Both the position numbers and the translations under genes were made by a program. From Methylophilus sp. TWE2 (GTDB taxonomy: Bacteria; Pseudomonadota; Gammaproteobacteria; Burkholderiales; Methylophilaceae): DNA of 64,000 nucleotides. This document shows positions 1-64,000 of this stretch, piece after piece. Each line of letters starts with the position of its first letter. The stretch's first letter is position 1. The notes under the pieces are model-generated. The model saw only the letters and a list, made by a program, of their open reading frames with translations, had not been told where the DNA came from and searched no databases. The stretch spans positions 1,054,001-1,118,000 of the forward strand of contig NZ_CP012020.1 of assembly GCF_001183865.1 (NCBI RefSeq), in the 5' to 3' direction.

Positions 1-481
1 CTTCTGGCCATTGATCGTTCAAGTAAATAATTGAGGTCAGTGTCCGTGCGCCAGGCACGGGCTGTTGCCTATGCTGGCGAAACTGGTCAATATGGGTAGC
101 GTAGCCGACAGAGCCAGCCGGATAAATGGCAAAATGGGTTTCAAATTCATCAAGTCCCATCATCAAATGCCTGTTTGCGGCTTGTTGCACCTCTTGTAAT
201 AACCCTAGGTATTGCTGAATGGCGGGATGTGGGTCATCCTTTTTCAGCCAGGCGATCTGGTCGCCGCGTAAATTGGGGTTGGTAATGGCTGATCGGCTGG
301 TGCCTGCCTGGTGCATCTGGCCTTGTTGTTGTCGTTCCAGGGCAATGGTGCGCAAAGCAAGCGTTAATTCAGCAGGTAAAAAGTCATCTATGACGCAATA
401 TGCTTGCGTTGCCAGGGTGTCTATCATGGCATCAAGCATGCCGTCTGGGAGTAAAATGGCGCGGAGGCTGGTCATTCGCAT
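1..481 (-). CDS. 2OG-Fe(II) oxygenase, SM-20/prolyl-hydroxylase type (3' end cut by window edge)
   Basis: Reading leftwards from ATG at 481 (a second in-frame ATG is at 475), about 160 codons are open to the edge of the window. The protein starts [13 protein letters not shown] and contains the stretch YCVIDDFLP, typical of the start of the double-stranded beta-helix fold, and near residue 130 ATHIDQF, the HxD iron-binding motif, followed by a [10 protein letters not shown] strand. This matches the SM-20-related proline hydroxylase-like family (cytoplasmic, Fe(II)/2-oxoglutarate dependent). The distal His and the 2OG-binding Arg lie beyond the window. The substrate cannot be inferred. It is transcribed divergently from tRNA-Val. 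The family call is fairly secure; the function is not. Confidence 0.7.
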
Positions 482-499
482 ATTATAAGCGGGATACCA

Positions 500-528
500 T
501 TGCTTAACAGAAGGCTTTCGGATAGAAT
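500..528 (+). promoter_or_regulatory. Putative sigma70 promoter of tRNA-Val
   Basis: TTGCTT at 500-505 and TAGAAT at 523-528 with a 17-nt spacer would start a transcript near 535, about 36 nt before the tRNA. This is a motif match only. It lies between the divergent oxygenase gene and the tRNA. Confidence 0.4.
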
Positions 529-570
529 GCGCAACCTTATTGATGTGCAGCAATAAGCAACCAATACTTT

Positions 571-647
571 AGTCGCGTAGCTCAGCTGGTTAGAGCACCA
601 CCTTGACATGGTGGGGGTCGATGGTTCGAGTCCATTCGCGACTACCA
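571..647 (+). tRNA. tRNA-Val(GAC)
   Basis: A complete cloverleaf can be folded by eye: acceptor arm AGTCGCG (571-577) pairs with CGCGACT (637-643), D stem GCTC/GAGC, anticodon stem CCACC/GGTGG around the loop TTGACAT, T arm with TTCGAGT. The anticodon is GAC, reading valine GUC/GUU codons. The 3' CCA (645-647) is encoded. A terminator hairpin follows directly, so it is probably a monocistronic tRNA gene. Confidence 0.95.
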
Positions 648-658
648 ATTAAATTTAA

Positions 659-690
659 AAAAGCCGTTATAATTAACGGCTTTTATTATT
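659..690 (+). terminator. Rho-independent terminator after tRNA-Val
   Basis: A nine-base perfect stem AAGCCGTTA (661-669) / TAACGGCTT (674-682) with a TAAT loop is followed by a T-rich run. It sits between tRNA-Val and thrS and separates their transcription. Confidence 0.85.
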
Positions 691-736
691 TGTGCCGTTT
701 GCAAGGCACGTGATTGATCATTTTGACGGATTAGGC

Positions 737-2659
737 ATGCCAAATATTCGATTACCCGATGGGTCTGTAAGACAGTTTGAACAAGCCGTGACAGTGGCAG
801 ATGTCGCCGCCAATATTGGTACGGGATTGGCAAAAGCTGCCTTGGCTGGCAAGGTCACGCACCCCGGGCAAGAGGCTAAACTGGTCGACACTAGCTATTT
901 GATTGAGCAGGATGTCGACCTCGCCATCATTACCGATAAAAACGATGAAGGCCTGGAGGTGATCCGTCACTCCACGGCGCACTTGCTGGCCTATGCCGTA
1001 AAAGAATTGTTCCCCGATGCGCAAGTGACGATTGGCCCGGTCATTGAAAACGGTTTTTACTATGACTTCAGCTACAAGCGCCCGTTTACGCCGGATGACC
1101 TGCTAGCCATTGAAAAGAAAATGGCAGAACTGGCGAAAAAAGACGAAAAAGTCGAACGCAAAGTCCTGCCGCGTGATGAAGCCGTGGCTTACTTCAAAAG
1201 CATCAACGAGCATTACAAAGCCGAGATTATTGCCAGTATTCCTAGTAATGAAGATGTGTCTTTGTATTCTGAAGGAAACTTCACCGATTTGTGTCGTGGT
1301 CCGCACGTGCCGAATACCGGCAAGCTGAAGGCATTTAAGTTGATGAAATTGGCTGGTGCTTACTGGCGTGGCGACAGTAATAATGAAATGCTGCAACGTG
1401 TGTACGGCACTGCCTGGCGTAACAAGGATGAGCTGGAAGCTTATTTGCACATGCTGGAAGAAGCGGAAAAGCGCGACCACCGTAAACTGGGTAAGCAACT
1501 CGATTTCTTCCATATGCAAGACGATGCGCCTGGTATGGTGTTCTGGCACCCTAAAGGCTGGAGCATCTGGCAAGAGGTTGAGCAGTATATGCGCAACAAG
1601 TTTAAAGAATACGGTTACGACGAAGTACGCACGCCAACGGTGATGGACAAGACACTGTGGGAGAAGTCAGGTCACTGGCAGAACTACCATGACAATATGT
1701 TCACTACTAAATCGGAAAACCGCGATTACGCCGTCAAGCCGATGAACTGTCCTGGCCATATCCAGATTTTTAACAGCACATTGCATAGTTATCGCGATTT
1801 GCCGTTGCGACTGGCTGAATTTGGTTCCTGTCACCGTAATGAGCCTTCTGGTTCCCTGCATGGCCTTATGCGCGTGCGTGGTTTTACGCAGGATGATGCG
1901 CATATTTTCTGTACCGAAAACCAGGTCGAAGCCGAAGTGGCGGATTTCATCAAGATGCTGTATTCGGTCTACCAGGATTTTGGTTTTAACGATGTACTGG
2001 TGAAATTGTCTACCCGCCCGGAAAAGCGCGTCGGTAGCGATGACGTATGGGATAAAGCCGAAGCAGCACTGGCAGCGGCGCTGGACCAGAATGGCCTGAA
2101 GTATGACTTGCAGCCAGGTGAGGGCGCATTTTATGGCCCGAAAATTGAATTCACGCTCAAAGATTCGCTCGGCCGTTTGTGGCAATGCGGCACCATTCAA
2201 CTCGATTTCAATCTGCCGGTACGCCTGGGGGCAGAATATGTGGATGAAGACAATACCCGCAAACATCCGGTCATGCTGCATCGAGCGATTGTTGGCTCCA
2301 TGGAGCGTTTCCTGGGGATTCTGATTGAAAACTTTGCTGGCGCGATGCCAACCTGGCTGGCGCCGGTACAGGTCATGGTGCTCAATATTTCTGATAATCA
2401 AGCCGATTACGTACGCCAAGTAGTTGAAAGATTGAAGAAAAATGGCATTCGATGTGATTTTGACTTGAGAAATGAGAAGATTACCTATAAAATACGCGAA
2501 CATAGTTTGCACAAGTTGCCTTATTTGATTGTTGTAGGCGATAAGGAAATGCAAAATGGTCAAGTGGCCGTACGTACCAGAAAAGGCGAAGATCTGGGTG
2601 TGATGTCAGTAGATGCGTTTGTTGCGCAGATACAGCAAGATATCCAAAACCGGGTCTAA
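737..2659 (+). CDS. thrS: Threonyl-tRNA synthetase
   Basis: Charges tRNA-Thr with threonine in the cytoplasm. The 640-residue protein has the family's usual length and order: TGS domain (about 1-62, starting [10 protein letters not shown]), editing domain with HSTAH (H78, H82), class II catalytic core with the zinc-cysteine segment NCPGH, the motif 2 region [12 protein letters not shown] and motif 3, then the anticodon-binding domain. An in-frame ATG at 692 would add 15 residues not found in the family and begins right behind the tRNA terminator. ATG 737 gives the expected N-terminus, so it was chosen. It is the first gene of the thrS-infC-rpmI-rplT-pheST group, as in many proteobacteria. Confidence 0.97.
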
Positions 2660-2691
2660 TTTCTGGTATTCGTGCGGCTTTGTTTATTGTT

Positions 2692-2705
2692 AGGGGATTG
2701 TTATA
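2692..2705 (+). promoter_or_regulatory. infC: infC ribosome-binding site with non-AUG start codon
   Basis: The purine run AGGGGA (2692-2697) precedes the in-frame codons ATT (2697), GTT (2700) and ATA (2703). An in-frame TAG at 2691-2693 closes the frame just upstream, and no ATG, GTG or TTG occurs before codon 2754. Six nucleotides separate GGGG from ATA 2703 but none separates it from ATT 2697, so ATA is the better-spaced start. E. coli infC uses AUU, through which IF3 represses its own translation; an AUA or AUU start here would allow the same control. Confidence 0.6.
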
Positions 2706-3269
2706 GCTCAGGATAAAGATACACGCATCAATGGCGATATTACAGCGCCGCAAGTGCGTTTGATTGGTGTAGATGGCGAACCGTTAGGCGTGATGAGCCT
2801 CAAAGAGGCCTTTGCCAAAGCGGAAGAAGCTGATATTGATATTGTTGAAATTGCGCCAAATGCTGCACCACCTGTGTGCCGTTTGATGGATTATGGCAAA
2901 TTCAAATACGCCGAGAGCAAGCGTCTGCACGAGCAAAAACTGAAACAAAAACAGGTGCAAATTAAAGAGGTCAAATTCAGACCCGGCACCGATGACGGCG
3001 ATTACAATATTAAATTACGCAACATCATCCGTTTTTTGGGTGATGGCGATAAAGCAAAAATTACTTTGCGTTTCCGTGGTCGCGAAATTACGCATCAGGA
3101 ATTTGGTTTGGCTTTGTTAAAACGCCTGGAGGCAGATTTAACAGAGCATGCATTGGTGGAGCAATATCCAAAAATGGAAGGCCGCCAAATGGTGATGGTG
3201 TTGGCGCCAGCGAAGAAAGTGGTGCCTGTTGCCAAAAAAGCTGAAAAAGCCGCACCAAGCGAAGAATAA
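2703..3269 (+). CDS. infC: Translation initiation factor IF-3 (non-AUG start)
   Basis: Binds the 30S subunit, prevents premature 50S joining and discriminates against non-canonical start codons. The family N-terminal motif RINGDI and the segment [21 protein letters not shown] are present, followed by the C-terminal domain with [10 protein letters not shown] and [10 protein letters not shown]. Starting at the first standard codon (GTG 2754) would delete the conserved RINGDI motif and leave 171 residues. Starting at ATA 2703 gives about 188 residues, near the usual 180. It lies 43 nt behind thrS. The exact initiator (ATA 2703 or ATT 2697) is inferred from spacing. Confidence 0.92.
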
Positions 3270-3293
3270 AGTTTTAGTAATAAAAAGTTTTTT

Positions 3294-3329
3294 GGAGTAA
3301 TACGGCTAAATTGGCTGCCTAGTTACTCT
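3294..3329 (+). promoter_or_regulatory. Leader hairpin before rpmI, candidate autoregulatory site
   Basis: In the 85-nt infC-rpmI gap, GAGTAA (3295-3300) pairs with TTACTC (3323-3328). An inner GGC (3304-3306) / GCC (3317-3319) helix is stacked beyond a small internal loop. In E. coli and Bacillus, ribosomal protein L20 represses this operon by binding a leader structure. This hairpin is a candidate equivalent; no match to a known L20 leader model was tested. Confidence 0.35.
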
Positions 3330-3354
3330 CTATTTAACCTCTAAGGAGAAAAAA

Positions 3355-3552
3355 ATGCCAAAGATGAAGACAAAGAGCAGCGCAAAAAAGCGCTTTAAGT
3401 TCTTGGGTAACGGTAAAGTGAAGCGTACACACTCTCACTTGCGCCACATCCTCACCAAGAAAACTACCAAGCAAAAACGTAAACTGCGCGGTACTGCAAT
3501 TATTTCTGCGACCGACGTGAAACGCGTTCGCGCAATGATGCCAACACAATAA
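3355..3552 (+). CDS. rpmI: 50S ribosomal protein L35
   Basis: This 65-residue, strongly basic protein begins [15 protein letters not shown] and has the L35 signature [19 protein letters not shown]. It is a late-assembly component of the large ribosomal subunit. A clear ribosome-binding site (AAGGAG) lies 6-8 nt upstream. It sits between infC and rplT, the usual order, and is separated from rplT by 10 nt, so the two are certainly co-translated. Confidence 0.97.
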
Positions 3553-3562
3553 GGAGACCGAC

Positions 3563-3922
3563 ATGCCTAGAGTAAAACGTGGTGTCATCGCACGCGCAAA
3601 ACACAAAAAAGTTTTAAATGCTGCTAAAGGTTATCGTGGTCGTCGTAAGAACGTTTACCGCGTTGCCAAACAGGCGGTGATGAAAGCCGGTCAATACGCA
3701 TACCGTGACCGTCGTCAGAAAAAACGTCAATTCCGCGCATTGTGGATTGCTCGTATTAACGCGGCAGCCCGTGAAGCTGGTTTGACATACAGCCGTTTCA
3801 TGAACGGTCTGAAAAAATCTGCGGTTGAAGTTGACCGTAAAGTATTGGCTGATCTGGCCGTGTTTGACAAAGCTGCTTTTGCCAAATTTGTAGAATTGGC
3901 TAAAACAGGTTTAAGCGCCTAA
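3563..3922 (+). CDS. rplT: 50S ribosomal protein L20
   Basis: The 119-residue protein begins [18 protein letters not shown], the invariant L20 N-terminus, and carries the basic rRNA-binding extension and the globular C-terminal domain ending [10 protein letters not shown]. It is essential for early 50S assembly and, in E. coli and Bacillus, is also a translational repressor of its own operon. The ribosome-binding site AAGGAG lies just upstream. A strong terminator follows, so part of the transcription stops before pheS. Confidence 0.97.
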
Positions 3923-3933
3923 TCAGACCTACC

Positions 3934-3964
3934 AAAAAAAGAGGCTGCGGCCTCTTTTTTTATT
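3934..3964 (+). terminator. Rho-independent terminator between rplT and pheS
   Basis: AAAAAAAGAGGC (about 3934-3944) folds with GCCTCTTTTTTT around a TGCG loop, giving a GC-rich stem flanked by A and T runs. It separates rplT from pheS (start 3997) and could act as a partial terminator or attenuator for pheST. No leader peptide rich in Phe codons was seen in the 74-nt gap. Confidence 0.85.
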
Positions 3965-3978
3965 TTAATGTGACTTAA

Positions 3979-4998
<1,020 letters not shown>

Positions 4999-5049
4999 TT
5001 CAAGCGCCAGCACACTTTAAATACCGAATTTATACAGGGTTAGATACAT

Positions 5050-7398
5050 ATGCAGTTCTCTGAACAATGGTTACGTTCCATGGTGAATCCGTCACTGGAT
5101 ACCGAGCAACTTGGTCACGCATTGACCATGGCCGGCCTAGAGGTGGAAGAGTTGACCCCGGTAGCTCCTGCGTTTAGCCGTGTCGTTGTGGCAGAAATCC
5201 TGGAAGCGGCCAAACATCCGGATGCGGACCGTTTGCAGGTATGCAAGGTGAAAGTAGGCGAAGAGGTATTGCAGATTGTATGTGGTGCGCCAAACGCGAG
5301 AGCAGGGCTGAAAGCACCGTGTGCGCTGGTGGGCGCTGAGCTGCCAGGCATCCAGATCAAACAGGCCAAGGTACGTGGCGTAGAGTCTTTTGGCATGATG
5401 TGCTCAGCCAAAGAGCTGGGGATTGCCACTGAAGCGAACGGCATTCTGGAGCTACCGGCAGACGCGCCAGTGGGCCAGGATATCCGTGAGTATCTGGATT
5501 TGAATGACAGTACTTATACTTTGAAGCTCACCCCTAACCGTGCGGATTGCCTGAGCATTGTCGGCATTGCGCGAGATGTGGTGGCGATGACGGGTGCGCC
5601 CATGACGGCCCCAGACATCAAATCCGCCGCAGTCACAAGCCATTTGAGTAAAGCAGTCACGCTGCAAGCCAAAGATGCTTGTCCAGCCTATTATGGTCGC
5701 GTGATTGAGGGTGTAAATGCGCAAGCTTTAACCCCTGACTGGATGATTCGTCGCTTGGAGCGTAGCGGCATTCGCAGTATCAGCGCATTGGTGGATATCA
5801 CCAATTATGTATTGCTCGAGCTGGGCCAGCCTATGCATGCCTTTGATTTAAACCTGCTGCAAGGCGATATCCAAGTGCGTTTTGCCCAAGCCGGTGAAAA
5901 GCTGGCTTTATTGAATGATTCAGAAATCACGCTCAAAACCGATGACCTGGTGATCGCAGACAGCCAGGGTCCAGTTGCCTTGGCGGGCATCATGGGCGGC
6001 AAGCCGACTTCTGTCACGGACGCGACACAAGCCATTTTCCTTGAAAGTGCGTTCTTCACGCCGGATGTGATGGCTGGCAAAGCACGCCGCTTGGGTTTGA
6101 GCACCGATTCCTCATACCGTTTTGAGCGGGGCGTCGATTTTGGCAACACCTTGAATGCACTTGAGCGCGCGACAGCGCTGGTATTAGATATTTGTGGCGG
6201 CCAGGCAGGTGCTGTTACCGCTGTAACGGCGCAATTACCGGTACGCAAACAAGTTACTCTACGCCATGCTTATCTGGTCTCTATTCTGGGGATTGAGGTC
6301 AGCCTGACACAGGTTGGACAGTTGCTGACTCAGTTGGGCTTTGCCTACACCGAAACCAACGGCGTATTTGAGGTGAGCGCTCCCAGCTTCCGTTTTGATA
6401 TTGCCCGTGAAGAGGACCTCATTGAAGAGGTCGCCCGCCTGCACGGTTATGAACATATTCCCGCACTGACACCCGTCGCGCCGCAAGCCATGCTGGTTGC
6501 GCCAGAGGCTGCACGTAGCAAGCACTGGTTGCGCGATCTCATGGCCAATCAAGGCTACCAAGAAGTGGTGACGTACAGCTTTGTCGATGCGAGCTGGGAA
6601 CGTGATTTGTATGGCAACAGCCAGCCAATTACGCTCAAGAATCCGATCGCCAGCAACCTGAGTGTCATGCGCTCTGGCTTGTGGGGCGGCTTGCTTGATG
6701 CGCTTGATTACAACCTCAAACGCCAGCAAACCCGTGCCATGTTGTTTGAGCTCGGGGCGAGATATGAAAAAGGGGCGCAAGGCTTTGTTGAAACCTTGAC
6801 CTTATCTGGCCTCGTCTATGGCAGTGTGCAGCCTGAGCAGTGGGCCGCAGAAGCCCGTGCCTTTGATTTTTATGATGCCAAAGCCCATGTCGAAGCATTG
6901 TTTGCGCAGCCTGTGCGCTTTGTGGTCGAGCAGCATCCTGCCTTACACCCAGGCCAGACGGCCCGTATTTACCTGGGTGACAAAGCAGTAGGCTGGTTAG
7001 GTAAATTGCACCCGCAATGGCAGCAGCAGTATGGCCTGACCAGTGCCTGTTATCTGTTTGAAGTAGACGCGGATGCCGCGTTGGCAACACAAGTGCCAGT
7101 CTATTCAGAGGTCAGCAAATTCTTGCCGGTGCGTCGCGATCTGGCCGTCATCGTTGATCAAAATACCTCGGCACAAACCATGATTGATGCCATTATTTCT
7201 GAGCAAATTCCACAACTGCAAACAGTGAAATTGTTCGATGTTTATCATGGTAAAGGTGTGCCCGAAAACAAAAAAAGCCTTGCATTTCTTGTACTTATGC
7301 AAGATACTTGCAAGACCATGGTCGATGAGGAAGTCGATACCATCGTGGCACGAATCCTCAACAACTGGTCATCCAATTTTGCTGCATCACTCAGGTAA
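5050..7398 (+). CDS. pheT: Phenylalanyl-tRNA synthetase beta subunit
   Basis: The 782-residue partner of PheS forms the structural half of the enzyme and carries the editing site that hydrolyses Tyr-tRNA-Phe. Domains in order: an N-terminal EMAP-like tRNA-binding domain (about 40-150, with [13 protein letters not shown] and CGAPNARAG), the B3/B4 editing domain (about 210-390, with [19 protein letters not shown]), the B5 domain (about 400-470), a catalytic-like domain, and the C-terminal ferredoxin-fold anticodon-binding domain (about 690-782, starting [14 protein letters not shown]). Full length. Followed by ihfA after 80 nt, the same order as in E. coli. Confidence 0.97.
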
Positions 7399-7478
7399 TC
7401 GTTTGGGTAAAACCAAGGATAACAGTTGATACAACACAAGCGTCATCTCGCATAATAAGAAGGTTCAGGGGATCGTTA

Positions 7479-7793
7479 ATGACACTCACAAAAGCTGACT
7501 TGGCCGATTTGTTGTTTGAACAAGTCGGGCTGAACAAGCGTGAAGCCAAGGACATGGTAGAAGCGTTTTTCGAAGAAGTCCGTAATGCACTGGAACAAGG
7601 TGACAGCGTCAAGCTGTCTGGTTTTGGTAACTTTGAATTGCGTACTAAATCCGAGCGTCCTGGCCGCAACCCAAAAACTGGCGAAGAAATTCCAATTTCT
7701 GCACGTCGTGTAGTGACTTTCCACGCCAGCCAAAAATTAAAATTGCGCGTAGAAGAACACTACGCCGAACAACCTTTGCAAGCACAAGCCTGA
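7479..7793 (+). CDS. ihfA: Integration host factor subunit alpha
   Basis: Small nucleoid protein that pairs with IhfB and bends DNA at specific sites, affecting transcription, replication and site-specific recombination. The 104 residues begin [18 protein letters not shown]. The DNA-clamp arm shows GFGNFELR and the minor-groove-inserting [12 protein letters not shown] segment with its conserved Pro. Position directly behind pheT is the classical arrangement, in which ihfA shares the pheST transcript. The gene 14 nt downstream (MerR family) is the usual betaproteobacterial neighbour. Confidence 0.96.
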
Positions 7794-7807
7794 TCTGATT
7801 CGACGAC

Positions 7808-8236
7808 ATGCTAGACACGCAAAAAGTCACCTTGCCGCCTATCCCTGCCAAACGCTATTTCACGATTGGTGAAGTCAGCGAGTTGTGTGGGGTCAAGCCG
7901 CACGTATTGCGTTATTGGGAGCAGGAGTTTACGCAACTCAAACCCGTCAAGCGTCGTGGCAATCGCCGCTACTACCAGCATCATGAGGTTTTACTGATTC
8001 GCAAGATCCGTGAATTGCTGTACGAGCAAGGCTTTACTATCAGTGGCGCCCGTAACCGCCTGGATGGTGTGGATGAAAAGGCAGAAAAACCACGTACTAC
8101 CCAAGAAGTTGCTTCAACACCTCGTGCAAATGCGCCATCTCTCATGTCTGAAGAGATCCAATTCCCGGCCGTGGATGTGGTAGCCCTCAGAGAACAAATT
8201 CAACAGATCCTGCAACTCCTCAAAGTACCCACCTAA
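7808..8236 (+). CDS. MerR-family transcriptional regulator
   Basis: The 142-residue protein has an N-terminal winged helix-turn-helix (about 17-85) with YFTIGEVSELCGV and VLRYWEQEF, and the RRGNRRYY wing segment typical of the MerR superfamily. The C-terminal part is short and lacks a cysteine cluster, so it is not a classical metal sensor. The same gene follows ihfA in most beta- and gammaproteobacteria. Its target is unknown. It is co-transcribed with ihfA (14-nt gap) and ends before a strong terminator. Confidence 0.9.
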   Translation: MLDTQKVTLPPIPAKRYFTIGEVSELCGVKPHVLRYWEQEFTQLKPVKRRGNRRYYQHHEVLLIRKIRELLYEQGFTISGARNRLDGVDEKAEKPRTTQEVASTPRANAPSLMSEEIQFPAVDVVALREQIQQILQLLKVPT

Positions 8237-8253
8237 GTAGATTGCAAGCCATT

Positions 8254-8293
8254 AAAACCGCATATTCTGCTTAGCGAATATGCGGTTTTGCTT
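8254..8293 (+). terminator. Rho-independent terminator of the ihfA-merR transcript
   Basis: A 14-bp perfect stem (8254-8267 with 8276-8289) around the loop TGCTTAGC ends in a TTTTGCTTT tract. The right arm overlaps the presumed promoter spacer of tRNA-Pro, so termination and tRNA promoter DNA share bases. Confidence 0.88.
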
Positions 8294-8299
8294 TATAAT
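8271..8299 (+). promoter_or_regulatory. Putative sigma70 promoter of tRNA-Pro
   Basis: A perfect TATAAT lies at 8294-8299, about 40 nt before the tRNA. The best -35 at 17-nt spacing is the weak TTAGCG (8271-8276), which lies inside the terminator loop of the upstream operon. The -10 box is convincing; the -35 is not. Confidence 0.5.
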
Positions 8300-8339
8300 G
8301 CAGCCTTCTTTTCGAGTGGGTTTCTGCTCGAGTCAAACG

Positions 8340-8417
<78 letters not shown>

Positions 8418-8694
8418 ATTTCTTTTCAAAGCCATCCAATAGAATTCGTAGACAGCCTTTAAACAAGTTTATAAAGCCATTTGTGTATCAATGCTATCCA
8501 ATACAGTCCATTGATATCCATGGTTAAGTTGGGGTAACTTAGGGGGTAAAACAGCTTGCGCAGTGGAAGTTATTCCTAAATAGCACTGACGGATACAACT
8601 TGCAGCAATTCACAACTAACTGCTAGACATAGAAGCTTTATGATGAAAAGGCTTGTTTAAATTTATTCTGCCAAACTAGGGTAAGCGGACGCGA
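8418..8694. other. Gene-free stretch behind tRNA-Pro with repeat motifs, possible relic of an integration site
   Basis: No gene is apparent. Visible structure: an 8-bp inverted repeat TATCAATG (8486-8493) / CATTGATA (8509-8516); the octamer ATCCAATA occurring twice, 61 nt apart; and two GGGGTAA motifs (8531-8537 and 8543-8549) with a 12-nt period. Sequence of the form GGGGTAA-n-GGGGGTAA is familiar from the regions between tRNA attachment sites and tyrosine-integrase genes, but no integrase is present, so a relic is only a suggestion. Confidence 0.3.
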
Positions 8695-9096
8695 TTATTT
8701 ACGTTTTAGCTGCTCTAAGAATTTATCACCGGCTGTATGATTTTCCTCATACATTCTATCCAGCCTTTTATTCAAAGCATCACACTTGTCTTTTAATTTC
8801 TCGGCTTCCTCTAAACCATCATTTAAATGCGCTATTAAGTAATCATGTTTTTCAGATTTCTGATGTGGCGTTAATCGCTTATCCTTTGAAGCGGCATCCA
8901 TTTCCGCTATTCGGTTTAATCTTGCATTTGATTTCGCTGAATATTCAGCACAGATAATTTCTTGCTCAGCTTCTGTTTTTTTTATTTCTGCTTTAGAAAA
9001 CGGCAGTGCTTTTTCATAAGTATTCGTTGTGGTGATTGATTGCTTGGCACATGATACTGTTAATAAAGCAGCCAGAAAAATGATTACTCTTATCAA
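8695..9096 (-). CDS. Small putative lipoprotein, function unknown
   Basis: 133 residues. The N-terminus MIRVIIFLAALLTVSCAK is a lipoprotein signal peptide with the lipobox TVSC (Cys 16). The mature part is highly charged and predicted helical, rich in Glu and Lys, with heptad-like stretches (about 75-130), so a coiled coil is likely. Not recognised as a named family. The gene stands alone in an AT-rich patch behind tRNA-Pro and has a different base composition from the core genes around it, which suggests accessory DNA. Confidence 0.65.
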   Translation of the reverse strand: MIRVIIFLAALLTVSCAKQSITTTNTYEKALPFSKAEIKKTEAEQEIICAEYSAKSNARLNRIAEMDAASKDKRLTPHQKSEKHDYLIAHLNDGLEEAEKLKDKCDALNKRLDRMYEENHTAGDKFLEQLKRK

Positions 9097-9250
9097 AATG
9101 TACCTCAGCGTCTACTCGCTTATTTGCAATATGGATTGTGGAGTAATTGGCTTAAAAATCAAAGCGGTGTTTAGGTGACGTATTGCGTGAGTCTAAGGTG
9201 CGTGACACATGACCTTGTAATGATAGTACGTGATGTATTCAAAAAACCAG

Positions 9251-9430
9251 TTAATCATTTTCCGGTTTGTAGGTGCGTTTATCTTTTTGCGCCCGCTCGT
9301 TAACACGTATTGCTAACAGGCATCCGGCTGCGATGACCACTGCTGTGATAGGCTTATAACCAGGATCGGTCAATGTCCAGATAAGGGAACCTAAGAGTGC
9401 TGTCGCCAACAATAATTTGAGAGCTACCAT
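9251..9430 (-). CDS. Small two-helix membrane protein, function unknown
   Basis: 59 residues read from ATG at 9430 to TAA at 9251-9253, with an excellent ribosome-binding site (AGGAGA, six nucleotides before the start). The sequence has a hydrophobic helix at about 2-21 (ALKLLLATALLGSLIW), a short turn with DPGYKP, and a second helix at about 27-42 (ITAVVIAAGCLLAIRV), then a charged tail. It is probably an inner-membrane microprotein with both ends on the same side. No homologue is recognised. Confidence 0.6.
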   Translation of the reverse strand: MVALKLLLATALLGSLIWTLTDPGYKPITAVVIAAGCLLAIRVNERAQKDKRTYKPEND

Positions 9431-9608
9431 TGTGTCTCCTTAACTGATGAGGTTGGAGTTAAAAACGCTATATTTGTATATCGATCCGTAAAATACATCA
9501 AAGTTTCTAGTTATTTTTTTCGGCTATTCATTCGAGCGGGTAAAAGTATCTTGTGGACTGCTTGCTTTATATAATGAAGACTTTAATGTTTAATCTATAG
9601 CGAATCAT

Positions 9609-9716
9609 ATGAAGACAATAATCGTGGCAATTACTGTACTTGGTCTTTTGTTACCTGGATGTGTCGTTGTGCGCGACCATTGCCCGCCTGGACAGGCTAA
9701 GAAAGGCAATTGCTGA
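9609..9716 (+). CDS. 35-residue lipoprotein with C-terminal CPPGQAKKGNC motif
   Basis: ATG 9609 to TGA 9716. The signal peptide MKTIIVAITVLGLLLPGC ends in a lipobox (LPGC, Cys 18), leaving a mature lipopeptide of only 18 residues that ends DHCPPGQAKKGNC. The HCPPGQAKKGxC ending is familiar from short proteobacterial lipoproteins of unknown function, which supports its being real despite the size. The two remaining cysteines could form a disulfide in the periplasm. Confidence 0.6.
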   Translation: MKTIIVAITVLGLLLPGCVVVRDHCPPGQAKKGNC

Positions 9717-9810
9717 TTTTCCCAACGAGAATCTGCTGTTTGTGAGGGGTGGATGCCTCAATAGGGAGGCAGCTTGGGCTTATACTCCCGTCGCCTAAGT
9801 GTAACGGCTG

Positions 9811-11907
9811 TTAAACGCTGGCGTCAGGAACGATGCTGGCAGCTTGTTGTTGTGGTACGGCGGTGGTATGTCTAGCCAGCGCATCGCTGAGCGGCAGGGG
9901 CCTATTCAGATAGAATCCTTGAGCATACGCCACCCCCATTTCCTTAAGGCAGTCCAGGGTGGCTTCATCTTCCACGTATTCGGCGATGGTCTGGATTCCC
10001 ATCGACTGGGCGACGCTCTGTATGGCTTTTGCCATCGCCAGGTCAACCTTGCTGCTGGTGATATCTTTCACGTAAGCCCCATCCATTTTCAGGAAATTGA
10101 CGGGCAGGTGTTTCAAATAGCTGAATGAAGACATGCCACTGCCAAAGTCATCCAGCATGAATCGCGTGCCCAATTTCTGTAACTCAAGAATGAGTTTGAT
10201 GGTGTTGTCAATATTAATGATGGCGGATGTTTCGGTGACCTCAAAGCATACGTGTGTTGGCGGAATATCGTAGGTTTCAAAACAATTCTGAATATAGGGC
10301 AGCAACTGTGCATCGCCGAGTGACATGCCGGAGAGGTTGATGCTAACAATAAATGGCTTGAGGCCGGATTGTGTTTTAAACAAGGGTTGCAATGCCATAA
10401 ATGCATGCTGGATCACCCAGCGGTCAATCTTGGTCATCAGATGATAGCGCTCCGCCGAGGGGAGGAATTCGGCAGGAGGGATGATGCCGCCATGTTCATC
10501 TCGTTTGCGGATCAGGATTTCATAGAAAGGTGGTAGCTCTTTGTTCTGTAGTGGAAAGATACCCTGGCAGTACAGCACGAAGTCGTTGTGTTCTATGGCC
10601 TCGTTGATGCGCACTACCCATTCCATTTCCACATGGCGCTTGAGCAGCACATCATCTTCGGGGTGAAACAGGTGAATCTGGTTACGGCCATTATCTTTTG
10701 CCACATAACAAGCGGCATCGGCATGGCGTGTAATCTGGCCGACATCTTTCAAATCAGCGGTAATCTCGACAATCCCTATGCTGATGCCAGTCTGGAACAG
10801 ACGGCCCTCGTGCATAAAGCGGAAGGTTTCGACCATTTGCCGTAACTGTGCCGCTATTTCAATGGCTTTTTCAACCTGGCAGTAGCTCAGTAACAGGCCA
10901 AATTCATCGCCGCCCAGTCGTGCGAAAGTATCTTCGGCACGGATGCGTTGGCTCAGGATCATACTGATCTGGCGCAACATTTCATCGCCAGCCAGATGGC
11001 CGCAGGTATCATTAATGACACGGAACTGGTCGAGATCCATGTAACAGAACACATGGTTGGCCCTATGCAGTTTCACATCTTGCAAGGCTTGCTGCAGACG
11101 TCGTTCGAGCTCCTGGCGGTTAACCAGGCCGGTGAGAGCGTCATGGCGGGCCTGATAGCGTAGTTGCGCTTGCGCATCCTGAATACGGTGTCGCATATCG
11201 GCTTCCACATGCTGCATTTCCTTCGAAATTTGGTTAATGGTGCTTTGCAGGGATTTGATTTCCGGTAATGTATTTTTTCCGTGGCTGACTTGCTGGCTGC
11301 CAATCATAAAGCGCTTCAGGGCAGTGGTCATGTCACGGATAGGTTGACTGATTGATCGGCTCACCCAGCTGACAAGAATAGAGCACAGCATCAACGCCAG
11401 GGTGATGTAGCCGACATTTTTAATGAAGGCGTCGCGATGATCTTCGATCAGGGCAGCTTTATCGATAGCAACAAAGACATAACCCAGCAAATTGTGGGCA
11501 GGCTCGGTAGAAAAGACTTTCACCATGGTGATGTCATGCGTGTTTTGCTGCATGACGACAGTATCCTGTTGCGGCAGGGCTTCCTGCATACTGAATGAAG
11601 TGCCCAGGTGGGCAATCGGCCGATTATTGGCATCGGCAATCATCAGGGATAAATACGGTTCACGACTGAGCTGGCTGGCTTTGAGCAGGCGCTCTATATA
11701 TTTCGGGCCTTGTAACTCGGTCTGGTTATGGATGACCGCAGAAAGGAATTTTGCGGTGGTTAGGGCATGCTGGCTCAGCTTGTCTTCTTCGCGTTGCAGC
11801 TGTTCTTTAAAATCAAACAGCAGCAAAATACAGGATAACGCAAACACGGGTCCGATCACTAACAGCAGTAATCTGGACTGGATACTTAAATTTTGGAAAA
11901 AAGGCAT
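9811..11907 (-). CDS. Membrane-bound GGDEF-EAL c-di-GMP protein with periplasmic sensor
   Basis: About 698 residues from ATG 11907; a TTG nine bases upstream is an alternative start. TM1 (about 12-32), periplasmic sensor domain (about 35-162), TM2 (about 165-182), a HAMP-like linker and coiled coil (about 185-245), then GGDEF (intact motif at 332-336, with an I-site RAED five residues before it), then an EAL domain. The EAL signature reads EIL (463-465), but the DDFGSG segment and the second catalytic region (LKMDGAYV, AEYVED) are present, so phosphodiesterase activity is possible. It may make or degrade c-di-GMP in response to a periplasmic signal. It stands alone. Confidence 0.88.
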   Translation of the reverse strand: MPFFQNLSIQSRLLLLVIGPVFALSCILLLFDFKEQLQREEDKLSQHALTTAKFLSAVIHNQTELQGPKYIERLLKASQLSREPYLSLMIADANNRPIAHLGTSFSMQEALPQQDTVVMQQNTHDITMVKVFSTEPAHNLLGYVFVAIDKAALIEDHRDAFIKNVGYITLALMLCSILVSWVSRSISQPIRDMTTALKRFMIGSQQVSHGKNTLPEIKSLQSTINQISKEMQHVEADMRHRIQDAQAQLRYQARHDALTGLVNRQELERRLQQALQDVKLHRANHVFCYMDLDQFRVINDTCGHLAGDEMLRQISMILSQRIRAEDTFARLGGDEFGLLLSYCQVEKAIEIAAQLRQMVETFRFMHEGRLFQTGISIGIVEITADLKDVGQITRHADAACYVAKDNGRNQIHLFHPEDDVLLKRHVEMEWVVRINEAIEHNDFVLYCQGIFPLQNKELPPFYEILIRKRDEHGGIIPPAEFLPSAERYHLMTKIDRWVIQHAFMALQPLFKTQSGLKPFIVSINLSGMSLGDAQLLPYIQNCFETYDIPPTHVCFEVTETSAIINIDNTIKLILELQKLGTRFMLDDFGSGMSSFSYLKHLPVNFLKMDGAYVKDITSSKVDLAMAKAIQSVAQSMGIQTIAEYVEDEATLDCLKEMGVAYAQGFYLNRPLPLSDALARHTTAVPQQQAASIVPDASV

Positions 11908-12108
11908 GGATTCCAAGTAATCTAATCAAATTGAATCAGCAGGCGCGTATACGGCCAGGCAGAATGGCCATTGAATCAGATTCATGACATCCCCCCTAAT
12001 TTCGTGTATAAGAACCATTGATTATAACCATCACAACCTGGCTAGCCCGTTACTTTTTAAGCGGCCAGATGCTCAGTTTTTTCGTGAACCTAGTGTATTT
12101 GTTTTCGC

Positions 12109-13071
12109 ATGATACAGCAAATTTATATCACAGATTATCTGTCGGATGCCGCCGCGCAGCCCACTGACATGATTCAGTCTCTCGTAGAACAGTGTCCCAT
12201 TTTTTTTGGGGCGCAGTGGCAAGTTAACTCCTTGTCTCCGCTGAAGTCATTGTGGCAGCGTCTGGGTGCCAGCGGGGATGCGACATCGGCGGTATTGTGT
12301 GCCAGGATGCCATTGCCAGTTGCGCCGCCGGCATTTTGCCTGTTACCTGTGCATCTGGGCTTACGCCGTGATACCTTCAGCCTGCAATCGATTGTTCCGC
12401 TTGCTGCGGATGTGTATGCCGTGTTGAGTGAACGGTTGAAAAATCACTTCTTGCAGGAGTTTACTATTCACGAGGATCCGAGCCAGCGCTATTGGTGGGT
12501 GGTGCCCGTGCGTGAAATAAATGCGCAGACGCAATGGCCGCAGTATTGCCTTTACCAGCAGGCCATGCATTGGCAACCGCAAGGGCCAGATGCTTCTGTG
12601 ATAAGGCAATGGACCAATGAAATACAAATGCTGTTGCATGAGGCCGCGTATTCCCCGGCTGTGACCAATTGGCCGGAGACATTAAATAGCTTATGGTTTG
12701 CCAGTGTGGGCCACATTCCAGCCTGGCCAGCCATGCCACTGACTGTGAGTGGGCAAGGGGATATCTTTTCAGGATTGCAAGCGAGTCGACTGACTGCGGC
12801 ACAATCCATCCCAATGTCAACCATGTTTGCTGATCAAAAAATGACTGACGGAGTCTGGGTGGCTGACCAATGGCAAGCGGTCAACTGGGCAGAGGTGTCT
12901 CGTGCTTTGCAAACAGGGCGGATATCAGCGTTGCGTGTGGTGATCCCATTTGCGGAGCGCAGCATCGAAATAGGTTATAAAAAACAATTTCGCTGGCAGT
13001 TCTGGCGAAAGCCCTACACGTTGCAAACATTATTACAGCAACTCGAAACAACATTGGCTGCGGCCAGGTAA
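12109..13071 (+). CDS. RpfE-like protein
   Basis: 320 residues, no signal peptide or membrane segment. The segment NEIQMLLHE followed by NSLWF and an AWPAMPLTV stretch matches the conserved core of the RpfE-type protein found next to recJ in Xanthomonas and in many betaproteobacteria. Some members are annotated as cofactor-independent phosphoglycerate mutase-like because of a distant alkaline-phosphatase-superfamily fold. The biochemical role is unknown. It precedes recJ by 32 nt, the conserved neighbourhood, which is the strongest support for the call. Confidence 0.65.
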   Translation: MIQQIYITDYLSDAAAQPTDMIQSLVEQCPIFFGAQWQVNSLSPLKSLWQRLGASGDATSAVLCARMPLPVAPPAFCLLPVHLGLRRDTFSLQSIVPLAADVYAVLSERLKNHFLQEFTIHEDPSQRYWWVVPVREINAQTQWPQYCLYQQAMHWQPQGPDASVIRQWTNEIQMLLHEAAYSPAVTNWPETLNSLWFASVGHIPAWPAMPLTVSGQGDIFSGLQASRLTAAQSIPMSTMFADQKMTDGVWVADQWQAVNWAEVSRALQTGRISALRVVIPFAERSIEIGYKKQFRWQFWRKPYTLQTLLQQLETTLAAAR

Positions 13072-13103
13072 GTGTGTTTGGAGAGGTCTAACTAGAGCAT
13101 CAG

Positions 13104-14789
13104 ATGAGAGTCCAACAGAGAGTATATTCAAACAGTTGTGTTGAAGCGTTGCAGGCACAGGGATTACCCAATTTGCTGGCAAGGTTACTGGCGGCCAGGT
13201 CTGTAACCGCCGAGGACTGGTCATTGCAGGAGATGCCGCACTTGCTGAAGCCAGACGCGCTCACCGGCGCCACCCGCATGGCGCAATTGCTTGCAGACGC
13301 AATTGCACAGCAAAAACGCATTCTCATTATTGGCGATTATGATGCCGATGGCGCAACAGCAACCAGCGTTGCCATGCGTGGTTTAGGCATGATGGGCGCA
13401 CGGGTCGATTTTCTGGTCCCCAACCGCTTTGAAGATGGTTACGGCCTCACACCGGAAATTGTGGCGCTCGCGGCGACACAACAGCCAGAGGTGATTTTGA
13501 CTGTAGATAACGGGATTGCCAGTATTGATGGTGTGGCAGCAGCAAAAGCACTAGGCATGCAGGTATTGATTACCGATCACCATTTGCCGGGTGAGCAAGC
13601 ACCCGCCGCAGACTGCATCGTCAATCCTAACCAGCGTGGCTGTGATTTTCCGAGCAAGCACCTGGCCGGAGTGGGGGTCATGTTTTATGTGCTGATCGCT
13701 CTGCGCGCAGAGCTCAAGCAACGCGGTATGTTGGCAGAAGATGAGGTGCATTTGGGCAGTTTGCTTGATCTGGTGGCTTTGGGGACGGTGGCTGACCTGG
13801 TCAGGCTGGATACCAATAACCGTATTCTGGTCAGGCAGGGACTCAAACGCATCAGGCAAGGTCTGGCTTGTCCTGGTATTCTGGCCATTCTTAAACTCGC
13901 AGGGCGTGACCCGGCACAGGTCAATGCACAGGATTTGGGGTTTTATGTGGGGCCACGCCTCAATGCGGCTGGTCGACTGGATGATATGACCATAGGTATA
14001 CGCTGCCTGCTCGCAGACACACCACAAGAAGCTCTGCAGTATGCCCAGCAATTGCACGTATTGAATGCCGAACGCAAGCAGATTGAAGCAGAAATGCAGT
14101 GGGACGCCATGGCTGACCTGACACAGGATTTTAAAGACACGCAATACACGATTAGCGTTTTCCAGCCAGACTGGCACCAGGGCGTGATCGGTATCCTGGC
14201 CTCGCGCATCAAGGAGCGTTTTCATCGGCCAGTGATTGCCTTCGCCGATGCAGGGGATGGGCTCATCAAAGGGTCCGGTCGCTCCATTGCCGGTTTACAT
14301 TTGCGTGATGCACTTGACCTCGTCACCAAGCAGCAGCCTGATCTGATTGTTAAATTTGGGGGCCATGCCATGGCTGCGGGACTCAGTATTCGCGCTGTGG
14401 ATTTTGCCCGTTTCCAGCACACTTTTGAGCAAGTTGTACAAGGCCTGATAGATGCCGAGACTTTGCAGGAAGTTCTTGAGACCGATGGTGGCCTGGAGGT
14501 GCATGAAATGACCATGCAGACAGCGGAGTTGCTGACACAGCAGGTATGGGGCCAAGGTTTTCCACAGCCAGTATTTTATGACCGCTTTCAGGTGTTGCAG
14601 CAACGCATACTGGGTGAAAAGCATTTGAAGCTACGCCTGCAAAAACATAACCAGCAGTTTGATGCCATTTATTTTCAGCATGCCGTGTTGCTGCCAGAAC
14701 AAATAGAAATTGCGTATGCCTTACAAGTCAATGAGTTTAATGGCAACCGCAATTTGCAATTGCAAGTGATGCATGCAGTGACGGCCTGA
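13104..14789 (+). CDS. recJ: Single-stranded-DNA-specific exonuclease RecJ
   Basis: 5'-3' exonuclease on single-stranded DNA, acting in RecF-pathway recombination and mismatch/base-excision repair. The 561 residues contain the DHH phosphoesterase motifs: DYDADG (D78-G83), a TVDNG segment, ITDHH, and GTVADLV, then the DHHA1 domain with GGHAMAAGLSI, and a C-terminal OB-fold-like region. Length is normal for the family. It probably shares a transcript with the RpfE-like gene upstream. Confidence 0.96.
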   Translation: MRVQQRVYSNSCVEALQAQGLPNLLARLLAARSVTAEDWSLQEMPHLLKPDALTGATRMAQLLADAIAQQKRILIIGDYDADGATATSVAMRGLGMMGARVDFLVPNRFEDGYGLTPEIVALAATQQPEVILTVDNGIASIDGVAAAKALGMQVLITDHHLPGEQAPAADCIVNPNQRGCDFPSKHLAGVGVMFYVLIALRAELKQRGMLAEDEVHLGSLLDLVALGTVADLVRLDTNNRILVRQGLKRIRQGLACPGILAILKLAGRDPAQVNAQDLGFYVGPRLNAAGRLDDMTIGIRCLLADTPQEALQYAQQLHVLNAERKQIEAEMQWDAMADLTQDFKDTQYTISVFQPDWHQGVIGILASRIKERFHRPVIAFADAGDGLIKGSGRSIAGLHLRDALDLVTKQQPDLIVKFGGHAMAAGLSIRAVDFARFQHTFEQVVQGLIDAETLQEVLETDGGLEVHEMTMQTAELLTQQVWGQGFPQPVFYDRFQVLQQRILGEKHLKLRLQKHNQQFDAIYFQHAVLLPEQIEIAYALQVNEFNGNRNLQLQVMHAVTA

Positions 14790-14893
14790 CAACCTTGCCC
14801 CTCATCTGCTCGCTAAATCAACCGCAATGTATTTAGCTTTAGAGAGTCTGCTGTAAATACGGTAAAATACAGCCTTCATTCAAGAGGTTAAGC

Positions 14894-16000
14894 ATGGCTC
14901 GTCCATTTAAATCCCCCAAAACTGTTTCCGGGACACGTCCCCCCAAAGAGCAAACACCGGTAGCAGAGACTGCTGAAGGTGTGGATGCGCCTTCAGCGCC
15001 CCGCTCGGGACAACGCTTGCATAAACTGCTGGCGATGGCTGGCTTTGGCTCACGTCGCGAGATGGAAACATTGATTGAAACGGGTCGTATCACCATTAAT
15101 GGCCAGGTAGCACAAGTAGGTGCGGTGGTCGATGAGCACGACATCGTACGCCTGGATAGCCGTATTCTGCATTTGCCGTTTGAGGCTGAACTGCCGCAGG
15201 TGCTGTTGTACCACAAACCTGAGGGCGAGATGGTGACGCAGGATGATCCTGAAGGGCGCGCGACGGTGTTCGATAAATTGCCAAGGATCAAGCAGGGGAA
15301 ATGGATTGCCATCGGCCGTCTGGATATGAATACCAGTGGTTTGCTGATTTTCACCAACTCAGGCGAATTGGCTAACCGGTTCATGCATCCGCGTTATGAA
15401 GTTGAGCGCGAATATGCGGTACGTATTTTGGGTGAGCTCACTCAAGAGCAAATGGCGCAATTAACCAATGGTATCGAGCTTGAAGATGGCCCGGCTAATT
15501 TTGAGAGCATTTATACCAATGGGGGCGAGGGCGCTAATAAGTGGTATCAGGTGGTGATTAAAGAAGGCCGTAACCGCGAAGTACGCCGTCTGTTCGAAGC
15601 CTTTCATATGCCGGTGAGCCGTTTGATGCGCGTGCGTTTTGGCCCGGTTGCGCTGCCACCACGCCTCAAGCGCGGCACCATGCTTAAACTTGAGCAGAAG
15701 CAAGTAGTTGCTTTGCTGGAATGGGCAGGCTTGCCTGTGCCACGCAAACCGCTCAAACAAATGAGTCCGCATGACCGTGACCGTGCAACCCGCGTGTTTA
15801 CGCCGAAAGTACGCAAACAGCGGCGCAGCTTGTTAGAGGTGGCCAATGCCCCAGCCAACAATAGCGAGCGTCCGGCACGTGCACCCACTGGTAATCGCCG
15901 TATTCGCCAGGATTCTGATCTAAAACAGGCATCGCTGCAGAATGCACGTATCAATAGCGGCGCCAAAAAACGCAGTGACCGTCATCGTGGCCGCGGTTAA
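14894..16000 (+). CDS. rluB: 23S rRNA pseudouridine synthase RluB-type
   Basis: 368 residues. An S4 RNA-binding domain (about 40-100, RLHKLLAMAGFGSRREME) is followed by a pseudouridine synthase core with GRLDMNTSGLLI, whose Asp is the catalytic residue, and EGRNREVRRLFEAF. This order is that of the RsuA/RluB/E/F family. The long basic C-terminal tail (about 285-368) rich in Arg and Lys resembles RluB, which modifies U2605 of 23S rRNA. A ribosome-binding site (AAGAGG) precedes ATG 14894. A terminator follows, shared with the convergent prmB. Confidence 0.9.
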   Translation: MARPFKSPKTVSGTRPPKEQTPVAETAEGVDAPSAPRSGQRLHKLLAMAGFGSRREMETLIETGRITINGQVAQVGAVVDEHDIVRLDSRILHLPFEAELPQVLLYHKPEGEMVTQDDPEGRATVFDKLPRIKQGKWIAIGRLDMNTSGLLIFTNSGELANRFMHPRYEVEREYAVRILGELTQEQMAQLTNGIELEDGPANFESIYTNGGEGANKWYQVVIKEGRNREVRRLFEAFHMPVSRLMRVRFGPVALPPRLKRGTMLKLEQKQVVALLEWAGLPVPRKPLKQMSPHDRDRATRVFTPKVRKQRRSLLEVANAPANNSERPARAPTGNRRIRQDSDLKQASLQNARINSGAKKRSDRHRGRG

Positions 16001-16014
16001 GCTGCTGGTGAAAA

Positions 16015-16047
16015 TAAAAAAGCACTTCTGATTGAAGTGCTTTTTTT
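16015..16047. terminator. Bidirectional rho-independent terminator between rluB and prmB
   Basis: AAAAAAGCACTTC pairs with GAAGTGCTTTTTTT around a TGATT loop, with A and T runs on both sides, so it can stop transcription from either strand. It lies between the convergent genes rluB (+) and prmB (-). Confidence 0.88.
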
Positions 16048-16082
16048 ATGGCTGGGGTTGCCGTGTTTTTCAGCTTGCTGCG

Positions 16083-16985
16083 TTATTCAGCCTGTAAACC
16101 GGCCTCTATTAAATCTTCTTTTGTCAGCATAAACACAAACTGGTCGCCGGCACTGGTGTCCAGCCAGGTGAATGGCAAGTCAGGATACGCGTCATGCAAC
16201 GCATCCCGATTATGGCCAATTTCTACGACCAGTATGCCACCATCATTTAAATATTCAGCCGCCTGCGTCAGTAAAGTATGTGTGTGGTCCAGTCCGGCAG
16301 CGCCACTGCCTAATGCCAATTGGGGTTCTTTGCGGTATTCTTCTGGCAGCTCAGCCATGCTGGGCGCATCCACATAAGGCGGATTGCTGATAATCACATC
16401 ATATTTACGGCCCTTGAGTGCGGTAAACATGTCGGATTGTACGGCTTGCACCTGATGTTCCAAGCCGTAGCGACCAATGTTGATATTGCATACTTCAATC
16501 GCATCGGGAGAAATATCGACAACGTCAATATGTGCATTGGGGAATGCCTCTGCCAGTAAAACACCCAGGCAGCCAGAACCGGTACAAATATCGGCTGCCG
16601 ATTCGACCATTTCCGGGAACTCCACCCATGGCTGTAAACCGTCTTCCAGCAATTCTGCAATAAAAGAGCGCGGCACGATGACGCGTTCATCCACGTAAAA
16701 CTTGAATCCGCGCAGCCAGGCTTCATTCACAAGGTAAGCCGTGGGCGTATGCTCGGTGACGCGCTTTTCAATCAGCGTTCCCAGATGCTGACATTCTTCT
16801 GAGGTTAAACGCGCATCAAGGAAGTTATTGAGTGTGTCATGCGGCAAATGCAGCGCGCTCATAATCAGCCACACAGCTTCGTCGTAGCTGTTATCGGTGC
16901 CATGACCATAAAAAATATCAGAATTTTCAAAACGGCTCACGGCATAGCGCAGCCAGTCACGGATAGTATATAAGTTGGTCGTCAT
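16083..16985 (-). CDS. prmB: Ribosomal protein L3 N5-glutamine methyltransferase
   Basis: 300 residues. The SAM-binding motif DICTGSGCLGVLLAE (about 131-145) and the catalytic NPPYVD motif (about 200) are those of the HemK/PrmB/PrmC family. The N-terminal helical domain contains RDWLRYAVSRF, characteristic of PrmB rather than PrmC. It methylates a glutamine of ribosomal protein L3. It starts 1 nt after the stop of dapE, so it is probably the last gene of a yffB-dapE-prmB operon. Confidence 0.93.
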   Translation of the reverse strand: MTTNLYTIRDWLRYAVSRFENSDIFYGHGTDNSYDEAVWLIMSALHLPHDTLNNFLDARLTSEECQHLGTLIEKRVTEHTPTAYLVNEAWLRGFKFYVDERVIVPRSFIAELLEDGLQPWVEFPEMVESAADICTGSGCLGVLLAEAFPNAHIDVVDISPDAIEVCNINIGRYGLEHQVQAVQSDMFTALKGRKYDVIISNPPYVDAPSMAELPEEYRKEPQLALGSGAAGLDHTHTLLTQAAEYLNDGGILVVEIGHNRDALHDAYPDLPFTWLDTSAGDQFVFMLTKEDLIEAGLQAE

Positions 16986-16986
16986 A

Positions 16987-18129
16987 TTATTTCAGCAACA
17001 ATAATTCCATGGTGCGTTTGTAAGTTTCCTTGAGCGGCTCAATGTCGGCTACGGCGACGCATTCATTCAGTTTGTGTATCGTTGCATTCAGTGGCCCGAA
17101 TTCAATCACTTCCTTGCAAATGTCGGCAATAAAGCGGCCATCTGAGGTGCCACCGGTCGTGGAGAGTTCTGGACTGACACCGTAGCTTTGCTGAATGGCC
17201 TGGCTGATTGCCTCGACCAGCTGGCCGCGCGGGGTGATATAAGACTGGTTGTGCTCCCATTCGAGGGTATAGTCAAAGCCATGGCTATCCAGGATGGCAT
17301 GGACGCGAGAACGCAGGCTTTGCTCAGAGCTGCCTTGACCCTCCACCTCCGGGCAATAACGGAAGTTGAACAGGATTTCTACTTCACCGGGGACGACATT
17401 GGTTGCACCAGTGCCGCCATTCATGTTGGAAATTTGCCATGAGGTGGGGGGGAAATACTCGTTACCGTTGTCCCACACAGTTTCCACCATGTCCTTAATG
17501 GCAGGTGCGGCCAGGTGAATTGGGTTTTTGACCAAGTGCGGGTACGCAATGTGGCCCTGGATGCCTTTGACCGTGAGCTTGCCAGACAATGAACCACGCC
17601 GGCCATTTTTGATCATATCGCCAACGACTTTATTGCTCGTGGGCTCACCGACGATGCAGTAATCAAAAGTCTCGCCGCGAGCCTGCAGGGCTTCCACCAC
17701 TTTGACAGTCCCTTCAATGGCAATGCCTTCTTCGTCAGAGGTGATCAGCAAGCCTATGGAACCTGGGTGGTTTGGATTTTCGGCAATAAATTCTTCGATG
17801 CTGGTAATAAAGGCAGCCAATGACGTTTTCATGTCGGCTGCACCGCGTGCGTACAGCATGCCATCCTTAATCGTTGGCTCAAATGGCGGTGTGTGCCATT
17901 GGTCGAGCGGACCAGTGGGCACCACGTCAGTGTGCCCGGCAAATACAATCAATGGACCTGTGGTACCCCGACGGGCGTAAAAATTGTCCACCTGGCCAAA
18001 ACGCATACGTTCAATCTTGAAACCCAGGGGTTCAAGACGTGCAATCATGGCTTCCTGGCAGCCAGCATCTTCTGGGGTCAGTGAGCGGCGTTTGAGCAGG
18101 TCAATGGCAAGGTCCAGTGTTTTTGACAT
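16987..18129 (-). CDS. dapE: Succinyl-diaminopimelate desuccinylase
   Basis: Zinc enzyme of lysine/diaminopimelate synthesis, hydrolysing N-succinyl-LL-DAP. 380 residues from ATG 18129. The frame is open 19 codons further upstream, but that part overlaps the preceding gene and does not fit the family, whose N-terminus is [14 protein letters not shown]. Metal-binding elements of the M20 family are visible: [11 protein letters not shown] (His 67 and its Asp), the [11 protein letters not shown] segment, SDEEG with the catalytic Glu, and a late GGTSDGRF. Positioned between yffB and prmB, with gaps of 4 nt and 1 nt. Confidence 0.96.
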
Positions 18130-18133
18130 AGGC

Positions 18134-18487
18134 TTATTCTCTGGCAAACAGTTGGGCATACTCGGTTTCATTAAAACCGAGGGCAATGATTTTATCGTTT
18201 TTGACCACGACAGGCCGCTTGATGACAGAGGTTTTTTCTTGCATCAGGACTTGGGCTGACTTGGCATCCACGACGGTGTTTTTCTCGCTATCACTCAGGT
18301 TGCGCCAGGTCATGCCACTGCGGTTGACCAGCTTTTCCCAGGGATACTGCTGCAACCACGATTGTGCGGTAGCCGTGTCCAGCCCTAGTTTCTTAAAGTC
18401 ATGGAATTCATAGGCAATCGCGTGCTCTTCCAGCCAGTCACGGGCCTTTTTGACAGTGTTGCAATTGGGGATGCCGTACAGTTTCAT
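18134..18487 (-). CDS. yffB: ArsC/Spx-family thioredoxin-fold protein (YffB type)
   Basis: 117 residues with the thioredoxin-fold start [19 protein letters not shown]. There is only one Cys in the active-site position (PNCNT), not the CxxC of thioredoxins. The C-terminal segment SVIKRPVVV contains the conserved Arg-Pro of ArsC-like proteins. E. coli YffB lies directly upstream of dapE as here and is reported to be glutathione-dependent; its physiological substrate is not established. First gene of the yffB-dapE-prmB group. Confidence 0.88.
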
Positions 18488-18565
18488 GGTGCGCTATCGG
18501 GTAAAAAGTTTATTTTACCAGCCGATGCGCAGGGTGTTGCAACTTAATTGATGTGCTTGCCGAGT

Positions 18566-20638
18566 TTAGAACAGGCTTTGCGTGGTGGATTTGAGTTGAA
18601 GTTCGCTGAATACATCAAACAGGAATTTCTGTTCTACCGGTTTGGAAAAGAGGAAGCCCTGCATCTGGTCGCAACCAATGCTGACCAGGGCAAGGCGCTG
18701 GTCTTCATCTTCCACGCCTTCAGCGACCACATTCAAATCCAGCGCATGTGCCAGTTTAACAATGGCTTCTACAATTGAAAGCGCAGTGCGGGAAGAAGCC
18801 ACTCCTTTAGTAAGGGTGCGGTCCAATTTGACTTCACTAATTTCCAGGTCCTGCAAATGCGTCAGGCTGAATGGATGTAGCCCAAAGTCATCCAGGGAGA
18901 TTTTAAGCCCTTGTTTTTTGAAATGGCGCAGGGTTTCTTTAAATTGCGCCTGATGATGGATCGCATTGGTTTCCGATACTTCCAGAATCAGGTTGCGCGC
19001 TTCCACTTCATGGGATTCCAGAATCGACTGTATCAGTGAACCGAGCTGCTTGTTCCGGAATTGCTGGTTGGACATATTGACTGAAATGCTCAGGTCAATG
19101 CCGCGGTCACGCGCCAGCCGGATAGTACTGCATGCCTGCGAAAGGACCCATGCGTTGATTTCTTCAATCATGCCAAAGCGTTCTGCGGCTTCAATAAAAC
19201 TATTGGGCGAAAGCAGGCCACGTGTAGGATGCTGCCAGCGCAATAACGCCTCAGCGCCATGTACCAAACGGGTTAATGAGTCGACTTTGGGCTGGAACAG
19301 CAACCTGAATTCCTGGTCGGTAATCGCTTTTTTGAGCTCCACCCGCGTTTGTTGCATGACATCTGACGCCTGCTCAATTTCGGCATCAAAGAAGCGGTAC
19401 TGGTTTTTGCCATTTTCCTTGGCCTTATACATGGCGGCATCTGCATTCAATTTGAGTTTTTGCAGGTTGCCGTCTTGAGGATACATGGAAACGCCAATAG
19501 AGCAGGAAATTTCAATGACATGATCTTCTATGATGAAAACCTCACGCAAAGCATCGATAATGCGCTGAATCACCGTCACGACACTTTGGTGGTTTTCGAT
19601 TTCGCTGAGGACAGCAATAAACTCATCGCCGCCCGCCCGTGCCACATAATCACAATTACGGATGGCATTGCTGATACGCTTGGAGACTTCAATCAATAAC
19701 AGGTCACCAATGTGATGACCAAACTGGTCGTTGACGGGTTTGAAATGATCCAGATCAATATATGCAAGCGCCAGTGACTCGCCATTCCGGTCACAACGCT
19801 TGGCACTGATGATCAGGTGCTGGTTTAAAGCGTCGCGGTTAGGCAGATGTGTCAGTGGGTCGTAAGCCAGGAACCGCTTGTTAACCGTCTGCGTGTTGCG
19901 AAAGGTAAGCTTGCTTTGCGTGAGGTCGACATTGCGCTCATAAAAGATGACCAGGATGAATGAGGTGATAAACAGCAATACAGGGACTAATACCAGCAGG
20001 AGTATCAGATAGTTTTGCGTTTGGTCGCTGGGTTGGCCGATCAGCATGTTGTTATGCACAATGCTGAGGTTGATTGCGGTGTGGGATGCCAGGAAGCCCA
20101 GCGCGATCTCCACTGAAAACACCCATTTCAAGCGTTGTAATGCTTTTCCTTCATAGCTTTTCAGCCAGAGGGTGGTGACGATAGCCAGTGCCGATGTCAG
20201 GCAGGCCAGGAAAAGCGCGAATAATGCTGTCCAGGTGTCGATACGGATATTGATCGCCCCGGCGCTCAGCTGGAAAAAATAGGAAAGCAGATAACCGCTC
20301 ACGCCCGCTGCCAATGAGGCATAGAGCAGGTCTCGCAAGGGCAGTTTTTTCTGGTTGACTGTTTTGAGTAGTGATAGGGAAAGCAGGTAGGCGCACAACA
20401 GGCTGCCTATCAAATCCACCGGATGCTGTGTGATTTTTGGAATATTGTCAGAAGCGAACTGGTAGCCAGCATGCAGCAGGAAAATACCAGCGGCAGTCAT
20501 TGCGGAATATTTTTTTAACAGCGCATCATGGTCCTTGATTGCAGCGATACGCAGCTGATCAACAAGCTTAAATGCAAAAAAACATCCGATGACACTGGAT
20601 GTGAATAGCAGCAGAATAAGCATGTTTGTTGGGATCAT
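18566..20638 (-). CDS. Integral-membrane GGDEF-EAL c-di-GMP protein
   Basis: 690 residues. About seven hydrophobic helices fill residues 5-235, without a large periplasmic loop. The segment FLLHAGYQF in the second helix resembles the motif of MHYT-type sensors, but I cannot confirm that family. A GGDEF domain follows (intact motif 336-340, I-site RNCD 327-330), then an EAL domain with EAL at 463-465, LDDFG and AEGVED, so both activities look possible. It separates dapD from the yffB-dapE-prmB group, all on the same strand. Confidence 0.9.
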   Translation of the reverse strand: MIPTNMLILLLFTSSVIGCFFAFKLVDQLRIAAIKDHDALLKKYSAMTAAGIFLLHAGYQFASDNIPKITQHPVDLIGSLLCAYLLSLSLLKTVNQKKLPLRDLLYASLAAGVSGYLLSYFFQLSAGAINIRIDTWTALFALFLACLTSALAIVTTLWLKSYEGKALQRLKWVFSVEIALGFLASHTAINLSIVHNNMLIGQPSDQTQNYLILLLVLVPVLLFITSFILVIFYERNVDLTQSKLTFRNTQTVNKRFLAYDPLTHLPNRDALNQHLIISAKRCDRNGESLALAYIDLDHFKPVNDQFGHHIGDLLLIEVSKRISNAIRNCDYVARAGGDEFIAVLSEIENHQSVVTVIQRIIDALREVFIIEDHVIEISCSIGVSMYPQDGNLQKLKLNADAAMYKAKENGKNQYRFFDAEIEQASDVMQQTRVELKKAITDQEFRLLFQPKVDSLTRLVHGAEALLRWQHPTRGLLSPNSFIEAAERFGMIEEINAWVLSQACSTIRLARDRGIDLSISVNMSNQQFRNKQLGSLIQSILESHEVEARNLILEVSETNAIHHQAQFKETLRHFKKQGLKISLDDFGLHPFSLTHLQDLEISEVKLDRTLTKGVASSRTALSIVEAIVKLAHALDLNVVAEGVEDEDQRLALVSIGCDQMQGFLFSKPVEQKFLFDVFSELQLKSTTQSLF

Positions 20639-20823
20639 AGTTGCACGGTCATTGTGATTATTAGTGGTGTGACTCTACTGCGTTTTGTTTCTTGCCTGCT
20701 ATTTCTCCATACTTGATACGATTACCACAAAAGCGGATGATGAGAATCACTCTTATATCGACCCGATATGCCCATAACTTGAGCGGTGATACGAGAGCGA
20801 TTCCCAGTACGAGTATTTAAACC

Positions 20824-21651
20824 TTACACACCACGCAATAATTCGTTGATACCGACTTTGCCCAGTGTTTTAGCGTCGACTTTTTTCACGATCACAGCGC
20901 AGTACAGGCTGTATTTGCCATCGCTGGAAGGCAGGTTGCCTGATACTACGACTGAGCCTGCAGGCACGCGACCAAAGTGTACTTCACCGGTTTCACGGTC
21001 ATAAATCTTGGTCGACTGGCCAATATAGACACCCATAGAAATCACGCAGTTATCTTCTACCACTACACCTTCAACCACTTCGGAACGTGCGCCGATAAAG
21101 CAGTTGTCACCAATAATCGTGGGGCCAGCCTGTACTGGCTCCAGTACGCCACCAATGCCTACGCCACCTGATAAGTGCACGTTTTTACCAATCTGTGCAC
21201 AGGAACCCACGGTCGCCCAGGTGTCCACCATGGTGCCTTCACCTACATAAGCACCGATGTTGACATATGAAGGCATCAACACTGCGTTTTTGGCAATGAA
21301 AGAGCCTTTGCGCACAATGGCGTTAGGCACGACGCGGAAACCACCCGCTTTGAAGTCTTCTTCAGTGTAGTTGGCAAATTTTGGATCGACTTTGTCAAAG
21401 TAGCGGGTCACGCCGTCATCCATCAAGTAGTTGTCTTTGAGACGGAAAGACAGCAACACGGCTTTCTTGATCCACTGATGGGTTTCCCATTGCTGGGTAT
21501 CGCCGATACGTGTAGCGACACGCAGTTTGCCTGCATCCAAATCGTCCAGCACTGAAGCCACGGTGGCTTTAATATCTGCTGGTGCATTGGCCGGGTTGAT
21601 GTTGGCGCGGTCTTCAAAAGCCGCTTCAATAATGCTTTGACGTGGATCCAT
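20824..21651 (-). CDS. dapD: Tetrahydrodipicolinate N-succinyltransferase
   Basis: Transfers succinyl from succinyl-CoA to tetrahydrodipicolinate in the DAP/lysine pathway, upstream of DapE. The 275-residue length is typical. The left-handed beta-helix hexapeptide repeats are visible (for example [18 protein letters not shown] and [13 protein letters not shown]), as is the [19 protein letters not shown] segment near the active site. The start [15 protein letters not shown] is preceded by GAGAAC. The other pathway genes here, yffB-dapE, lie 2.3 kb downstream on the same strand. Confidence 0.96.
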
Positions 21652-21756
21652 GATGTTCTCTAATTGATTCAGTTAAATAACAGTGAAACCCGAAATTTTA
21701 ACCTAATTTCGATGGATCAGGGGCCGCAGATATCTATGACCCCTGCAAGTAGAGGT

Positions 21757-22569
21757 TTATTTGTTTTTTGCAGCTAAGTAAAGCGGCATGACTTTGGGTG
21801 TCAGTGCTTGCAGATCCTTGATGCGGTTCTCGCTGGAGGGGTGGGTGCTTAAGAACTCGGGCGGTGCATCCTTGCTGGCTGCCATCATTTTTTTCCAGAG
21901 GCTGACAGCGGCCTCGGGGTTGTAGCCTGCTCGTGCGGCCAGTTCCAGACCCATGCGATCCGCTTCGCGTTCCTGTTCCCTGCCATTTGGTAAAGCAAAC
22001 AGTAGCTGACTACCCATGTTTGCACCTTGTGCCGCCATATTGCCTGCGGTACCACCAACAAACGCTGCGAGTGCTTGCAAACCAAACTGCTGTACATAGG
22101 CTTGTGACATGCGTTCGCGGCCATGTTCGCGCAGCGCGTGGGAAATTTCGTGGCCAATCACTGCAGCCAGTTCGTCGTCTGTCGCGTGGAGTTTATCCGC
22201 CAGGCCAGAAAACACCATGATTTTGCCACCTGGCATGCAATAGGCATTCAATTGGTCATTTTTTTCTACATTGACTTCCCACTTCCATTTGGTCGCATCT
22301 GGGCGGAATACGCCAACTTGCGCAATCAGCCGGTTCGAAATGGTGGTGACGCGATTCAAAAGCGCTTTATCTGCGTTTAGCGTGCTTTTCTTTTGGGCGT
22401 CCTGGAGTGTTTGTGTATACGATTGCGCCGACATCTTGTCTACCGTGGCCGATGGCAGTAGCAAGAGCTGGCTACGTTGCACACCTGAAACGCTATTGTT
22501 GGTTGTGGTGGCACAGGCAGTGAGTAACGCGCATGCGGCAGCCACAGAGACGAGTTTGATATTGAACAT
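21757..22569 (-). CDS. M48-family lipoprotein metalloprotease (LoiP/BepA-like)
   Basis: 270 residues. The lipoprotein signal peptide has the lipobox LTAC (Cys 19). The zinc motif HEISH at 140-144 and a downstream Glu in EREADRMG give the M48 active site. No TPR repeats are present, so it is nearer LoiP/YggG than BepA. It is expected in the periplasm, probably anchored to the outer membrane, in quality control of envelope proteins. Neighbours (dapD, kup) give no functional link. Confidence 0.88.
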   Translation of the reverse strand: MFNIKLVSVAAACALLTACATTTNNSVSGVQRSQLLLLPSATVDKMSAQSYTQTLQDAQKKSTLNADKALLNRVTTISNRLIAQVGVFRPDATKWKWEVNVEKNDQLNAYCMPGGKIMVFSGLADKLHATDDELAAVIGHEISHALREHGRERMSQAYVQQFGLQALAAFVGGTAGNMAAQGANMGSQLLFALPNGREQEREADRMGLELAARAGYNPEAAVSLWKKMMAASKDAPPEFLSTHPSSENRIKDLQALTPKVMPLYLAAKNK

Positions 22570-22622
22570 ACGGTTTCCTTTCTGCTAACAGGCTCTAGCT
22601 AAGTCGCACCAATATTTTTGCA

Positions 22623-24542
22623 TTAGATTTTGACCTGTGAACCCAGTTCCACCACCCGGTTGGGCGGGAGATTGAACTGGTTGGTAATGGTTTCCGCTGT
22701 GCGGAACAGGCCAATAAAAATCTTCTTGCGCCAGAAGGCCATGCCTGGTTTATCTGAGGCAATCAGGATTTCCTTGCCGATAAAGAAGGACGTATCCATG
22801 GTATCCAGGCTGAGGCCAAAAGATTCTGTGAGCGCCAGATCTCTCGGCAGGTCAGGCTCATCCATATAGCCATAACGCAGGGTGAGGCGATAAAAGCCAT
22901 ATGGCAACACTTCCACTGATACACGCTCCTCCCGGCTGGTGTAGGGGTAGTCCTCAAAACGCACCGTCAGGATGATCATTTTTTCATGCAGCACTTTGTT
23001 ATGCTTTAGATTGTGCAGCAAGGCATGCGGGACGCCATCCGGGTTTGGGGTCATGAAAACGCCGACACCATTGACGCGGGCAGGGGGATGCGCGCCTATC
23101 GCCTGAATAAAAGGGATGAGCTCCATGGATTCTGACTTGAGGGTGCCATACAGCAACCTGCGGCCCGTTTTCCAGGTGCGCATCAGCGTAAAAATAATTA
23201 GACCTATGAGTAAAGGCACCCAGCCACCGTCCGGAATCTTGAGGATGTTGGCAGAGAAGAAAGACAGGTCGATCACCAGGAAGATGCTAATCAGGCTGGC
23301 GGTTTTAAGTTTGCTCCAGCCCCACAAATGATGGAAAACGACGGCAGCGAGCAAGGTGGTAATCACCATATCGCCAGTCACGGCGATACCGTAAGCGGCC
23401 GCCAGATCGCCAGAGCTGCCAAAAATCAGGACCAGGCCCATGACAGCAACCATCAGGCCCCAATTCACTCGGGGCATGTATACCTGCCCTTCGGTTTTTT
23501 CTGAGGTATGTGCCACGTGCATACGGGGAATAAAGCCCAGTTGCAAAGCCTGACGTGACACAGAAAATGCGCCCGTAATCACCGCTTGCGAGGCAATCAC
23601 GGTCGCCAGCGTGGCCAGGATAATGAGGGGGAACAAAGCCCAGTCGGGTGCCAAATGGTAAAACGGGTTTTGAATCGCTTCAGGTTCGGCCAGAATCAAT
23701 GCGCCCTGACCAAAGTAATTGCAAATCAAGGCAGGGAGTACAAACAGGAACCAGGCCAGGCGGATCGGTTTTCGACCAAAATGGCCCATGTCGGCATAGA
23801 GTGCCTCAGCCCCTGTGACCGCTAAAACAACTGCGCCCAGGGCAATAAAGGCAATTTTTGGTTGGGTATAAAAAAACAGAAAGGCATAGGCGGGACTTAA
23901 GGCTTTGAGAATTTCCGGGTGGTGGCTGATATTGATGGCACCCAAAATGCCCAGTACGGCAAACCAGGTCAACATAATCGGGCCAAAGAATGCACCAACC
24001 ACGGCGGTCCCTTTGCTTTGCGCCCAAAATAAGACGAACAGCACGCACAGTGTGATGGGGACGATCCAGCTATCCAGTTGTGGTGCGGCTACTTCCAGCC
24101 CTTCCACCGCGGATAAAACAGAAATGGCCGGGGTAATCATGCCGTCTGCGTAAAACATACAAGCACCGATAATGCCGAGCATCATGATGCGCTTGCGCTG
24201 GTCAGGGTCACCGCCCGCATAACGGCTGGCCAGTGATAGCAAAGCCATGATGCCGCCTTCGCCACGGTTGTCTGCGCGCATGATAAATGCCACATATTTG
24301 AAGGAGACGATCAGTAGCAAAGCCCAGGTGATCAGGGACAAAATGCCATAGACATTGTCTTGTGTCAGCAACAGTGGGTGATGGCCCACAGCAAACACTT
24401 CCTTCATCGTATACAGGGGGCTGGTGCCAATATCCCCGAAAACAACACCAAGTGCGGCGAGGGCCATGGTATGGAGCGCCGCTTGATTCTTTGTATGGTC
24501 CATTGTGTGAACAGCTGAAGACAAACAATTATTATCGGTCAA
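22623..24542 (-). CDS. kup: Kup-type potassium uptake protein
   Basis: Inner-membrane K+/H+ symporter. The signature ALGVVFGDIGTSPLYT lies near the N-terminus and is followed by 11-12 hydrophobic helices to about residue 440 (for example RADNRGEGGIMALLSLA and the YADGMITPAISVLSA segment) and a cytoplasmic C-terminal domain of about 190 residues. The TTG at 24542 (639 residues) has GGTGAAG eight bases before it. The ATG at 24503 (626 residues) lacks a ribosome-binding site but also fits the family. Two 13-bp direct repeats lie just upstream. Confidence 0.94.
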   Translation of the reverse strand: MTDNNCLSSAVHTMDHTKNQAALHTMALAALGVVFGDIGTSPLYTMKEVFAVGHHPLLLTQDNVYGILSLITWALLLIVSFKYVAFIMRADNRGEGGIMALLSLASRYAGGDPDQRKRIMMLGIIGACMFYADGMITPAISVLSAVEGLEVAAPQLDSWIVPITLCVLFVLFWAQSKGTAVVGAFFGPIMLTWFAVLGILGAINISHHPEILKALSPAYAFLFFYTQPKIAFIALGAVVLAVTGAEALYADMGHFGRKPIRLAWFLFVLPALICNYFGQGALILAEPEAIQNPFYHLAPDWALFPLIILATLATVIASQAVITGAFSVSRQALQLGFIPRMHVAHTSEKTEGQVYMPRVNWGLMVAVMGLVLIFGSSGDLAAAYGIAVTGDMVITTLLAAVVFHHLWGWSKLKTASLISIFLVIDLSFFSANILKIPDGGWVPLLIGLIIFTLMRTWKTGRRLLYGTLKSESMELIPFIQAIGAHPPARVNGVGVFMTPNPDGVPHALLHNLKHNKVLHEKMIILTVRFEDYPYTSREERVSVEVLPYGFYRLTLRYGYMDEPDLPRDLALTESFGLSLDTMDTSFFIGKEILIASDKPGMAFWRKKIFIGLFRTAETITNQFNLPPNRVVELGSQVKI

Positions 24543-24563
24543 TTTTAAAGCTTCACCAAAAAC

Positions 24564-24595
24564 TTTGACAGAAATAACAGGTTTTGACAGAAATA
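24564..24595. promoter_or_regulatory. Tandem 13-bp direct repeat upstream of kup, candidate operator
   Basis: TTTGACAGAAATA occurs twice (24564-24576 and 24583-24595) with a period of 19 bp, close to two helical turns. It lies 22 bp upstream of the TTG start of kup. Such spacing suits binding of a regulator to one DNA face. No known box is recognised. Confidence 0.4.
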
Positions 24596-24665
24596 TTCGA
24601 CTTCATTACGCATTTTTTGGAGATTAAGCGACAAGCTTGGGCTTCACAAAACTATTTGCAGAAGA

Positions 24666-25892
24666 TTATTTCTTGTTGACTTGGGTTTGCGTGACCACCA
24701 CCTGCGCCTGGCCTTTATGCAATGTTAACTGTAAGTTTTCGCCAGCCACCAATTGATTGGCATCAGTCACGGCATGGCCGTTTAGTTGTTGTACGATGGC
24801 GTAACCGCGTGCCAGCACCTGGTGAGGATTCAGTTGTTGCAGGCTGGTGGCGCAGTGCTCTAGTTTGCGGCGATGCGTTTGCAGAGATTGTTGCATAGAC
24901 AATTGCAGGCGATGCTGCCATTGACGTAACGCCTGTTTTTGCTGTTGCAACTGCTGCACAGGCGACAGTAGGCGGCGCGACAGGTAATCCAGTGTTTGCG
25001 CTTGCTGTCGTAACAGCGATTGCATGGCGCGCATCAGGCGTAACCGTGATTGTTCCACTTGCTGGCGCAATTGTGATTGGTCAGGGCAAGCCAGTTCAGC
25101 CGCCGCCGTTGGCGTTGCTGCACGCAGGTCTGCCACAAAGTCGGCAATGGTGAAGTCGGTTTCATGACCCACGCCGCTAATGGTGGGCAGGCGGCAGGCG
25201 GCGATTGCACGTGCAACCACTTCTTCATTGAATGACCATAAATCCTCAATGCTGCCGCCACCGCGGCAAATCAGCAGCGTATCGACTTCCTGACGCTGGT
25301 CGGCCAATTGTATCGCCTGTGCAATCTGTTCGGCCGATCCTTTGCCTTGGACTGGCGTAGGGTAAATGATGACTTTCATGCTGGGGTAGCGGCGGCGGAT
25401 GGCCGTCAATACATCGCGTAACGCTGCCGCATCGGGTGAAGTCAAGACGCCTATGCATTGTGGATTGGCTGGGATGGTTTTTTTTCGCGATACATCAAAC
25501 AGGCCTTGCGCTTGCAGGCGTTGTTTCAGTTGCTCAAACGCTTCGTATAAGCTGCCCAGGCCTGCTGGTTGCAAAAACTCTATGGTCAGTTGAAAGTCGC
25601 CACGTGCTTCATACAGCGTCACCGTTGCCCGCGCTTCAATCCGGTCACCTTCCCGAGGAGTCGCGCCTACCAGGCTGTTACGGCCCTTAAACATCACACA
25701 GCGAACCTGTGCCCGCTCGTCCTTGAGGGAAAAATACCAGTGGCCACTGGCTGCACGCGTGAAATTGGAGATTTCACCACTGATCCAGAACAGAGGTAAG
25801 CTGGTTTCCAGCAGCTCTTTCGTCAGTCGCGTCAGGTCGCTGACACTCAAGATTTGTTTTGGGGACGTCGATAACAAGCTAGTCATAGCCAT
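24666..25892 (-). CDS. xseA: Exodeoxyribonuclease VII large subunit
   Basis: Catalytic subunit that degrades single-stranded DNA to short oligonucleotides together with XseB. 408 residues: an N-terminal OB fold (about 15-110, LFWISGEISNFTRAASGHWYF), the catalytic domain (about 125-320) with GVLTSPDAAALRDV, RRYP, ICRGGGSIEDLWSFN and GVGHETDFT, then a long helical region rich in Gln and Leu (about 280-380) and a C-terminal domain starting NPHQVLARGYAI. The ATGs at 25892 and 25886 are both possible starts. xseB is not adjacent. Confidence 0.96.
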   Translation of the reverse strand: MAMTSLLSTSPKQILSVSDLTRLTKELLETSLPLFWISGEISNFTRAASGHWYFSLKDERAQVRCVMFKGRNSLVGATPREGDRIEARATVTLYEARGDFQLTIEFLQPAGLGSLYEAFEQLKQRLQAQGLFDVSRKKTIPANPQCIGVLTSPDAAALRDVLTAIRRRYPSMKVIIYPTPVQGKGSAEQIAQAIQLADQRQEVDTLLICRGGGSIEDLWSFNEEVVARAIAACRLPTISGVGHETDFTIADFVADLRAATPTAAAELACPDQSQLRQQVEQSRLRLMRAMQSLLRQQAQTLDYLSRRLLSPVQQLQQQKQALRQWQHRLQLSMQQSLQTHRRKLEHCATSLQQLNPHQVLARGYAIVQQLNGHAVTDANQLVAGENLQLTLHKGQAQVVVTQTQVNKK

Positions 25893-26111
25893 GCATTATC
25901 CAACAGCGTAAGACTGTTTGGCTATGTTTTTGAGGGATATGACAGGCAGCTGTCTTTTAAAACAATGAGATATGCTGGATTTTTACGTTTCTGAACATTT
26001 TTACTTATTAACAATGGCACTTTAGCGGTGCCTGTGAGTCCTTCAATAAAGTAGGAGATAAAGATATCTATTATCATGCCTAATAGGCGCAATGCTTTTA
26101 TGGTGACATTC

Positions 26112-27098
26112 ATGCCATTACAAAAACATCTGTCTGCTATGCCCGGCGCTTTCTTGTGCTTGGGGTACATCGTGCTCGCATCAAATTTGGCACATGCTGA
26201 AGACGAGGTCGCCGAGCCACCCCTGGCGGAGGTTGAAGTCCAGAGTGCGCCTGTTCCTCAGACCACAGAACCGGTTGTACATTACAGTCGTGAGCAATCA
26301 GTAGTTCACAATGATGCCTATAAACAGTTCATCAAACTGCAGGTCAGTCTGGCAACTGGTACCAAAAATGCGCTTGGGCTCAATAGCTATGAGCAAGCGC
26401 ATGCCCATTATTGTGCGCTTGCAGGCGAGTCTCATGATCCTGACGCCCAATTTGCCATGGGCTGGTTCTACAGCATGGGCAAAGGTGTAGAGGTCAATCA
26501 TGATATTGCGGCTCGTTTTTTCAGACTGGCTGCGATACAAGGGCACCGAGATGCCATGGAATGGCTGGATAAGGAACCTGGTAACCCCGAGTTAGCAAAG
26601 CTGCCTGCCTGTATGCAAAAACAGGAACAATCTGTTGCCCAGATACTGTTCCGCAAGCGTGGTCCGGTGTACCAACTCGTGAAGAAACATGCGCCAGTGT
26701 ATGGAGTGGACGTTGATTTTGCCATGGCGGTGATTGCGGTGGAGTCAGGCTTTAATGTTAAAGCCACCTCTCGCAAGAAGGCACAGGGATTGATGCAGTT
26801 AATGCCTGAGACGCAAGCCCGGTTCCATGTCAAAGATGCTTATGATCCCGAGCAAAACATCAAAGGTGGGTTGTCATACCTGCGCTGGCTGATTGCGTAT
26901 TTCAAAGGCGATGTCGAGCTGGTAGCCGCCGCCTATAACGCGGGGGAAAATGCGGTCCTCAAGTATCGCGGTATCCCCCCTTACCCGGAAACCCGTGATT
27001 ATGTGAAACGGATCGCCCGGTATTACAAGAAAAAACATCATGAAGTGAAACAAAAGTCTGCCATGCAGCAGGCAGATATCATACCCACTTCTTCATAA
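26112..27098 (+). CDS. Lytic transglycosylase with Sel1-like repeat and SLT domain
   Basis: 328 residues from ATG 26112, supported by GGTGA five bases before it. An in-frame ATG at 26076 would only lengthen the N-terminus before the signal peptide (LCLGYIVLASNLAHA). The mature protein has a Sel1/TPR-like repeat (about 115-150, DAQFAMGWFYSMGKGVEVN) and a C-terminal SLT domain (about 205-315) with the catalytic Glu in AVIAVESGF, GLMQLMPETQ and AAYNAGENAV. It cleaves peptidoglycan glycan strands in the periplasm, giving 1,6-anhydro ends. The following gene is dsbB; a functional link is not evident. Confidence 0.88.
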   Translation: MPLQKHLSAMPGAFLCLGYIVLASNLAHAEDEVAEPPLAEVEVQSAPVPQTTEPVVHYSREQSVVHNDAYKQFIKLQVSLATGTKNALGLNSYEQAHAHYCALAGESHDPDAQFAMGWFYSMGKGVEVNHDIAARFFRLAAIQGHRDAMEWLDKEPGNPELAKLPACMQKQEQSVAQILFRKRGPVYQLVKKHAPVYGVDVDFAMAVIAVESGFNVKATSRKKAQGLMQLMPETQARFHVKDAYDPEQNIKGGLSYLRWLIAYFKGDVELVAAAYNAGENAVLKYRGIPPYPETRDYVKRIARYYKKKHHEVKQKSAMQQADIIPTSS

Positions 27099-27194
27099 GC
27101 GTGATTGAAATCAAGGAACGTTATTCCATCTAGCAGCATCATATGCGCGTTATCTATTACAATCTGGGCTTCATTAAACGTGCAGGAGGGTGCA

Positions 27195-27698
27195 ATGTGT
27201 CAGTGGTTTAAAGGTCGTGGTGGCTATGTGCTTGGATTTCTGGCTGGTTTCGGTATTGTCGCACTGGCTCTATTCATACAGGTACAAAACCAGCTGGAAC
27301 CTTGTCCTCTATGTATCTCGCAGCGTATTATTTTCATGAGCCTGGGTGTGGTGTTCTTGCTGCACGCGTTTGTTTCTCCTAAGTCATGGCTGCATGCCGG
27401 GTTGGCGCTGGTAGAAGTATTCACGGCGTTGGGTGGTGTTGGCGTGGCCATTCGCCATTGGTGGCTACAGGCGCATAAAGAAGACATCATTGCCGATTGT
27501 GGCGTCGGCTTTGACTATATGTTTGAAAACTTCCCGCTTAAAAAAGCACTGACACTGGTGTTTCGCGGCACAGGTGACTGCGCTGCCATTGACTGGACTT
27601 TCCTCGGACTGACCTTGCCGCAACTCGGTTTGATCAGTTTTACGCTGTTTGGCTTGTACGCTATCTTCCTTTTCCGCGCGCGACGTTGCAGTCACTAA
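27195..27698 (+). CDS. dsbB: Disulfide bond formation protein DsbB
   Basis: Inner-membrane oxidase that reoxidises DsbA and passes electrons to quinone. 167 residues with four hydrophobic helices. The first Cys pair CPLC is at 37-40; the second pair (IADCG and GTGDCAAI) flanks a periplasmic loop near residues 103 and 130. ATG 27195 has a textbook ribosome-binding site (AGGAGGG) and the expected length. The frame is open further upstream from a TTG at 27105, but that part overlaps no family sequence. Confidence 0.93.
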   Translation: MCQWFKGRGGYVLGFLAGFGIVALALFIQVQNQLEPCPLCISQRIIFMSLGVVFLLHAFVSPKSWLHAGLALVEVFTALGGVGVAIRHWWLQAHKEDIIADCGVGFDYMFENFPLKKALTLVFRGTGDCAAIDWTFLGLTLPQLGLISFTLFGLYAIFLFRARRCSH

Positions 27699-27706
27699 CA
27701 CATGAG

Positions 27707-27723
27707 CCAGCCGCGGCTGGTTT
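27707..27723. terminator. Palindrome between convergent genes, possible terminator
   Basis: CCAGCCGCGGCTGG (27707-27720) is a perfect 14-bp palindrome followed by TTTC on the plus strand. It lies between the convergent dsbB and the hypothetical gene ending at 27727. The T tract is too short for a firm terminator call. Confidence 0.4.
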
Positions 27724-27726
27724 CAG

Positions 27727-28713
27727 TTAGTCGAGCATGGCAGATTGTTTTGTAATGGCATCATGCCACTCTTGAAATTGCGTTTCGCATAGTTGTTCTG
27801 CCTGTTGCGACAGTGTTTCTTTGGGCGTATGAGCTGCGCGCAATTTCGCTGTCTCACGTTTCAGGCAGCCCATGTACTTGGCCTTGGCATAAATCTCTTC
27901 AGTTTGCATACTGGCGATGGCCTGGTCGGCCTGGTTGAGAGATTCGCATAACGGGGCGGATTGCGTGGGTGCACTCCAGGCAATATTGGAGTTTTTTTGC
28001 ATGTGAATGACCTTGGCAATATCTTGCCCTCGCTTGTGAATCCAATTTTCCAGAATCTCGTTACCGCAGGTTTCACTTTGGCAACGCATGACACTTTTGA
28101 GTAGCCAGGCGGCCTGCTTGGTCATGCGGTCTTCTGAAATACCACAGTTATGAATCACATCATGTGAACGCGAAAAATACAGTTTGTAATTGGCGCGCCA
28201 GCTAGGGTGGCTGGCGCAAGCGACCTTGCGTAAAGGGTTTGTCGGTGCACAGTTGTCTGGTTGTAATATTTGCAGGCGCTCAGGGGCGTGATTGCCTGCA
28301 CGGCGGCAAGCGAGGGAAATGGCTTGTCCATACGCCTGAGTCACCCCCCAGAAAGAAAGCCGTGACTGTGCAAACTCAGGATGATGAACCAGTGACTGGT
28401 CGTTCTTCCAATCCAAGAGTTCAACTGTCTGGATAGACTTATGGAACACGGATTCACGTTCGACTTCCATTGAGAACTCGCTGCAGGAGGCTTGTACAAA
28501 ACGCGTGGTTACAGTGTCGTCATGATCGTCGGCGCGTAATTTGAAGAAAATCATGTCGTCGAGTTGACCTATTTGCAAGGAGTCTAGGTCGACAGAGATC
28601 GTCAGAAATTTTTCGCGACCTAGTACGGTTTGCCACTGTTCGGCATGCAGTGTAGGGCCAAAAATGCATGGCAGGCAGGTGAAAACAAAGACAATAACAG
28701 CACTTCTAAACAT
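27727..28713 (-). CDS. Exported protein of unknown function
   Basis: 328 residues with a Sec signal peptide (about 1-24, ending LHAEQW) and 12 or more cysteines in the mature part, in line with a disulfide-bonded periplasmic protein. The first mature segment (WQTVLGREKFLTISVDLDSL) has the shape of the surface-adhesin-E-like domain often found once per small periplasmic protein, but the match is only by eye. The rest is not recognised. It lies 53 nt downstream of a diguanylate cyclase on the same strand, so the two may be co-transcribed. Confidence 0.7.
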   Translation of the reverse strand: MFRSAVIVFVFTCLPCIFGPTLHAEQWQTVLGREKFLTISVDLDSLQIGQLDDMIFFKLRADDHDDTVTTRFVQASCSEFSMEVERESVFHKSIQTVELLDWKNDQSLVHHPEFAQSRLSFWGVTQAYGQAISLACRRAGNHAPERLQILQPDNCAPTNPLRKVACASHPSWRANYKLYFSRSHDVIHNCGISEDRMTKQAAWLLKSVMRCQSETCGNEILENWIHKRGQDIAKVIHMQKNSNIAWSAPTQSAPLCESLNQADQAIASMQTEEIYAKAKYMGCLKRETAKLRAAHTPKETLSQQAEQLCETQFQEWHDAITKQSAMLD

Positions 28714-28766
28714 TATTACTACAACAAAAATAAAAAAGTCACAGCAAGGTACAGAATTGTAGGCGT

Positions 28767-29930
28767 TTAGTCCAGAGTTCCAGCGTACACATTGTTACGC
28801 CCAGCCTGTTTGGCTTGATACAAGGCCTGGTCTGCGCGTTGCAGAAGTTGCGAGAGGGTGTCACCTGCATGCAACACGGCAACGCCAGCACTGATGCTAA
28901 TGCTACCCACGCTTGGAATATGCATGGCGTTGATCTGATGCCGCACCTTTTCTGCCAGTTGTGTCGCCTGTTTGAGGGTGGTGCGGGGAGCATAAATGAT
29001 CAGCTCATCGCCGCCCCAACGGACGGTAATATCTGAAATTCGGCTATTTTTCTTGATGCAGGTCGCCACGGATTGGATCACGACATCACCCAATACATGG
29101 CCATGCGTGTCATTGATCTTTTTAAAGTGGTCGATGTCTATCAAAATAAGTGCGTCAGTAATTTTTCTGCGGTTAGTAACAGGCGTATGTTCGGCAAAGA
29201 CGGTTTCAAAGTGGTGGCGATTACTGAGGCCAGTCAAGTGGTCGGTGCTGGAGAGTTTTTTCAGATTCTCTTTTTCAAACTCCAGTGCTGTATTGGCCAC
29301 GGCCAGTTGGTCGGTCCGCTGTTTTACCAACGCTTCTAGATCAACATTAAGCGCTTTTAAATGGTTGGTTTGCGATTCACGCAAGCATTCATAATTGCGG
29401 ATAATGAAAAACTGTGCCAGCAGGTAAAAACCCAGGCTCAGGATATCCAGGTTGTTATACTCGGAAGGGAATATTTGAATCAGGTGGTTTCCGGCGACCA
29501 ATGCCAGCAGGATAGCTAACATGTAATAACCAGTCACGCGGCCTTTGAGGTAAAAAGCAGCCGCTAAAATCAACAGTAACAAAGCGCTACGTGATTGACT
29601 GTCCGTTGCGAGGAAAAACACCGTCAAGAATTGGACAAAGCATAACCACAAGGCAATGCTGGAAATGAGTTCTATGTTCTTTTTATAGCGATGCAGTATC
29701 CACAGCAATGCAAAAGCGATACCACCAAACACGAGGTCTATGGCGCCGAGGAACGGTTGCTGGTTCCATCGGAAGAAACCCATGGTGATCGAGACGATGC
29801 CGGCAAAGGTGAATACATTGTTGAGGAAAATGACTTTATAACGGACATTGTCGGCCTCTGCGAGCGCTGGAAAGAGTCTGAGCGGACGCACCATGACGAC
29901 AAGTAGTTTGCCAATCCATTTTTTCAACAT
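28767..29930 (-). CDS. Membrane diguanylate cyclase (GGDEL variant)
   Basis: 387 residues from ATG 29930, with the ribosome-binding site GAGGAAA. A 21-codon upstream extension of the open frame was rejected. About six membrane helices (33-180), a short coiled coil (about 185-225), then a GGDEF domain whose signature is GGDEL (306-310) and whose I-site is RISD (297-300). GGDEL proteins are usually active cyclases because the changed residue is not catalytic. No EAL domain. Third c-di-GMP protein in 20 kb and divergent from cysM. Confidence 0.9.
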   Translation of the reverse strand: MLKKWIGKLLVVMVRPLRLFPALAEADNVRYKVIFLNNVFTFAGIVSITMGFFRWNQQPFLGAIDLVFGGIAFALLWILHRYKKNIELISSIALWLCFVQFLTVFFLATDSQSRSALLLLILAAAFYLKGRVTGYYMLAILLALVAGNHLIQIFPSEYNNLDILSLGFYLLAQFFIIRNYECLRESQTNHLKALNVDLEALVKQRTDQLAVANTALEFEKENLKKLSSTDHLTGLSNRHHFETVFAEHTPVTNRRKITDALILIDIDHFKKINDTHGHVLGDVVIQSVATCIKKNSRISDITVRWGGDELIIYAPRTTLKQATQLAEKVRHQINAMHIPSVGSISISAGVAVLHAGDTLSQLLQRADQALYQAKQAGRNNVYAGTLD

Positions 29931-30137
29931 CCGGTTTCCTCGGCAATTATTATTTTTGTGATGGGGGTAGTTTATGTAAAATTGGTACTTCACCAGCTAA
30001 CTCACGAACAACACTGGAATTTTACATATATTAAGCGGCTGCGTGTATGACTTTTAATCAATTCATTCGGTGTATCCTCATAATATTTGGGTACAAGAGC
30101 CTAGCTCTGTGCGAAAACAAGAAACATCAAAACTGTT

Positions 30138-31031
30138 ATGAAACCATTTAAAACTTTGGATGACTTTGTCGGCAATACGCCCCTGGTCGCTGTGCAACGC
30201 CTGAATCCTAATCCCAGCAATACCATATTGCTCAAGCTGGAAGGTAACAATCCGGCGGGATCGGTCAAGGATAGGCCAGCCTACAGCATGATCCTGCGCG
30301 CCGAAGAGCGGGGACAGATCAAGCCTGGTGACACCCTGATTGAGGCAACCAGTGGTAATACCGGCATTGCCCTGGCCATGGTGGCGGCCATGCGTGGCTA
30401 TAAAATGGTACTGGTCATGCCGGAAAACCAGTCCGTTGAGCGCAGGCAAAGTATGAAAGCTTATGGCGCAGAACTGGTGCTCACACCTAAAGACGGTAGC
30501 ATGGAGCTGGCGCGTGATGTAGCACTCAAGTTGCAGGCTGAGGGCGAAGGCATTGTGCTGGACCAGTTTGGTAATTCGGACAATCCGCTGGCTCACTATG
30601 AAGGGACCGGACCTGAAATCTGGCGTGATACTGAAGGCAGGGTGACGCATTTTGTTTCCAGTATGGGGACAACGGGTACGATTATGGGGACCTCACGTTT
30701 TCTCAAGGAACAAAACTCGCAAATCCAGATTATTGGCGTACAGCCTGAAGAGGGCGCGCAGATTCCTGGTATCCGTAAATGGCCAGAGGAGTATCTGCCA
30801 ACCATCTATGATCTCCAGCGTGTAGACGAATTGCGTTATGTCAGTCAGAAGCATGCCGAGGACACCACGCGCAAGCTGGCAGCCAAAGAAGGTATTTTTG
30901 CCGGCATCTCTAGTGGTGGCGCCTTATACACGGCACTGCAACTGTCCAAAGAAGTGAATAATGCCGTGATTGTGAGCATCGTTTGCGACCGTGGTGATCG
31001 TTACTTGTCTACCGGAGTGTTTCCAGGCTGA
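30138..31031 (+). CDS. cysM: Cysteine synthase B
   Basis: PLP enzyme making cysteine (or S-sulfocysteine) from O-acetylserine and sulfide or thiosulfate. 297 residues. The PLP lysine is in AGSVKDRPA (about K42), the substrate-binding loop is TSGNTGIA, and the phosphate loop is MGTTGTI. The segment EEGAQIPGIRKWPEEYLP and the short C-terminus are characteristic of CysM rather than CysK. The stop codon overlaps the next start by one base, so the YdbH-like gene is translationally coupled. Confidence 0.95.
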   Translation: MKPFKTLDDFVGNTPLVAVQRLNPNPSNTILLKLEGNNPAGSVKDRPAYSMILRAEERGQIKPGDTLIEATSGNTGIALAMVAAMRGYKMVLVMPENQSVERRQSMKAYGAELVLTPKDGSMELARDVALKLQAEGEGIVLDQFGNSDNPLAHYEGTGPEIWRDTEGRVTHFVSSMGTTGTIMGTSRFLKEQNSQIQIIGVQPEEGAQIPGIRKWPEEYLPTIYDLQRVDELRYVSQKHAEDTTRKLAAKEGIFAGISSGGALYTALQLSKEVNNAVIVSIVCDRGDRYLSTGVFPG

Positions 31032-33043
31032 TGCGTATTTGGACGCTGATGTTGCTCGCCTGGTCATTGCCAGTCTGTGCGATGACCGAGATCAGCCTCA
31101 GTGCAGACAGTATTTCCAGTGACCTCTTTCAGCTTGATAAGCCACATGCTGTCGTCAATTTGAATGTGAAGCATGTACAGGTGCATGCAGACCGTTTGCA
31201 GTTCAGAGAGGCCAGCAGCTCTGTCAGTGAACATCCCCCCAGTATAGACAAACCCAATATCCGGCTTGATCTAGGCGCGCGACCAACCCTGCTGGTGACC
31301 TCTGACCGGTTGCAAATGCAACCTTACCAAGTGCGCCAACCCAGGGTGCTCCTTGACCTACGGCCACAAACCGGCCAGCCGGTGTTGGCTTTTTATGCTG
31401 AGGTAAAAACGCTACAGGATGAGGTGTGGGGAACCTTTCACCTCAACTGCCAGATCCCTGGGCAGCCAACTGTCCAAACCTGGCGATGCGAAGATGGTCT
31501 TTATCAGGATGCGCGTTCACACGTGCCTTTTGATGTACTGGTCACGCCCACCTGGAAGGATCAGGATAAGCAAGGCCTTGCAACCAGGGGTGTTGATCTT
31601 GAGCTGTCAGTTCAGGAGGCAAAGTTTAGTGATGCAGCCGGCTTGCATGCTGGGGAAAAGTTGACAGGCAAGGTCAATATTTCTGCACATGAGCAGGCAG
31701 GTGGCTGGCGCTGGCAAGGGGTGTTCCAGTGGCAACAGGGCGAGTTGTTCTGGCAACCGTTTTATTTTGCCGACGGCAACAAACGGTTTGAAATCCGCGG
31801 TTTCTACCGCCAGCCTTATATTGATATCGAACAATCTACGCTCGAGCTGCAAGGCGTCGGTACCTTGCAGAGCCAGAGCCGCTTCAACCTCGTCAGCAAA
31901 GAATTTGAGTTTTTAAAAGTGGTTGCACATGAGGTGGATTTCAACGGCGTGTATCAGGCGTTTATCCAGCCCTTGATTCCCAACTCGGCCTTTGGGCATT
32001 TAAAAGTGTCTGGCAAAGCAGACTGGTTGTTTGAAGCCAGAGGTTTGCAGCCGCTTAAATTTCATCTCAGTATTACTGATGCCAGCGTAGAAGAGCAGGC
32101 CGGCAAGTTTGGTTTTGCGCATTTTAATGCGGATATTCCCTGGGATTATGATCATCCCCGGCAAATTACCGTGGGTTACCGTTCCGGGCATGTTCTGAAA
32201 GTCCCTCTTGGTGAAACCCGCTGGCAAGCCGAAGTGAACCGTTATTCGATCACTTCCCCCAGTATGCGGCTACCGATTTTGGATGGTGCGTTGGATTTTC
32301 AGGATATTTCAGCCGCTTGGATCAATCAAAGCATGGTCTGGCACGTAAAAATGGCGATGCAGCCTATCAGCATGTCCAGCTTTAGCCAGGCGTTGGATTG
32401 GCCGGTGATGCGCGGCCAGATGTCGGGCTCTGTTCCGTTGGTCACTTATGCCAATCATGAATTACGTATGGCAGGCGACATGCAGTTTCAATTATTTAAT
32501 GGCATGATCGGCATGTCCGACCTGGATATTGATGATCCTTTAGGCGCAGTGCCTAAGTTACATGCCAATTTCACTATGCGCGATATCGACTTAGGTGAAA
32601 TTACGCGCACCTTTAACTTTGGCTCTATCAGCGGCAAACTTGAGGGTGATATCAAGGACTTACGCCTGCAGAGCTGGAAACCCGTCTACATGGATGCTTT
32701 TGTACGCACTGCGGATGGCCCCTTTGAGAAAAAAATCTCGCAACGAGCGGTCGAAAACATTACGGCTCTTGGCGGTGAAGGGACGGCAGCAGCTTTGCAG
32801 CGTACCTTTTTGAGATTTTTTAAAGAGTTCGGTTATGAAAAAATAGGCTTAAGTTGCCAGTTGCGCGGGGATATTTGCAAAATGGGGGGGGTGGACCAGA
32901 TTCCTGGCGGATTCGTGATTGTGAAAGGTAAAGGTGCACCATCAGTCAACGTGAATGGTTATACGCAATACGTTAGCTGGAAAGATGTATTGGCACGCAT
33001 GCAACGCGTGACAGATAGCAATAGTAAAGTCATTATTGACTAG
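31031..33043 (+). CDS. ydbH: YdbH-like AsmA-family envelope lipid-transport protein
   Basis: 670 residues with an N-terminal signal or anchor segment (about 1-18) and a long beta-rich body without membrane helices. The C-terminal part (DFQDISAAWINQ, then NGMIGMSDLDIDDPLG, then FNFGSISGKLEGDIKDL) fits the YdbH C-terminal region. The identification is strengthened by the next two genes, which match YnbE and YdbL, the E. coli ydbH-ynbE-ydbL order. E. coli YdbH (879 aa) is an AsmA-like bridge redundant with TamB and YhdP in phospholipid transport to the outer membrane. Here the protein is about 200 residues shorter. Its TAG stop is part of the repeat element that follows. Confidence 0.68.
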   Translation: MRIWTLMLLAWSLPVCAMTEISLSADSISSDLFQLDKPHAVVNLNVKHVQVHADRLQFREASSSVSEHPPSIDKPNIRLDLGARPTLLVTSDRLQMQPYQVRQPRVLLDLRPQTGQPVLAFYAEVKTLQDEVWGTFHLNCQIPGQPTVQTWRCEDGLYQDARSHVPFDVLVTPTWKDQDKQGLATRGVDLELSVQEAKFSDAAGLHAGEKLTGKVNISAHEQAGGWRWQGVFQWQQGELFWQPFYFADGNKRFEIRGFYRQPYIDIEQSTLELQGVGTLQSQSRFNLVSKEFEFLKVVAHEVDFNGVYQAFIQPLIPNSAFGHLKVSGKADWLFEARGLQPLKFHLSITDASVEEQAGKFGFAHFNADIPWDYDHPRQITVGYRSGHVLKVPLGETRWQAEVNRYSITSPSMRLPILDGALDFQDISAAWINQSMVWHVKMAMQPISMSSFSQALDWPVMRGQMSGSVPLVTYANHELRMAGDMQFQLFNGMIGMSDLDIDDPLGAVPKLHANFTMRDIDLGEITRTFNFGSISGKLEGDIKDLRLQSWKPVYMDAFVRTADGPFEKKISQRAVENITALGGEGTAAALQRTFLRFFKEFGYEKIGLSCQLRGDICKMGGVDQIPGGFVIVKGKGAPSVNVNGYTQYVSWKDVLARMQRVTDSNSKVIID

Positions 33044-33320
33044 GGCCTGCTAATGCTATTTCAATTGTCGATGTTGCCTCTGTCATCATTGCATCAAGGC
33101 GTGAAAAGCGCAGTTTGGTATTCCCAACAAGCGCCGAACAACGCGGAGAGCGCTGATGACAGAGGCAACCCTGCGGGCTGGAGTCATTGATTCGCTTCGC
33201 TACGTTGTCAATCGCTTATGTAGCCAGCTACGCCAAATCTATTCCTGGACTCTTTCCGCCTTGCGGAACGAATAAATGCTCTACAGCAGCGGCAACTGAA
33301 ATAGCGTTAACAGGCCCTAG
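33040..33320. repeat. 281-bp MITE-like element with 27-bp terminal inverted repeats
   Basis: The ends are CTAGGGCCTG followed by 17 bp (33040-33066) and its inverted copy ending at 33320, with three mismatches in 27. CTAG at each end is palindromic. Inside is a 16-bp perfect inverted repeat (33073-33088 with 33154-33169), AGCGC/GCGCT arms and TTCCGC-CTT-GCGGAA. It carries no gene. It sits between the YdbH-like and YnbE-like genes and supplies the TAG stop of the former. A non-autonomous mobile element is the likeliest explanation; its length, ends and folding differ from common REP units. Confidence 0.7.
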
Positions 33321-33366
33321 GCTTTGGTTTAGAGAGTGAAAATTGTTTGCCGGAAAGGAATCAGAA

Positions 33367-33648
33367 TTGAATCTGGCCGTGATGAAAAAATACATATATC
33401 CGCGCTGTCTACGTATAGCCAGCTTACTGTTGGCAATCTCGGGCCTGAACGCATGTGTCACCATTAATATTTATTTCCCGGCTGCCGCCGCAGAAAAAGC
33501 GGCAGACAAAGTGATTGACGAAATCTGGCAGGCACCTGCGACCTCTACAGCGCCTGTCCCAACTCAGCCTTCAGTCCCGGCGGCTTCCCCTGTGATGCCT
33601 TCAGCCACCCCTGTCACGCCCACTGTGGGTCAGGAGCCAACGCCATGA
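33367..33648 (+). CDS. ynbE: YnbE-like lipoprotein
   Basis: About 93 residues from TTG 33367, which has AAGGAA seven bases upstream. ATG 33382 (88 residues) is the alternative start. The lipobox LNAC is followed directly by VTINIYFPAAAAEKAADKVID. The short N(V/I)xIxFP-type beta strand followed by a KAAD helix is the pattern of the outer-membrane lipoprotein YnbE, which in E. coli caps YdbH by strand augmentation. A Pro/Thr-rich tail (about 55-93) is an extra feature. It overlaps the next gene by 4 nt. Confidence 0.65.
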   Translation: MNLAVMKKYIYPRCLRIASLLLAISGLNACVTINIYFPAAAAEKAADKVIDEIWQAPATSTAPVPTQPSVPAASPVMPSATPVTPTVGQEPTP

Positions 33649-34130
33649 ATATATTGATGCAATCAATCCAGGCCAGGTCACGTGTATTGCAACTATTTTT
33701 GCATCATGGCTATCACATCTTAAAACAAGGGGTGTTAGGTCTTCTTTTGTGGGGGGTGATGATACTCCCTGCACACGCTGCCGCCGACTTGGATGTCAAT
33801 ACAGCCGCGGTAGCTGCGGTAAAAGCCACTATGCAAAACCGGCATAGCCAATTGTTACAGTATTATCAATCAGGTGCAGTTGGGTTGACCGCTGAGGGTT
33901 TTGTTGCGGTCAAAGACGCTGCTTTGGTGCCATTGTCCCAACGCAGTGCGCTGGCAGCGCTGGTCAAAGACGAAAATATGGACCGTGTCCAGCTCTATCA
34001 CGGGATTGCTGTCGCAAATGGTCACCCTGAATGGGAAGGGGAAATACAACGTACCTTTGCCCTGCGTTGGATTGATAAAGCGCAACCGGGCTGGTTTGTG
34101 CAGCGCGATGGAGGGTGGGTACGTAAATAA
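33645..34130 (+). CDS. ydbL: YdbL/DUF1318-family periplasmic protein
   Basis: 161 residues. After a long N-region, a hydrophobic helix ending LPAHAA (about 30-47) serves as a signal peptide. The mature part contains AVAAVKATMQNRHSQLLQYY, DENMDRVQLYHGIAVANGHPEW and a WFVQRDGGWVRK ending, the DUF1318 pattern. In E. coli YdbL modulates the YdbH-YnbE bridge. The start overlaps the YnbE-like stop (ATGA), which indicates coupling. Confidence 0.75.
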   Translation: MNILMQSIQARSRVLQLFLHHGYHILKQGVLGLLLWGVMILPAHAAADLDVNTAAVAAVKATMQNRHSQLLQYYQSGAVGLTAEGFVAVKDAALVPLSQRSALAALVKDENMDRVQLYHGIAVANGHPEWEGEIQRTFALRWIDKAQPGWFVQRDGGWVRK

Positions 34131-34310
34131 GCAGGTAAAACAACAGCTTGGCGATTTCAGACTAAGATAACTGTTGACTATCCTGAGTGAATGTCGAGGT
34201 TGAAGAGGTTTTTTAATTCGTTAAACAACGTAGCAAACACCTTCGATTTCAGTTTCAGGCATGTTCATTGCATACGGTTTAAGTGCGTGTCCCAATGAAA
34301 GGAGTCCGTT

Positions 34311-34790
34311 GTGCCAACTAATCTTTTCGTTCTACCCCGACTGGGTGAAAGCATTCATCAGCAAGACCTGGGGATTTATTACATCCTGAATCATCATACG
34401 GGTCGGGTACGATCATTGATCCAACTCGTGCGTGAAAACGTGCATTGGTATCTGATGCAATTGCAGCCAATTGCGGATGGTCTGGATTACCGCTGGTCGG
34501 TACTGTCGCGTGAAGAGGACTGCGCGCTCAAATCAGCCACTGACAAACAAATCGCTCATTATTTTTCAAAGCCGGAATATGCTGAACCGTACGGTGCCTG
34601 GCAAGTGATGCGGAATGCCAATTTCGGCTTTGCCAAGTTCACACCCATGGAATCCCCGAATGAGGTCAGTTATGCGATTCTGACCTTTGATGGGGAAGAA
34701 ATGCAGACACCAATCCGGTTGCATAAAGCACCTGCAGAATGGCTGGATGAAGACTCTGAAACAGATATTTTGCAATTGGAATTTGCTTAA
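34311..34790 (+). CDS. Hypothetical cytoplasmic protein
   Basis: 159 residues from GTG 34311, with the ribosome-binding site AAAGGAG eight bases upstream. No signal peptide, helix bundle or known motif is seen. The composition is ordinary, with many aromatic and acidic residues and two Cys. Not recognised as a family. It is isolated between the ydbL-like gene and a terminator-like hairpin, so context does not help. Confidence 0.7.
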   Translation: MPTNLFVLPRLGESIHQQDLGIYYILNHHTGRVRSLIQLVRENVHWYLMQLQPIADGLDYRWSVLSREEDCALKSATDKQIAHYFSKPEYAEPYGAWQVMRNANFGFAKFTPMESPNEVSYAILTFDGEEMQTPIRLHKAPAEWLDEDSETDILQLEFA

Positions 34791-34803
34791 TATTGAGGTC
34801 AAG

Positions 34804-34836
34804 GAGCAACTACCACCTAATGTGATAGTTGCTTTT
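34804..34836 (+). terminator. Possible rho-independent terminator
   Basis: GCAACTA (34806-34812) pairs with TAGTTGC (34826-34832) around a 13-nt loop and is followed by TTTT. The stem is short, so this is a weak candidate. It separates the gene ending at 34790 from the convergent Ser-rich gene. Confidence 0.5.
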
Positions 34837-34852
34837 GAGATGCATCCGCTCG

Positions 34853-35521
34853 TTAAGCAGTAGTGCTCACCACATTGCCTACTGGCCCGTGATGTTGCAT
34901 GCTGGAAGACAATGCTTGCAGAAAGCCACTCAGGCTAGTGTTCTCACTGTTCCCTCCCAGTGTACTGACAAGTGACTGGAAGCTGTTTTCCAGGTCACTG
35001 CTGCTATCAGATGATGTGTCAGAAGTACTCTCGCTGCTGCTATGCGTTAAGGATGAAATTAGGCTTTGCAATTTGCCTTCCATCCCATGTCCGCCATAAG
35101 GAGGTGGTGGGGGCATGCCTTGAGTAGCGCTGGCTTCGACCGTACTCGATGCCTCAGTGCTGTTCTCACTGCTGGTGTCAGTCCCTTGCGATTGCAACGC
35201 ACTCATCAGGTTTTGTAAAAAGCTGTTTAAAGCACTGGCGGCATCTCTGCTGCTGTCGCTGCTCTCTATTGTTTCAGTTCCGTCAGCGCTCGTGGTACTG
35301 CTGGTGCTGCTCGTGCCAGATTTTCCGAAAATGGATTCCAAACCGCCTTCAATGCCAGCGCTTTTAAGTGCTGAGTCAATGGCTCCTAATAAACCTCCGC
35401 CATCCTTACCATGACCTTCGCCGTCAGGCGGTGGCGGAGGAGGTTGCATGCCATTGCGCTGGCCTACCTGTGACAATGATTGAATATTGTTATTACTACT
35501 GATTGAACTGATTGATGTCAT
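34853..35521 (-). CDS. Ser/Thr-rich low-complexity protein with two polyproline blocks
   Basis: 222 residues, no signal peptide. Ser and Thr make up well over a quarter of the chain. Two motifs repeat: polyproline (PPPPPP about 27-32 and PPPPP about 138-142), each followed by a Gly-rich, His-containing segment (DGEGHGKDGGG and YGGHGMEG). The two halves each continue with a stretch of the type (S/N)F(L/Q)x(A/S)L, suggesting an internal duplication. No family is recognised. The low-complexity composition suggests a disordered or surface protein, but that is inference. Confidence 0.65.
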   Translation of the reverse strand: MTSISSISSNNNIQSLSQVGQRNGMQPPPPPPDGEGHGKDGGGLLGAIDSALKSAGIEGGLESIFGKSGTSSTSSTTSADGTETIESSDSSRDAASALNSFLQNLMSALQSQGTDTSSENSTEASSTVEASATQGMPPPPPYGGHGMEGKLQSLISSLTHSSSESTSDTSSDSSSDLENSFQSLVSTLGGNSENTSLSGFLQALSSSMQHHGPVGNVVSTTA

Positions 35522-35683
35522 GATGAGTGCTCCGTAAAGTTTTTAAATGTTCAGGGCTGCTGCGATTGCTCCCTGGCAATGCAACGTGTTGACTGAACAT
35601 CCTTAGCTTAAGACGTGATGACCTGTTTTTAAGGCATGAAAAAACACAAAAAACCATTATAAATCAGTAGTTTAAATGTATAT

Positions 35684-35723
35684 GTTGATACAAATGGCTT
35701 TGGATTGTATCCGTTGATACAAA
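35684..35723. promoter_or_regulatory. Paired operator-like repeats GTTGATACAAA in a 302-bp gene-free region
   Basis: Between the Ser-rich gene (start 35521) and the exonuclease gene (start 35824), GTTGATACAAA occurs at 35684-35694 and 35713-35723 (29-bp period). An inverted half TTGTATC (35705-35711) lies between them, pairing with the GATACAA in the left copy. The surrounding 35525-35820 is AT-rich and holds no gene. This is likely a regulator-binding region for one or both divergent genes. Confidence 0.4.
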
Positions 35724-35823
35724 GCACGTTCTTTTTATACAAAATCATCACACAATCTACGTGTCTGGTATAAGTTGTGGGGCTGTGTTATTTTAAAACC
35801 CCATTTTTTATACAGGTTTGGTC

Positions 35824-36594
35824 ATGCTGAGTTTGGTGTTTGATATTGAAACGATTCCGGATGTGGACGGCATTCGCCAGTTGCATGATCTTCCTGCCAG
35901 CCTAAGCGATACGGATGTCGCGAATATCGCTTTTCACCAGCGCCGTCAGCACAATGGCACTGATTTCCTGCCTCATCATTTGCAACGGATATGCGCGATT
36001 TCTTGCGCCTTGCGCGAGGGTAACCAGTTCCGCGTGTGGACGCTCGGCGATGAACATTCGAGTGAGGCCGAGATTATCCAGCGCTTTTTTGATGGCATTG
36101 AAAAATATACGCCTAACCTGGTGAGCTGGAATGGCGGGGGCTTTGATTTGCCTGTGTTGCATTACCGGGCCATGGTGCACGGCATTGCCGCCCCCCGTTA
36201 TTGGGACTTGGGCGAAGATGACAAAGACTTCAAATGGAACAACTATATTAGCCGCTACCATATGCGTCATCTGGATTTGATGGATGTCCTGGCCATGTAC
36301 AGTGGCCGTGCCAATGCGCCGCTTGATGAAATAGCCCAGCTATGCGGCTTCCCGGGCAAGCTTGGCATGGATGGCAGCAAGGTGTGGCAGGCTTTTGTTA
36401 AGGGAGAAATAAAAGCCATTCGTGATTATTGTGAAACCGATGTCGCCAACACGCATCTGGTGTATCTACGTTTTTTGAAAATGCGAGGTCACTTGAATGA
36501 AGCCAGTTATGCAGCTGAAATCGCGTTGGTGCGAGAGACTTTGGCGGGCTACAGTGGTGAGCACTGGCAACAATTTATGGCGGCCTGGGCTTGA
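35824..36594 (+). CDS. 3'-5' exonuclease related to the PolB exonuclease domain
   Basis: 256 residues from ATG 35824 (AGG eight bases before). DEDD-type exonuclease signature: the Exo I motif FDIETIPD at about 5-12, WNGGGFDLPVLHYRA with the second acidic residue, and YCETDVANTHLVYLR with the third. The middle CGFPGKLGMDGSKVW segment is typical of the family annotated as predicted exonucleases related to PolB (COG3298). It probably acts on DNA 3' ends; the in vivo role is unknown. Confidence 0.85.
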   Translation: MLSLVFDIETIPDVDGIRQLHDLPASLSDTDVANIAFHQRRQHNGTDFLPHHLQRICAISCALREGNQFRVWTLGDEHSSEAEIIQRFFDGIEKYTPNLVSWNGGGFDLPVLHYRAMVHGIAAPRYWDLGEDDKDFKWNNYISRYHMRHLDLMDVLAMYSGRANAPLDEIAQLCGFPGKLGMDGSKVWQAFVKGEIKAIRDYCETDVANTHLVYLRFLKMRGHLNEASYAAEIALVRETLAGYSGEHWQQFMAAWA

Positions 36595-36705
36595 AAAAAC
36601 TAACTTCTATTTACACCGCCTATAAACGCAGACATAAGCCAATGTCATTAGCGTATTTTTGTATTGACTTGCGTCAGTCTGCGATTGTCGGCGGCTAAAA
36701 GTCGC

Positions 36706-37194
36706 TTAAGGCGTTTCCTTAGCAGGAGAGCCTGCGTCAGTAGCTTCTTCAGTCGTAGTTTCTAGCGTATCCTCATCAATTTTGTTCTTCCAGTTAAGGA
36801 TTATGCGCTGGTGTTTTTTTGCATCGTGTGTAAAGCGATAACGCTGCTCACTGCCTAGGTAGCTGGCTGTCACCTGATATTTGCCACTGGGTAAATTCAA
36901 TAAGAGTCTTGGTGCGGCATGTTCTAGCGCAAATACTGGTTGGTTTTTGCTGTCACTGATGCTGATATTAATGTCATCAATGACACGGCCGACTTTACCT
37001 TCCGAAAACAAAAAGTAAAGGTTAAATTGTTTTTTAAACGACTCCATGGCTTCAACTTCTTCCGAGCCTATGCCTCCCGTCACATAGTCCACCCCATGAT
37101 TGTCTTGCTGGATGGTGATTTCGTCGGCAAAGCTGGCGGCGGATGAGAAAAATGACAACACCAGAGTGGTAGTCAATATCCATTGTTTAAGCAT
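36706..37194 (-). CDS. Small exported protein, carboxypeptidase-regulatory-like fold suspected
   Basis: 162 residues from ATG 37194, with the ribosome-binding site AAGGAG. The frame is open 84 codons further upstream, but that overlaps the 5' end of rlmD and lacks family features. A signal peptide (about 1-24, ending ASFAD) leads a mature region with LPSGKYQVTASYLG, resembling a small periplasmic beta-sandwich used to display or scaffold. The Glu/Thr-rich C-terminus (about 145-162) is probably flexible. Divergent from rlmD with a 69-nt gap. Confidence 0.65.
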   Translation of the reverse strand: MLKQWILTTTLVLSFFSSAASFADEITIQQDNHGVDYVTGGIGSEEVEAMESFKKQFNLYFLFSEGKVGRVIDDINISISDSKNQPVFALEHAAPRLLLNLPSGKYQVTASYLGSEQRYRFTHDAKKHQRIILNWKNKIDEDTLETTTEEATDAGSPAKETP

Positions 37195-37263
37195 CACATT
37201 CTCCTTATTTTCGATGAGGGTTCTTGAGGGATTGTATGCCCAATTCAGGTAAAATAACAGTTT

Positions 37264-38637
37264 ATGAGAAACAACCGTCAAAGATCCTCCAACCTGTCGC
37301 CAGCCGCCAAGGCAGCGCAGATTCCCAGAACCGCCAATATTGAATCCCTGGACCAGGAAGGCCGTGGAGTCGCCCATGTCGATGGTAAAGTGATTTTTAT
37401 CGAAGGGGCATTGCCTTTTGAAGAGGTCAGATTTGTCTCGCATCATGTCAAGTCGACCTACGAGCTGGCAACAACAGTAGAAGTGATTAAAGCCTCAAGT
37501 CAGCGCGTGACACCAGGCTGTGCTTATTTTGGTACCTGTGGTGGCTGTGCCATGCAGCATCTGGAGTTTTCCGCGCAAGTGGCTGCTAAACAACGCATGC
37601 TTGAAGATGACTTATGGCATATCGGACGCGTCCGTGCGGAAAAAATCCTGCCGCCCATCCAGGGTACACCCTGGCATTACCGCCACAAAGCTCGTTTGCG
37701 CGTGCGCTATGTGGAGAAAAAGGGCGGGGTACTGGTTGGCTTTAATGAAAAAGGCAGCAGTTTTGTGACCTTTATGGATAGCTGCGAAGTGTTGACGCAG
37801 CCCGTCTCTGACCTCATCGTGCCATTGAAGCAACTCATCGGGCAATTATCCATCAAGCAGTCTTTGCCACAGATCGAGCTGGCGGTGGGTGAAGATGCCA
37901 CGGTGCTGGTCTTCCGGATTCTGGAAGCGCTCACTGAGGCGGATATTGCCTTGATGAAAACCTTTGAAGACACCTATGGTGCACAGGTGTGGACGCAAAC
38001 CAAAGGGCCAGACACGGTTAAACCGTTGTTCGAGCATGGCGACAAGTTACATTACAGCCTGCCGGAATACAATCTTGAATATCCGTTCAGTCCGACTGAG
38101 TTTACCCAGGTGAACCCGGCTATTAACCGGGTCATGATACGCCGCGCCATGCAGTTGTTGCAGCCGCAAGCAGGGGAGCGCATCGCCGATTTTTTCTGTG
38201 GCCTGGGCAACTTTACGCTGCCGATTGCGCGCAGTGGTGCCAGCGTCTACGGGGTTGAAGGGTCGCAGGCACTGGTGAAACGCGCGATAGAGAATGCCGA
38301 TTTAAATGGCGTGAGTAATGTGGAATTTGCCGAATCTGACCTGTTTGACATGACAGCTGAGTCATTGCAGTCATTGGGTGCTTTTGACAAATGGCTAGTG
38401 GACCCACCCCGCGATGGCGCCATTGAACTGATCAAGGCCTTGCCAGATGCAGGCGATAGTGCTTCAAGCCATGCCCCCTGGCGGATTGTGTATGTCTCAT
38501 GTAACCCGTCTACGCTGTCACGCGATGCGGCTATCCTGACGCAAGTGAAAGGGTATCGCCTGCTAGCGGCCGGTGTCATGAATATGTTCCCGCACACGGC
38601 CCATGTAGAATCGATTGCGATTTTCGAGAAGGCGTAA
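37264..38637 (+). CDS. rlmD: 23S rRNA (uracil-1939-C5)-methyltransferase
   Basis: 457 residues. An N-terminal TRAM RNA-binding domain (about 25-90), a 4Fe-4S cluster motif (C-x5-C-x2-C in [14 protein letters not shown], with a fourth Cys near 178), and the SAM-dependent methyltransferase domain with [14 protein letters not shown], the PPRDGA motif and the catalytic Cys in [13 protein letters not shown] near the end. Matches RlmD (RumA) in length and order. The next gene starts one base after its stop. Confidence 0.94.
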
Positions 38638-38638
38638 C

Positions 38639-40093
38639 GTGGTAACCAATGTATTGCGCCGCTGGTTGCCGGGGCTGGCGATGATATGCGCACTGGCGGG
38701 ATGCCAGCCAGACGGGTCGCCACGTTCGCTGATCTTTGCTGTTGCGCAAGCCCCGGTGAATCTGGATCCGCGCTTTGCCACCGATGCGGCTTCAGAGCGG
38801 ATAAACCGGCTCATTTACCAGCGGTTGGTGGAATTCGACGCGAGTTCGCATGAGGTGCCAGGATTGGCGACATGGCAAATGCTGGATGCCCGGCATTACC
38901 GTTTTCAGCTTAGCCGGTCAGCCGTGTTTCATGACGGCAAACCCCTGACCGCGTCCGATGTAAAGGCGACCTATGAGAGCTTGTTGCAATTAAAAAATTC
39001 TCCGCATACCGCTGAATTCAGGCATATCGAACATATCTCCACCCCTGATGCACAAACCATAGACTTTGCCCTCAGCCATCCTGACCCGCATTTTGCCGCC
39101 CGCCTGATGGTCGGTATCTTGCCTGCCCATTTAATTGCGAACGGACATGACTTTGGGCATCAGCCTGTTGGCAGTGGTCCGTTCAAGCTCGATCATTGGC
39201 AGACTGAGTTACAGCTCAAACGCCTCAGTGATGGGCTCACAGTCCGTTTTGAAGAGGTCAAAGACCCTAACGTGCGCGTACTCAAGCTAAAACGTGGGGA
39301 GGCCGATTTAATTCAGGGTGACTTGCCACCCGAGCTGGTGAAGTATTTGCAAAAACAGTCCAATGTAACTGTCAAAACCGGGATAGGTGCAAACTATTCC
39401 TATTTGGGCCTGAATGTGCAAGCAGACTTTTTACGCGATGTCCGTGTCAGGCGTGCCATTGCACACGCCATTGATACGCGGGCGGTTATCGACAAGGTCA
39501 TGGTCAGCCATAGCCGCCAGGCGAATGCCATTTTGCCGCCTGAGCATTATGCCGGCAATGCGGCGTTGCAGCCTTATGCATACCAGCCAGCACTGGCCAG
39601 GCAGTTGTTGCAGTCAGCAGGGGTCAAGCTGCCTCTGACGCTGATTTATAAAACCAGTACCGATCCGCAGCGTGTGCGCCTGGCGACTATTTTGCAGGCG
39701 CAAATGCAAGAGGCGGGCATAGACCTGCAAATCAAAAGCCTGGATTGGGGGACGTTTTTTGCGGATGTGCAAAAAGGAAACTTCCAGATATATGGTCTGA
39801 CCTGGGTAGGGATTAAAACGCCAGAGATTTACAGCAAGGTCTTTGCTTCCAACAGCTTGCCGCCACAGGGATTCAACCGTGGCCGCTACCAGGATCCAGT
39901 GCTGGACCAATTGCTGAGAAAAGAAGACTGGCCAGCTGTGACCAGCCGACTGCACAGTGAATTGCCGGTGATTCCGTTATGGTATGAAGGCCAGTTTGCG
40001 GCTTACCGCAATACGATTGCCAGTTACCGGCCCATGCCGGATGGTAATTGGGATGGGCTGACGAAGGTAGCATTTACCCCGGCTGCGAATTAA
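38639..40093 (+). CDS. Lipoprotein substrate-binding protein of an oligopeptide/nickel-type ABC importer
   Basis: 484 residues from GTG 38639, AAGG seven bases before it. The lipobox ALAGC (Cys about 20) and the SBP_bac_5 body (NLDPRFATDAASERINRLIYQ, GSGPFKLDHW, RVRRAIAHAIDTRAVI) put it in the DppA/OppA/NikA family, solute capture at the outer face of the inner membrane. Separated from its presumed permeases (41410 and 42318) by two unrelated genes. No ATP-binding subunit is in the window, so the transporter set is split or shared. The substrate cannot be read from the sequence. Confidence 0.85.
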   Translation: MVTNVLRRWLPGLAMICALAGCQPDGSPRSLIFAVAQAPVNLDPRFATDAASERINRLIYQRLVEFDASSHEVPGLATWQMLDARHYRFQLSRSAVFHDGKPLTASDVKATYESLLQLKNSPHTAEFRHIEHISTPDAQTIDFALSHPDPHFAARLMVGILPAHLIANGHDFGHQPVGSGPFKLDHWQTELQLKRLSDGLTVRFEEVKDPNVRVLKLKRGEADLIQGDLPPELVKYLQKQSNVTVKTGIGANYSYLGLNVQADFLRDVRVRRAIAHAIDTRAVIDKVMVSHSRQANAILPPEHYAGNAALQPYAYQPALARQLLQSAGVKLPLTLIYKTSTDPQRVRLATILQAQMQEAGIDLQIKSLDWGTFFADVQKGNFQIYGLTWVGIKTPEIYSKVFASNSLPPQGFNRGRYQDPVLDQLLRKEDWPAVTSRLHSELPVIPLWYEGQFAAYRNTIASYRPMPDGNWDGLTKVAFTPAAN

Positions 40094-40120
40094 TGCCTGC
40101 TAACGGGTGATAACCAAGCG

Positions 40121-40810
40121 TTAAGGATTGACGCCAAACCAGCGGCCGATCAGTGCTGTGGCTGCCAAGGCAAGGGCGCCCCAGAACACCACGCGGCTGA
40201 CACTTTTCCATACCTTGGCGCCGCCGATGCGGGCAGATACCATGCCGAGCAAGGCCAAAAAAGGCAAGGTGCTCACGGTAAGCCAGGTTTGTGCCTGGCT
40301 AAGCGGTGCCAGCCAGGCGGTGATGAGCGGTAACATCGCACCACTGCTAAAAGCGAGTGCAGAGGTCAGCGCTGCCTGTAATGGCTGGGCTTGATTGTTA
40401 TCATGCAAACCTAGTTCGTCGCGCGCATGTGCCGCCAGTGAATCATGTTTTGACAATGCCTGCGCCACTTGCCTGGCCAGTTCGGGCGACAGGCCGCGCT
40501 GGATATAAATGCCCGTCAGCTCACGCAATTCACTTTCGGGGTTGTCTTTCAATTCCGCGGCTTCCCGTGCGAGGTCAGCTTGTTCTATATCTGTTTGTGA
40601 ACTGACCGAGACATACTCACCTGCCGCCATCGAGAGCGCACCTGCCACCAACCCTGCGATGCCAGTCATCAATATGGTTTCATGATTTGTACCTGCGGCA
40701 GCCACACCCATCAGCAGGCTGGCAGTAGAAATAATGCCATCGTTGGCGCCTAACACGGCGGCACGCAACCAGCCGCTGCGTTGTAAAAAGTGTAATTCGT
40801 GATGTGCCAT
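40121..40810 (-). CDS. VIT/CCC1-family divalent metal transporter
   Basis: 229 residues with five hydrophobic helices in the CCC1/VIT1 pattern. The signature GWLRAAVLGANDGIIST at about 12-28 and AGALSMAAGEYVSVSSQTDIE at about 57-77 are family motifs, with the acidic cytoplasmic loop between helices 2 and 3. Members move Fe2+ or Mn2+ out of the cytoplasm. A ribosome-binding site (AGGG) is present. It is the only minus-strand gene between the SBP and the permeases, inserted into that group. Confidence 0.9.
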   Translation of the reverse strand: MAHHELHFLQRSGWLRAAVLGANDGIISTASLLMGVAAAGTNHETILMTGIAGLVAGALSMAAGEYVSVSSQTDIEQADLAREAAELKDNPESELRELTGIYIQRGLSPELARQVAQALSKHDSLAAHARDELGLHDNNQAQPLQAALTSALAFSSGAMLPLITAWLAPLSQAQTWLTVSTLPFLALLGMVSARIGGAKVWKSVSRVVFWGALALAATALIGRWFGVNP

Positions 40811-40922
40811 GTTACGCCCTGATTCAAGTGATGAGAGTCGGTGATGATTTTAATGGAATTTATGCGCGACGCGCTTGGGTTGCATCAAATCGCATGCGAC
40901 AAGGTGCAAATCGCTTAGAATA

Positions 40923-41417
40923 ATGCCTATGCATATTGAAATTTCTATCCCCCAACAAACCCTGACCCTGTTTGACGACAATGATGGACAAGTGGCGCGC
41001 TATGCCGTATCGACGGCTGCGAATGGGGTGGGCTGTGTCAAAAACAGTGGCTGCACGCCGCTGGGTGCGCATATCATCCGTGCCAAAATCGGCGATGGCG
41101 CCGCTGAGAACACGGTCTTTGTCGGCAGGCGGCCAACAGGGGAAATTTTCACACCAGCGTTAAAGTTGGAATTTCCCGAGCGCGACTGGATTTTAACCCG
41201 TATTCTGTGGCTGAGTGGCACCGAGCCAGGCAAAAACCGCCTGGGGAATGTGGATACCATGCAGCGGTATATTTATATTCATGGCACGCCGGATGAAACC
41301 GAACTGGGTGTCCCCGGCTCGCATGGCTGCGTGCGCATGCGTAACGCTGACCTGGTTGAGTTATTTGACCGCGTCCCCGTGGGGACCACCGTCAATATCA
41401 GCGAGACGGATGATTAA
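40923..41417 (+). CDS. YkuD/L,D-transpeptidase-fold protein without signal peptide
   Basis: 164 residues from ATG 40923; ATG 40929 is an alternative. Active-site elements of the YkuD fold: IHGTPDE (His 120) and SHGCVRMRN (H134, C136). The chain starts directly with MPMHIEISIPQQTLTLF, the first strand of the domain, and shows no signal peptide or anchor. That is unusual because L,D-transpeptidases act on peptidoglycan in the periplasm. Possible explanations: a missed start, non-classical export, or a cytoplasmic role. The stop overlaps the next start by 8 nt. Confidence 0.82.
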   Translation: MPMHIEISIPQQTLTLFDDNDGQVARYAVSTAANGVGCVKNSGCTPLGAHIIRAKIGDGAAENTVFVGRRPTGEIFTPALKLEFPERDWILTRILWLSGTEPGKNRLGNVDTMQRYIYIHGTPDETELGVPGSHGCVRMRNADLVELFDRVPVGTTVNISETDD

Positions 41418-42318
41418 ACGCTTTGCAACATTGTTGCCCGTAGTCTTTGGGGTGCTTTGCCTGACCTTTGCCTTGCTGCATCTGGTGCCGGGCGATCCGG
41501 TCGATGTCATGCTCGGCGAATCTGCCAGTGCCGCTGACCGCACCGCCCTCAAGGCGCAACTTGGCCTCGATCAACCTTTGCTGGTGCAGTTCGGCCAATA
41601 TGTCATGCATTTGCTGCAAGGGGATTTTGGTGCCTCCATTCACACACAAACTCCTATCTCGCAATTATTGTGGCAAGCCTATCCGGCGACCCTGTTACTG
41701 GCCATCGTGGCATTGGCAATCGGCCTGGCGATAGGCGTGCCGTTGGGTATCTGGTCTGCACTCAAGGCCGGGCACTGGCAGGATGTGTTGATTACCATGT
41801 TGAGTATCCGCCTCGCCGCCATGCCTGCGTTCTGGCTGGGGCCGGTACTGATGCTGGTGTTCGCGGTGTGGTTGGGCTGGTTGCCCGTGAGTGGCATGAG
41901 CAGCCAGGCCGCGATTGTTTTGCCAGCCTTAACCCTGGGCTTGGGCTTAAGCGCTATTTTGACGCGTATGACACGCACCAGCTTGCTTGAGGTGCTGAAT
42001 GAAGATTACATCCGTACTGCACGGGCCAAAGGTTTGAGTGAGCGTCAAGTCTTGCTTAAGCACGCCTTACGGGCCGCTTTGTTGCCTTTAGTGACCATCG
42101 TTGGTTTGCAGATGGGCAGCTTGCTGGCAGGCGCCGTGATTACCGAAACCATTTTCAGCTGGAACGGCATCGGCCGCCTGCTGGTAGATAGCATAGAAAA
42201 ACGTGATTACCCGGTGACGCAAGCCTGCGTGCTGGTGGTGGCGTTCAGTTATGTATTGATTAATCAGGCGACAGACATGGTTTATCGCTGGTTGGACCCA
42301 CGCACGAGGGCTGCGTAA
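41410..42318 (+). CDS. ABC importer permease, DppB/OppB type
   Basis: 302 residues from ATG 41410, overlapping the L,D-transpeptidase gene by 8 nt. About six membrane helices. The N-terminal LVPGDPVDVMLGESAS matches the binding-protein-dependent dipeptide/oligopeptide permease family, as do the cytoplasmic EAA-like loop LNEDYIRTARAKGLSERQVLLKHALRAALLP and the LLAGAVITETIFSWNGIGRL ending. Pairs with the next gene. The open frame upstream to 41215 was not used, as it overlaps the preceding gene in another frame. Confidence 0.9.
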   Translation: MIKRFATLLPVVFGVLCLTFALLHLVPGDPVDVMLGESASAADRTALKAQLGLDQPLLVQFGQYVMHLLQGDFGASIHTQTPISQLLWQAYPATLLLAIVALAIGLAIGVPLGIWSALKAGHWQDVLITMLSIRLAAMPAFWLGPVLMLVFAVWLGWLPVSGMSSQAAIVLPALTLGLGLSAILTRMTRTSLLEVLNEDYIRTARAKGLSERQVLLKHALRAALLPLVTIVGLQMGSLLAGAVITETIFSWNGIGRLLVDSIEKRDYPVTQACVLVVAFSYVLINQATDMVYRWLDPRTRAA

Positions 42319-43115
42319 TGAAAACGTTTTCATTGCTCACCCTGGGATTCTGGCTGCTGGTCGTGATCATGGGCCATGCAGTGGGTTTGAATCCCAACCA
42401 GATTGACCTCAATGCCATTTTGCAATGGCCCAGTTCGCAACACTGGTTGGGCACCGATGATTTGGGGCGTGACATATTGGCACGTGTGATTCGTGGGGTA
42501 GAGGTGTCTTTCCTCGTCACCGTGGTGGTCACTGCCGTGACCATGAGCATAGGTTTAAGTATTGGCCTTGTCGCGGGCTATAAAGGCGGCAAACTGGATG
42601 CTGCCCTGATGCAGCTGACCAATATTTTCCTAGCCTTTCCTGGGATGTTGCTGGCAATTGCATTTGCAGCTGTGCTGGGGGCTGGGATCAACAACCTGAT
42701 TCTGGCGCTGTGCCTGACCGGTTGGGTCACTTACGCCAGGTTGACACGCGGGCAATCATTGGCCTTGCGCCAGCGTCTGCATGTCCTGGCGGCAGAATCC
42801 CTGGGCGCCAGCAGCTTGCGGGTCATGCGGCTGCATATACTGCCATTGCTGGTTTCGATTTTGCTGGTGGAGGCGGCTTACAGCATGGCCAGCGTCATGA
42901 TTGCCGAGGCCTCGCTGTCGTTTCTTGGCCTGGGCATCCAGGCCCCAAATGCATCTTGGGGCGCCATGTTGCGGGATGCCGTACGTTTTATGCTGGTGGC
43001 GCCTCATTATGTACTCACTGTGGGCGTATGCATGATGAGTTTGATCCTGGCCATCAACCTGGGTGGCGATGTATTACGTGACAAACTGGATGTGCGTAGC
43101 GAAAGGCAGGCATGA
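42318..43115 (+). CDS. ABC importer permease, DppC/OppC type
   Basis: 265 residues; its ATG overlaps the preceding stop by one base. Family signatures: HWLGTDDLGRDILARVIRG near the start, the EAA loop AAESLGASSLRVMRLHILPLL, and SLSFLGLGIQAPNASWGAML near the end. About five to six membrane helices. Forms the membrane channel with the gene before it. Lacks the N-terminal extra helix seen in some DppC proteins. No NBD gene follows; instead the yhhQ-like gene overlaps its stop by 4 nt. Confidence 0.9.
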   Translation: MKTFSLLTLGFWLLVVIMGHAVGLNPNQIDLNAILQWPSSQHWLGTDDLGRDILARVIRGVEVSFLVTVVVTAVTMSIGLSIGLVAGYKGGKLDAALMQLTNIFLAFPGMLLAIAFAAVLGAGINNLILALCLTGWVTYARLTRGQSLALRQRLHVLAAESLGASSLRVMRLHILPLLVSILLVEAAYSMASVMIAEASLSFLGLGIQAPNASWGAMLRDAVRFMLVAPHYVLTVGVCMMSLILAINLGGDVLRDKLDVRSERQA

Positions 43116-43804
43116 GAAAACAGTATCGCTACTATGATCTGATTATGGCGGCATTTGCCGTGGTACTGGTCTGCTCCAACCTGATTGGCCCGGGCAAAAT
43201 TACCGAAGTCCATGCGCCGTTGCTGGGGGCGCTCACCTTTGGCGCAGGCATCATGTTTTTCCCCATCAGTTTTATTTTTGGCGACATCCTGACCGAAGTT
43301 TATGGTTATGCCGCCTCACGCCGTGTGATCTGGGTAGGTTTTATCTGCCTGGCGTTTGCTAGCCTGATGGCCTGGGTCATCGTCGCCTTGCCTCCTGCGC
43401 CAGACTGGCATGACCAAGCAGCTTACCAATCCGTATTTGGATCTACCGCGCGTATCGCAATCGCCTCGCTGATCTCGTTTGCAGCCGGGGAATTTGTTAA
43501 TTCGTTCGTGCTTGCCAAAATGAAGATACTAACGCAAGGCCGCTGGTTATGGAGCCGCACCATAGGCTCCACCATTTTTGGTGAGGCGGTGGATACTATT
43601 TTATTTTTTCCGCTGGCGTTTTACGGTTCAGGCGAGTTCCCCGATGCCATGATGCCGCAGATCGTGCTGGCACAATTCACGGCCAAGGTATTGGTAGAGG
43701 TGGCATTCACGCCCGTCACCTATAAAATTGTCGCGTTTCTCAAGCGAGCAGAGCATGAGGATTACTATGATAGCCACACGGACTTCAACCCTTTTAAACT
43801 CTAA
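43112..43804 (+). CDS. yhhQ: Queuosine-precursor transporter, YhhQ family
   Basis: 230 residues, ATG overlapping the previous stop (ATGA). Five to six membrane helices. The motif IFGDILTEVYGYAASRRVIW at about 58-77 and EFVNSFVLAKMKI at about 128-140 are family hallmarks; the C-terminal HTDFNPFKL is also usual. E. coli YhhQ takes up preQ0 and preQ1 for queuosine modification of tRNA. The overlap with an oligopeptide-type permease is an unusual association. Confidence 0.88.
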   Translation: MRKQYRYYDLIMAAFAVVLVCSNLIGPGKITEVHAPLLGALTFGAGIMFFPISFIFGDILTEVYGYAASRRVIWVGFICLAFASLMAWVIVALPPAPDWHDQAAYQSVFGSTARIAIASLISFAAGEFVNSFVLAKMKILTQGRWLWSRTIGSTIFGEAVDTILFFPLAFYGSGEFPDAMMPQIVLAQFTAKVLVEVAFTPVTYKIVAFLKRAEHEDYYDSHTDFNPFKL

Positions 43805-43853
43805 GTGAAGCATCCATATTTTACCAACGCATTTTTTAGCTATCGGAACCCCA

Positions 43854-44975
43854 TTGAACCATATTAACTGGTACGAAAAGAAACAAACCCAAACTGCTGA
43901 CTGGCAATCCGAGGCAGGCAATCCGCCGCCCAAAGCCGTGGTCATTGCAGATGACACCACCAAGGCAGATGAAGCCTATCGTCTGGCCTGTGAAGGCACT
44001 GCCTTGCTCTACCGCGGTGATTTTCAAAATGCCAAACAGCTGTTGCAAGCCATCACCCGTCGTGTAGACCGCAAACCTGCCAAACCTGCTGCCACCATGC
44101 TGGAAGCCTTTCACCAGCACCGCGCCCGCCAGATTGGCCGTGCCAATATCACTAACAAAGTGCTGATAGAACTCAAATACGGTGTGTGTGATTTGCCGCG
44201 CGCGCCAGAGGTAAAAGCAGCAGTGCAGGGAGCGCTCATCGTCGATGAAAAAACAGACAAACTCCCTGCCAGACTGGTGTTGTCTTTGCGTGAGTTACTG
44301 GGTATGGTCGGTGCCCACGAATGGCGTAAAAAGGGTGTACCGATTGCCGCCCTCAATGCCCATATCCACGCCCATTATGGCGTCTATTCGCCGGTACGTG
44401 GTGAATATCTGGATTTGATAGATCAGGCACAGCTTAATAACCCGCAAGTGGCCTGGGATATAGGCACGGGGACGGGTGTGATTGCCGCCATTTTGGTCAC
44501 ACGTGGTGTAAAAAATGTCGTCGCGACGGACACCAATCCACGCGCATTGGCCTGTGCCATCGAAAACGTGCAGCGGTTAAACATGCAGGCGAATATTCAA
44601 GTGACCCAAGTCGACCTGTTTCCGGAGGGCAGTGCAGACCTGATTGTGTGCAATCCGCCCTGGCTGCCCGCCAAAGCCAATGCACCCATAGAGCACGCCG
44701 TTTATGACCCTGATAGTCAAATGCTCAAAGGCTTTTTAAACGGAGTGAAAGCGCATTTAAATCCGGAGGGTGAAGCTTGGCTGGTGATGTCCAATTTGGC
44801 AGAGTTGATTGGCTTGCGTGCACAAGGCGCGTTAGACATCTGGATAGCTGATGCAGGTTTAAAAGTGGTAGAAAAAATGGATATTACACCCAAGCATGCC
44901 AAGGCCAGTGATCAGTCAGATCCGCTGTATGCAGCGCGATCCAGAGAAACGACCAGTCTTTATCGTTTAAAATAG
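43854..44975 (+). CDS. Class I SAM-dependent methyltransferase (PrmC-like Rossmann domain)
   Basis: 373 residues from a TTG at 43854, with GGAA six bases upstream. No ATG or GTG occurs between the preceding stop and this codon in frame. An N-terminal domain of about 190 residues precedes the SAM-binding region (DIGTGTGVIAAILV, about 202-215; ATDTNP; about 263 the catalytic-type NPPW motif). NPPW is shared by N6-adenine and Gln-methylating families; the target here is not identifiable. The HQHRARQIGRANITNKV segment may contact RNA or DNA. Confidence 0.8.
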   Translation: MNHINWYEKKQTQTADWQSEAGNPPPKAVVIADDTTKADEAYRLACEGTALLYRGDFQNAKQLLQAITRRVDRKPAKPAATMLEAFHQHRARQIGRANITNKVLIELKYGVCDLPRAPEVKAAVQGALIVDEKTDKLPARLVLSLRELLGMVGAHEWRKKGVPIAALNAHIHAHYGVYSPVRGEYLDLIDQAQLNNPQVAWDIGTGTGVIAAILVTRGVKNVVATDTNPRALACAIENVQRLNMQANIQVTQVDLFPEGSADLIVCNPPWLPAKANAPIEHAVYDPDSQMLKGFLNGVKAHLNPEGEAWLVMSNLAELIGLRAQGALDIWIADAGLKVVEKMDITPKHAKASDQSDPLYAARSRETTSLYRLK

Positions 44976-45002
44976 ACACTATTTTCCTTCAAGGATGACA
45001 GA

Positions 45003-46049
45003 ATGAGTTTAGGTCCCGTCATGCTGGATGTGGTTGGCAAAGAATTAACAGCCGACGATATCCGCCGTTTGCAACATCCGCTGGTGGGTGGGGTGATTCT
45101 ATTTGCGCGTAACTTTGAGAGTTGTGAGCAACTAAAGGCACTCACCGCCAGTATCCATGCAGTGCGTCAGCCGCCGTTGCTCATTGCGGTAGATCACGAA
45201 GGTGGGCGCGTGCAGCGCTTTCGTGAAGGCTTTACCAAAATCCCGTCCATGCGCGAGTTTGGGCATCTTTGGGACAAGAACCCGCGCAAGGCAAAAGAGC
45301 TGGCGGTAGAAGCGGGGTATGTGCTGGCCGCCGAGTTGCGTGCGCATGGCGTGGATTTTAGTTTTACGCCAGTGCTGGACATGGATTATGGCGATAGCCT
45401 GGTCATTGGTGACCGCGCCTTTCACCGCGATCCGCAGGCCATTAACGAGCTGGCCTTTAGCCTGATGCAAGGCTTGAAAAAAGCAGGTATGGCGGCTGTG
45501 GGTAAGCATTTCCCTGGGCATGGCTTTGTGGTGGCCGATTCGCATGTCAGTATCCCGGTCGATGAGCGTGAGTTTGACCAGATTGCACAAAACGATATGC
45601 AGCCGTTTGTGCGCATGATAGACGAAGGCTTGCATGCCGTGATGCCTGCGCATGTCATCTATCCCAAGGTGGATGAAAAACCAGCTGGCTTCTCGCCGCG
45701 CTGGCTGCAAAAAGTGCTGCGCGAGCGCCTGGGCTTCAATGGCGTGATTTTCAGTGATGACTTGAGTATGGAGGGCGCCACTGTAGCAGGGGATGTCACG
45801 GCGCGTACGCTGGCTGCACTCAATGCAGGCTGTGACATGGTGCTGCTGTGCAACCGCCCTGACTTGGCTGACGAGTTGTTAGCCAACCTGGAGTGGAAAA
45901 TATCAGCTCAAAGTATCGCGCGCCTGGCGCGCATGCATGGCGGGCACCATCCGCAAGACATGGTTGCTTTGCGCGAATCAGCCTATTATGTCGATGCGGT
46001 GAAGCGCGTCGCGATGGTCGGGCAAAAAGAGTCTGATTTGTTTGCCTGA
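45003..46049 (+). CDS. nagZ: Beta-N-acetylhexosaminidase of peptidoglycan recycling
   Basis: 348 residues, GH3 family. The start MSLGPVMLDVVGKEL and the signature segment GKHFPGHGFVVADSH (about 176-190) with its catalytic His, plus FSDDLSMEGA near 247 with the nucleophile Asp, identify NagZ. It removes GlcNAc from anhydro-muropeptides in the cytoplasm. The ribosome-binding site AAGGA lies seven bases upstream. The neighbouring LpxO-like gene is not functionally linked. Confidence 0.95.
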   Translation: MSLGPVMLDVVGKELTADDIRRLQHPLVGGVILFARNFESCEQLKALTASIHAVRQPPLLIAVDHEGGRVQRFREGFTKIPSMREFGHLWDKNPRKAKELAVEAGYVLAAELRAHGVDFSFTPVLDMDYGDSLVIGDRAFHRDPQAINELAFSLMQGLKKAGMAAVGKHFPGHGFVVADSHVSIPVDEREFDQIAQNDMQPFVRMIDEGLHAVMPAHVIYPKVDEKPAGFSPRWLQKVLRERLGFNGVIFSDDLSMEGATVAGDVTARTLAALNAGCDMVLLCNRPDLADELLANLEWKISAQSIARLARMHGGHHPQDMVALRESAYYVDAVKRVAMVGQKESDLFA

Positions 46050-46110
46050 GCATGTGACAATACAGTAAGCTTCGCTATCAAACGTTAGTGCGTATTTATT
46101 GGTATTGACT

Positions 46111-47010
46111 ATGAAATGGATTATTTTAGGACTGTTCTTGTCGTCCGTGAGCTACGTGCATTTCCGCGGCAAGGTACGGCATCGCTTTTACCGCCAGGTA
46201 TTCGACCATTCCGGCATTGTGTCGCCGTTTAATGTGTTTTTATATTTGTTCTCCAAAGCGCCCACCACCCCCTATTTGCCGGTGAATGATTTTCCTGAAC
46301 TCAAGTTGATCACAGACCGCTGGCAAGAGATTCGTGAAGAAGCTATATACGTACGCGAACAGGAGCGTATCGCCGCTGCGCAAACTAATAACGATGCCGG
46401 TTTTAACTCTTTTTTTAAAACCGGATGGAAGCGTTTTTACCTCAAATGGTATGACGCGCATCATCCTTCTGCCACTATTTATTGCCCGAAAACAGTCGCG
46501 TTGCTGCAAAGTATCCCTAGTGTCAAAGCGGCCATGTTCGCTGAACTGCCGCCCGGTGCGCACCTGCGTCCACACCGTGATCCTTATGCAGGTTCCTTGC
46601 GTTTTCACCTGGGGCTGGCGACGCCCAATAATGACCAGTGTTTTATCCGTGTGGATGGCGAAGACTATAGCTGGCGCGACGGGCAGGCAGTGATGTTTGA
46701 CGAAACCTATATTCATGAGGCTTACAACAAGACTAATGAAACCCGTGTTATCCTGTTCTGTGATATCGAACGCCCCATGCGCTATGGCTGGGCGCAGGCG
46801 GTTAACCGCTTTTTGGCAAACACCATCGTCACGGCGGCCAGTTCACCGAATGAAGCAGGTGACCAAACCGGGTTGATTAATCGCTTGTTTCATTATGCCT
46901 GGGTGGTGGGGCAGTACCGCCGCCGTTTTAAAAAATGGAATAAAACCGTCTACCAAATCACACGTATCATCTTGATTGCATTGGCATGTTATGCCATCTG
47001 GAAGCTGTAG
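46111..47010 (+). CDS. LpxO-like aspartyl/asparaginyl beta-hydroxylase-family membrane protein
   Basis: 299 residues from ATG 46111. An N-terminal membrane helix (about 3-18) and a C-terminal one (about 281-297) flank a cytoplasmic Fe(II)/2-oxoglutarate domain. The HxD motif appears as LRPHRDPYAGSLRFHLGL (about 154-171), and the distal His as ETYIHEAYN. The layout and length match LpxO, which 2-hydroxylates lipid A acyl chains in several Gram-negatives. The real substrate could be another lipid or a protein side chain. Confidence 0.75.
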   Translation: MKWIILGLFLSSVSYVHFRGKVRHRFYRQVFDHSGIVSPFNVFLYLFSKAPTTPYLPVNDFPELKLITDRWQEIREEAIYVREQERIAAAQTNNDAGFNSFFKTGWKRFYLKWYDAHHPSATIYCPKTVALLQSIPSVKAAMFAELPPGAHLRPHRDPYAGSLRFHLGLATPNNDQCFIRVDGEDYSWRDGQAVMFDETYIHEAYNKTNETRVILFCDIERPMRYGWAQAVNRFLANTIVTAASSPNEAGDQTGLINRLFHYAWVVGQYRRRFKKWNKTVYQITRIILIALACYAIWKL

Positions 47011-47122
47011 CCGCCGGTAATATTCATACAAATGTCATGTTAAAAGCTTGAAACTTTGTGCATTTGCCATTATCTTAAGCCTAAGAGGTTATAAAGTTTT
47101 ATCGTAGAGAGGAAGAAACACT

Positions 47123-47809
47123 ATGTCAGATATGCAAGTTTTAGGTCGTGAGGGTAACGTTTCCGCGGCACAAAATCGCGTGCTGCGTAATACATATGCA
47201 TTGCTCGGCTTGAGCATGGTTCCCACCGTAATTGGTGCCTATGTTGGCATGCAAATGAATTTTGGCTGGATGGCCGCGCACCCATTCATGTTTTTTATCG
47301 GCTTCATGGCCGTGATGTTTGGTATGTTCAAGTTGATTTCCATTAACCAGAACAGTGGTGTAGGTGTATGGTTGTTGTTAGCCATGACCTTTGTTTTTGG
47401 TGTCATGTTAGGCCCGATTCTGCAATTCGCGCTGCATCTGCGTAATGGCGCAGAGATTGTAGGCCTGGCCGCTGCTGGTACAGGGATTACCTTCCTGAGT
47501 TTGGCTGCGATTGGTTCTTCACCGGCACGTGATTTCAGCGGTATTGGCAAGTTCTTGATGATCGGTTTGATCTTGGCAATCGTAGCTGGTTTGGCTAATA
47601 TGTTCTTCCAAATCCCGGCTTTGTCACTCGCTATTTCCGGTGTGTCTGTGCTGATTTTCTCGGGTTATATCTTGTACGATGTCAACCAGATTGTCCGTGG
47701 TGGTCAAACCAACTATGTCATGGCAACCCTCAGCCTGTATCTGGATATTTACAACCTGTTCGTAAATCTGTTGAATATCCTGCTTGCATTACTGGGCAAT
47801 CGCGACTAA
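47123..47809 (+). CDS. Bax inhibitor-1/YccA-family membrane protein
   Basis: 228 residues with seven hydrophobic helices. Starts with RNTYALLGLSM and ends with the typical DLYNLFVNLL-like segment (LYLDIYNLFVNLLNILLALLG). E. coli YccA of this family inhibits FtsH-dependent proteolysis; others conduct Ca2+ or protons. Role here not known. The ribosome-binding site is GAGGAAG. A strong terminator follows directly. Confidence 0.9.
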   Translation: MSDMQVLGREGNVSAAQNRVLRNTYALLGLSMVPTVIGAYVGMQMNFGWMAAHPFMFFIGFMAVMFGMFKLISINQNSGVGVWLLLAMTFVFGVMLGPILQFALHLRNGAEIVGLAAAGTGITFLSLAAIGSSPARDFSGIGKFLMIGLILAIVAGLANMFFQIPALSLAISGVSVLIFSGYILYDVNQIVRGGQTNYVMATLSLYLDIYNLFVNLLNILLALLGNRD

Positions 47810-47828
47810 TTTCTTGGTTGCCAGCACT

Positions 47829-47862
47829 GCAAAACCCGCCAGCTACATGGCGGGTTTTTTGT
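47829..47862 (+). terminator. Rho-independent terminator after BI-1/YccA gene
   Basis: AAAACCCGCCA (47831-47841) pairs with TGGCGGGTTTT (47848-47858) around GCTACA; a T run continues to 47861. Strong stem and tract. Confidence 0.9.
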
Positions 47863-47963
47863 TATCGGTACTCTCATTATTCAACCTATGTTGCCAGCTG
47901 GTGTGACTCTTATCGAGGGCAATTAACAGGTCATTCAATACTTTTAAAATCGCGTCTTACTGT

Positions 47964-48062
47964 GTCATACCAACGACAGCTGGTATCCAGGGTCTTTGAA
48001 ACAGTAAAGGGACATCTCGGAAGGTATTAAAGTCGCTGGATACCGGCGTTCGCCGGTATGAC
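47964..48062. repeat. Inverted pair of 27-bp palindromic dispersed repeats
   Basis: GTCATACC...GGTATCCAG (47964-47990) and its inverted relative CTGGATACC...GGTATGAC (48036-48062) flank 45 bp. Each unit is itself an imperfect palindrome, for example ATACCGGCG-TT-CGCCGGTAT. Related units occur at 53355-53381 and 53506-53532. This is the general form of REP-like repeats widespread in proteobacteria, here arranged head to head. The rest of the 47863-48291 gap holds no convincing gene. Confidence 0.65.
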
Positions 48063-48291
48063 AGGGCGGGAAAATGTTTAAGGTTGAAGGTGGGGTGACA
48101 GAGTTCCTTGTCATAATAGACGAGTGCCCTGTAGGCATCGACGACGGCCTGATGTCGCATGTGAACAGCCAAGCAAGGTATGGTTTTTGCATTATTCAAA
48201 TCTGAAATAAAAAATATCATTATTTGCATCTAATCAACCAAAAAACCTTTCTATGGTGGTTGTATTAAACCAATTTACAAAGGGTGGCGTA

Positions 48292-49017
48292 GTGAAAACA
48301 AATACAATTTTTCTCATCGGCATGGCTTTGATAGTGAGCGCGTGTACACCAAAGTACTCTGAAGTGCCAACAGCTAAGAATTTTGAAAATACAGAACAAC
48401 ATGTATTGCAAGCCGCAAAGCACTGGGACTTGATTAACAATGAAGTAAGCAAACAATTGGTGGAGCGGCTGGCGGGTAAAGTTGGCAAGGATGAGGTTAT
48501 TTTTATCAGCGATCCTCATTCCATTTACTCAAAGAATCTTTACCAAGATGTGGTGAGTAGTTTGGTCGTAGCTGGATATACCGTTTTAAAACCTGAGCCA
48601 GACAAGAGTAAATCAAAAAGTCTGCGAGTGCCTCCCGCACATCAAGTATTGATAGAGTTAAATCCAACTATTATTAAATTTTCTCATGGTAGAAAACAAC
48701 CGCATGATGTAGGTTACCCATCAGCGATTGCAACGGGCTTATGGACATTAAAGGGATTGGGGGCCACTGCTTATGGCGGAGCTACAGCCGGTATTTATGC
48801 TTATGATGTTTACGATTGGTTCTCAAGCCATCAATTTTCAGGAGGTACCCCGCAAACAGAGGTTGTGATTGATGTCACGGTTTCAAGGCAGAATCGCTAT
48901 GTCGCGATTATTAAAGACATTTATTACATTGTTGATAGCGATACAAGCCTTTATCAAGCTCTAGAAAATGAAGAGCCGCTGATTCATCAGTACCAAGTTG
49001 TAGGAGCCGGTAAATGA
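48292..49017 (+). CDS. Putative lipoprotein, partner of the FlgO-domain lipoprotein
   Basis: 241 residues from GTG 48292, with GGGTGG six bases upstream. An ATG at 48253 is possible but gives a signal peptide with an unlikely N-region. The signal peptide VKTNTIFLIGMALIVSAC has a lipobox (VSAC). The mature part is mixed alpha/beta, with a Gly-rich hydrophobic hairpin (ATGLWTLKGLGATAYGGA, about 154-171). Only a vague likeness to conjugative TrbH-type lipoproteins is seen, not enough for a call. The stop overlaps the next start by 4 nt. Confidence 0.7.
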   Translation: MKTNTIFLIGMALIVSACTPKYSEVPTAKNFENTEQHVLQAAKHWDLINNEVSKQLVERLAGKVGKDEVIFISDPHSIYSKNLYQDVVSSLVVAGYTVLKPEPDKSKSKSLRVPPAHQVLIELNPTIIKFSHGRKQPHDVGYPSAIATGLWTLKGLGATAYGGATAGIYAYDVYDWFSSHQFSGGTPQTEVVIDVTVSRQNRYVAIIKDIYYIVDSDTSLYQALENEEPLIHQYQVVGAGK

Positions 49018-49535
49018 GATATGCTTTGGTTTTAATGTTGTTCTTGAGCAGTTGTGCTACGCACAAGGATTATTCCAAAAGTTATCTTGGCAGCACGGAA
49101 TTCATCAAGAAAAATCAAGCTGCCGTTGATCAAATGGCAAGTCAACTTGCGCAGGCTAAAGTACAAAAAGATTATCCTGTGTTGGTAGCAAGTGTAGTCA
49201 GCATCAACCAGTTAAACCGTACTTCCACTTTTGGCAGGTTGTTATCAGAGCAGGTTTCGGCCAGATTCTCGCAACTGCAGTATCAGGTAGTTGAACCCAA
49301 ACTCAGGGGTGACCTGATGATACGTGAAGATGGCGAGTTTTTAATGACGCGTGAGCTCAAGGAAATTGCCAAGTCAGTCAGTGCGCAGGCAGTGGTGGTT
49401 GGTACCTATGTGGAAACATCGCAGGATATTTTCGTCAATTTGAAGGTGGTGCAGCCCGAGACTAATCATGTATTGGCGGCAACCAGTTACGCCATTCCGC
49501 TGGCTAAAGATGTTGCGGTGATGCTGAAGAATTAA
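49014..49535 (+). CDS. FlgO-domain lipoprotein
   Basis: 173 residues. Signal peptide with lipobox LSSC (Cys 14). The mature part matches the FlgO domain: VLVASVVSINQLNRTSTFGRLLSEQ with its conserved SVV and FGRLL, then the ARFSQLQYQVVEPKLRGDLM and AVVVGTYVETSQDIFVNLKVV segments. FlgO is an outer-membrane-associated factor in Vibrio flagella, but no flagellar gene is in the window, so an envelope role linked to its overlapping lipoprotein partner is as likely. Confidence 0.75.
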   Translation: MRYALVLMLFLSSCATHKDYSKSYLGSTEFIKKNQAAVDQMASQLAQAKVQKDYPVLVASVVSINQLNRTSTFGRLLSEQVSARFSQLQYQVVEPKLRGDLMIREDGEFLMTRELKEIAKSVSAQAVVVGTYVETSQDIFVNLKVVQPETNHVLAATSYAIPLAKDVAVMLKN

Positions 49536-49541
49536 TCTAAG

Positions 49542-49572
49542 AGCGTCAAAACCTGATCCTGTGTTTGACGCT
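49542..49572 (+). terminator. Hairpin after the FlgO-domain gene, possible terminator
   Basis: AGCGTCAAA (49542-49550) pairs perfectly with TTTGACGCT (49564-49572) around a 13-nt loop. It is followed by TGTGTTGG rather than a T run, so intrinsic termination is uncertain. The following 49573-49968 holds no gene that I can support. Confidence 0.45.
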
Positions 49573-49968
49573 TGTGTTGGTTCGAATTCACGGAAGCTTT
49601 TTGCGATCAATCTGGGACCAATAGTTGATACTTATTTGATTAATTACCCAAGTCATTGGTGCTTATGATGATAACGAAGGCTAGAGGTTGCTCGCCAAAC
49701 GCCCTTGTTATGTGGTTGTGAGCGTTATGTCAAAAAACAGCCAACATAAAACAGTCTAAAGACACTGGTCCTGAGTCACCCTAGAATGCATTCGAGAATA
49801 ATTCATTTTGAACAGTAGCGTTTTAAACCGGATTTTCATCGAGCGCTTTACAAGGCAACTCCTTATAAAACGATCTGCCACCAGATTGCAAATCGTCTGG
49901 TGGAATTTGTTGGTTCAAAGCGTTTGCTGCTTAAACCGAATTTAGACAACTTATCCGGTATTGTATTG

Positions 49969-51378
49969 ATGCGTCTACAATTGTGGCTGTTTCTGGTGTT
50001 CTTTTCACTACAGGCGTCAGCATTCACGCCATGTCGGATTCCCGGCTACCCTTACGCGATTGAATGCCTGTCGCTTAAACTTGACAGCCCTGTCTCGAAA
50101 AAGCAGCTTCTGGAAGTCACCGTTTTCAAGGTGGCTTCCAGGGTAAGATACCCAAAACCTTCCCCTGTAATCTGGATTCCTGATGGGATCAGCCAGCCCT
50201 CCAGCGAGCGGGCTGCTTTCATTATTAACAGTCTGTCGAAACTGCGTAACCGGCGAGATATCCTTTGGCTGGAATTTTCGCCAGCGCAGGAGAGTCTTGA
50301 TCCACAATGTGGCAAAAAAGGCGCGCGTGAATCTTCGGTCATGATGCGTTTGAACCGGTTTGACAATGATGATTACCTGCATCAATGTCGTGCGCAACTT
50401 GGCAAACTGGGGAGTCTTGATGAGGTCAGTGAACAGGCATTAGCCAAGTATTACGATGCAGTTGCCAACGCTCTTAAATTAGAACAGGTCACTATTTTTG
50501 CTGAGCGTTCCGGGGCCGCGGTTGCCAGTGCCTGGCAGGCGCATTCTCCCGGTAGAATATTATTTCAGGTATGGGATAACCCTGATATGTCTCCTGGCTT
50601 GAAAACACAAATTCAGTCTGCCAGTCAGATTCTGCATAATGTGCATATACAGTGCGTGCTTAGTAAACAATGTGCTGTTGACGCGGCTGACACAGAAACT
50701 GATCTAAACCGCCTGTTTGCACGCTTACCGGTAAATGTTGCGGTTCGCAATCCACGGAATTATCAAGAGGAAAATATCATCCTGACAGCGCCTTTCCTGT
50801 CTGTTGCAATCATGCAAATGTTGAATTCCCCAGTACACGCCCAACAATTGCCCAACCTCATTCATCAAGCACTGAAAGGAGATTTCAATCCGCTCTATCA
50901 GTCTTTTGCCACGCAGTGGACACGTCGCCAGCCCACCTTAAGTGATCCAATCTATCTTGCAGAGCAATGTATCCCCTGGATGAGGTCCTGGCATTCAGAG
51001 CGAACATGGCAGAATAGCACGCCTCTTGAAGCGACGATGTTCGAAAATATCAAAAAACGCTATCAAACATTGTGCGCTGGCGTTGGCAACAACGTAAGGC
51101 AAACGCTCGTTGCACTGCCGGCAACTCAAACGCTGGTACTTTCAGGTCAATCCGTACACGCTGTTAATTATGCAGGGATGGGGCCGGAAATAGTACAGCT
51201 AGCTTTGCCAGGGTTGGGGAGCAGTGCATTACCATTCGGATGCACGAAAGATGTCATAGCACGCTATTTTCAATTACAGGACAAAATGCCAAAGTCAACT
51301 GGCATGACCACAGAAGGGTTGGAGGTGGATTGCCTGACCCACATCCCACTGCCAGTGATGCCAGGCGTTGCACCATGA
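49969..51378 (+). CDS. Exported alpha/beta-hydrolase-like protein of the TAP type, probably with altered active site
   Basis: 469 residues from ATG 49969. A GTG at 49900 would place 23 residues before the signal peptide MRLQLWLFLVFFSLQASA. The mature start (PCRIPGYPYAIECLSL) and the later AERSGAAVASAW and SGQSVHAVNYAG segments follow the pattern of secreted tripeptidyl-aminopeptidase-like hydrolases, whose nucleophile lies in GGSYGT. Here the motif is degenerate (ERSGA), so catalysis is doubtful. It directly precedes the ABC-2 exporter genes and may be its partner. Confidence 0.6.
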   Translation: MRLQLWLFLVFFSLQASAFTPCRIPGYPYAIECLSLKLDSPVSKKQLLEVTVFKVASRVRYPKPSPVIWIPDGISQPSSERAAFIINSLSKLRNRRDILWLEFSPAQESLDPQCGKKGARESSVMMRLNRFDNDDYLHQCRAQLGKLGSLDEVSEQALAKYYDAVANALKLEQVTIFAERSGAAVASAWQAHSPGRILFQVWDNPDMSPGLKTQIQSASQILHNVHIQCVLSKQCAVDAADTETDLNRLFARLPVNVAVRNPRNYQEENIILTAPFLSVAIMQMLNSPVHAQQLPNLIHQALKGDFNPLYQSFATQWTRRQPTLSDPIYLAEQCIPWMRSWHSERTWQNSTPLEATMFENIKKRYQTLCAGVGNNVRQTLVALPATQTLVLSGQSVHAVNYAGMGPEIVQLALPGLGSSALPFGCTKDVIARYFQLQDKMPKSTGMTTEGLEVDCLTHIPLPVMPGVAP

Positions 51379-51394
51379 TCAAGCCGAGGAGTCT

Positions 51395-52147
51395 ATGATT
51401 CAAACGCTTTATTTGACCAAAAGCTATCCAGTTAAAGAAGGTAGCAGCTACAGAAGTCCGGTTAAGGTGCTGGATAATTTGTTCATCAAGATCAACAGTG
51501 GCAGGGTAACTGCACTGCTTGGCCCCAATGGCGCAGGCAAAACCACATTGCTGCGTATTCTTGCTGGTATTGAGGCAGTCGACAGTGGCGCAATATACCT
51601 GAATGATCATCATGCCGAAGACTCTCATGCGTCAATCGCCTATCTTAGTGAAGGCTCCATGCTTTATCCGCGACTGACAGGCTATGAAAATATCCGTTAT
51701 TTTGGCGAGCTTCATGGGCTAAGCGTGCAGGCAATTGGGCAAAGAATCAGCGTGCTTGATCAACATCTGGAATTACAACCGTTGCTTGTAAAGCGGGCTG
51801 GTACTTGCAGTCTGGGTGAGCGCATGCGCCTGTTAATTGCCAGGGCATTGATACATGATCCCGATATTGTCATGCTTGATGAACCAACGAACGGACTAGA
51901 CCTCGCTTCGGTCAGGAAATTACGAGAGTATCTGGCTTATCTGGTGAGCGAGGCCGGAGGACGCAAATGTGTCCTTTTTTCAACCCATCATATGCATGAA
52001 GTTGAAAAAATCGCCAGTGATGTGATTGTGTTGGTAAAGGGACAAATCAAGGCCGCCGGTACGGTAGATCAAATTGTGAATGTCATGGACGTTCAAGACT
52101 TTGAAGAGGCCTTTTTCCGCCTGGCATTTCAGGAGAGTCCGCAGTGA
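51395..52147 (+). CDS. ABC exporter ATP-binding protein (NatA type)
   Basis: 250 residues from ATG 51395, supported by GAGGAG five bases upstream. Walker A GPNGAGKT (about 43-50), Walker B IVMLDEPTNGLD (about 158-169) and the H-loop STHH are intact. The signature motif reads SLGERMRLL instead of LSGGQ, and the Q-loop region (IAYLSEG) lacks the Gln. Both variations are tolerated in NatA-like exporters. Energises the permease encoded next, which overlaps its stop by 4 nt. Confidence 0.9.
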   Translation: MIQTLYLTKSYPVKEGSSYRSPVKVLDNLFIKINSGRVTALLGPNGAGKTTLLRILAGIEAVDSGAIYLNDHHAEDSHASIAYLSEGSMLYPRLTGYENIRYFGELHGLSVQAIGQRISVLDQHLELQPLLVKRAGTCSLGERMRLLIARALIHDPDIVMLDEPTNGLDLASVRKLREYLAYLVSEAGGRKCVLFSTHHMHEVEKIASDVIVLVKGQIKAAGTVDQIVNVMDVQDFEEAFFRLAFQESPQ

Positions 52148-53301
52148 AACAGGTTCTGGTCATTTTTAAAAAAGAACTCAAAGATATCCTGCGTGACAAG
52201 CAAAGTCTACTATTGATCGCTCTGGTGACTGTACTCACAGGACCATTGATGCTGCTGATGCTTGCCAATATGGTGTCTGAGTTTGAAATCAAGGCAGAGC
52301 GTCGCATCGTCATGGTCAGTGGTCTTAGTCATAGTCCCTCATTGATCAACTATCTCAAGCGTGAGAGTGCACAAATCATCCAGGCGCCTGCTGATTATGA
52401 ACAGGCGATCAAGCTGGGCCGCATGACCGATCCGGTGCTGGTCATTCCCCCCGACTTTGACAAGCAATGGCAAGCGGGCGAAGCCGTGACAGTACAACTT
52501 ATTTCTAACAGTGCCAATGGCCGAACACAAGCAAGTCTGCAAAGACTAAAAAGATGGTTGGGTGGTTACGCTGAAACCATGGGCGCATGGTACCGCTTGC
52601 AACAAACCTTGCCGCCGCGCATGCAGGACTTTCTAATCATAGATGAACTGGATCAATCCGCCGACAAGGCACAAAGCGCAAAATTATTTGGCATGTTGCC
52701 GTACCTCATGGTCTTTGCTGCGCTTTATGGTATCTGGGGTTCCGCCATTGAAACAACGGTCGGCGAGCGTGAAAAGCACACCATGGAATCCCTGTTGCTC
52801 ACCGTCAAGCATGGATGGAATCTCACGCTGGGTAAATGGCTCGCTGTTTACATGACAGGTGCGATGCTAGTCATACTCTCGGTTGCCAGCTTTTTGCAAG
52901 CCCAGCAGTTATTTTCCAGTGAAAATCTGCAAGCCATGTTTAACTTTACGGCGCATGAGGCCATGGTTTGTCTCAGCTTATTTATTCCCTTGTCTGGCTT
53001 ATTTGCGGCAATCTTGATGTGTCTGGGCACCGTGGCAAAAAACACGCGTCAGGCACAAACCTATGCCACAGTCGTCATGCTTGTTACGGCATTATTGCCA
53101 GTCGTCATCTCACTCAATGACAGTTCTCGCGGAGTATTCGCCAGGCTTTGCCCGATACTGGCACAGCACCATTTCGTCTTGGCACTCCTCAATGGCGAAT
53201 CATTGTCATGGTCTTCTCTACTTAATCTGGCCTTTTTTACCACCAGTCTTTCGCTGCTACTTGTTGCACTTAGCTCCAGATTACTTGGTAGAGTGAGATA
53301 A
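52144..53301 (+). CDS. ABC-2 exporter permease (NatB type)
   Basis: 385 residues from GTG 52144. One N-terminal helix (about 20-40), a large extracytoplasmic domain (about 45-175), then five helices (about 180-380). Contains the ABC-2 segment AIETTVGEREKHTMESLLLTVKHG, in which E-R-E-K-x-T-M-E is the hallmark of NatB-like permeases. With the ATPase and the exported hydrolase-like gene upstream it forms a three-gene unit. The exported compound is unknown; NatAB of Bacillus exports Na+. Confidence 0.88.
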   Translation: MKQVLVIFKKELKDILRDKQSLLLIALVTVLTGPLMLLMLANMVSEFEIKAERRIVMVSGLSHSPSLINYLKRESAQIIQAPADYEQAIKLGRMTDPVLVIPPDFDKQWQAGEAVTVQLISNSANGRTQASLQRLKRWLGGYAETMGAWYRLQQTLPPRMQDFLIIDELDQSADKAQSAKLFGMLPYLMVFAALYGIWGSAIETTVGEREKHTMESLLLTVKHGWNLTLGKWLAVYMTGAMLVILSVASFLQAQQLFSSENLQAMFNFTAHEAMVCLSLFIPLSGLFAAILMCLGTVAKNTRQAQTYATVVMLVTALLPVVISLNDSSRGVFARLCPILAQHHFVLALLNGESLSWSSLLNLAFFTTSLSLLLVALSSRLLGRVR

Positions 53302-53354
53302 ATAGCCATCTTCAGATTGCTTCAATGAATGCAGCCTCTCTGACATCAACGCCA

Positions 53355-53644
53355 CTGGATACCAGCCTACGCTGGTATGACATTCTCTATCGTTATTCCA
53401 TACTTGATGTGGAATCCAGCGTCTTTGCATCTTGCTATTCCGCACGCGACATGAGCCTAACTCTTACTACGATAGGGGTAGGCTAGGTCTTTTCTTTAGA
53501 CGCCACTAGATACCAGCCTACGCTGCTATGACAACCACCGTCATTCCTTGTTACGAATTAAGCCTGCCCCGTACTCCGATACGGGGGAATCCAGTGTCTT
53601 AATTGTTGGAGTTAACGTCGCTGGATTCCGTTTTAAAACGGAAT
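53355..53644. repeat. Cluster of palindromic repeat units between two ABC exporters
   Basis: Two units CTGGATACCAGCCTACG... (53355-53381) and CTAGATACCAG... (53506-53532) share the form of the pair at 47964-48062. Also present are CCCCGT (53567-53572)/ACGGGG (53581-53586) and the perfect 20-bp palindrome ATTCCGTTTTAAAACGGAAT (53625-53644). They lie between the convergent exporter operons, where such repeats often act as transcription barriers. No gene in 53302-53685. Confidence 0.6.
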
Positions 53645-53685
53645 GAAAAATCAGGCTTTGGAGGGAGGTGAGTTAATAATTGGGG

Positions 53686-54837
53686 CTAGCTGATCCGCCA
53701 CCCTTTTCGTTTGAAAAGCCAATATGCCAAACACCACAATAACAATGAAAGCAAAAACAGGTCTATCATATGCGCGAGCACTAAGGCGCCTGGCATGTGT
53801 TTTCCACCAAGCCAGTGTTGATACAACTCAATGGCATGCGATTCAAACATCCAGTTTTTGACGATAGCAAAGGCTTTAAACTTGCTGGCCAATGAAAACA
53901 CCACACCCATCACCATCAAGTAACTAAAACCGACCAAACTTGCGGTGGTTTGATTTTTATTCACGCTGACAATGATTGCCGCTACTGCCATAAATCCTAT
54001 GCTTGAAAATAACATCACAGGTATCACGGCGACAAACAATGGAAGAATAAACGACCACGATGCGCCTAAAATGACTTTATAAATCAACACGCTCACCAGG
54101 ATCGAAACTGAACTATGAAATAACAGCTTGGCAAACAGCATCTGCCCGGGGCTGGTGGTCGTCAAGGCCATGGCCTGCAAAATGCCTCGCTCGCGTTCAT
54201 GGCCGGTAAAACTGATAAACAAAGCCATACACAAAAAATACTGTGCCGAGAAAATCATCATCGCGCCTATCATGCCTTTGGCCTCCTGGCTGCCCAGATC
54301 TATTTTTCCGAGCGTTTTTGGGGTAGCTGATTGTTCTTTGATGGGCAGCAATTTTTGTGATAACGCAATGTGGGGATTCAGGCGGGCGACTTCGGTTAAC
54401 ACCCAACGATTAAACTGCGCCATCTGTGTATTGTTTGCATCCACCGCTTTATAGGTGATCGCAATCTGGTTTCTGTCGCCGCCTGGGGCAGTCTGCTCAA
54501 TAATCTCTGCCAGACAGCGCAGTTTGGCAGGGTAGTGGATGCCTTGGGCTAGTTGCTCCTGGCTCACTTTTATAAAGCGAACTTTTTTTGCATGTTTACT
54601 GGATTTCAGTGCTTGAATCAGCTCAGTGTCTAGCGTGTAAACGACTCCGCAAGGTAACTGCTCCTGTCGCTTGGCTATCTGGTTCGCCCGGTTCTCAATA
54701 CTCACCAGAAAAGCCATCAATACAATCAAGCCGGCTGCCATTAAGGCTGCCGGGTTGCGTTTGATACGAAACCATTCTTTGCAATACAGTATCCATAAAC
54801 GCTTCCAGTAGCCGGGTGTGTTGAGAGAGGCATTCAT
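53686..54837 (-). CDS. ABC-2 exporter permease, second set
   Basis: 383 residues. N-terminal helix (about 30-47), a large extracytoplasmic region (about 50-195), then five helices (about 195-375). The GHERERGILQAMALTTTSPGQ segment corresponds to the NatB hallmark in the first set, so the two exporters are paralogous. Start ATG 54837 overlaps the ATPase stop by 4 nt, so its translation depends on ribosomes reaching the C-terminal part of that frameshifted gene. Confidence 0.85.
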   Translation of the reverse strand: MNASLNTPGYWKRLWILYCKEWFRIKRNPAALMAAGLIVLMAFLVSIENRANQIAKRQEQLPCGVVYTLDTELIQALKSSKHAKKVRFIKVSQEQLAQGIHYPAKLRCLAEIIEQTAPGGDRNQIAITYKAVDANNTQMAQFNRWVLTEVARLNPHIALSQKLLPIKEQSATPKTLGKIDLGSQEAKGMIGAMMIFSAQYFLCMALFISFTGHERERGILQAMALTTTSPGQMLFAKLLFHSSVSILVSVLIYKVILGASWSFILPLFVAVIPVMLFSSIGFMAVAAIIVSVNKNQTTASLVGFSYLMVMGVVFSLASKFKAFAIVKNWMFESHAIELYQHWLGGKHMPGALVLAHMIDLFLLSLLLWCLAYWLFKRKGWRIS

Positions 54838-55725
54838 TGATACGCTTCCCCGGTCAATTTTTTAAACACATCCTCAAACCTGAACTCACGTGAGTGGACG
54901 CGAACACAATGTTCTGTTTCTATAATCCGTGCCAGTGATTGTCTGTGCTCAGGGCTATCCAGGTCATAGCTCTCGCGTCGCATTTGCCCCCCCACGGTCA
55001 AACTGTACGTCACAGAACCTTTCTGCATGACGCGTGATAAATGCGGTTGGTGTATCACAGTCAAGCAGCTTGCCTTTTGCGATAATTGCCACCCGGTCAC
55101 AAATCTGCTCGACCTCTTCCATATCATGTGTGGTTAAAAAGACAGTCGTGCCATTTGCAGCCAGATCCTGCATCAACCTGCGAACCAGCTGAATGGAATG
55201 CGCGTCCAGGTTGGCAGTTGGCTCATCAAAAAAAACCAGTTTTGGACGGTGCAGCAATTCGCGCGCAATCAATAGCTTCTTTTTCATGCCCTTCGAATAG
55301 CTACGCACTTTTACATGTGCTGCTTCAGTCAGCTGTAGCACAGCCAACCAGTGGTCAATTTCGTGAGTTCCCACACCGTACAAGCGGGCATACAGGGCCA
55401 GGTTTTCATAACCTGTCATATCCTCATAATGGTTCTCGGTATCGGGTACATAACCTATCATATCCTCATAATGGTTCTCGGTATCGGGTACATAACCTAT
55501 CAAGGGTTTAACCTGCTCAAGCCCTTTAGGCATGGCATAACCTAACACTTCAATGCTGCCTGAAGTCGGCTTCAAGGCGCCGTTGAGGGCGCGGATAGTG
55601 GTTGTTTTCCCTGCGCCGTTCGGGCCTAAGAAACCAAAGAGTTCCCCCTGTTTTATTTCCAGTGAAAGGTTACCCACAGCAACAAAGTTACCAAATTCAA
55701 TCTTTAGATGATGAATGCTTATCAC
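54834..55725 (-). pseudogene. ABC exporter ATP-binding protein with frameshift and internal duplication
   Basis: From GTG 55725, with GAGG eight bases upstream. Walker A GPNGAGKT (34-41), signature YSKGMKKK (143-150), Walker B LVFFDEPTANLD (163-174) and H-loop TTH are intact. The upstream frame ends in TGA at 54964; the downstream frame (through EDVFKKLTGEAY, a normal C-terminus) runs to 54834. The 892-nt length is one base too long, and a seven-C/G run (54987-54993) lies exactly where removing one base joins the frames to 296 residues. A 14-residue segment is also duplicated in the Q-loop region. Could be a pseudogene, a phase-variable gene or a base error. Confidence 0.75.
55416..55499. repeat. 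Perfect 42-bp tandem duplication inside the ATPase gene
   Basis: 55416-55457 and 55458-55499 are identical 42-mers. In the protein they encode IGYVPDTENHYEDM twice in a row (about 76-89 and 90-103), followed by a single TGYENL. A single copy is usual in the family, so this is an in-frame duplication of the Q-loop region. It preserves the frame and so looks recent. Confidence 0.9.
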
Positions 55726-55743
55726 TGCAATACCTCAAGGCAA

Positions 55744-56844
55744 TCAGCCAAGATTAAATCGGTTTAAAATCTCTAATACAGGCTGCAAAAGGTTCGCATC
55801 TAATTGAGGCCCCATCGGCAAACTTAACACCTCATTCGCGTATTGTTCAGCGACAGGCAAACTGCCTTGTTTTAAACCCAATTTTTGATAAGCCTTTTGC
55901 AAGTGAGGTGGAATAGGGTAGTGAATTAAATGTCCAATGCCACTCGCTGTGAGTGTTTTTTGTAGAGTCTCACGTTGCCTAGATCTCACTACATATAAAT
56001 GCCACACCGGCTCGGCCCACTCTGGCACTCGGGGTAGCGTTAAGTTGCTATTATTGAGTTGATCATTGTAGGTGTCGGCAATCACTCTTCTTCGTTCATT
56101 CCACGCATCTAAATATTTGAGCTTTACAGCCAACACGGCGGCTTGTATGGGGTCTAATCGGCTATTCACGCCTTGCTCAAGGTTGTGATACTTTACCTCG
56201 GAGCCATAGTTCCCCAGCATGCGCACACGCTTTGCAATCGCTTCATCATTAGTCGTAATCGCACCACCATCGCCCAAAGCACCAAGGTTTTTTCCAGGGT
56301 AAAAACTCCAAGCGACAACGTCACCATGGCTGCCAATCGGCTTGCCACGCACTTTAGAACCATGTGCCTGCGCAGCGTCTTCTACTACGTAGAGTTTGTG
56401 TTGTTTAGCCAAAGCACAAATCGCATCCATATCCGCAGGGATGCCATACAAATGTACAGGCATGATCACTTTCGTTTTTCCTGTAATGGCTTTTTTAATG
56501 CCTTCCACGTCTATGTTATAACTGCCACTAGGCGGCTCGACGGGGACAGGGATTGCACCCACGGCACTCACCGCCAGCCAGGTGGCAATAAAGGTATGCG
56601 AAGGCACAATCACTTCATCTCCAGCGCCCACGTCTAAAGCACGTAAGGCTAAAGTCAACGCATCCAAGCCATTGCCCACGCCCACACAGTATTTTGAGTC
56701 AGTGTATTCAGCATAATCATTTTCAAATGCTTCAACCTCTGGCCCGCCAATATACCAGCCAGAGCGGCTGGCACGTAATACCGCATGGTCTAGTTCATCA
56801 GCTAGTTCGTCATAAGCGGCTTTTAAATCTAAAAAGGGAATCAT
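55744..56844 (-). CDS. DegT/DnrJ/EryC1-family sugar aminotransferase, FdtB-like
   Basis: 366 residues. PLP enzyme using glutamate as amino donor for a nucleotide-linked keto-sugar. Starts MIPFLDLKAAYDEL. The catalytic Lys is in SFYPGKNLGALGDGGAI (K185), preceded by VVEDAAQAHGS. With the FdtA-like gene (58788) it would convert dTDP-4-keto-6-deoxyglucose via the 3-keto isomer to a dTDP-3-amino-3,6-dideoxyhexose (FdtA/FdtB pathway). The ATG overlaps the stop of the acyltransferase gene by 4 nt. No FdtC-like N-acetyltransferase is present in the window. Confidence 0.86.
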   Translation of the reverse strand: MIPFLDLKAAYDELADELDHAVLRASRSGWYIGGPEVEAFENDYAEYTDSKYCVGVGNGLDALTLALRALDVGAGDEVIVPSHTFIATWLAVSAVGAIPVPVEPPSGSYNIDVEGIKKAITGKTKVIMPVHLYGIPADMDAICALAKQHKLYVVEDAAQAHGSKVRGKPIGSHGDVVAWSFYPGKNLGALGDGGAITTNDEAIAKRVRMLGNYGSEVKYHNLEQGVNSRLDPIQAAVLAVKLKYLDAWNERRRVIADTYNDQLNNSNLTLPRVPEWAEPVWHLYVVRSRQRETLQKTLTASGIGHLIHYPIPPHLQKAYQKLGLKQGSLPVAEQYANEVLSLPMGPQLDANLLQPVLEILNRFNLG

Positions 56845-58778
56845 AGTTTCAAATGTTCATTGATGATGTCATTGGCTATTTGTAGGGATTTCTTGTGTGT
56901 AAAGTGGTTTGTATCAACATACAAAAGTTCGTCTTTGAGGTTCCTTGCGTAGCAATAGCGCGCATCGCAAAAGTATTTTTCCGTATCCACTACTGAAACG
57001 TTGGCTGGCACTGCGTCCACTACAGGAGTCATAGGGGCAATAAACCGTCTATAGTGATCAACTGAAATGGCCAACTCACCCTTTGAGTCATTAATTTTTT
57101 TGCGCATGTAAAACTCCGGCACACTGCGAAACATTTTGGGTGGCGTTTTAATCAGCACCACTTGCTTACCGTGTTCTGAAAGTCTTTTCAAAGTAGCAAT
57201 CATGCTTTTTTGCACAAGGGCAGGTGAGGTGAGGTGATCACCAATTTTAATGGGGGTGCCAATATGGTTCATGCCACCAATAAAATTTCCTATCCACACA
57301 ACATATTGCAAATTCGAATCTCTCATTATCTGCTCAACAGTTTGAGAGTGTCGTGTAGGATTGCAAGCGTATTGGGGATGATGCAATCCCTCAACAGGTG
57401 GACACGCATTGCTAATCACAGCAACAAATGCAACTTTCTTTTTCTTTAATACTTCGTTAAGGCCATACACCATGGAGCCTGCCAAGCTATCACCCCATAA
57501 CACGCCAATCGGTGCTTGCTCTGCATCGCCTATGACGCAAACATTTTCCCCTAAGCGAGACTTCAGCGCATGTGTATTGCAAAATTGTTCACCCCAGCCA
57601 CGCTGTGCGCGAATGGCGCTGTAATGCTTAATCCCCTGCATCCCCGCGCGCTGTTGTTGCCCGGCATCCGCTTGCAAAAACATGCCCGCGCCCGCCAATG
57701 CTCCAATCGAGAGCACTGAAATAGCAAACAGCTGTGCACGTGACAAAAACACTTTGTTTCTAAACGGTTGCTCTACCCATTTCCAGCTTAGCCAGGCTAG
57801 CAATAAACAAAGCGCAATCAGGCCATAGCCCCAATCGGTGCCGTTATGGTAACTAAACTGCAAACGGGCAAACGCCAACACCGGAAAATGCCATAAATAC
57901 GCGCTGTATGAAATTAAGCCTATCCACACCAATACACGATTTGATAACAACACATTAAATAAGCCTTTAGCCTGGCCATGCTTGATCACCAAAAATGTAC
58001 CAAGGCAGGCTAGCAAGGTCACCCAACTTACTGGCAAATTAAGGCTAAAAGCTAAGGCAATTAATGCTAAACCTAGCATAGGCCACATATCTTGCTTAGG
58101 CGATGCAGCAGGAATAGGTTGGTTTTGCAAGGTCAGTGCCGCCATCACGCCAAGCAACAACTCCCATGCGCGTAAGTGTGGCATATAGTAGTTGGCGCTA
58201 TCGGTGGGTAACTTAACAACAAAATAACCGTAAGAAATTAGCGTCAATGTAAAAAAAATAGGTAGTGCAAAGCGGCGAAAATAGCGCCAAACCAAGTAAA
58301 GCACCACAGGAAAAATAAAGTAAAACTGCTCTTCAACAGCTAGGCTCCAGGTGTGCAGCAATGGCAGTTGCTCGGCAGCTGCTGCAAAATAGCCGCTTGT
58401 ACCGGCAAAATGAACATTGGCATGAAACAGACTGGCACTAAACAAGCTTTTGCCAAAGTCGATTAGCTCGTGTGGCAAAAGCCAAAACCACGCGACAATT
58501 GAAGTAATTACCAATACTATGGTAAGGGCAGGCAGAATGCGCCGAGCACGACGCTCGTAAAAATGTAACAGTGAAAATTGTTTATTGCTTAAGTCGTTAA
58601 GCAAAATGCCTGTGATCAAATAGCCCGAAATGACAAAAAAGATATCTACACCCAAATAACCATTGCGCAGGAAACTAAAGCCGGCATGAAATAGCATCAC
58701 CGAGAGCACAGCAATGGCGCGCAGGCCATCAATTTCTGGGCGATAATTAAAACTGTGGGGTTTAATTAAGACTGTCAT
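56841..58778 (-). CDS. O-acyltransferase, AT3 membrane domain plus SGNH domain
   Basis: 645 residues. The N-terminal acyltransferase-3 domain (about 1-345) has ten hydrophobic helices, starting with EIDGLRAIAVLSVMLFHAGF, whose His is catalytic. The C-terminal SGNH domain (about 390-645) shows GVLWGDSLAG (the GDS block) and DTNHFTH (the late DxxH block). AT3-SGNH proteins such as OafA and OafB acetylate O-antigen or capsule sugars. Position between the FdtA- and FdtB-like genes suggests it decorates the same sugar. Full length. Confidence 0.9.
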   Translation of the reverse strand: MTVLIKPHSFNYRPEIDGLRAIAVLSVMLFHAGFSFLRNGYLGVDIFFVISGYLITGILLNDLSNKQFSLLHFYERRARRILPALTIVLVITSIVAWFWLLPHELIDFGKSLFSASLFHANVHFAGTSGYFAAAAEQLPLLHTWSLAVEEQFYFIFPVVLYLVWRYFRRFALPIFFTLTLISYGYFVVKLPTDSANYYMPHLRAWELLLGVMAALTLQNQPIPAASPKQDMWPMLGLALIALAFSLNLPVSWVTLLACLGTFLVIKHGQAKGLFNVLLSNRVLVWIGLISYSAYLWHFPVLAFARLQFSYHNGTDWGYGLIALCLLLAWLSWKWVEQPFRNKVFLSRAQLFAISVLSIGALAGAGMFLQADAGQQQRAGMQGIKHYSAIRAQRGWGEQFCNTHALKSRLGENVCVIGDAEQAPIGVLWGDSLAGSMVYGLNEVLKKKKVAFVAVISNACPPVEGLHHPQYACNPTRHSQTVEQIMRDSNLQYVVWIGNFIGGMNHIGTPIKIGDHLTSPALVQKSMIATLKRLSEHGKQVVLIKTPPKMFRSVPEFYMRKKINDSKGELAISVDHYRRFIAPMTPVVDAVPANVSVVDTEKYFCDARYCYARNLKDELLYVDTNHFTHKKSLQIANDIINEHLKL

Positions 58779-58787
58779 TACAATGAG

Positions 58788-59198
58788 TTATTTAGCCCAG
58801 CGTGCCCGCATAAAATCATCATAGTCGCGGTAGTAGTCTTCTTCATAATATTTGTTTGAAGCCAATACCATCAACACCGAGTTGGATGAAAAATTATCTA
58901 TCTCACGCCAAATCATGGGGCAGACATAGAGTCCGTAATATGAGCGGGCGAGGTGAAATTTTTTCTTGTTTTTGCCATCGTCCAGCGTGATATCAAAACT
59001 GCCGGACATCGCAATAATCAATTGATGCAGCTCTTTATGTGCATGCCCGCCACGCTCAGCACCGCCGGGTACGTCATACACATAGTAAACACGGTTAATA
59101 TCAAAAGGGATGTGGTTGTTGCTCTCTACAAATGTTAAATTGCCTTGTGGATTACTAATTTTAGGCAGTTCGATAATACGGCAGTCTTCTAAGGCCAT
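58788..59198 (-). CDS. dTDP-sugar 3,4-ketoisomerase, FdtA/WxcM-type cupin
   Basis: 136 residues; a single cupin (beta-barrel) domain with LPKISNPQGNLTFVESNNHIPF at about 10-31, RGGHAHKELHQLIIAMSGSFDITLDDG at about 49-75 and an SNKYYEEDYYRDY ending. The His residues of RGGHAHKELHQ are the expected catalytic positions in FdtA/TylM3-like enzymes. The reaction is dTDP-4-keto-6-deoxyglucose to its 3-keto isomer. Related WxcM cupins lacking such a His are not isomerases; here it is present. Upstream of the acyltransferase by 10 nt. Confidence 0.82.
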   Translation of the reverse strand: MALEDCRIIELPKISNPQGNLTFVESNNHIPFDINRVYYVYDVPGGAERGGHAHKELHQLIIAMSGSFDITLDDGKNKKKFHLARSYYGLYVCPMIWREIDNFSSNSVLMVLASNKYYEEDYYRDYDDFMRARWAK

Positions 59199-59206
59199 GA
59201 TTTTTC

Positions 59207-59878
59207 CTACACTGAAAATGCTTTATCTCTTAAGTTGAACTGATTTAAATTACTAAGTGCTTCTTGCATATCCTCTTTAGTGTCAATTTCGTTGCTGATA
59301 ATGACCTTTGCACTTAAAGGCAAATAATCTTTTAACCTTTCAAATACAGCACCTCCAGGTTGTTGAAAGTGCCTTGGGCTTATCCAAACGATATTGGCCC
59401 ATTCGTAGGGTGAAGATTGCTCTCTAGAAAAAGCTGTGATTTGCTCTTGAGCGTTTAAATGAACAAATACAGCATCTTTTGTTTTTGCAGGTGTGATACC
59501 AACAAGCGTCTGATTAGGTTGGCATGCATTTAAAAATGCTTCCAGACTAGATTGCTGGAATAAAATATCGCCATCCAAGAACAAACAATCCTCAGTGACG
59601 TAAGACGCGCCCATGGCATAACTATGAAGTGTTGTCGTTGAGCGATAGCCTGGGTTTCTGACAATGATTGTTTCTGGGCGTAATTGTCTGACCAAGTCAA
59701 TGACAAATTCTTCTTCAAAACCAACGACTACCCGCACATCTTCAATATGATCAAGTAATTTTAATTGGTGCTCTAAAATCGTCATGCCGCCAATCTCAAT
59801 CAGGCATTTTGGTTTACCCATCCCTAATCTTGACCCCAACCCTGCTGCCGCTATAACAGCGTGTTTAACATGCGACAC
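59207..59878 (-). CDS. Nucleotidyltransferase, LicC/MobA-like (probable cytidylyltransferase)
   Basis: 223 residues. NTP-binding signature AAGLGSRLGMGKPKCL at about 11-26, with the metal-binding Asp in FLDGDILF. The GMGKPKCLIEI form resembles LicC (CTP:phosphocholine cytidylyltransferase) and related CTP-using enzymes. No membrane helix. It would make a CDP- or NDP-activated alcohol or sugar for the glycerophosphotransferase-like domain encoded upstream. Overlaps the HAD phosphatase gene by 28 nt, an unusually long overlap. Confidence 0.75.
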   Translation of the reverse strand: MSHVKHAVIAAAGLGSRLGMGKPKCLIEIGGMTILEHQLKLLDHIEDVRVVVGFEEEFVIDLVRQLRPETIIVRNPGYRSTTTLHSYAMGASYVTEDCLFLDGDILFQQSSLEAFLNACQPNQTLVGITPAKTKDAVFVHLNAQEQITAFSREQSSPYEWANIVWISPRHFQQPGGAVFERLKDYLPLSAKVIISNEIDTKEDMQEALSNLNQFNLRDKAFSV

Positions 59879-60456
59879 AATGCACTCCCCGAAAATGTAA
59901 CAAAATCAGCCATTTGTACTAATTGTTTAGCAGGTGGGTGAACGCCACCATAAGCAATACGGATATCTGCTGCGTCAAACATCGGCATATCATTCACACC
60001 GTCACCAACTGCTACCACGCGTTTAAACTGCTTTTTTAACTCTAGCACCGGATGGTTCTTGCGTAATACAGATCCCACTTCTGCTAATTGACCATCTTTT
60101 ACAATGGCTGTAGAAGAAAAACACATGCAGCCTAGCTTTTCTGCCAAAGGTGCAATCCATACATCCAAATTACCTGTCACGATGGCACATTGATGAGGGT
60201 TTTTCTTGATAAAACTCACCAAATTTTCGTCAAGTTCTACGTCATCTACAATGCTTTTCACCTCACTGATTGGCGCTGACTTTAAACATGCGCAGCGCAA
60301 TCTAAAAGAGTCTTCAAATGGGATTGCGCCATTGATGGTGAGAGAAGTGAGCAAACGCATTTCCTTCTCGAGGTTTAACGAGCCAGCAATCAATGGCAAT
60401 AGTTCTTGTTTAGTGACAGTGCCATCCAAATCAAATGCAAAACAGGTGTCACGCAT
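59851..60456 (-). CDS. HAD-superfamily phosphatase, SerB-like
   Basis: 201 residues. Nucleophile motif FDLDGTVTK (D9, D11), second motif IVTGN, and VAVGDGVNDMPMFDAADI near 150, which give the complete HAD active site. The length and cap resemble phosphoserine phosphatase-like (HAD-IB) enzymes. Its overlap with the nucleotidyltransferase suggests a pair: dephosphorylating an intermediate next to nucleotide activation. Could equally recycle a phosphorylated sugar by-product. Confidence 0.8.
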   Translation of the reverse strand: MRDTCFAFDLDGTVTKQELLPLIAGSLNLEKEMRLLTSLTINGAIPFEDSFRLRCACLKSAPISEVKSIVDDVELDENLVSFIKKNPHQCAIVTGNLDVWIAPLAEKLGCMCFSSTAIVKDGQLAEVGSVLRKNHPVLELKKQFKRVVAVGDGVNDMPMFDAADIRIAYGGVHPPAKQLVQMADFVTFSGSALCRMLNTLL

Positions 60457-60457
60457 A

Positions 60458-61204
60458 TCAGCTAGCCTTTTGAATATGAATCATGCTGTAAAACTGTTTA
60501 GTTTCAGCGCGATTGTTTAACTTATTGTCTGAGTACAAAGGTAAAAATGCGTAGCTTGCGACATGTTTGGATAGAACGCTATCAATGAGCGCTTTGAGCT
60601 CTGCTTCCGTTCTATAAATAGCGCTGTAGCTTGAGGAAAGCTCATCTGACCAAAAATCATCCAGTGTTAAGCGCTTTTCTAACGCCAGAGGCTCTCTGAG
60701 GTAAATTAAACAGTCTTTATCTGCTACCGCTAAAACGCCTTCTAATAACTTAATAATCTGATCATCATTCAGATAAATCATTAGGCCAGCAATCAGCATG
60801 CGGTTATAGGGTGCAAACTGAGTGACCGACTCAAAATGTAAGTCTTCAGCCCCTGCAACATGAAAATGCACGTTAGGTATTTGTAATTGTTGTTTGGCGA
60901 TTTCAATCAAACCTGCACTAAAATCAATGCCGTTATAGCATTTAACATGGGGATGTATCAATGACGCCCAACGCCCAATTCCACAACCGATGTCCAGTAA
61001 GGTTTCCCTGCCTGTTAGATTAAGCAAAGGCAAAGCAAAGCTTTTCTCATAGGCGTCACGTTCTTCTGCCAATGCCGGGTTTTTATCTTGATAGAGCACA
61101 GCAGTTAATGGATGCTCAGGATTAAATCGCTTCGCCCTGTCAGAAAAAAACGCCTCAACTGATTGGGTATTAAGGGATTGTTTTTTACCTTTTATTCTCG
61201 CCAT
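60458..61204 (-). CDS. Class I SAM-dependent methyltransferase
   Basis: 248 residues. SAM-binding motif LLDIGCGIGRWASL (about 69-82), NGIDFSAGLIEIAKQQL, and a following acidic strand AGAEDLHF. The N-terminus (NTQSVEAFFSDRAKRFN) is typical of small-molecule or glycan methyltransferases. It lies 16 nt behind the fusion gene and 1 nt ahead of the HAD gene. A methylated sugar or polymer end group is a plausible product; the acceptor is unknown. Confidence 0.85.
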   Translation of the reverse strand: MARIKGKKQSLNTQSVEAFFSDRAKRFNPEHPLTAVLYQDKNPALAEERDAYEKSFALPLLNLTGRETLLDIGCGIGRWASLIHPHVKCYNGIDFSAGLIEIAKQQLQIPNVHFHVAGAEDLHFESVTQFAPYNRMLIAGLMIYLNDDQIIKLLEGVLAVADKDCLIYLREPLALEKRLTLDDFWSDELSSSYSAIYRTEAELKALIDSVLSKHVASYAFLPLYSDNKLNNRAETKQFYSMIHIQKAS

Positions 61205-61220
61205 TTACCAGCTCGTTTTC

Positions 61221-63998
61221 TCATTTACTAAATCTAAACAAATACAATCTAGCCGTCATCCCATGCGCCACACTCTCACTGATTGTCGCTTCAGAAACAA
61301 TACTCAACCCCAAGCTTGCCATAAAATTTTTAAACAATTCCAAACTTCGAATTTTGGTGACTAACCCGCTTGGTGCTTGAATAGTGTGGTCTTCTTGGGT
61401 GAGTGAAAATTGGTCAGATAATAATAAAAAGCCCTGCTCGGTTAAGTTTGTTTTGATTGCATGCATTAGTTTTGCAAAGTCAAGGTTATCAATAATGCTA
61501 GAGGTTAAATCGCTGCAACTAAACAAGTCGGGCTGTTTTTTTAACTGCATTTCTTGGTAGCTGGTATTCACAAAAGAAACGTTGAGGATATTAAATTTTT
61601 GTTTACGTTTATTGGCTACATGAATCAGTTTGGGTGAAATATCTAATGCGTCTAGCTGTTTGCATTTTTTGCTTAATGGCAAGGTATATCTGCCTTCGCC
61701 ACAGCCTAAATCAATGGCGTAATCTAGCGTAGGTAACAATGACAAGGCTTCCTTAAAGGCTTTGTCTTTTAGCTCATAAAATACTGGCGGTGCATTAAGC
61801 GTGCTTGGCGCATTTTTCCAATAGTGATTGGTTTTGTTTTGCAACGCTTCTTCACTGAGTGGGTTAGGGTGCCATTCTGTTTCGCTGAGTTCTTTGCTTA
61901 ATTCTTCCACAATGTAATCCGCAATCCGTTGCCCGGCTTTGCCATCCAAGCCAAATAAATATTCATCGGTCACGCCTATACGCTCTTCACGCATGGGGTC
62001 TTGCCCTTTAGAAACCATGTCAATAAACGGTGGAATATCTTCGGGTAAATTAGCGCGATAATAGTGGTCTACCAAATCACCATCATCATTTAAGCCAAAA
62101 CCTTCTGGGTGGTGTAAGTACATGATTGGATTTTTTGTAGGTAAATATTCCAACAAGAATGATCCTACATCTGTCATGATGGCGTTTGAAGCTGCGAAAG
62201 ACTCCATACAGTCAGCATTTTCATCTAGCCAAAGATTATCTTTTTCAGCACACAGTTTTCTAAATTCAACCTCACCTGACTCGTTCCAAACTTGTTGGCG
62301 CAACATTTCTTTAAAAAACAAAGGGTGTGGGCGAATAATGAAAAACACATCAGGTCTCGCTTCAACCTGTTGCATAATCATTTGGTTATAAATGCGATAC
62401 GTTGACCAACTGGCAGGCAACCCAACAGAAAAATGTGGTGACCATAAAACGACTTTTCGCCCTGCAATTTTTGTTTTTAGTTGTGCTGAAATAGGATAAC
62501 TGACGAAGTCTTGTTGGCTATCAAACTTAGGATGGCCTGTAACTACTGTGTGAGCATCCCCTATTGCACAGTGTCTGGCGTACATGGCTTTGTTTCTATT
62601 AGAGCGAAGGAACACTCGCCATGCTTGTTTTTGTACGTCTGTGCTAAATTGATTTTGAATGTTTTCAGCCCCCCCTCCCATTTCAATACCATATGGAACA
62701 TAGGCTGTTCTGATACCTAAACTATGTAGATTGTGACTGTGCAAAAGTTTTACACGGGTTGAGTCATAGGGATTTTGTAAAAATATCAAATGCGGCTTAA
62801 AAGAGTAAACAAGATTTTCAGCTAAGGTTTCCAGGGTTATATTTTCTTTCTTAAACAATTCATCCAATTCATTTAGTTGTTTGAATTGATCTTCAGCTAC
62901 ATGAATAAATGGCGACTTTATAACTTTGACTTCAATCCCTGGGCTTTTTTTGAGCGCAATATAAACACTTTTCAGAGATGGCCAAACTGAGGCATGTTGA
63001 ATGGTGAGTAATACTCTTATTTTTTTAACATTTATAGTGTTTGCGTTATCGTTTTGCTTTGCTTTGCCGAAAGTATTGATTACCTTTATTAATTCATTCT
63101 GATCGATTTCAAAATCAGCGTGGTTGATATCTATCCAGTTACCTGTTTGCACCGTTTTACCAAGCACATAACAAAGCTGATGTCCTAAAATTTTGGCGAT
63201 GTTACTAAAATACCAATAGTTAACTACTTGGGAGTTGTTCATTAAAACAACCAATTCAGCACCTTCGGGGGCCCAAAGCATGTTAACTAATGCCGCCCCA
63301 GAGGGCGAAACAATAATTTTGGCATTACTAAAAACACTTATTTGCGATTCAAAATCCAATAAACTTGGATCAATCGTTACAAAGCCGTTGTTTTCTAATA
63401 GCTGCTGAATCTCTAACTCATTAACCACGAGCCGGGTACTTTTTTTACCGCCGGGCGTACGTTTAATAAATATTTTTTCTGGTTGGTTTTCTTTGTTTTT
63501 GACATTGGCCAGATTTAAAAACGTATTCCGGGTTTTCTTTATGACCTCAGGATGAAAAAGTGCTTGGGATGGGCTGGCAAGTTCTTCTTCGTTTTTGCCC
63601 ACTGAATTGGCATTTGGTCTTTGGAATACGACGTTAGAGACGGGGCTGACCCATTGAGCTTGGGTAAATTCATAAAAGCATAAATTTTTTATAGGGATTA
63701 ATTGAGATTGACTAAAGCCCAACATATATAGCGCTTCGAGCATACTTGAAAATGACTTCTCGAAAACCAGTACTTTATATTCAGCTAAATCTAATCCTGA
63801 CTGTTTAAGTAAAACTAGCTGAGGTAAAAACTCTGTCATCCAATGCGCATAGTTGAATGAGCCGTTGCCGCACAGGTTAATAACTTTTTCATCTATTTTG
63901 ATATGACCAATCAAACCTCTGTAAGCGATTAAATTATCTTTAATTAAAGCATTACCTTTTGCCTGCTCCCAAGTCTCCCATGTGCTTGCAGCAAACAT
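61221..63998 (-). CDS. Trimodular glycan enzyme: GT61-like, glycerophosphotransferase-like and SAM methyltransferase domains
   Basis: At least 926 codons, perhaps continuing past the right edge. Domain 1 (about 1-320): DUF563/GT61 glycosyltransferase, with NYAHWMTEFLPQ (49-60) and IVSPSGAALVNMLWAPEG (229-246). Domain 2 (about 325-700): CDP-glycerol glycerophosphotransferase-like, with RPHPLF (556-561) and TDVGSFLLEYLP (609-620). Domain 3 (about 715-925): Rossmann methyltransferase with DLGCGEGRYT (763-772). These functions are usually separate proteins. The fusion predicts one enzyme that transfers a sugar, adds a phosphodiester-linked unit and methylates. The first ATG in view is at 63998, but the start may lie outside. 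Confidence 0.78.
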   Translation of the reverse strand: MFAASTWETWEQAKGNALIKDNLIAYRGLIGHIKIDEKVINLCGNGSFNYAHWMTEFLPQLVLLKQSGLDLAEYKVLVFEKSFSSMLEALYMLGFSQSQLIPIKNLCFYEFTQAQWVSPVSNVVFQRPNANSVGKNEEELASPSQALFHPEVIKKTRNTFLNLANVKNKENQPEKIFIKRTPGGKKSTRLVVNELEIQQLLENNGFVTIDPSLLDFESQISVFSNAKIIVSPSGAALVNMLWAPEGAELVVLMNNSQVVNYWYFSNIAKILGHQLCYVLGKTVQTGNWIDINHADFEIDQNELIKVINTFGKAKQNDNANTINVKKIRVLLTIQHASVWPSLKSVYIALKKSPGIEVKVIKSPFIHVAEDQFKQLNELDELFKKENITLETLAENLVYSFKPHLIFLQNPYDSTRVKLLHSHNLHSLGIRTAYVPYGIEMGGGAENIQNQFSTDVQKQAWRVFLRSNRNKAMYARHCAIGDAHTVVTGHPKFDSQQDFVSYPISAQLKTKIAGRKVVLWSPHFSVGLPASWSTYRIYNQMIMQQVEARPDVFFIIRPHPLFFKEMLRQQVWNESGEVEFRKLCAEKDNLWLDENADCMESFAASNAIMTDVGSFLLEYLPTKNPIMYLHHPEGFGLNDDGDLVDHYYRANLPEDIPPFIDMVSKGQDPMREERIGVTDEYLFGLDGKAGQRIADYIVEELSKELSETEWHPNPLSEEALQNKTNHYWKNAPSTLNAPPVFYELKDKAFKEALSLLPTLDYAIDLGCGEGRYTLPLSKKCKQLDALDISPKLIHVANKRKQKFNILNVSFVNTSYQEMQLKKQPDLFSCSDLTSSIIDNLDFAKLMHAIKTNLTEQGFLLLSDQFSLTQEDHTIQAPSGLVTKIRSLELFKNFMASLGLSIVSEATISESVAHGMTARLYLFRFSK

Positions 63999-64000
63999 CT

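Follow-up and report, generated by a model that had tools for sequence, protein, structure and literature searches.

On balance, we think it probable that the three-domain fusion protein described here is a cytosolic glycan-decorating enzyme of a system resembling the Type A and b-type flagellin systems. Its likeliest acceptor is a glycan on the Flp pilin, to which it would attach first a 3-amino-3,6-dideoxyhexose and afterwards a methylated phospho-amino acid from a CDP donor. We computed the domains, gene order, synteny, and co-occurrence, and we infer each step of catalysis, which amino acid and sugar are used, and what the target is. The gene lies on the minus strand of Methylophilus sp. 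TWE2 and runs off the end of the stretch of 64,000 nucleotides that we analyzed (the window). An ORF scan found 925 open codons at 61221..63998, which bears out the uninterrupted frame of more than 920 codons that a preliminary description had reported. The ATG in the window is internal rather than the start of the gene: extending past the edge, as had been suggested, showed that the gene begins 261 nt outside the window. The whole gene (G000:C1:1115221-1118259) encodes 1012 amino acids and has no stop within the frame.

The open reading frame is genuine, is conserved, and continues beyond what the window contains. A search that scored the 8000 candidates with the most shared words found seven full-length homologues: P0001 at 95% identity, and P0002-P0007 at 53-56% identity over 98-100%. 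(The precomputed PF04464 label is absent from three of the seven: P0004, P0006, and P0007.) The whole fusion is present in 3 of 187 genomes from the family, and another copy is cut by the end of a contig. It had been allowed that a base error might join three separate genes. Because full-length homologues conserve the fusion and the frame is whole in two other genomes of the family, such an error is excluded; the frame also lacks any stop in this genome, and we give the artefact a negligible chance. A protein search at E ≤ 0.001 found no paralogue of the fusion elsewhere in the genome, and none of 19 pattern matches in viral contigs encodes a relative.

The preliminary description also named three catalytic domains, and all three score above their Pfam cut-offs. 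The GT61 glycosyltransferase domain spans residues 137-336 of 1012 (63252..63851, minus strand; PF04577, Glyco_transf_61, 84.9 bits with a cut-off of 27), and a class I SAM methyltransferase domain, MTc, spans residues 849-943 (61431..61715, minus strand; Methyltransf_25, 44.2 bits with a cut-off of 27). Between them, at residues 495-784, is a TagF/TarL-like phosphotransferase domain, which we call GPT (61908..62777, minus strand); the conserved module extends over residues ~403-800. The Pfam call for GPT is marginal (Glyphos_transf, PF04464, 23.1 bits with a cut-off of 22.1), but it is firmed up because a profile of 17 relatives had just one match in the PDB up to E = 10, the ribitol-phosphate polymerase TarL (8va1, E = 1.6e-5). 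An HP block is conserved in the GPT alignment (A5), and the position of the first TagF motif reads PYG by eye. In TagF this motif is His-Gly, so the donor may differ. We counted the PYG, and the single bit by which PF04464 passes, against our main reading.

Two pathogens, C. difficile (Type A) and P. aeruginosa PAO1 (b-type), are reported to carry a phosphodiester-linked N-methylated threonine on their flagellin glycans (PMC10714395, PMC11833859). The minus-strand genes that follow our fusion include similar enzymes; we set their likeness to CD0241-CD0244 and PA1088-PA1091 by enzyme types and gene order. First, there is a second, separate SAM methyltransferase (MT; 60458..61204; 248 aa; the type of PA1088 and CD0243). 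Second, there is a HAD-IB phosphatase or phosphotransferase that is phosphoserine-phosphatase-like, or PSP/ThrH-like (HAD; 59851..60456; 201 aa; the type of PA1089 and CD0241); its profile matched 1f5s in the PDB at E = 1.3e-28, and the motif columns are conserved. Third, there is a MobA/LicC-type nucleotidyltransferase (NTP; 59207..59878; 223 aa; the type of PA1090 and CD0242), which we predict to be a CTP:phospho-amino-acid cytidylyltransferase. Its profile matched 6pd1, which we take to be PntC, at 2.6e-17 and the CTP:phosphocholine cytidylyltransferase 1jyk at 1.4e-13. All three were assigned with Pfam; with the TagF-like phosphotransferase (likeness by fold family only), they are the features of the Type A/b-type cassette that this genome has. 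Further along the same strand are an FdtA-like dTDP-keto-6-deoxyhexose isomerase (58788..59198; 136 aa; Pfam FdtA, 196.7 bits), an AT3 acyltransferase-SGNH fusion (56841..58778; 645 aa; Pfam) that possibly O-acylates the glycan, and a DegT/DnrJ aminotransferase (55744..56844; 366 aa; Pfam, 379 bits) that is FdtB-like by context. Then, 18 nt after DegT and still on the minus strand (53686..55725), come an ABC ATPase (54964-55725; its nearest model, DrrA, falls short of the cut-off) and an ABC-2 permease (53686-54837; ABC2_membrane_3); this pair is probably not part of the glycan system.

We propose the following mechanism. A dTDP-3-acetamido-3,6-dideoxyhexose would be formed by FdtA, the DegT aminotransferase, a hexapeptide acetyltransferase, and RmlB, whose gene lies at another site in the genome. 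The GT61 domain would attach the hexose from it to a protein-bound glycan begun by a TPR-glycosyltransferase (TPR-GT), a GT2, or both. The HAD protein would provide a phosphorylated amino acid, which the Type A system suggests is threonine; the LicC-like enzyme would convert it to a CDP derivative, and the 248-aa methyltransferase would N-methylate that derivative. With the CDP derivative as donor, the GPT domain would then link the phospho-amino acid to the sugar by a phosphodiester, and the fused MTc domain would put on a further methyl. The acceptor would most likely be the Flp pilin of the Tad pilus.

The same machine might instead take its phospho-group from a CDP-(methyl)ethanolamine/choline-like or CDP-polyol donor. 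The NTP matches to 6pd1 and to a phosphocholine cytidylyltransferase would suit such a donor, as would the published phosphorylcholine on Flp1 (PMC6182317), and the best matches of the MT and MTc profiles in the PDB are phosphoethanolamine N-methyltransferases. However, a control methyltransferase from the flagellin cluster of this genome, searched as a single sequence, had phosphoethanolamine N-methyltransferases as the second and third of its 4 matches, so the methyltransferase likeness counts for little, and we set aside the idea of reading a substrate from it. Also, the HAD profile matches phosphoserine phosphatases, which are the enzyme type of CD0241 and PA1089, and there the product bears threonine. 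We consider a donor without an amino acid to be rather unlikely.

As for the target, our reading that it is the Flp pilin draws on gene order. The cluster follows flp and cpaA of a Tad locus in a tightly spaced run on one strand. The flp-cpaA gap is 78 nt (from ORF coordinates), and the gaps from cpaA through TPR-GT, GT2, AcT, fusion, MT, HAD, NTP, FdtA, AT3, and DegT are 22, -4, 4, 11, 16, 1, -28, 8, 9, and -4 nt (minus for overlaps). There are no minus-strand terminator-like sites in the gaps between these cluster genes. (Terminator-like counts were above those for shuffles in locus L003, at 16 vs 9.8; the window, at 9 vs 11.4, showed no such excess, and promoter counts were no higher than in shuffles.) Peptidase_A24, Secretin, and T2SSE in the Tad/Flp locus are over their Pfam cut-offs, and we named further genes CpaE and TadB by eye; the match of the Flp pilin to Flp_Fap (residues 16-47) has 19.5 bits, under the cut-off of 32.2. 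This cpaA is found in 9 of the 187 family genomes, with TPR-GT directly after it in 8 and one gene off in G125.

Alternatively, the chemistry may be as we propose but aimed at flagellin or at several filament proteins, with the location in the Tad locus being incidental. Near relatives of the fusion do adjoin fliC, and this genome has a fliC at 1.86 Mb. But the fusion is about 0.74 Mb away and not beside a flagellin gene, and the fliC is adjoined by a modification-like cluster of its own, with PEP mutase, phosphonopyruvate decarboxylase, a cytidylyltransferase, a methyltransferase, and Glyphos_transf. (A literature search on flagellin phosphonate found no paper.) Furthermore, the fusion is in line with flp and cpaA, whose steady partner is TPR-GT. 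Our impression is that a flagellin target is the less probable one by some way, although flagellin in this genome could be modified in trans. We counted against the pilin that this genome is the sole case of the fusion beside Flp and that the relatives' cluster is beside flagellin.

Seventeen loci were identified through GPT motifs alone, and in 12 of them the MT-HAD-NTP triad is at the GPT relative's gene; the genomes of the remaining 5 contain no NTP relative anywhere at E ≤ 1e-10. Within the family, NTP (E ≤ 1e-12) is in 2 of 187 genomes, and both are among the 3 with the whole fusion. In one Pseudomonas genus, 4 of 249 genomes have NTP, in 5 copies, of which 4 are in flagellin loci. The cassette adjoins a flagellin gene in L007, L110, and L116-L118. 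In L007, which encodes a full-length relative at 56%, one cluster comprises fliC, fliD, and GT2-AcT-fusion-MT-HAD-NTP-FdtA-DegT, and L110 and L118 have MT, HAD, NTP, GPT, AcT, DegT, FdtA, and fliC all together. The order in L116 and L118, from Pseudomonas, is flgL (by eye)-MT-HAD-NTP-GPT protein-...-fliC, as published for PAO1, and L117 has two extra genes ahead of MT. Relatives from Methylophilaceae and Pseudomonas are beside fliC, and two others are beside type IV pilins. By eye, L015, L016, L017, and L020 are in flagellar loci as well; all of these but L017 have the HAD-NTP pair and MT.

As for the sugar, FdtA and DegT both occurred in the DNA fetched from 12 of the 13 further family genomes whose match to the GT61 domain is strong. 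We counted for our main reading the cassette at GPT genes, the flagellin-adjacent relatives, the published chemistry, FdtA with DegT, the Tad spacing, and the Flp1 precedent. We counted against it that L008 has a fusion without the triad (it has another donor cassette, a set of six genes shared with L023 that includes NTP-DUF711-racemase), that the majority of GT61 matches in the family have other phosphotransferase domains, or none, attached, and that fliC was not seen in the fetched stretches around the GT61 islands of G067, G069, G078, and G071, nor around the weaker ones of G062, G075, and G125. In a census of 369 genomes of the class, the MT family was found at E ≤ 1e-30 in its own genome only; at most 7 candidates were scored per genome, so this indicates rarity rather than absence. 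The MT profile, searched against a database, matched 551 proteins at E ≤ 1e-15; among the 120 of these that were listed, most without a name and the names abbreviated, none was named P. aeruginosa or C. difficile.

The preliminary description went further, in that the protein was to build a phosphodiester-containing polymer and cap its ends, with the methyl group possibly setting chain length as in WbdD. WbdD has a kinase domain next to its methyltransferase, unlike the full 1012-aa fusion, whose Pfam matches include no kinase domain. Nor did Pfam find a flippase, a polymerase, or an initiating sugar-phosphate transferase across the Flp-to-DegT stretch of 12 genes that we scanned. A methyl-capped surface polysaccharide has partial support elsewhere: in L010, from Pseudomonas, the same cassette lies with Polysacc_synt_2/Bac_transf proteins, a standalone GT61, and an ABC-2 exporter pair, and L013 resembles it for GT61 and the ATPase. 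A polysaccharide substituent is plausible there, although the ATPase of L010 is just 246 aa long and a single domain was found in it. The neighbours of our fusion instead match the flagellin cassette in enzyme types, and its relatives adjoin flagellin or pilin genes; a capped polymer is not supported here, and we think it improbable. The earlier interpretation holds up for the three domains, and the arrangement is consistent with phosphodiester chemistry plus methylation in a Gram-negative bacterium.

More tentatively, and with somewhat less than an even chance of being right, we suggest that a portable cassette tags several unrelated surface-filament subunits (flagellin, type IV pilin, and Flp/Tad pilin) with CDP-derived methylated phospho-amino acids. 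Its donor modules would be exchangeable (MT-HAD-NTP, the NTP-DUF711-racemase of L008 and L023, or the PEP-mutase phosphonate set at the flagellin of this genome), and a glycosyltransferase, a phosphotransferase, and a methyltransferase would have been fused repeatedly, the glycosyltransferase being GT61 in Methylophilaceae and GT2 in Pseudomonas. If so, then the same chemistry extends to methylotrophs, enterics, Stenotrophomonas, and others, having passed among flagella, type IV pili, and Tad pili. There would also be harmless environmental hosts for resolving the unproven steps (CDP-threonine and the order of methylation), with one protein combining three of these activities. For C. difficile, published work on mutants leaves the timing of methylation open, and the fused methyltransferase makes it testable.

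Among known systems, TagF/TarL teichoic acid polymerases (PF04464) share with GPT a region with the HP block and a D-x-x-S...E-Y...K-P block, but the first TagF motif was not seen in GPT by eye, and GPT sits with an amino-acid-type donor cassette and not with polymer genes. The flag-2 variable regions of enterobacteria likewise have phosphotransferase genes, for TagB-like proteins, in a flagellar locus; the portion of PMC6993521 that we draw on ties these to teichoic acid synthesis, whereas MT and the HAD-NTP pair are found in L015, L016, and L020. Flp1 of Aggregatibacter actinomycetemcomitans is a precedent for a phospho-compound on a Tad/Flp pilin, but it is phosphorylcholine, detected by antibody, and the relevant parts of PMC6182317 describe no such gene cassette. 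The genes PA1088-PA1091 of the PAO1 b-type system share with our cluster MT, PSP-like, and NTP genes, a deoxyhexose core, and a fusion of a glycosyltransferase with the phosphotransferase (PA1091); PA1091 has a GT2, however, and adjoins fliC, and the sections of PMC11833859 that cover it describe no fused methyltransferase. According to the passages of PMC4441256 on a 2014 BLASTP survey, the three donor genes were clustered only in PAO1 beside C. difficile. The Type A cluster of C. difficile 630 (cd0240-cd0244), as outlined in PMC10714395, has a PSP-like HAD, a nucleotidyltransferase like CTP:phosphocholine cytidylyltransferase, a methyltransferase, a TagF-like phosphotransferase, and a glycosyltransferase, in separate genes beside fliC. 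Here, GT61, GPT, and an extra methyltransferase are one protein, and a second methyltransferase, sugar genes that point to a 3-amino-3,6-dideoxyhexose, Flp, and CpaA are its neighbours.

The preliminary description had placed three unrelated catalytic domains in one uninterrupted frame of more than 920 codons, and this is what we find. The frame is open for 925 codons at 61221-63998 of the window (minus strand), and when it is extended rightwards, the gene reaches G000:C1:1118259, on the Methylophilus sp. TWE2 contig, and encodes 1012 amino acids; the start that had been called within the window is internal. All three domains were over their cut-offs in a Pfam scan: GT61 (residues 137-336, 84.9 bits), the TagF/TarL-like phosphotransferase PF04464, here GPT (residues 495-784, 23.1 bits against a cut-off of 22.1, which is weak alone), and a class I methyltransferase, MTc (residues 849-943, 44.2 bits). 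With a profile of 17 relatives, TarL (8va1) was the sole PDB match up to E = 10 (E = 1.6e-5), and the alignment spans the HP and D-x-x-S...E-Y...K-P blocks. It had been considered that a base error might join three separate genes, and this is ruled out by at least 7 full-length homologues among 8000 scored candidates (95% and 53-56% identity) and by the whole fusion in 3 of 187 Methylophilaceae genomes ("the family"), where a fourth copy is interrupted at a contig end.

The gene order on this strand is a 1651-aa TPR-glycosyltransferase, GT2, a hexapeptide acetyltransferase, the fusion, a 248-aa methyltransferase (MT), HAD-IB (HAD), a LicC-type nucleotidyltransferase (NTP), FdtA, AT3-SGNH, and DegT. 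The prepilin peptidase gene cpaA and a Flp pilin gene lie upstream. From cpaA to DegT no gap exceeds 22 nt and several of the genes overlap, and this run is likely co-transcribed; the flp-cpaA gap is 78 nt. Beyond flp are divergent Tad genes, namely a secretin and T2SSE (from Pfam) and CpaE and TadB (named by eye). The genome also encodes, at another place, an RmlB that scores above its cut-off. Also in the window, an ABC ATPase gene contains a 42-bp tandem repeat (55407-55502; 2.3 copies, 98% match) that duplicates 14 residues and leaves the frame intact.

We drew 17 loci from genome_contigs by GPT motifs alone, and the MT-HAD-NTP triad adjoins the GPT gene in 12 of them (L007, L009-L016, L018, L020, and L021); in L015 and L016, MT is fused to GPT. 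Genome-wide searches of 11 of the 17 genomes found NTP in 6/6 genomes with the triad and in none of the 5 without it. Within the family, NTP occurs in 2 of 187 genomes, both among the three that have the whole fusion (a chance of 3/17391 by hand arithmetic that ignores kinship). An alternative set adjoins GPT in a Methylotenera MAG (L008:13156-17667) and in Pantoea wallisii (L023:11121-15675, NTP genes by eye): an NTP transferase, a ~130-aa gene, a second NTP transferase, DUF711, a methyltransferase, and an Asp/Glu racemase. In the MAG at L007:13842-14550, the HAD gene is divided between two overlapping frames, which is either a real break or an assembly error.

It is quite likely that the GPT domain performs CDP-dependent phosphotransfer, and GT61 probably adds the core sugar. 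We somewhat favor an amino-acid donor over other donors, and for MT we lean towards N-methylation; there is an even chance that MTc adds a second methyl. MTc accompanies GPT in 7/17 loci, and one of these, L008, is without the triad. MTc is therefore more likely to modify the sugar or the transferred group than any one donor.

Other domain combinations occur. Among the 96 proteins that the fusion matched at E <= 0.001 (same 8000-candidate search) are GPT-methyltransferase proteins from Pseudomonas and an Acidovorax MAG. One GPT protein, P0080, is labeled as radical-SAM. In some Methylophilaceae proteins, GT61 is fused to a phosphotransferase domain whose alignment to the GPT described here is poor (e.g., P0030 from Methylotenera mobilis). 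L116 and L117 each encode an MT-GPT-GT2 protein (1764 and 2029 aa), the end of which gives weak GT4-type matches below the cut-off; here the same three functions have been fused independently, with a glycosyltransferase of a different family. L118 encodes a protein with methyltransferase and GPT in the reverse order.

Which filament might be modified? The L007 cluster includes fliC and fliD; L015, L016, L017, and L020 are within flagellar clusters (by eye, from ORF beginnings); and L018 and L021 adjoin type IV pilin genes (by eye), with the pilin and a T2SSE/MshEN protein of L021 confirmed by Pfam. NTP occurs in 4 of 249 Pseudomonas genomes as five copies, four of them in flagellin loci (L110, L116, L117, and L118). 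The locus of the fifth, in P. entomophila (L010:4117-16652), is of a polysaccharide type and also encodes an ABC-2 exporter, a GT61 that stands alone, and Polysacc_synt_2/Bac_transf proteins; this species' second cassette copy (L110) adjoins fliC. We recognized no filament gene in L009-L014, L019, L022, or L023, where the check for L009-L011, L013, L019, and L022 was comparison with the FliC, FliD, Flp, and Tad proteins of TWE2 only.

Thirteen other family genomes have strong GT61-domain matches (G071 in two pieces), and both FdtA and DegT are present in 12 of them (G147 is cut; DegT is split in G071). The fetched DNA includes fliC in seven (G046, G144, G108, G109, G110, G120, and G060) and not in G067, G069, G078, or G071; in G147 fliC is on a different contig, and the G137 locus reaches a contig end. 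The weaker matches G062, G075, and G125 have FdtA and DegT, with no fliC seen in their fetched DNA.

In TWE2 itself, fliC is at 1.86 Mb; a weaker match at 1.84 Mb is probably FlgL, by eye. Beside fliC (L025:4215-11503 = G000:C1:1860215-1867503) are a PEP mutase (409 bits, cut-off 320) fused to a cytidylyltransferase, phosphonopyruvate decarboxylase (483 bits, cut-off 313), a 329-aa protein that matches no Pfam model, a cytidylyltransferase, a methyltransferase, and a Glyphos_transf-TPR protein. This looks like a system for a phosphonate-bearing flagellin glycan, for which we found no precedent in the literature searched. Giant TPR-GT41 proteins also lie near flagellin: one of 2508 aa at L025:11627-19153, and one of 3017 aa at L061:8476-17529 that has GT61 and GT2 parts in the same chain and three fliC relatives nearby.

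The TWE2-type cpaA is found in 9 of 187 family genomes. In eight the next gene is the TPR-glycosyltransferase, and in G125 a single gene separates the two; a Flp relative is upstream in the same cluster in all nine (partly seen in G120 and G125). In those genomes in which the genes 3' of the TPR-glycosyltransferase were scanned, their content differs (a selection of 20 proteins, several of which matched nothing, included AT3 or hexapeptide acyltransferase, GT2, UDP-sugar dehydrogenase, and GT41), much as in flagellin glycosylation islands. Only TWE2 has the phospho-amino-acid cassette there. Because fliC has its own cluster, the TPR-glycosyltransferase steadily joins flp/cpaA, and a phospho-compound has been described on a Flp pilin (PMC6182317), Flp may be the target; we consider this a toss-up.

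PMC10714395 describes the Type A flagellin glycan of Clostridium difficile as N-methyl-threonine linked via a phosphodiester to GlcNAc, and PMC11833859 describes the b-type glycan of PAO1 as a deoxyhexose plus a group for which MS led to an assignment as N,N-dimethylthreonine. In the model of these authors, a PSP-like HAD yields phosphothreonine, an NTP transferase yields CDP-threonine (itself their hypothesis), a TagF-like enzyme performs the transfer, and a methyltransferase methylates. Every enzyme type in the model is present in the TWE2 cluster. PA1091 of PAO1 joins a glycosyltransferase and a phosphotransferase in one protein (PMC11833859), and the published PAO1 gene order was matched at two Pseudomonas loci. 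A 2014 survey found the three donor genes clustered in PAO1 only and, elsewhere, an occasional pair of CD0241/CD0242 relatives (PMC4441256); the distribution we find is wider. In the portions of the literature searched, we found no precedent for a fusion of these three domains with GT61 as one of them, for the additional methyltransferase, or for the Tad location. The domains and pathway of the cluster are of known kinds.
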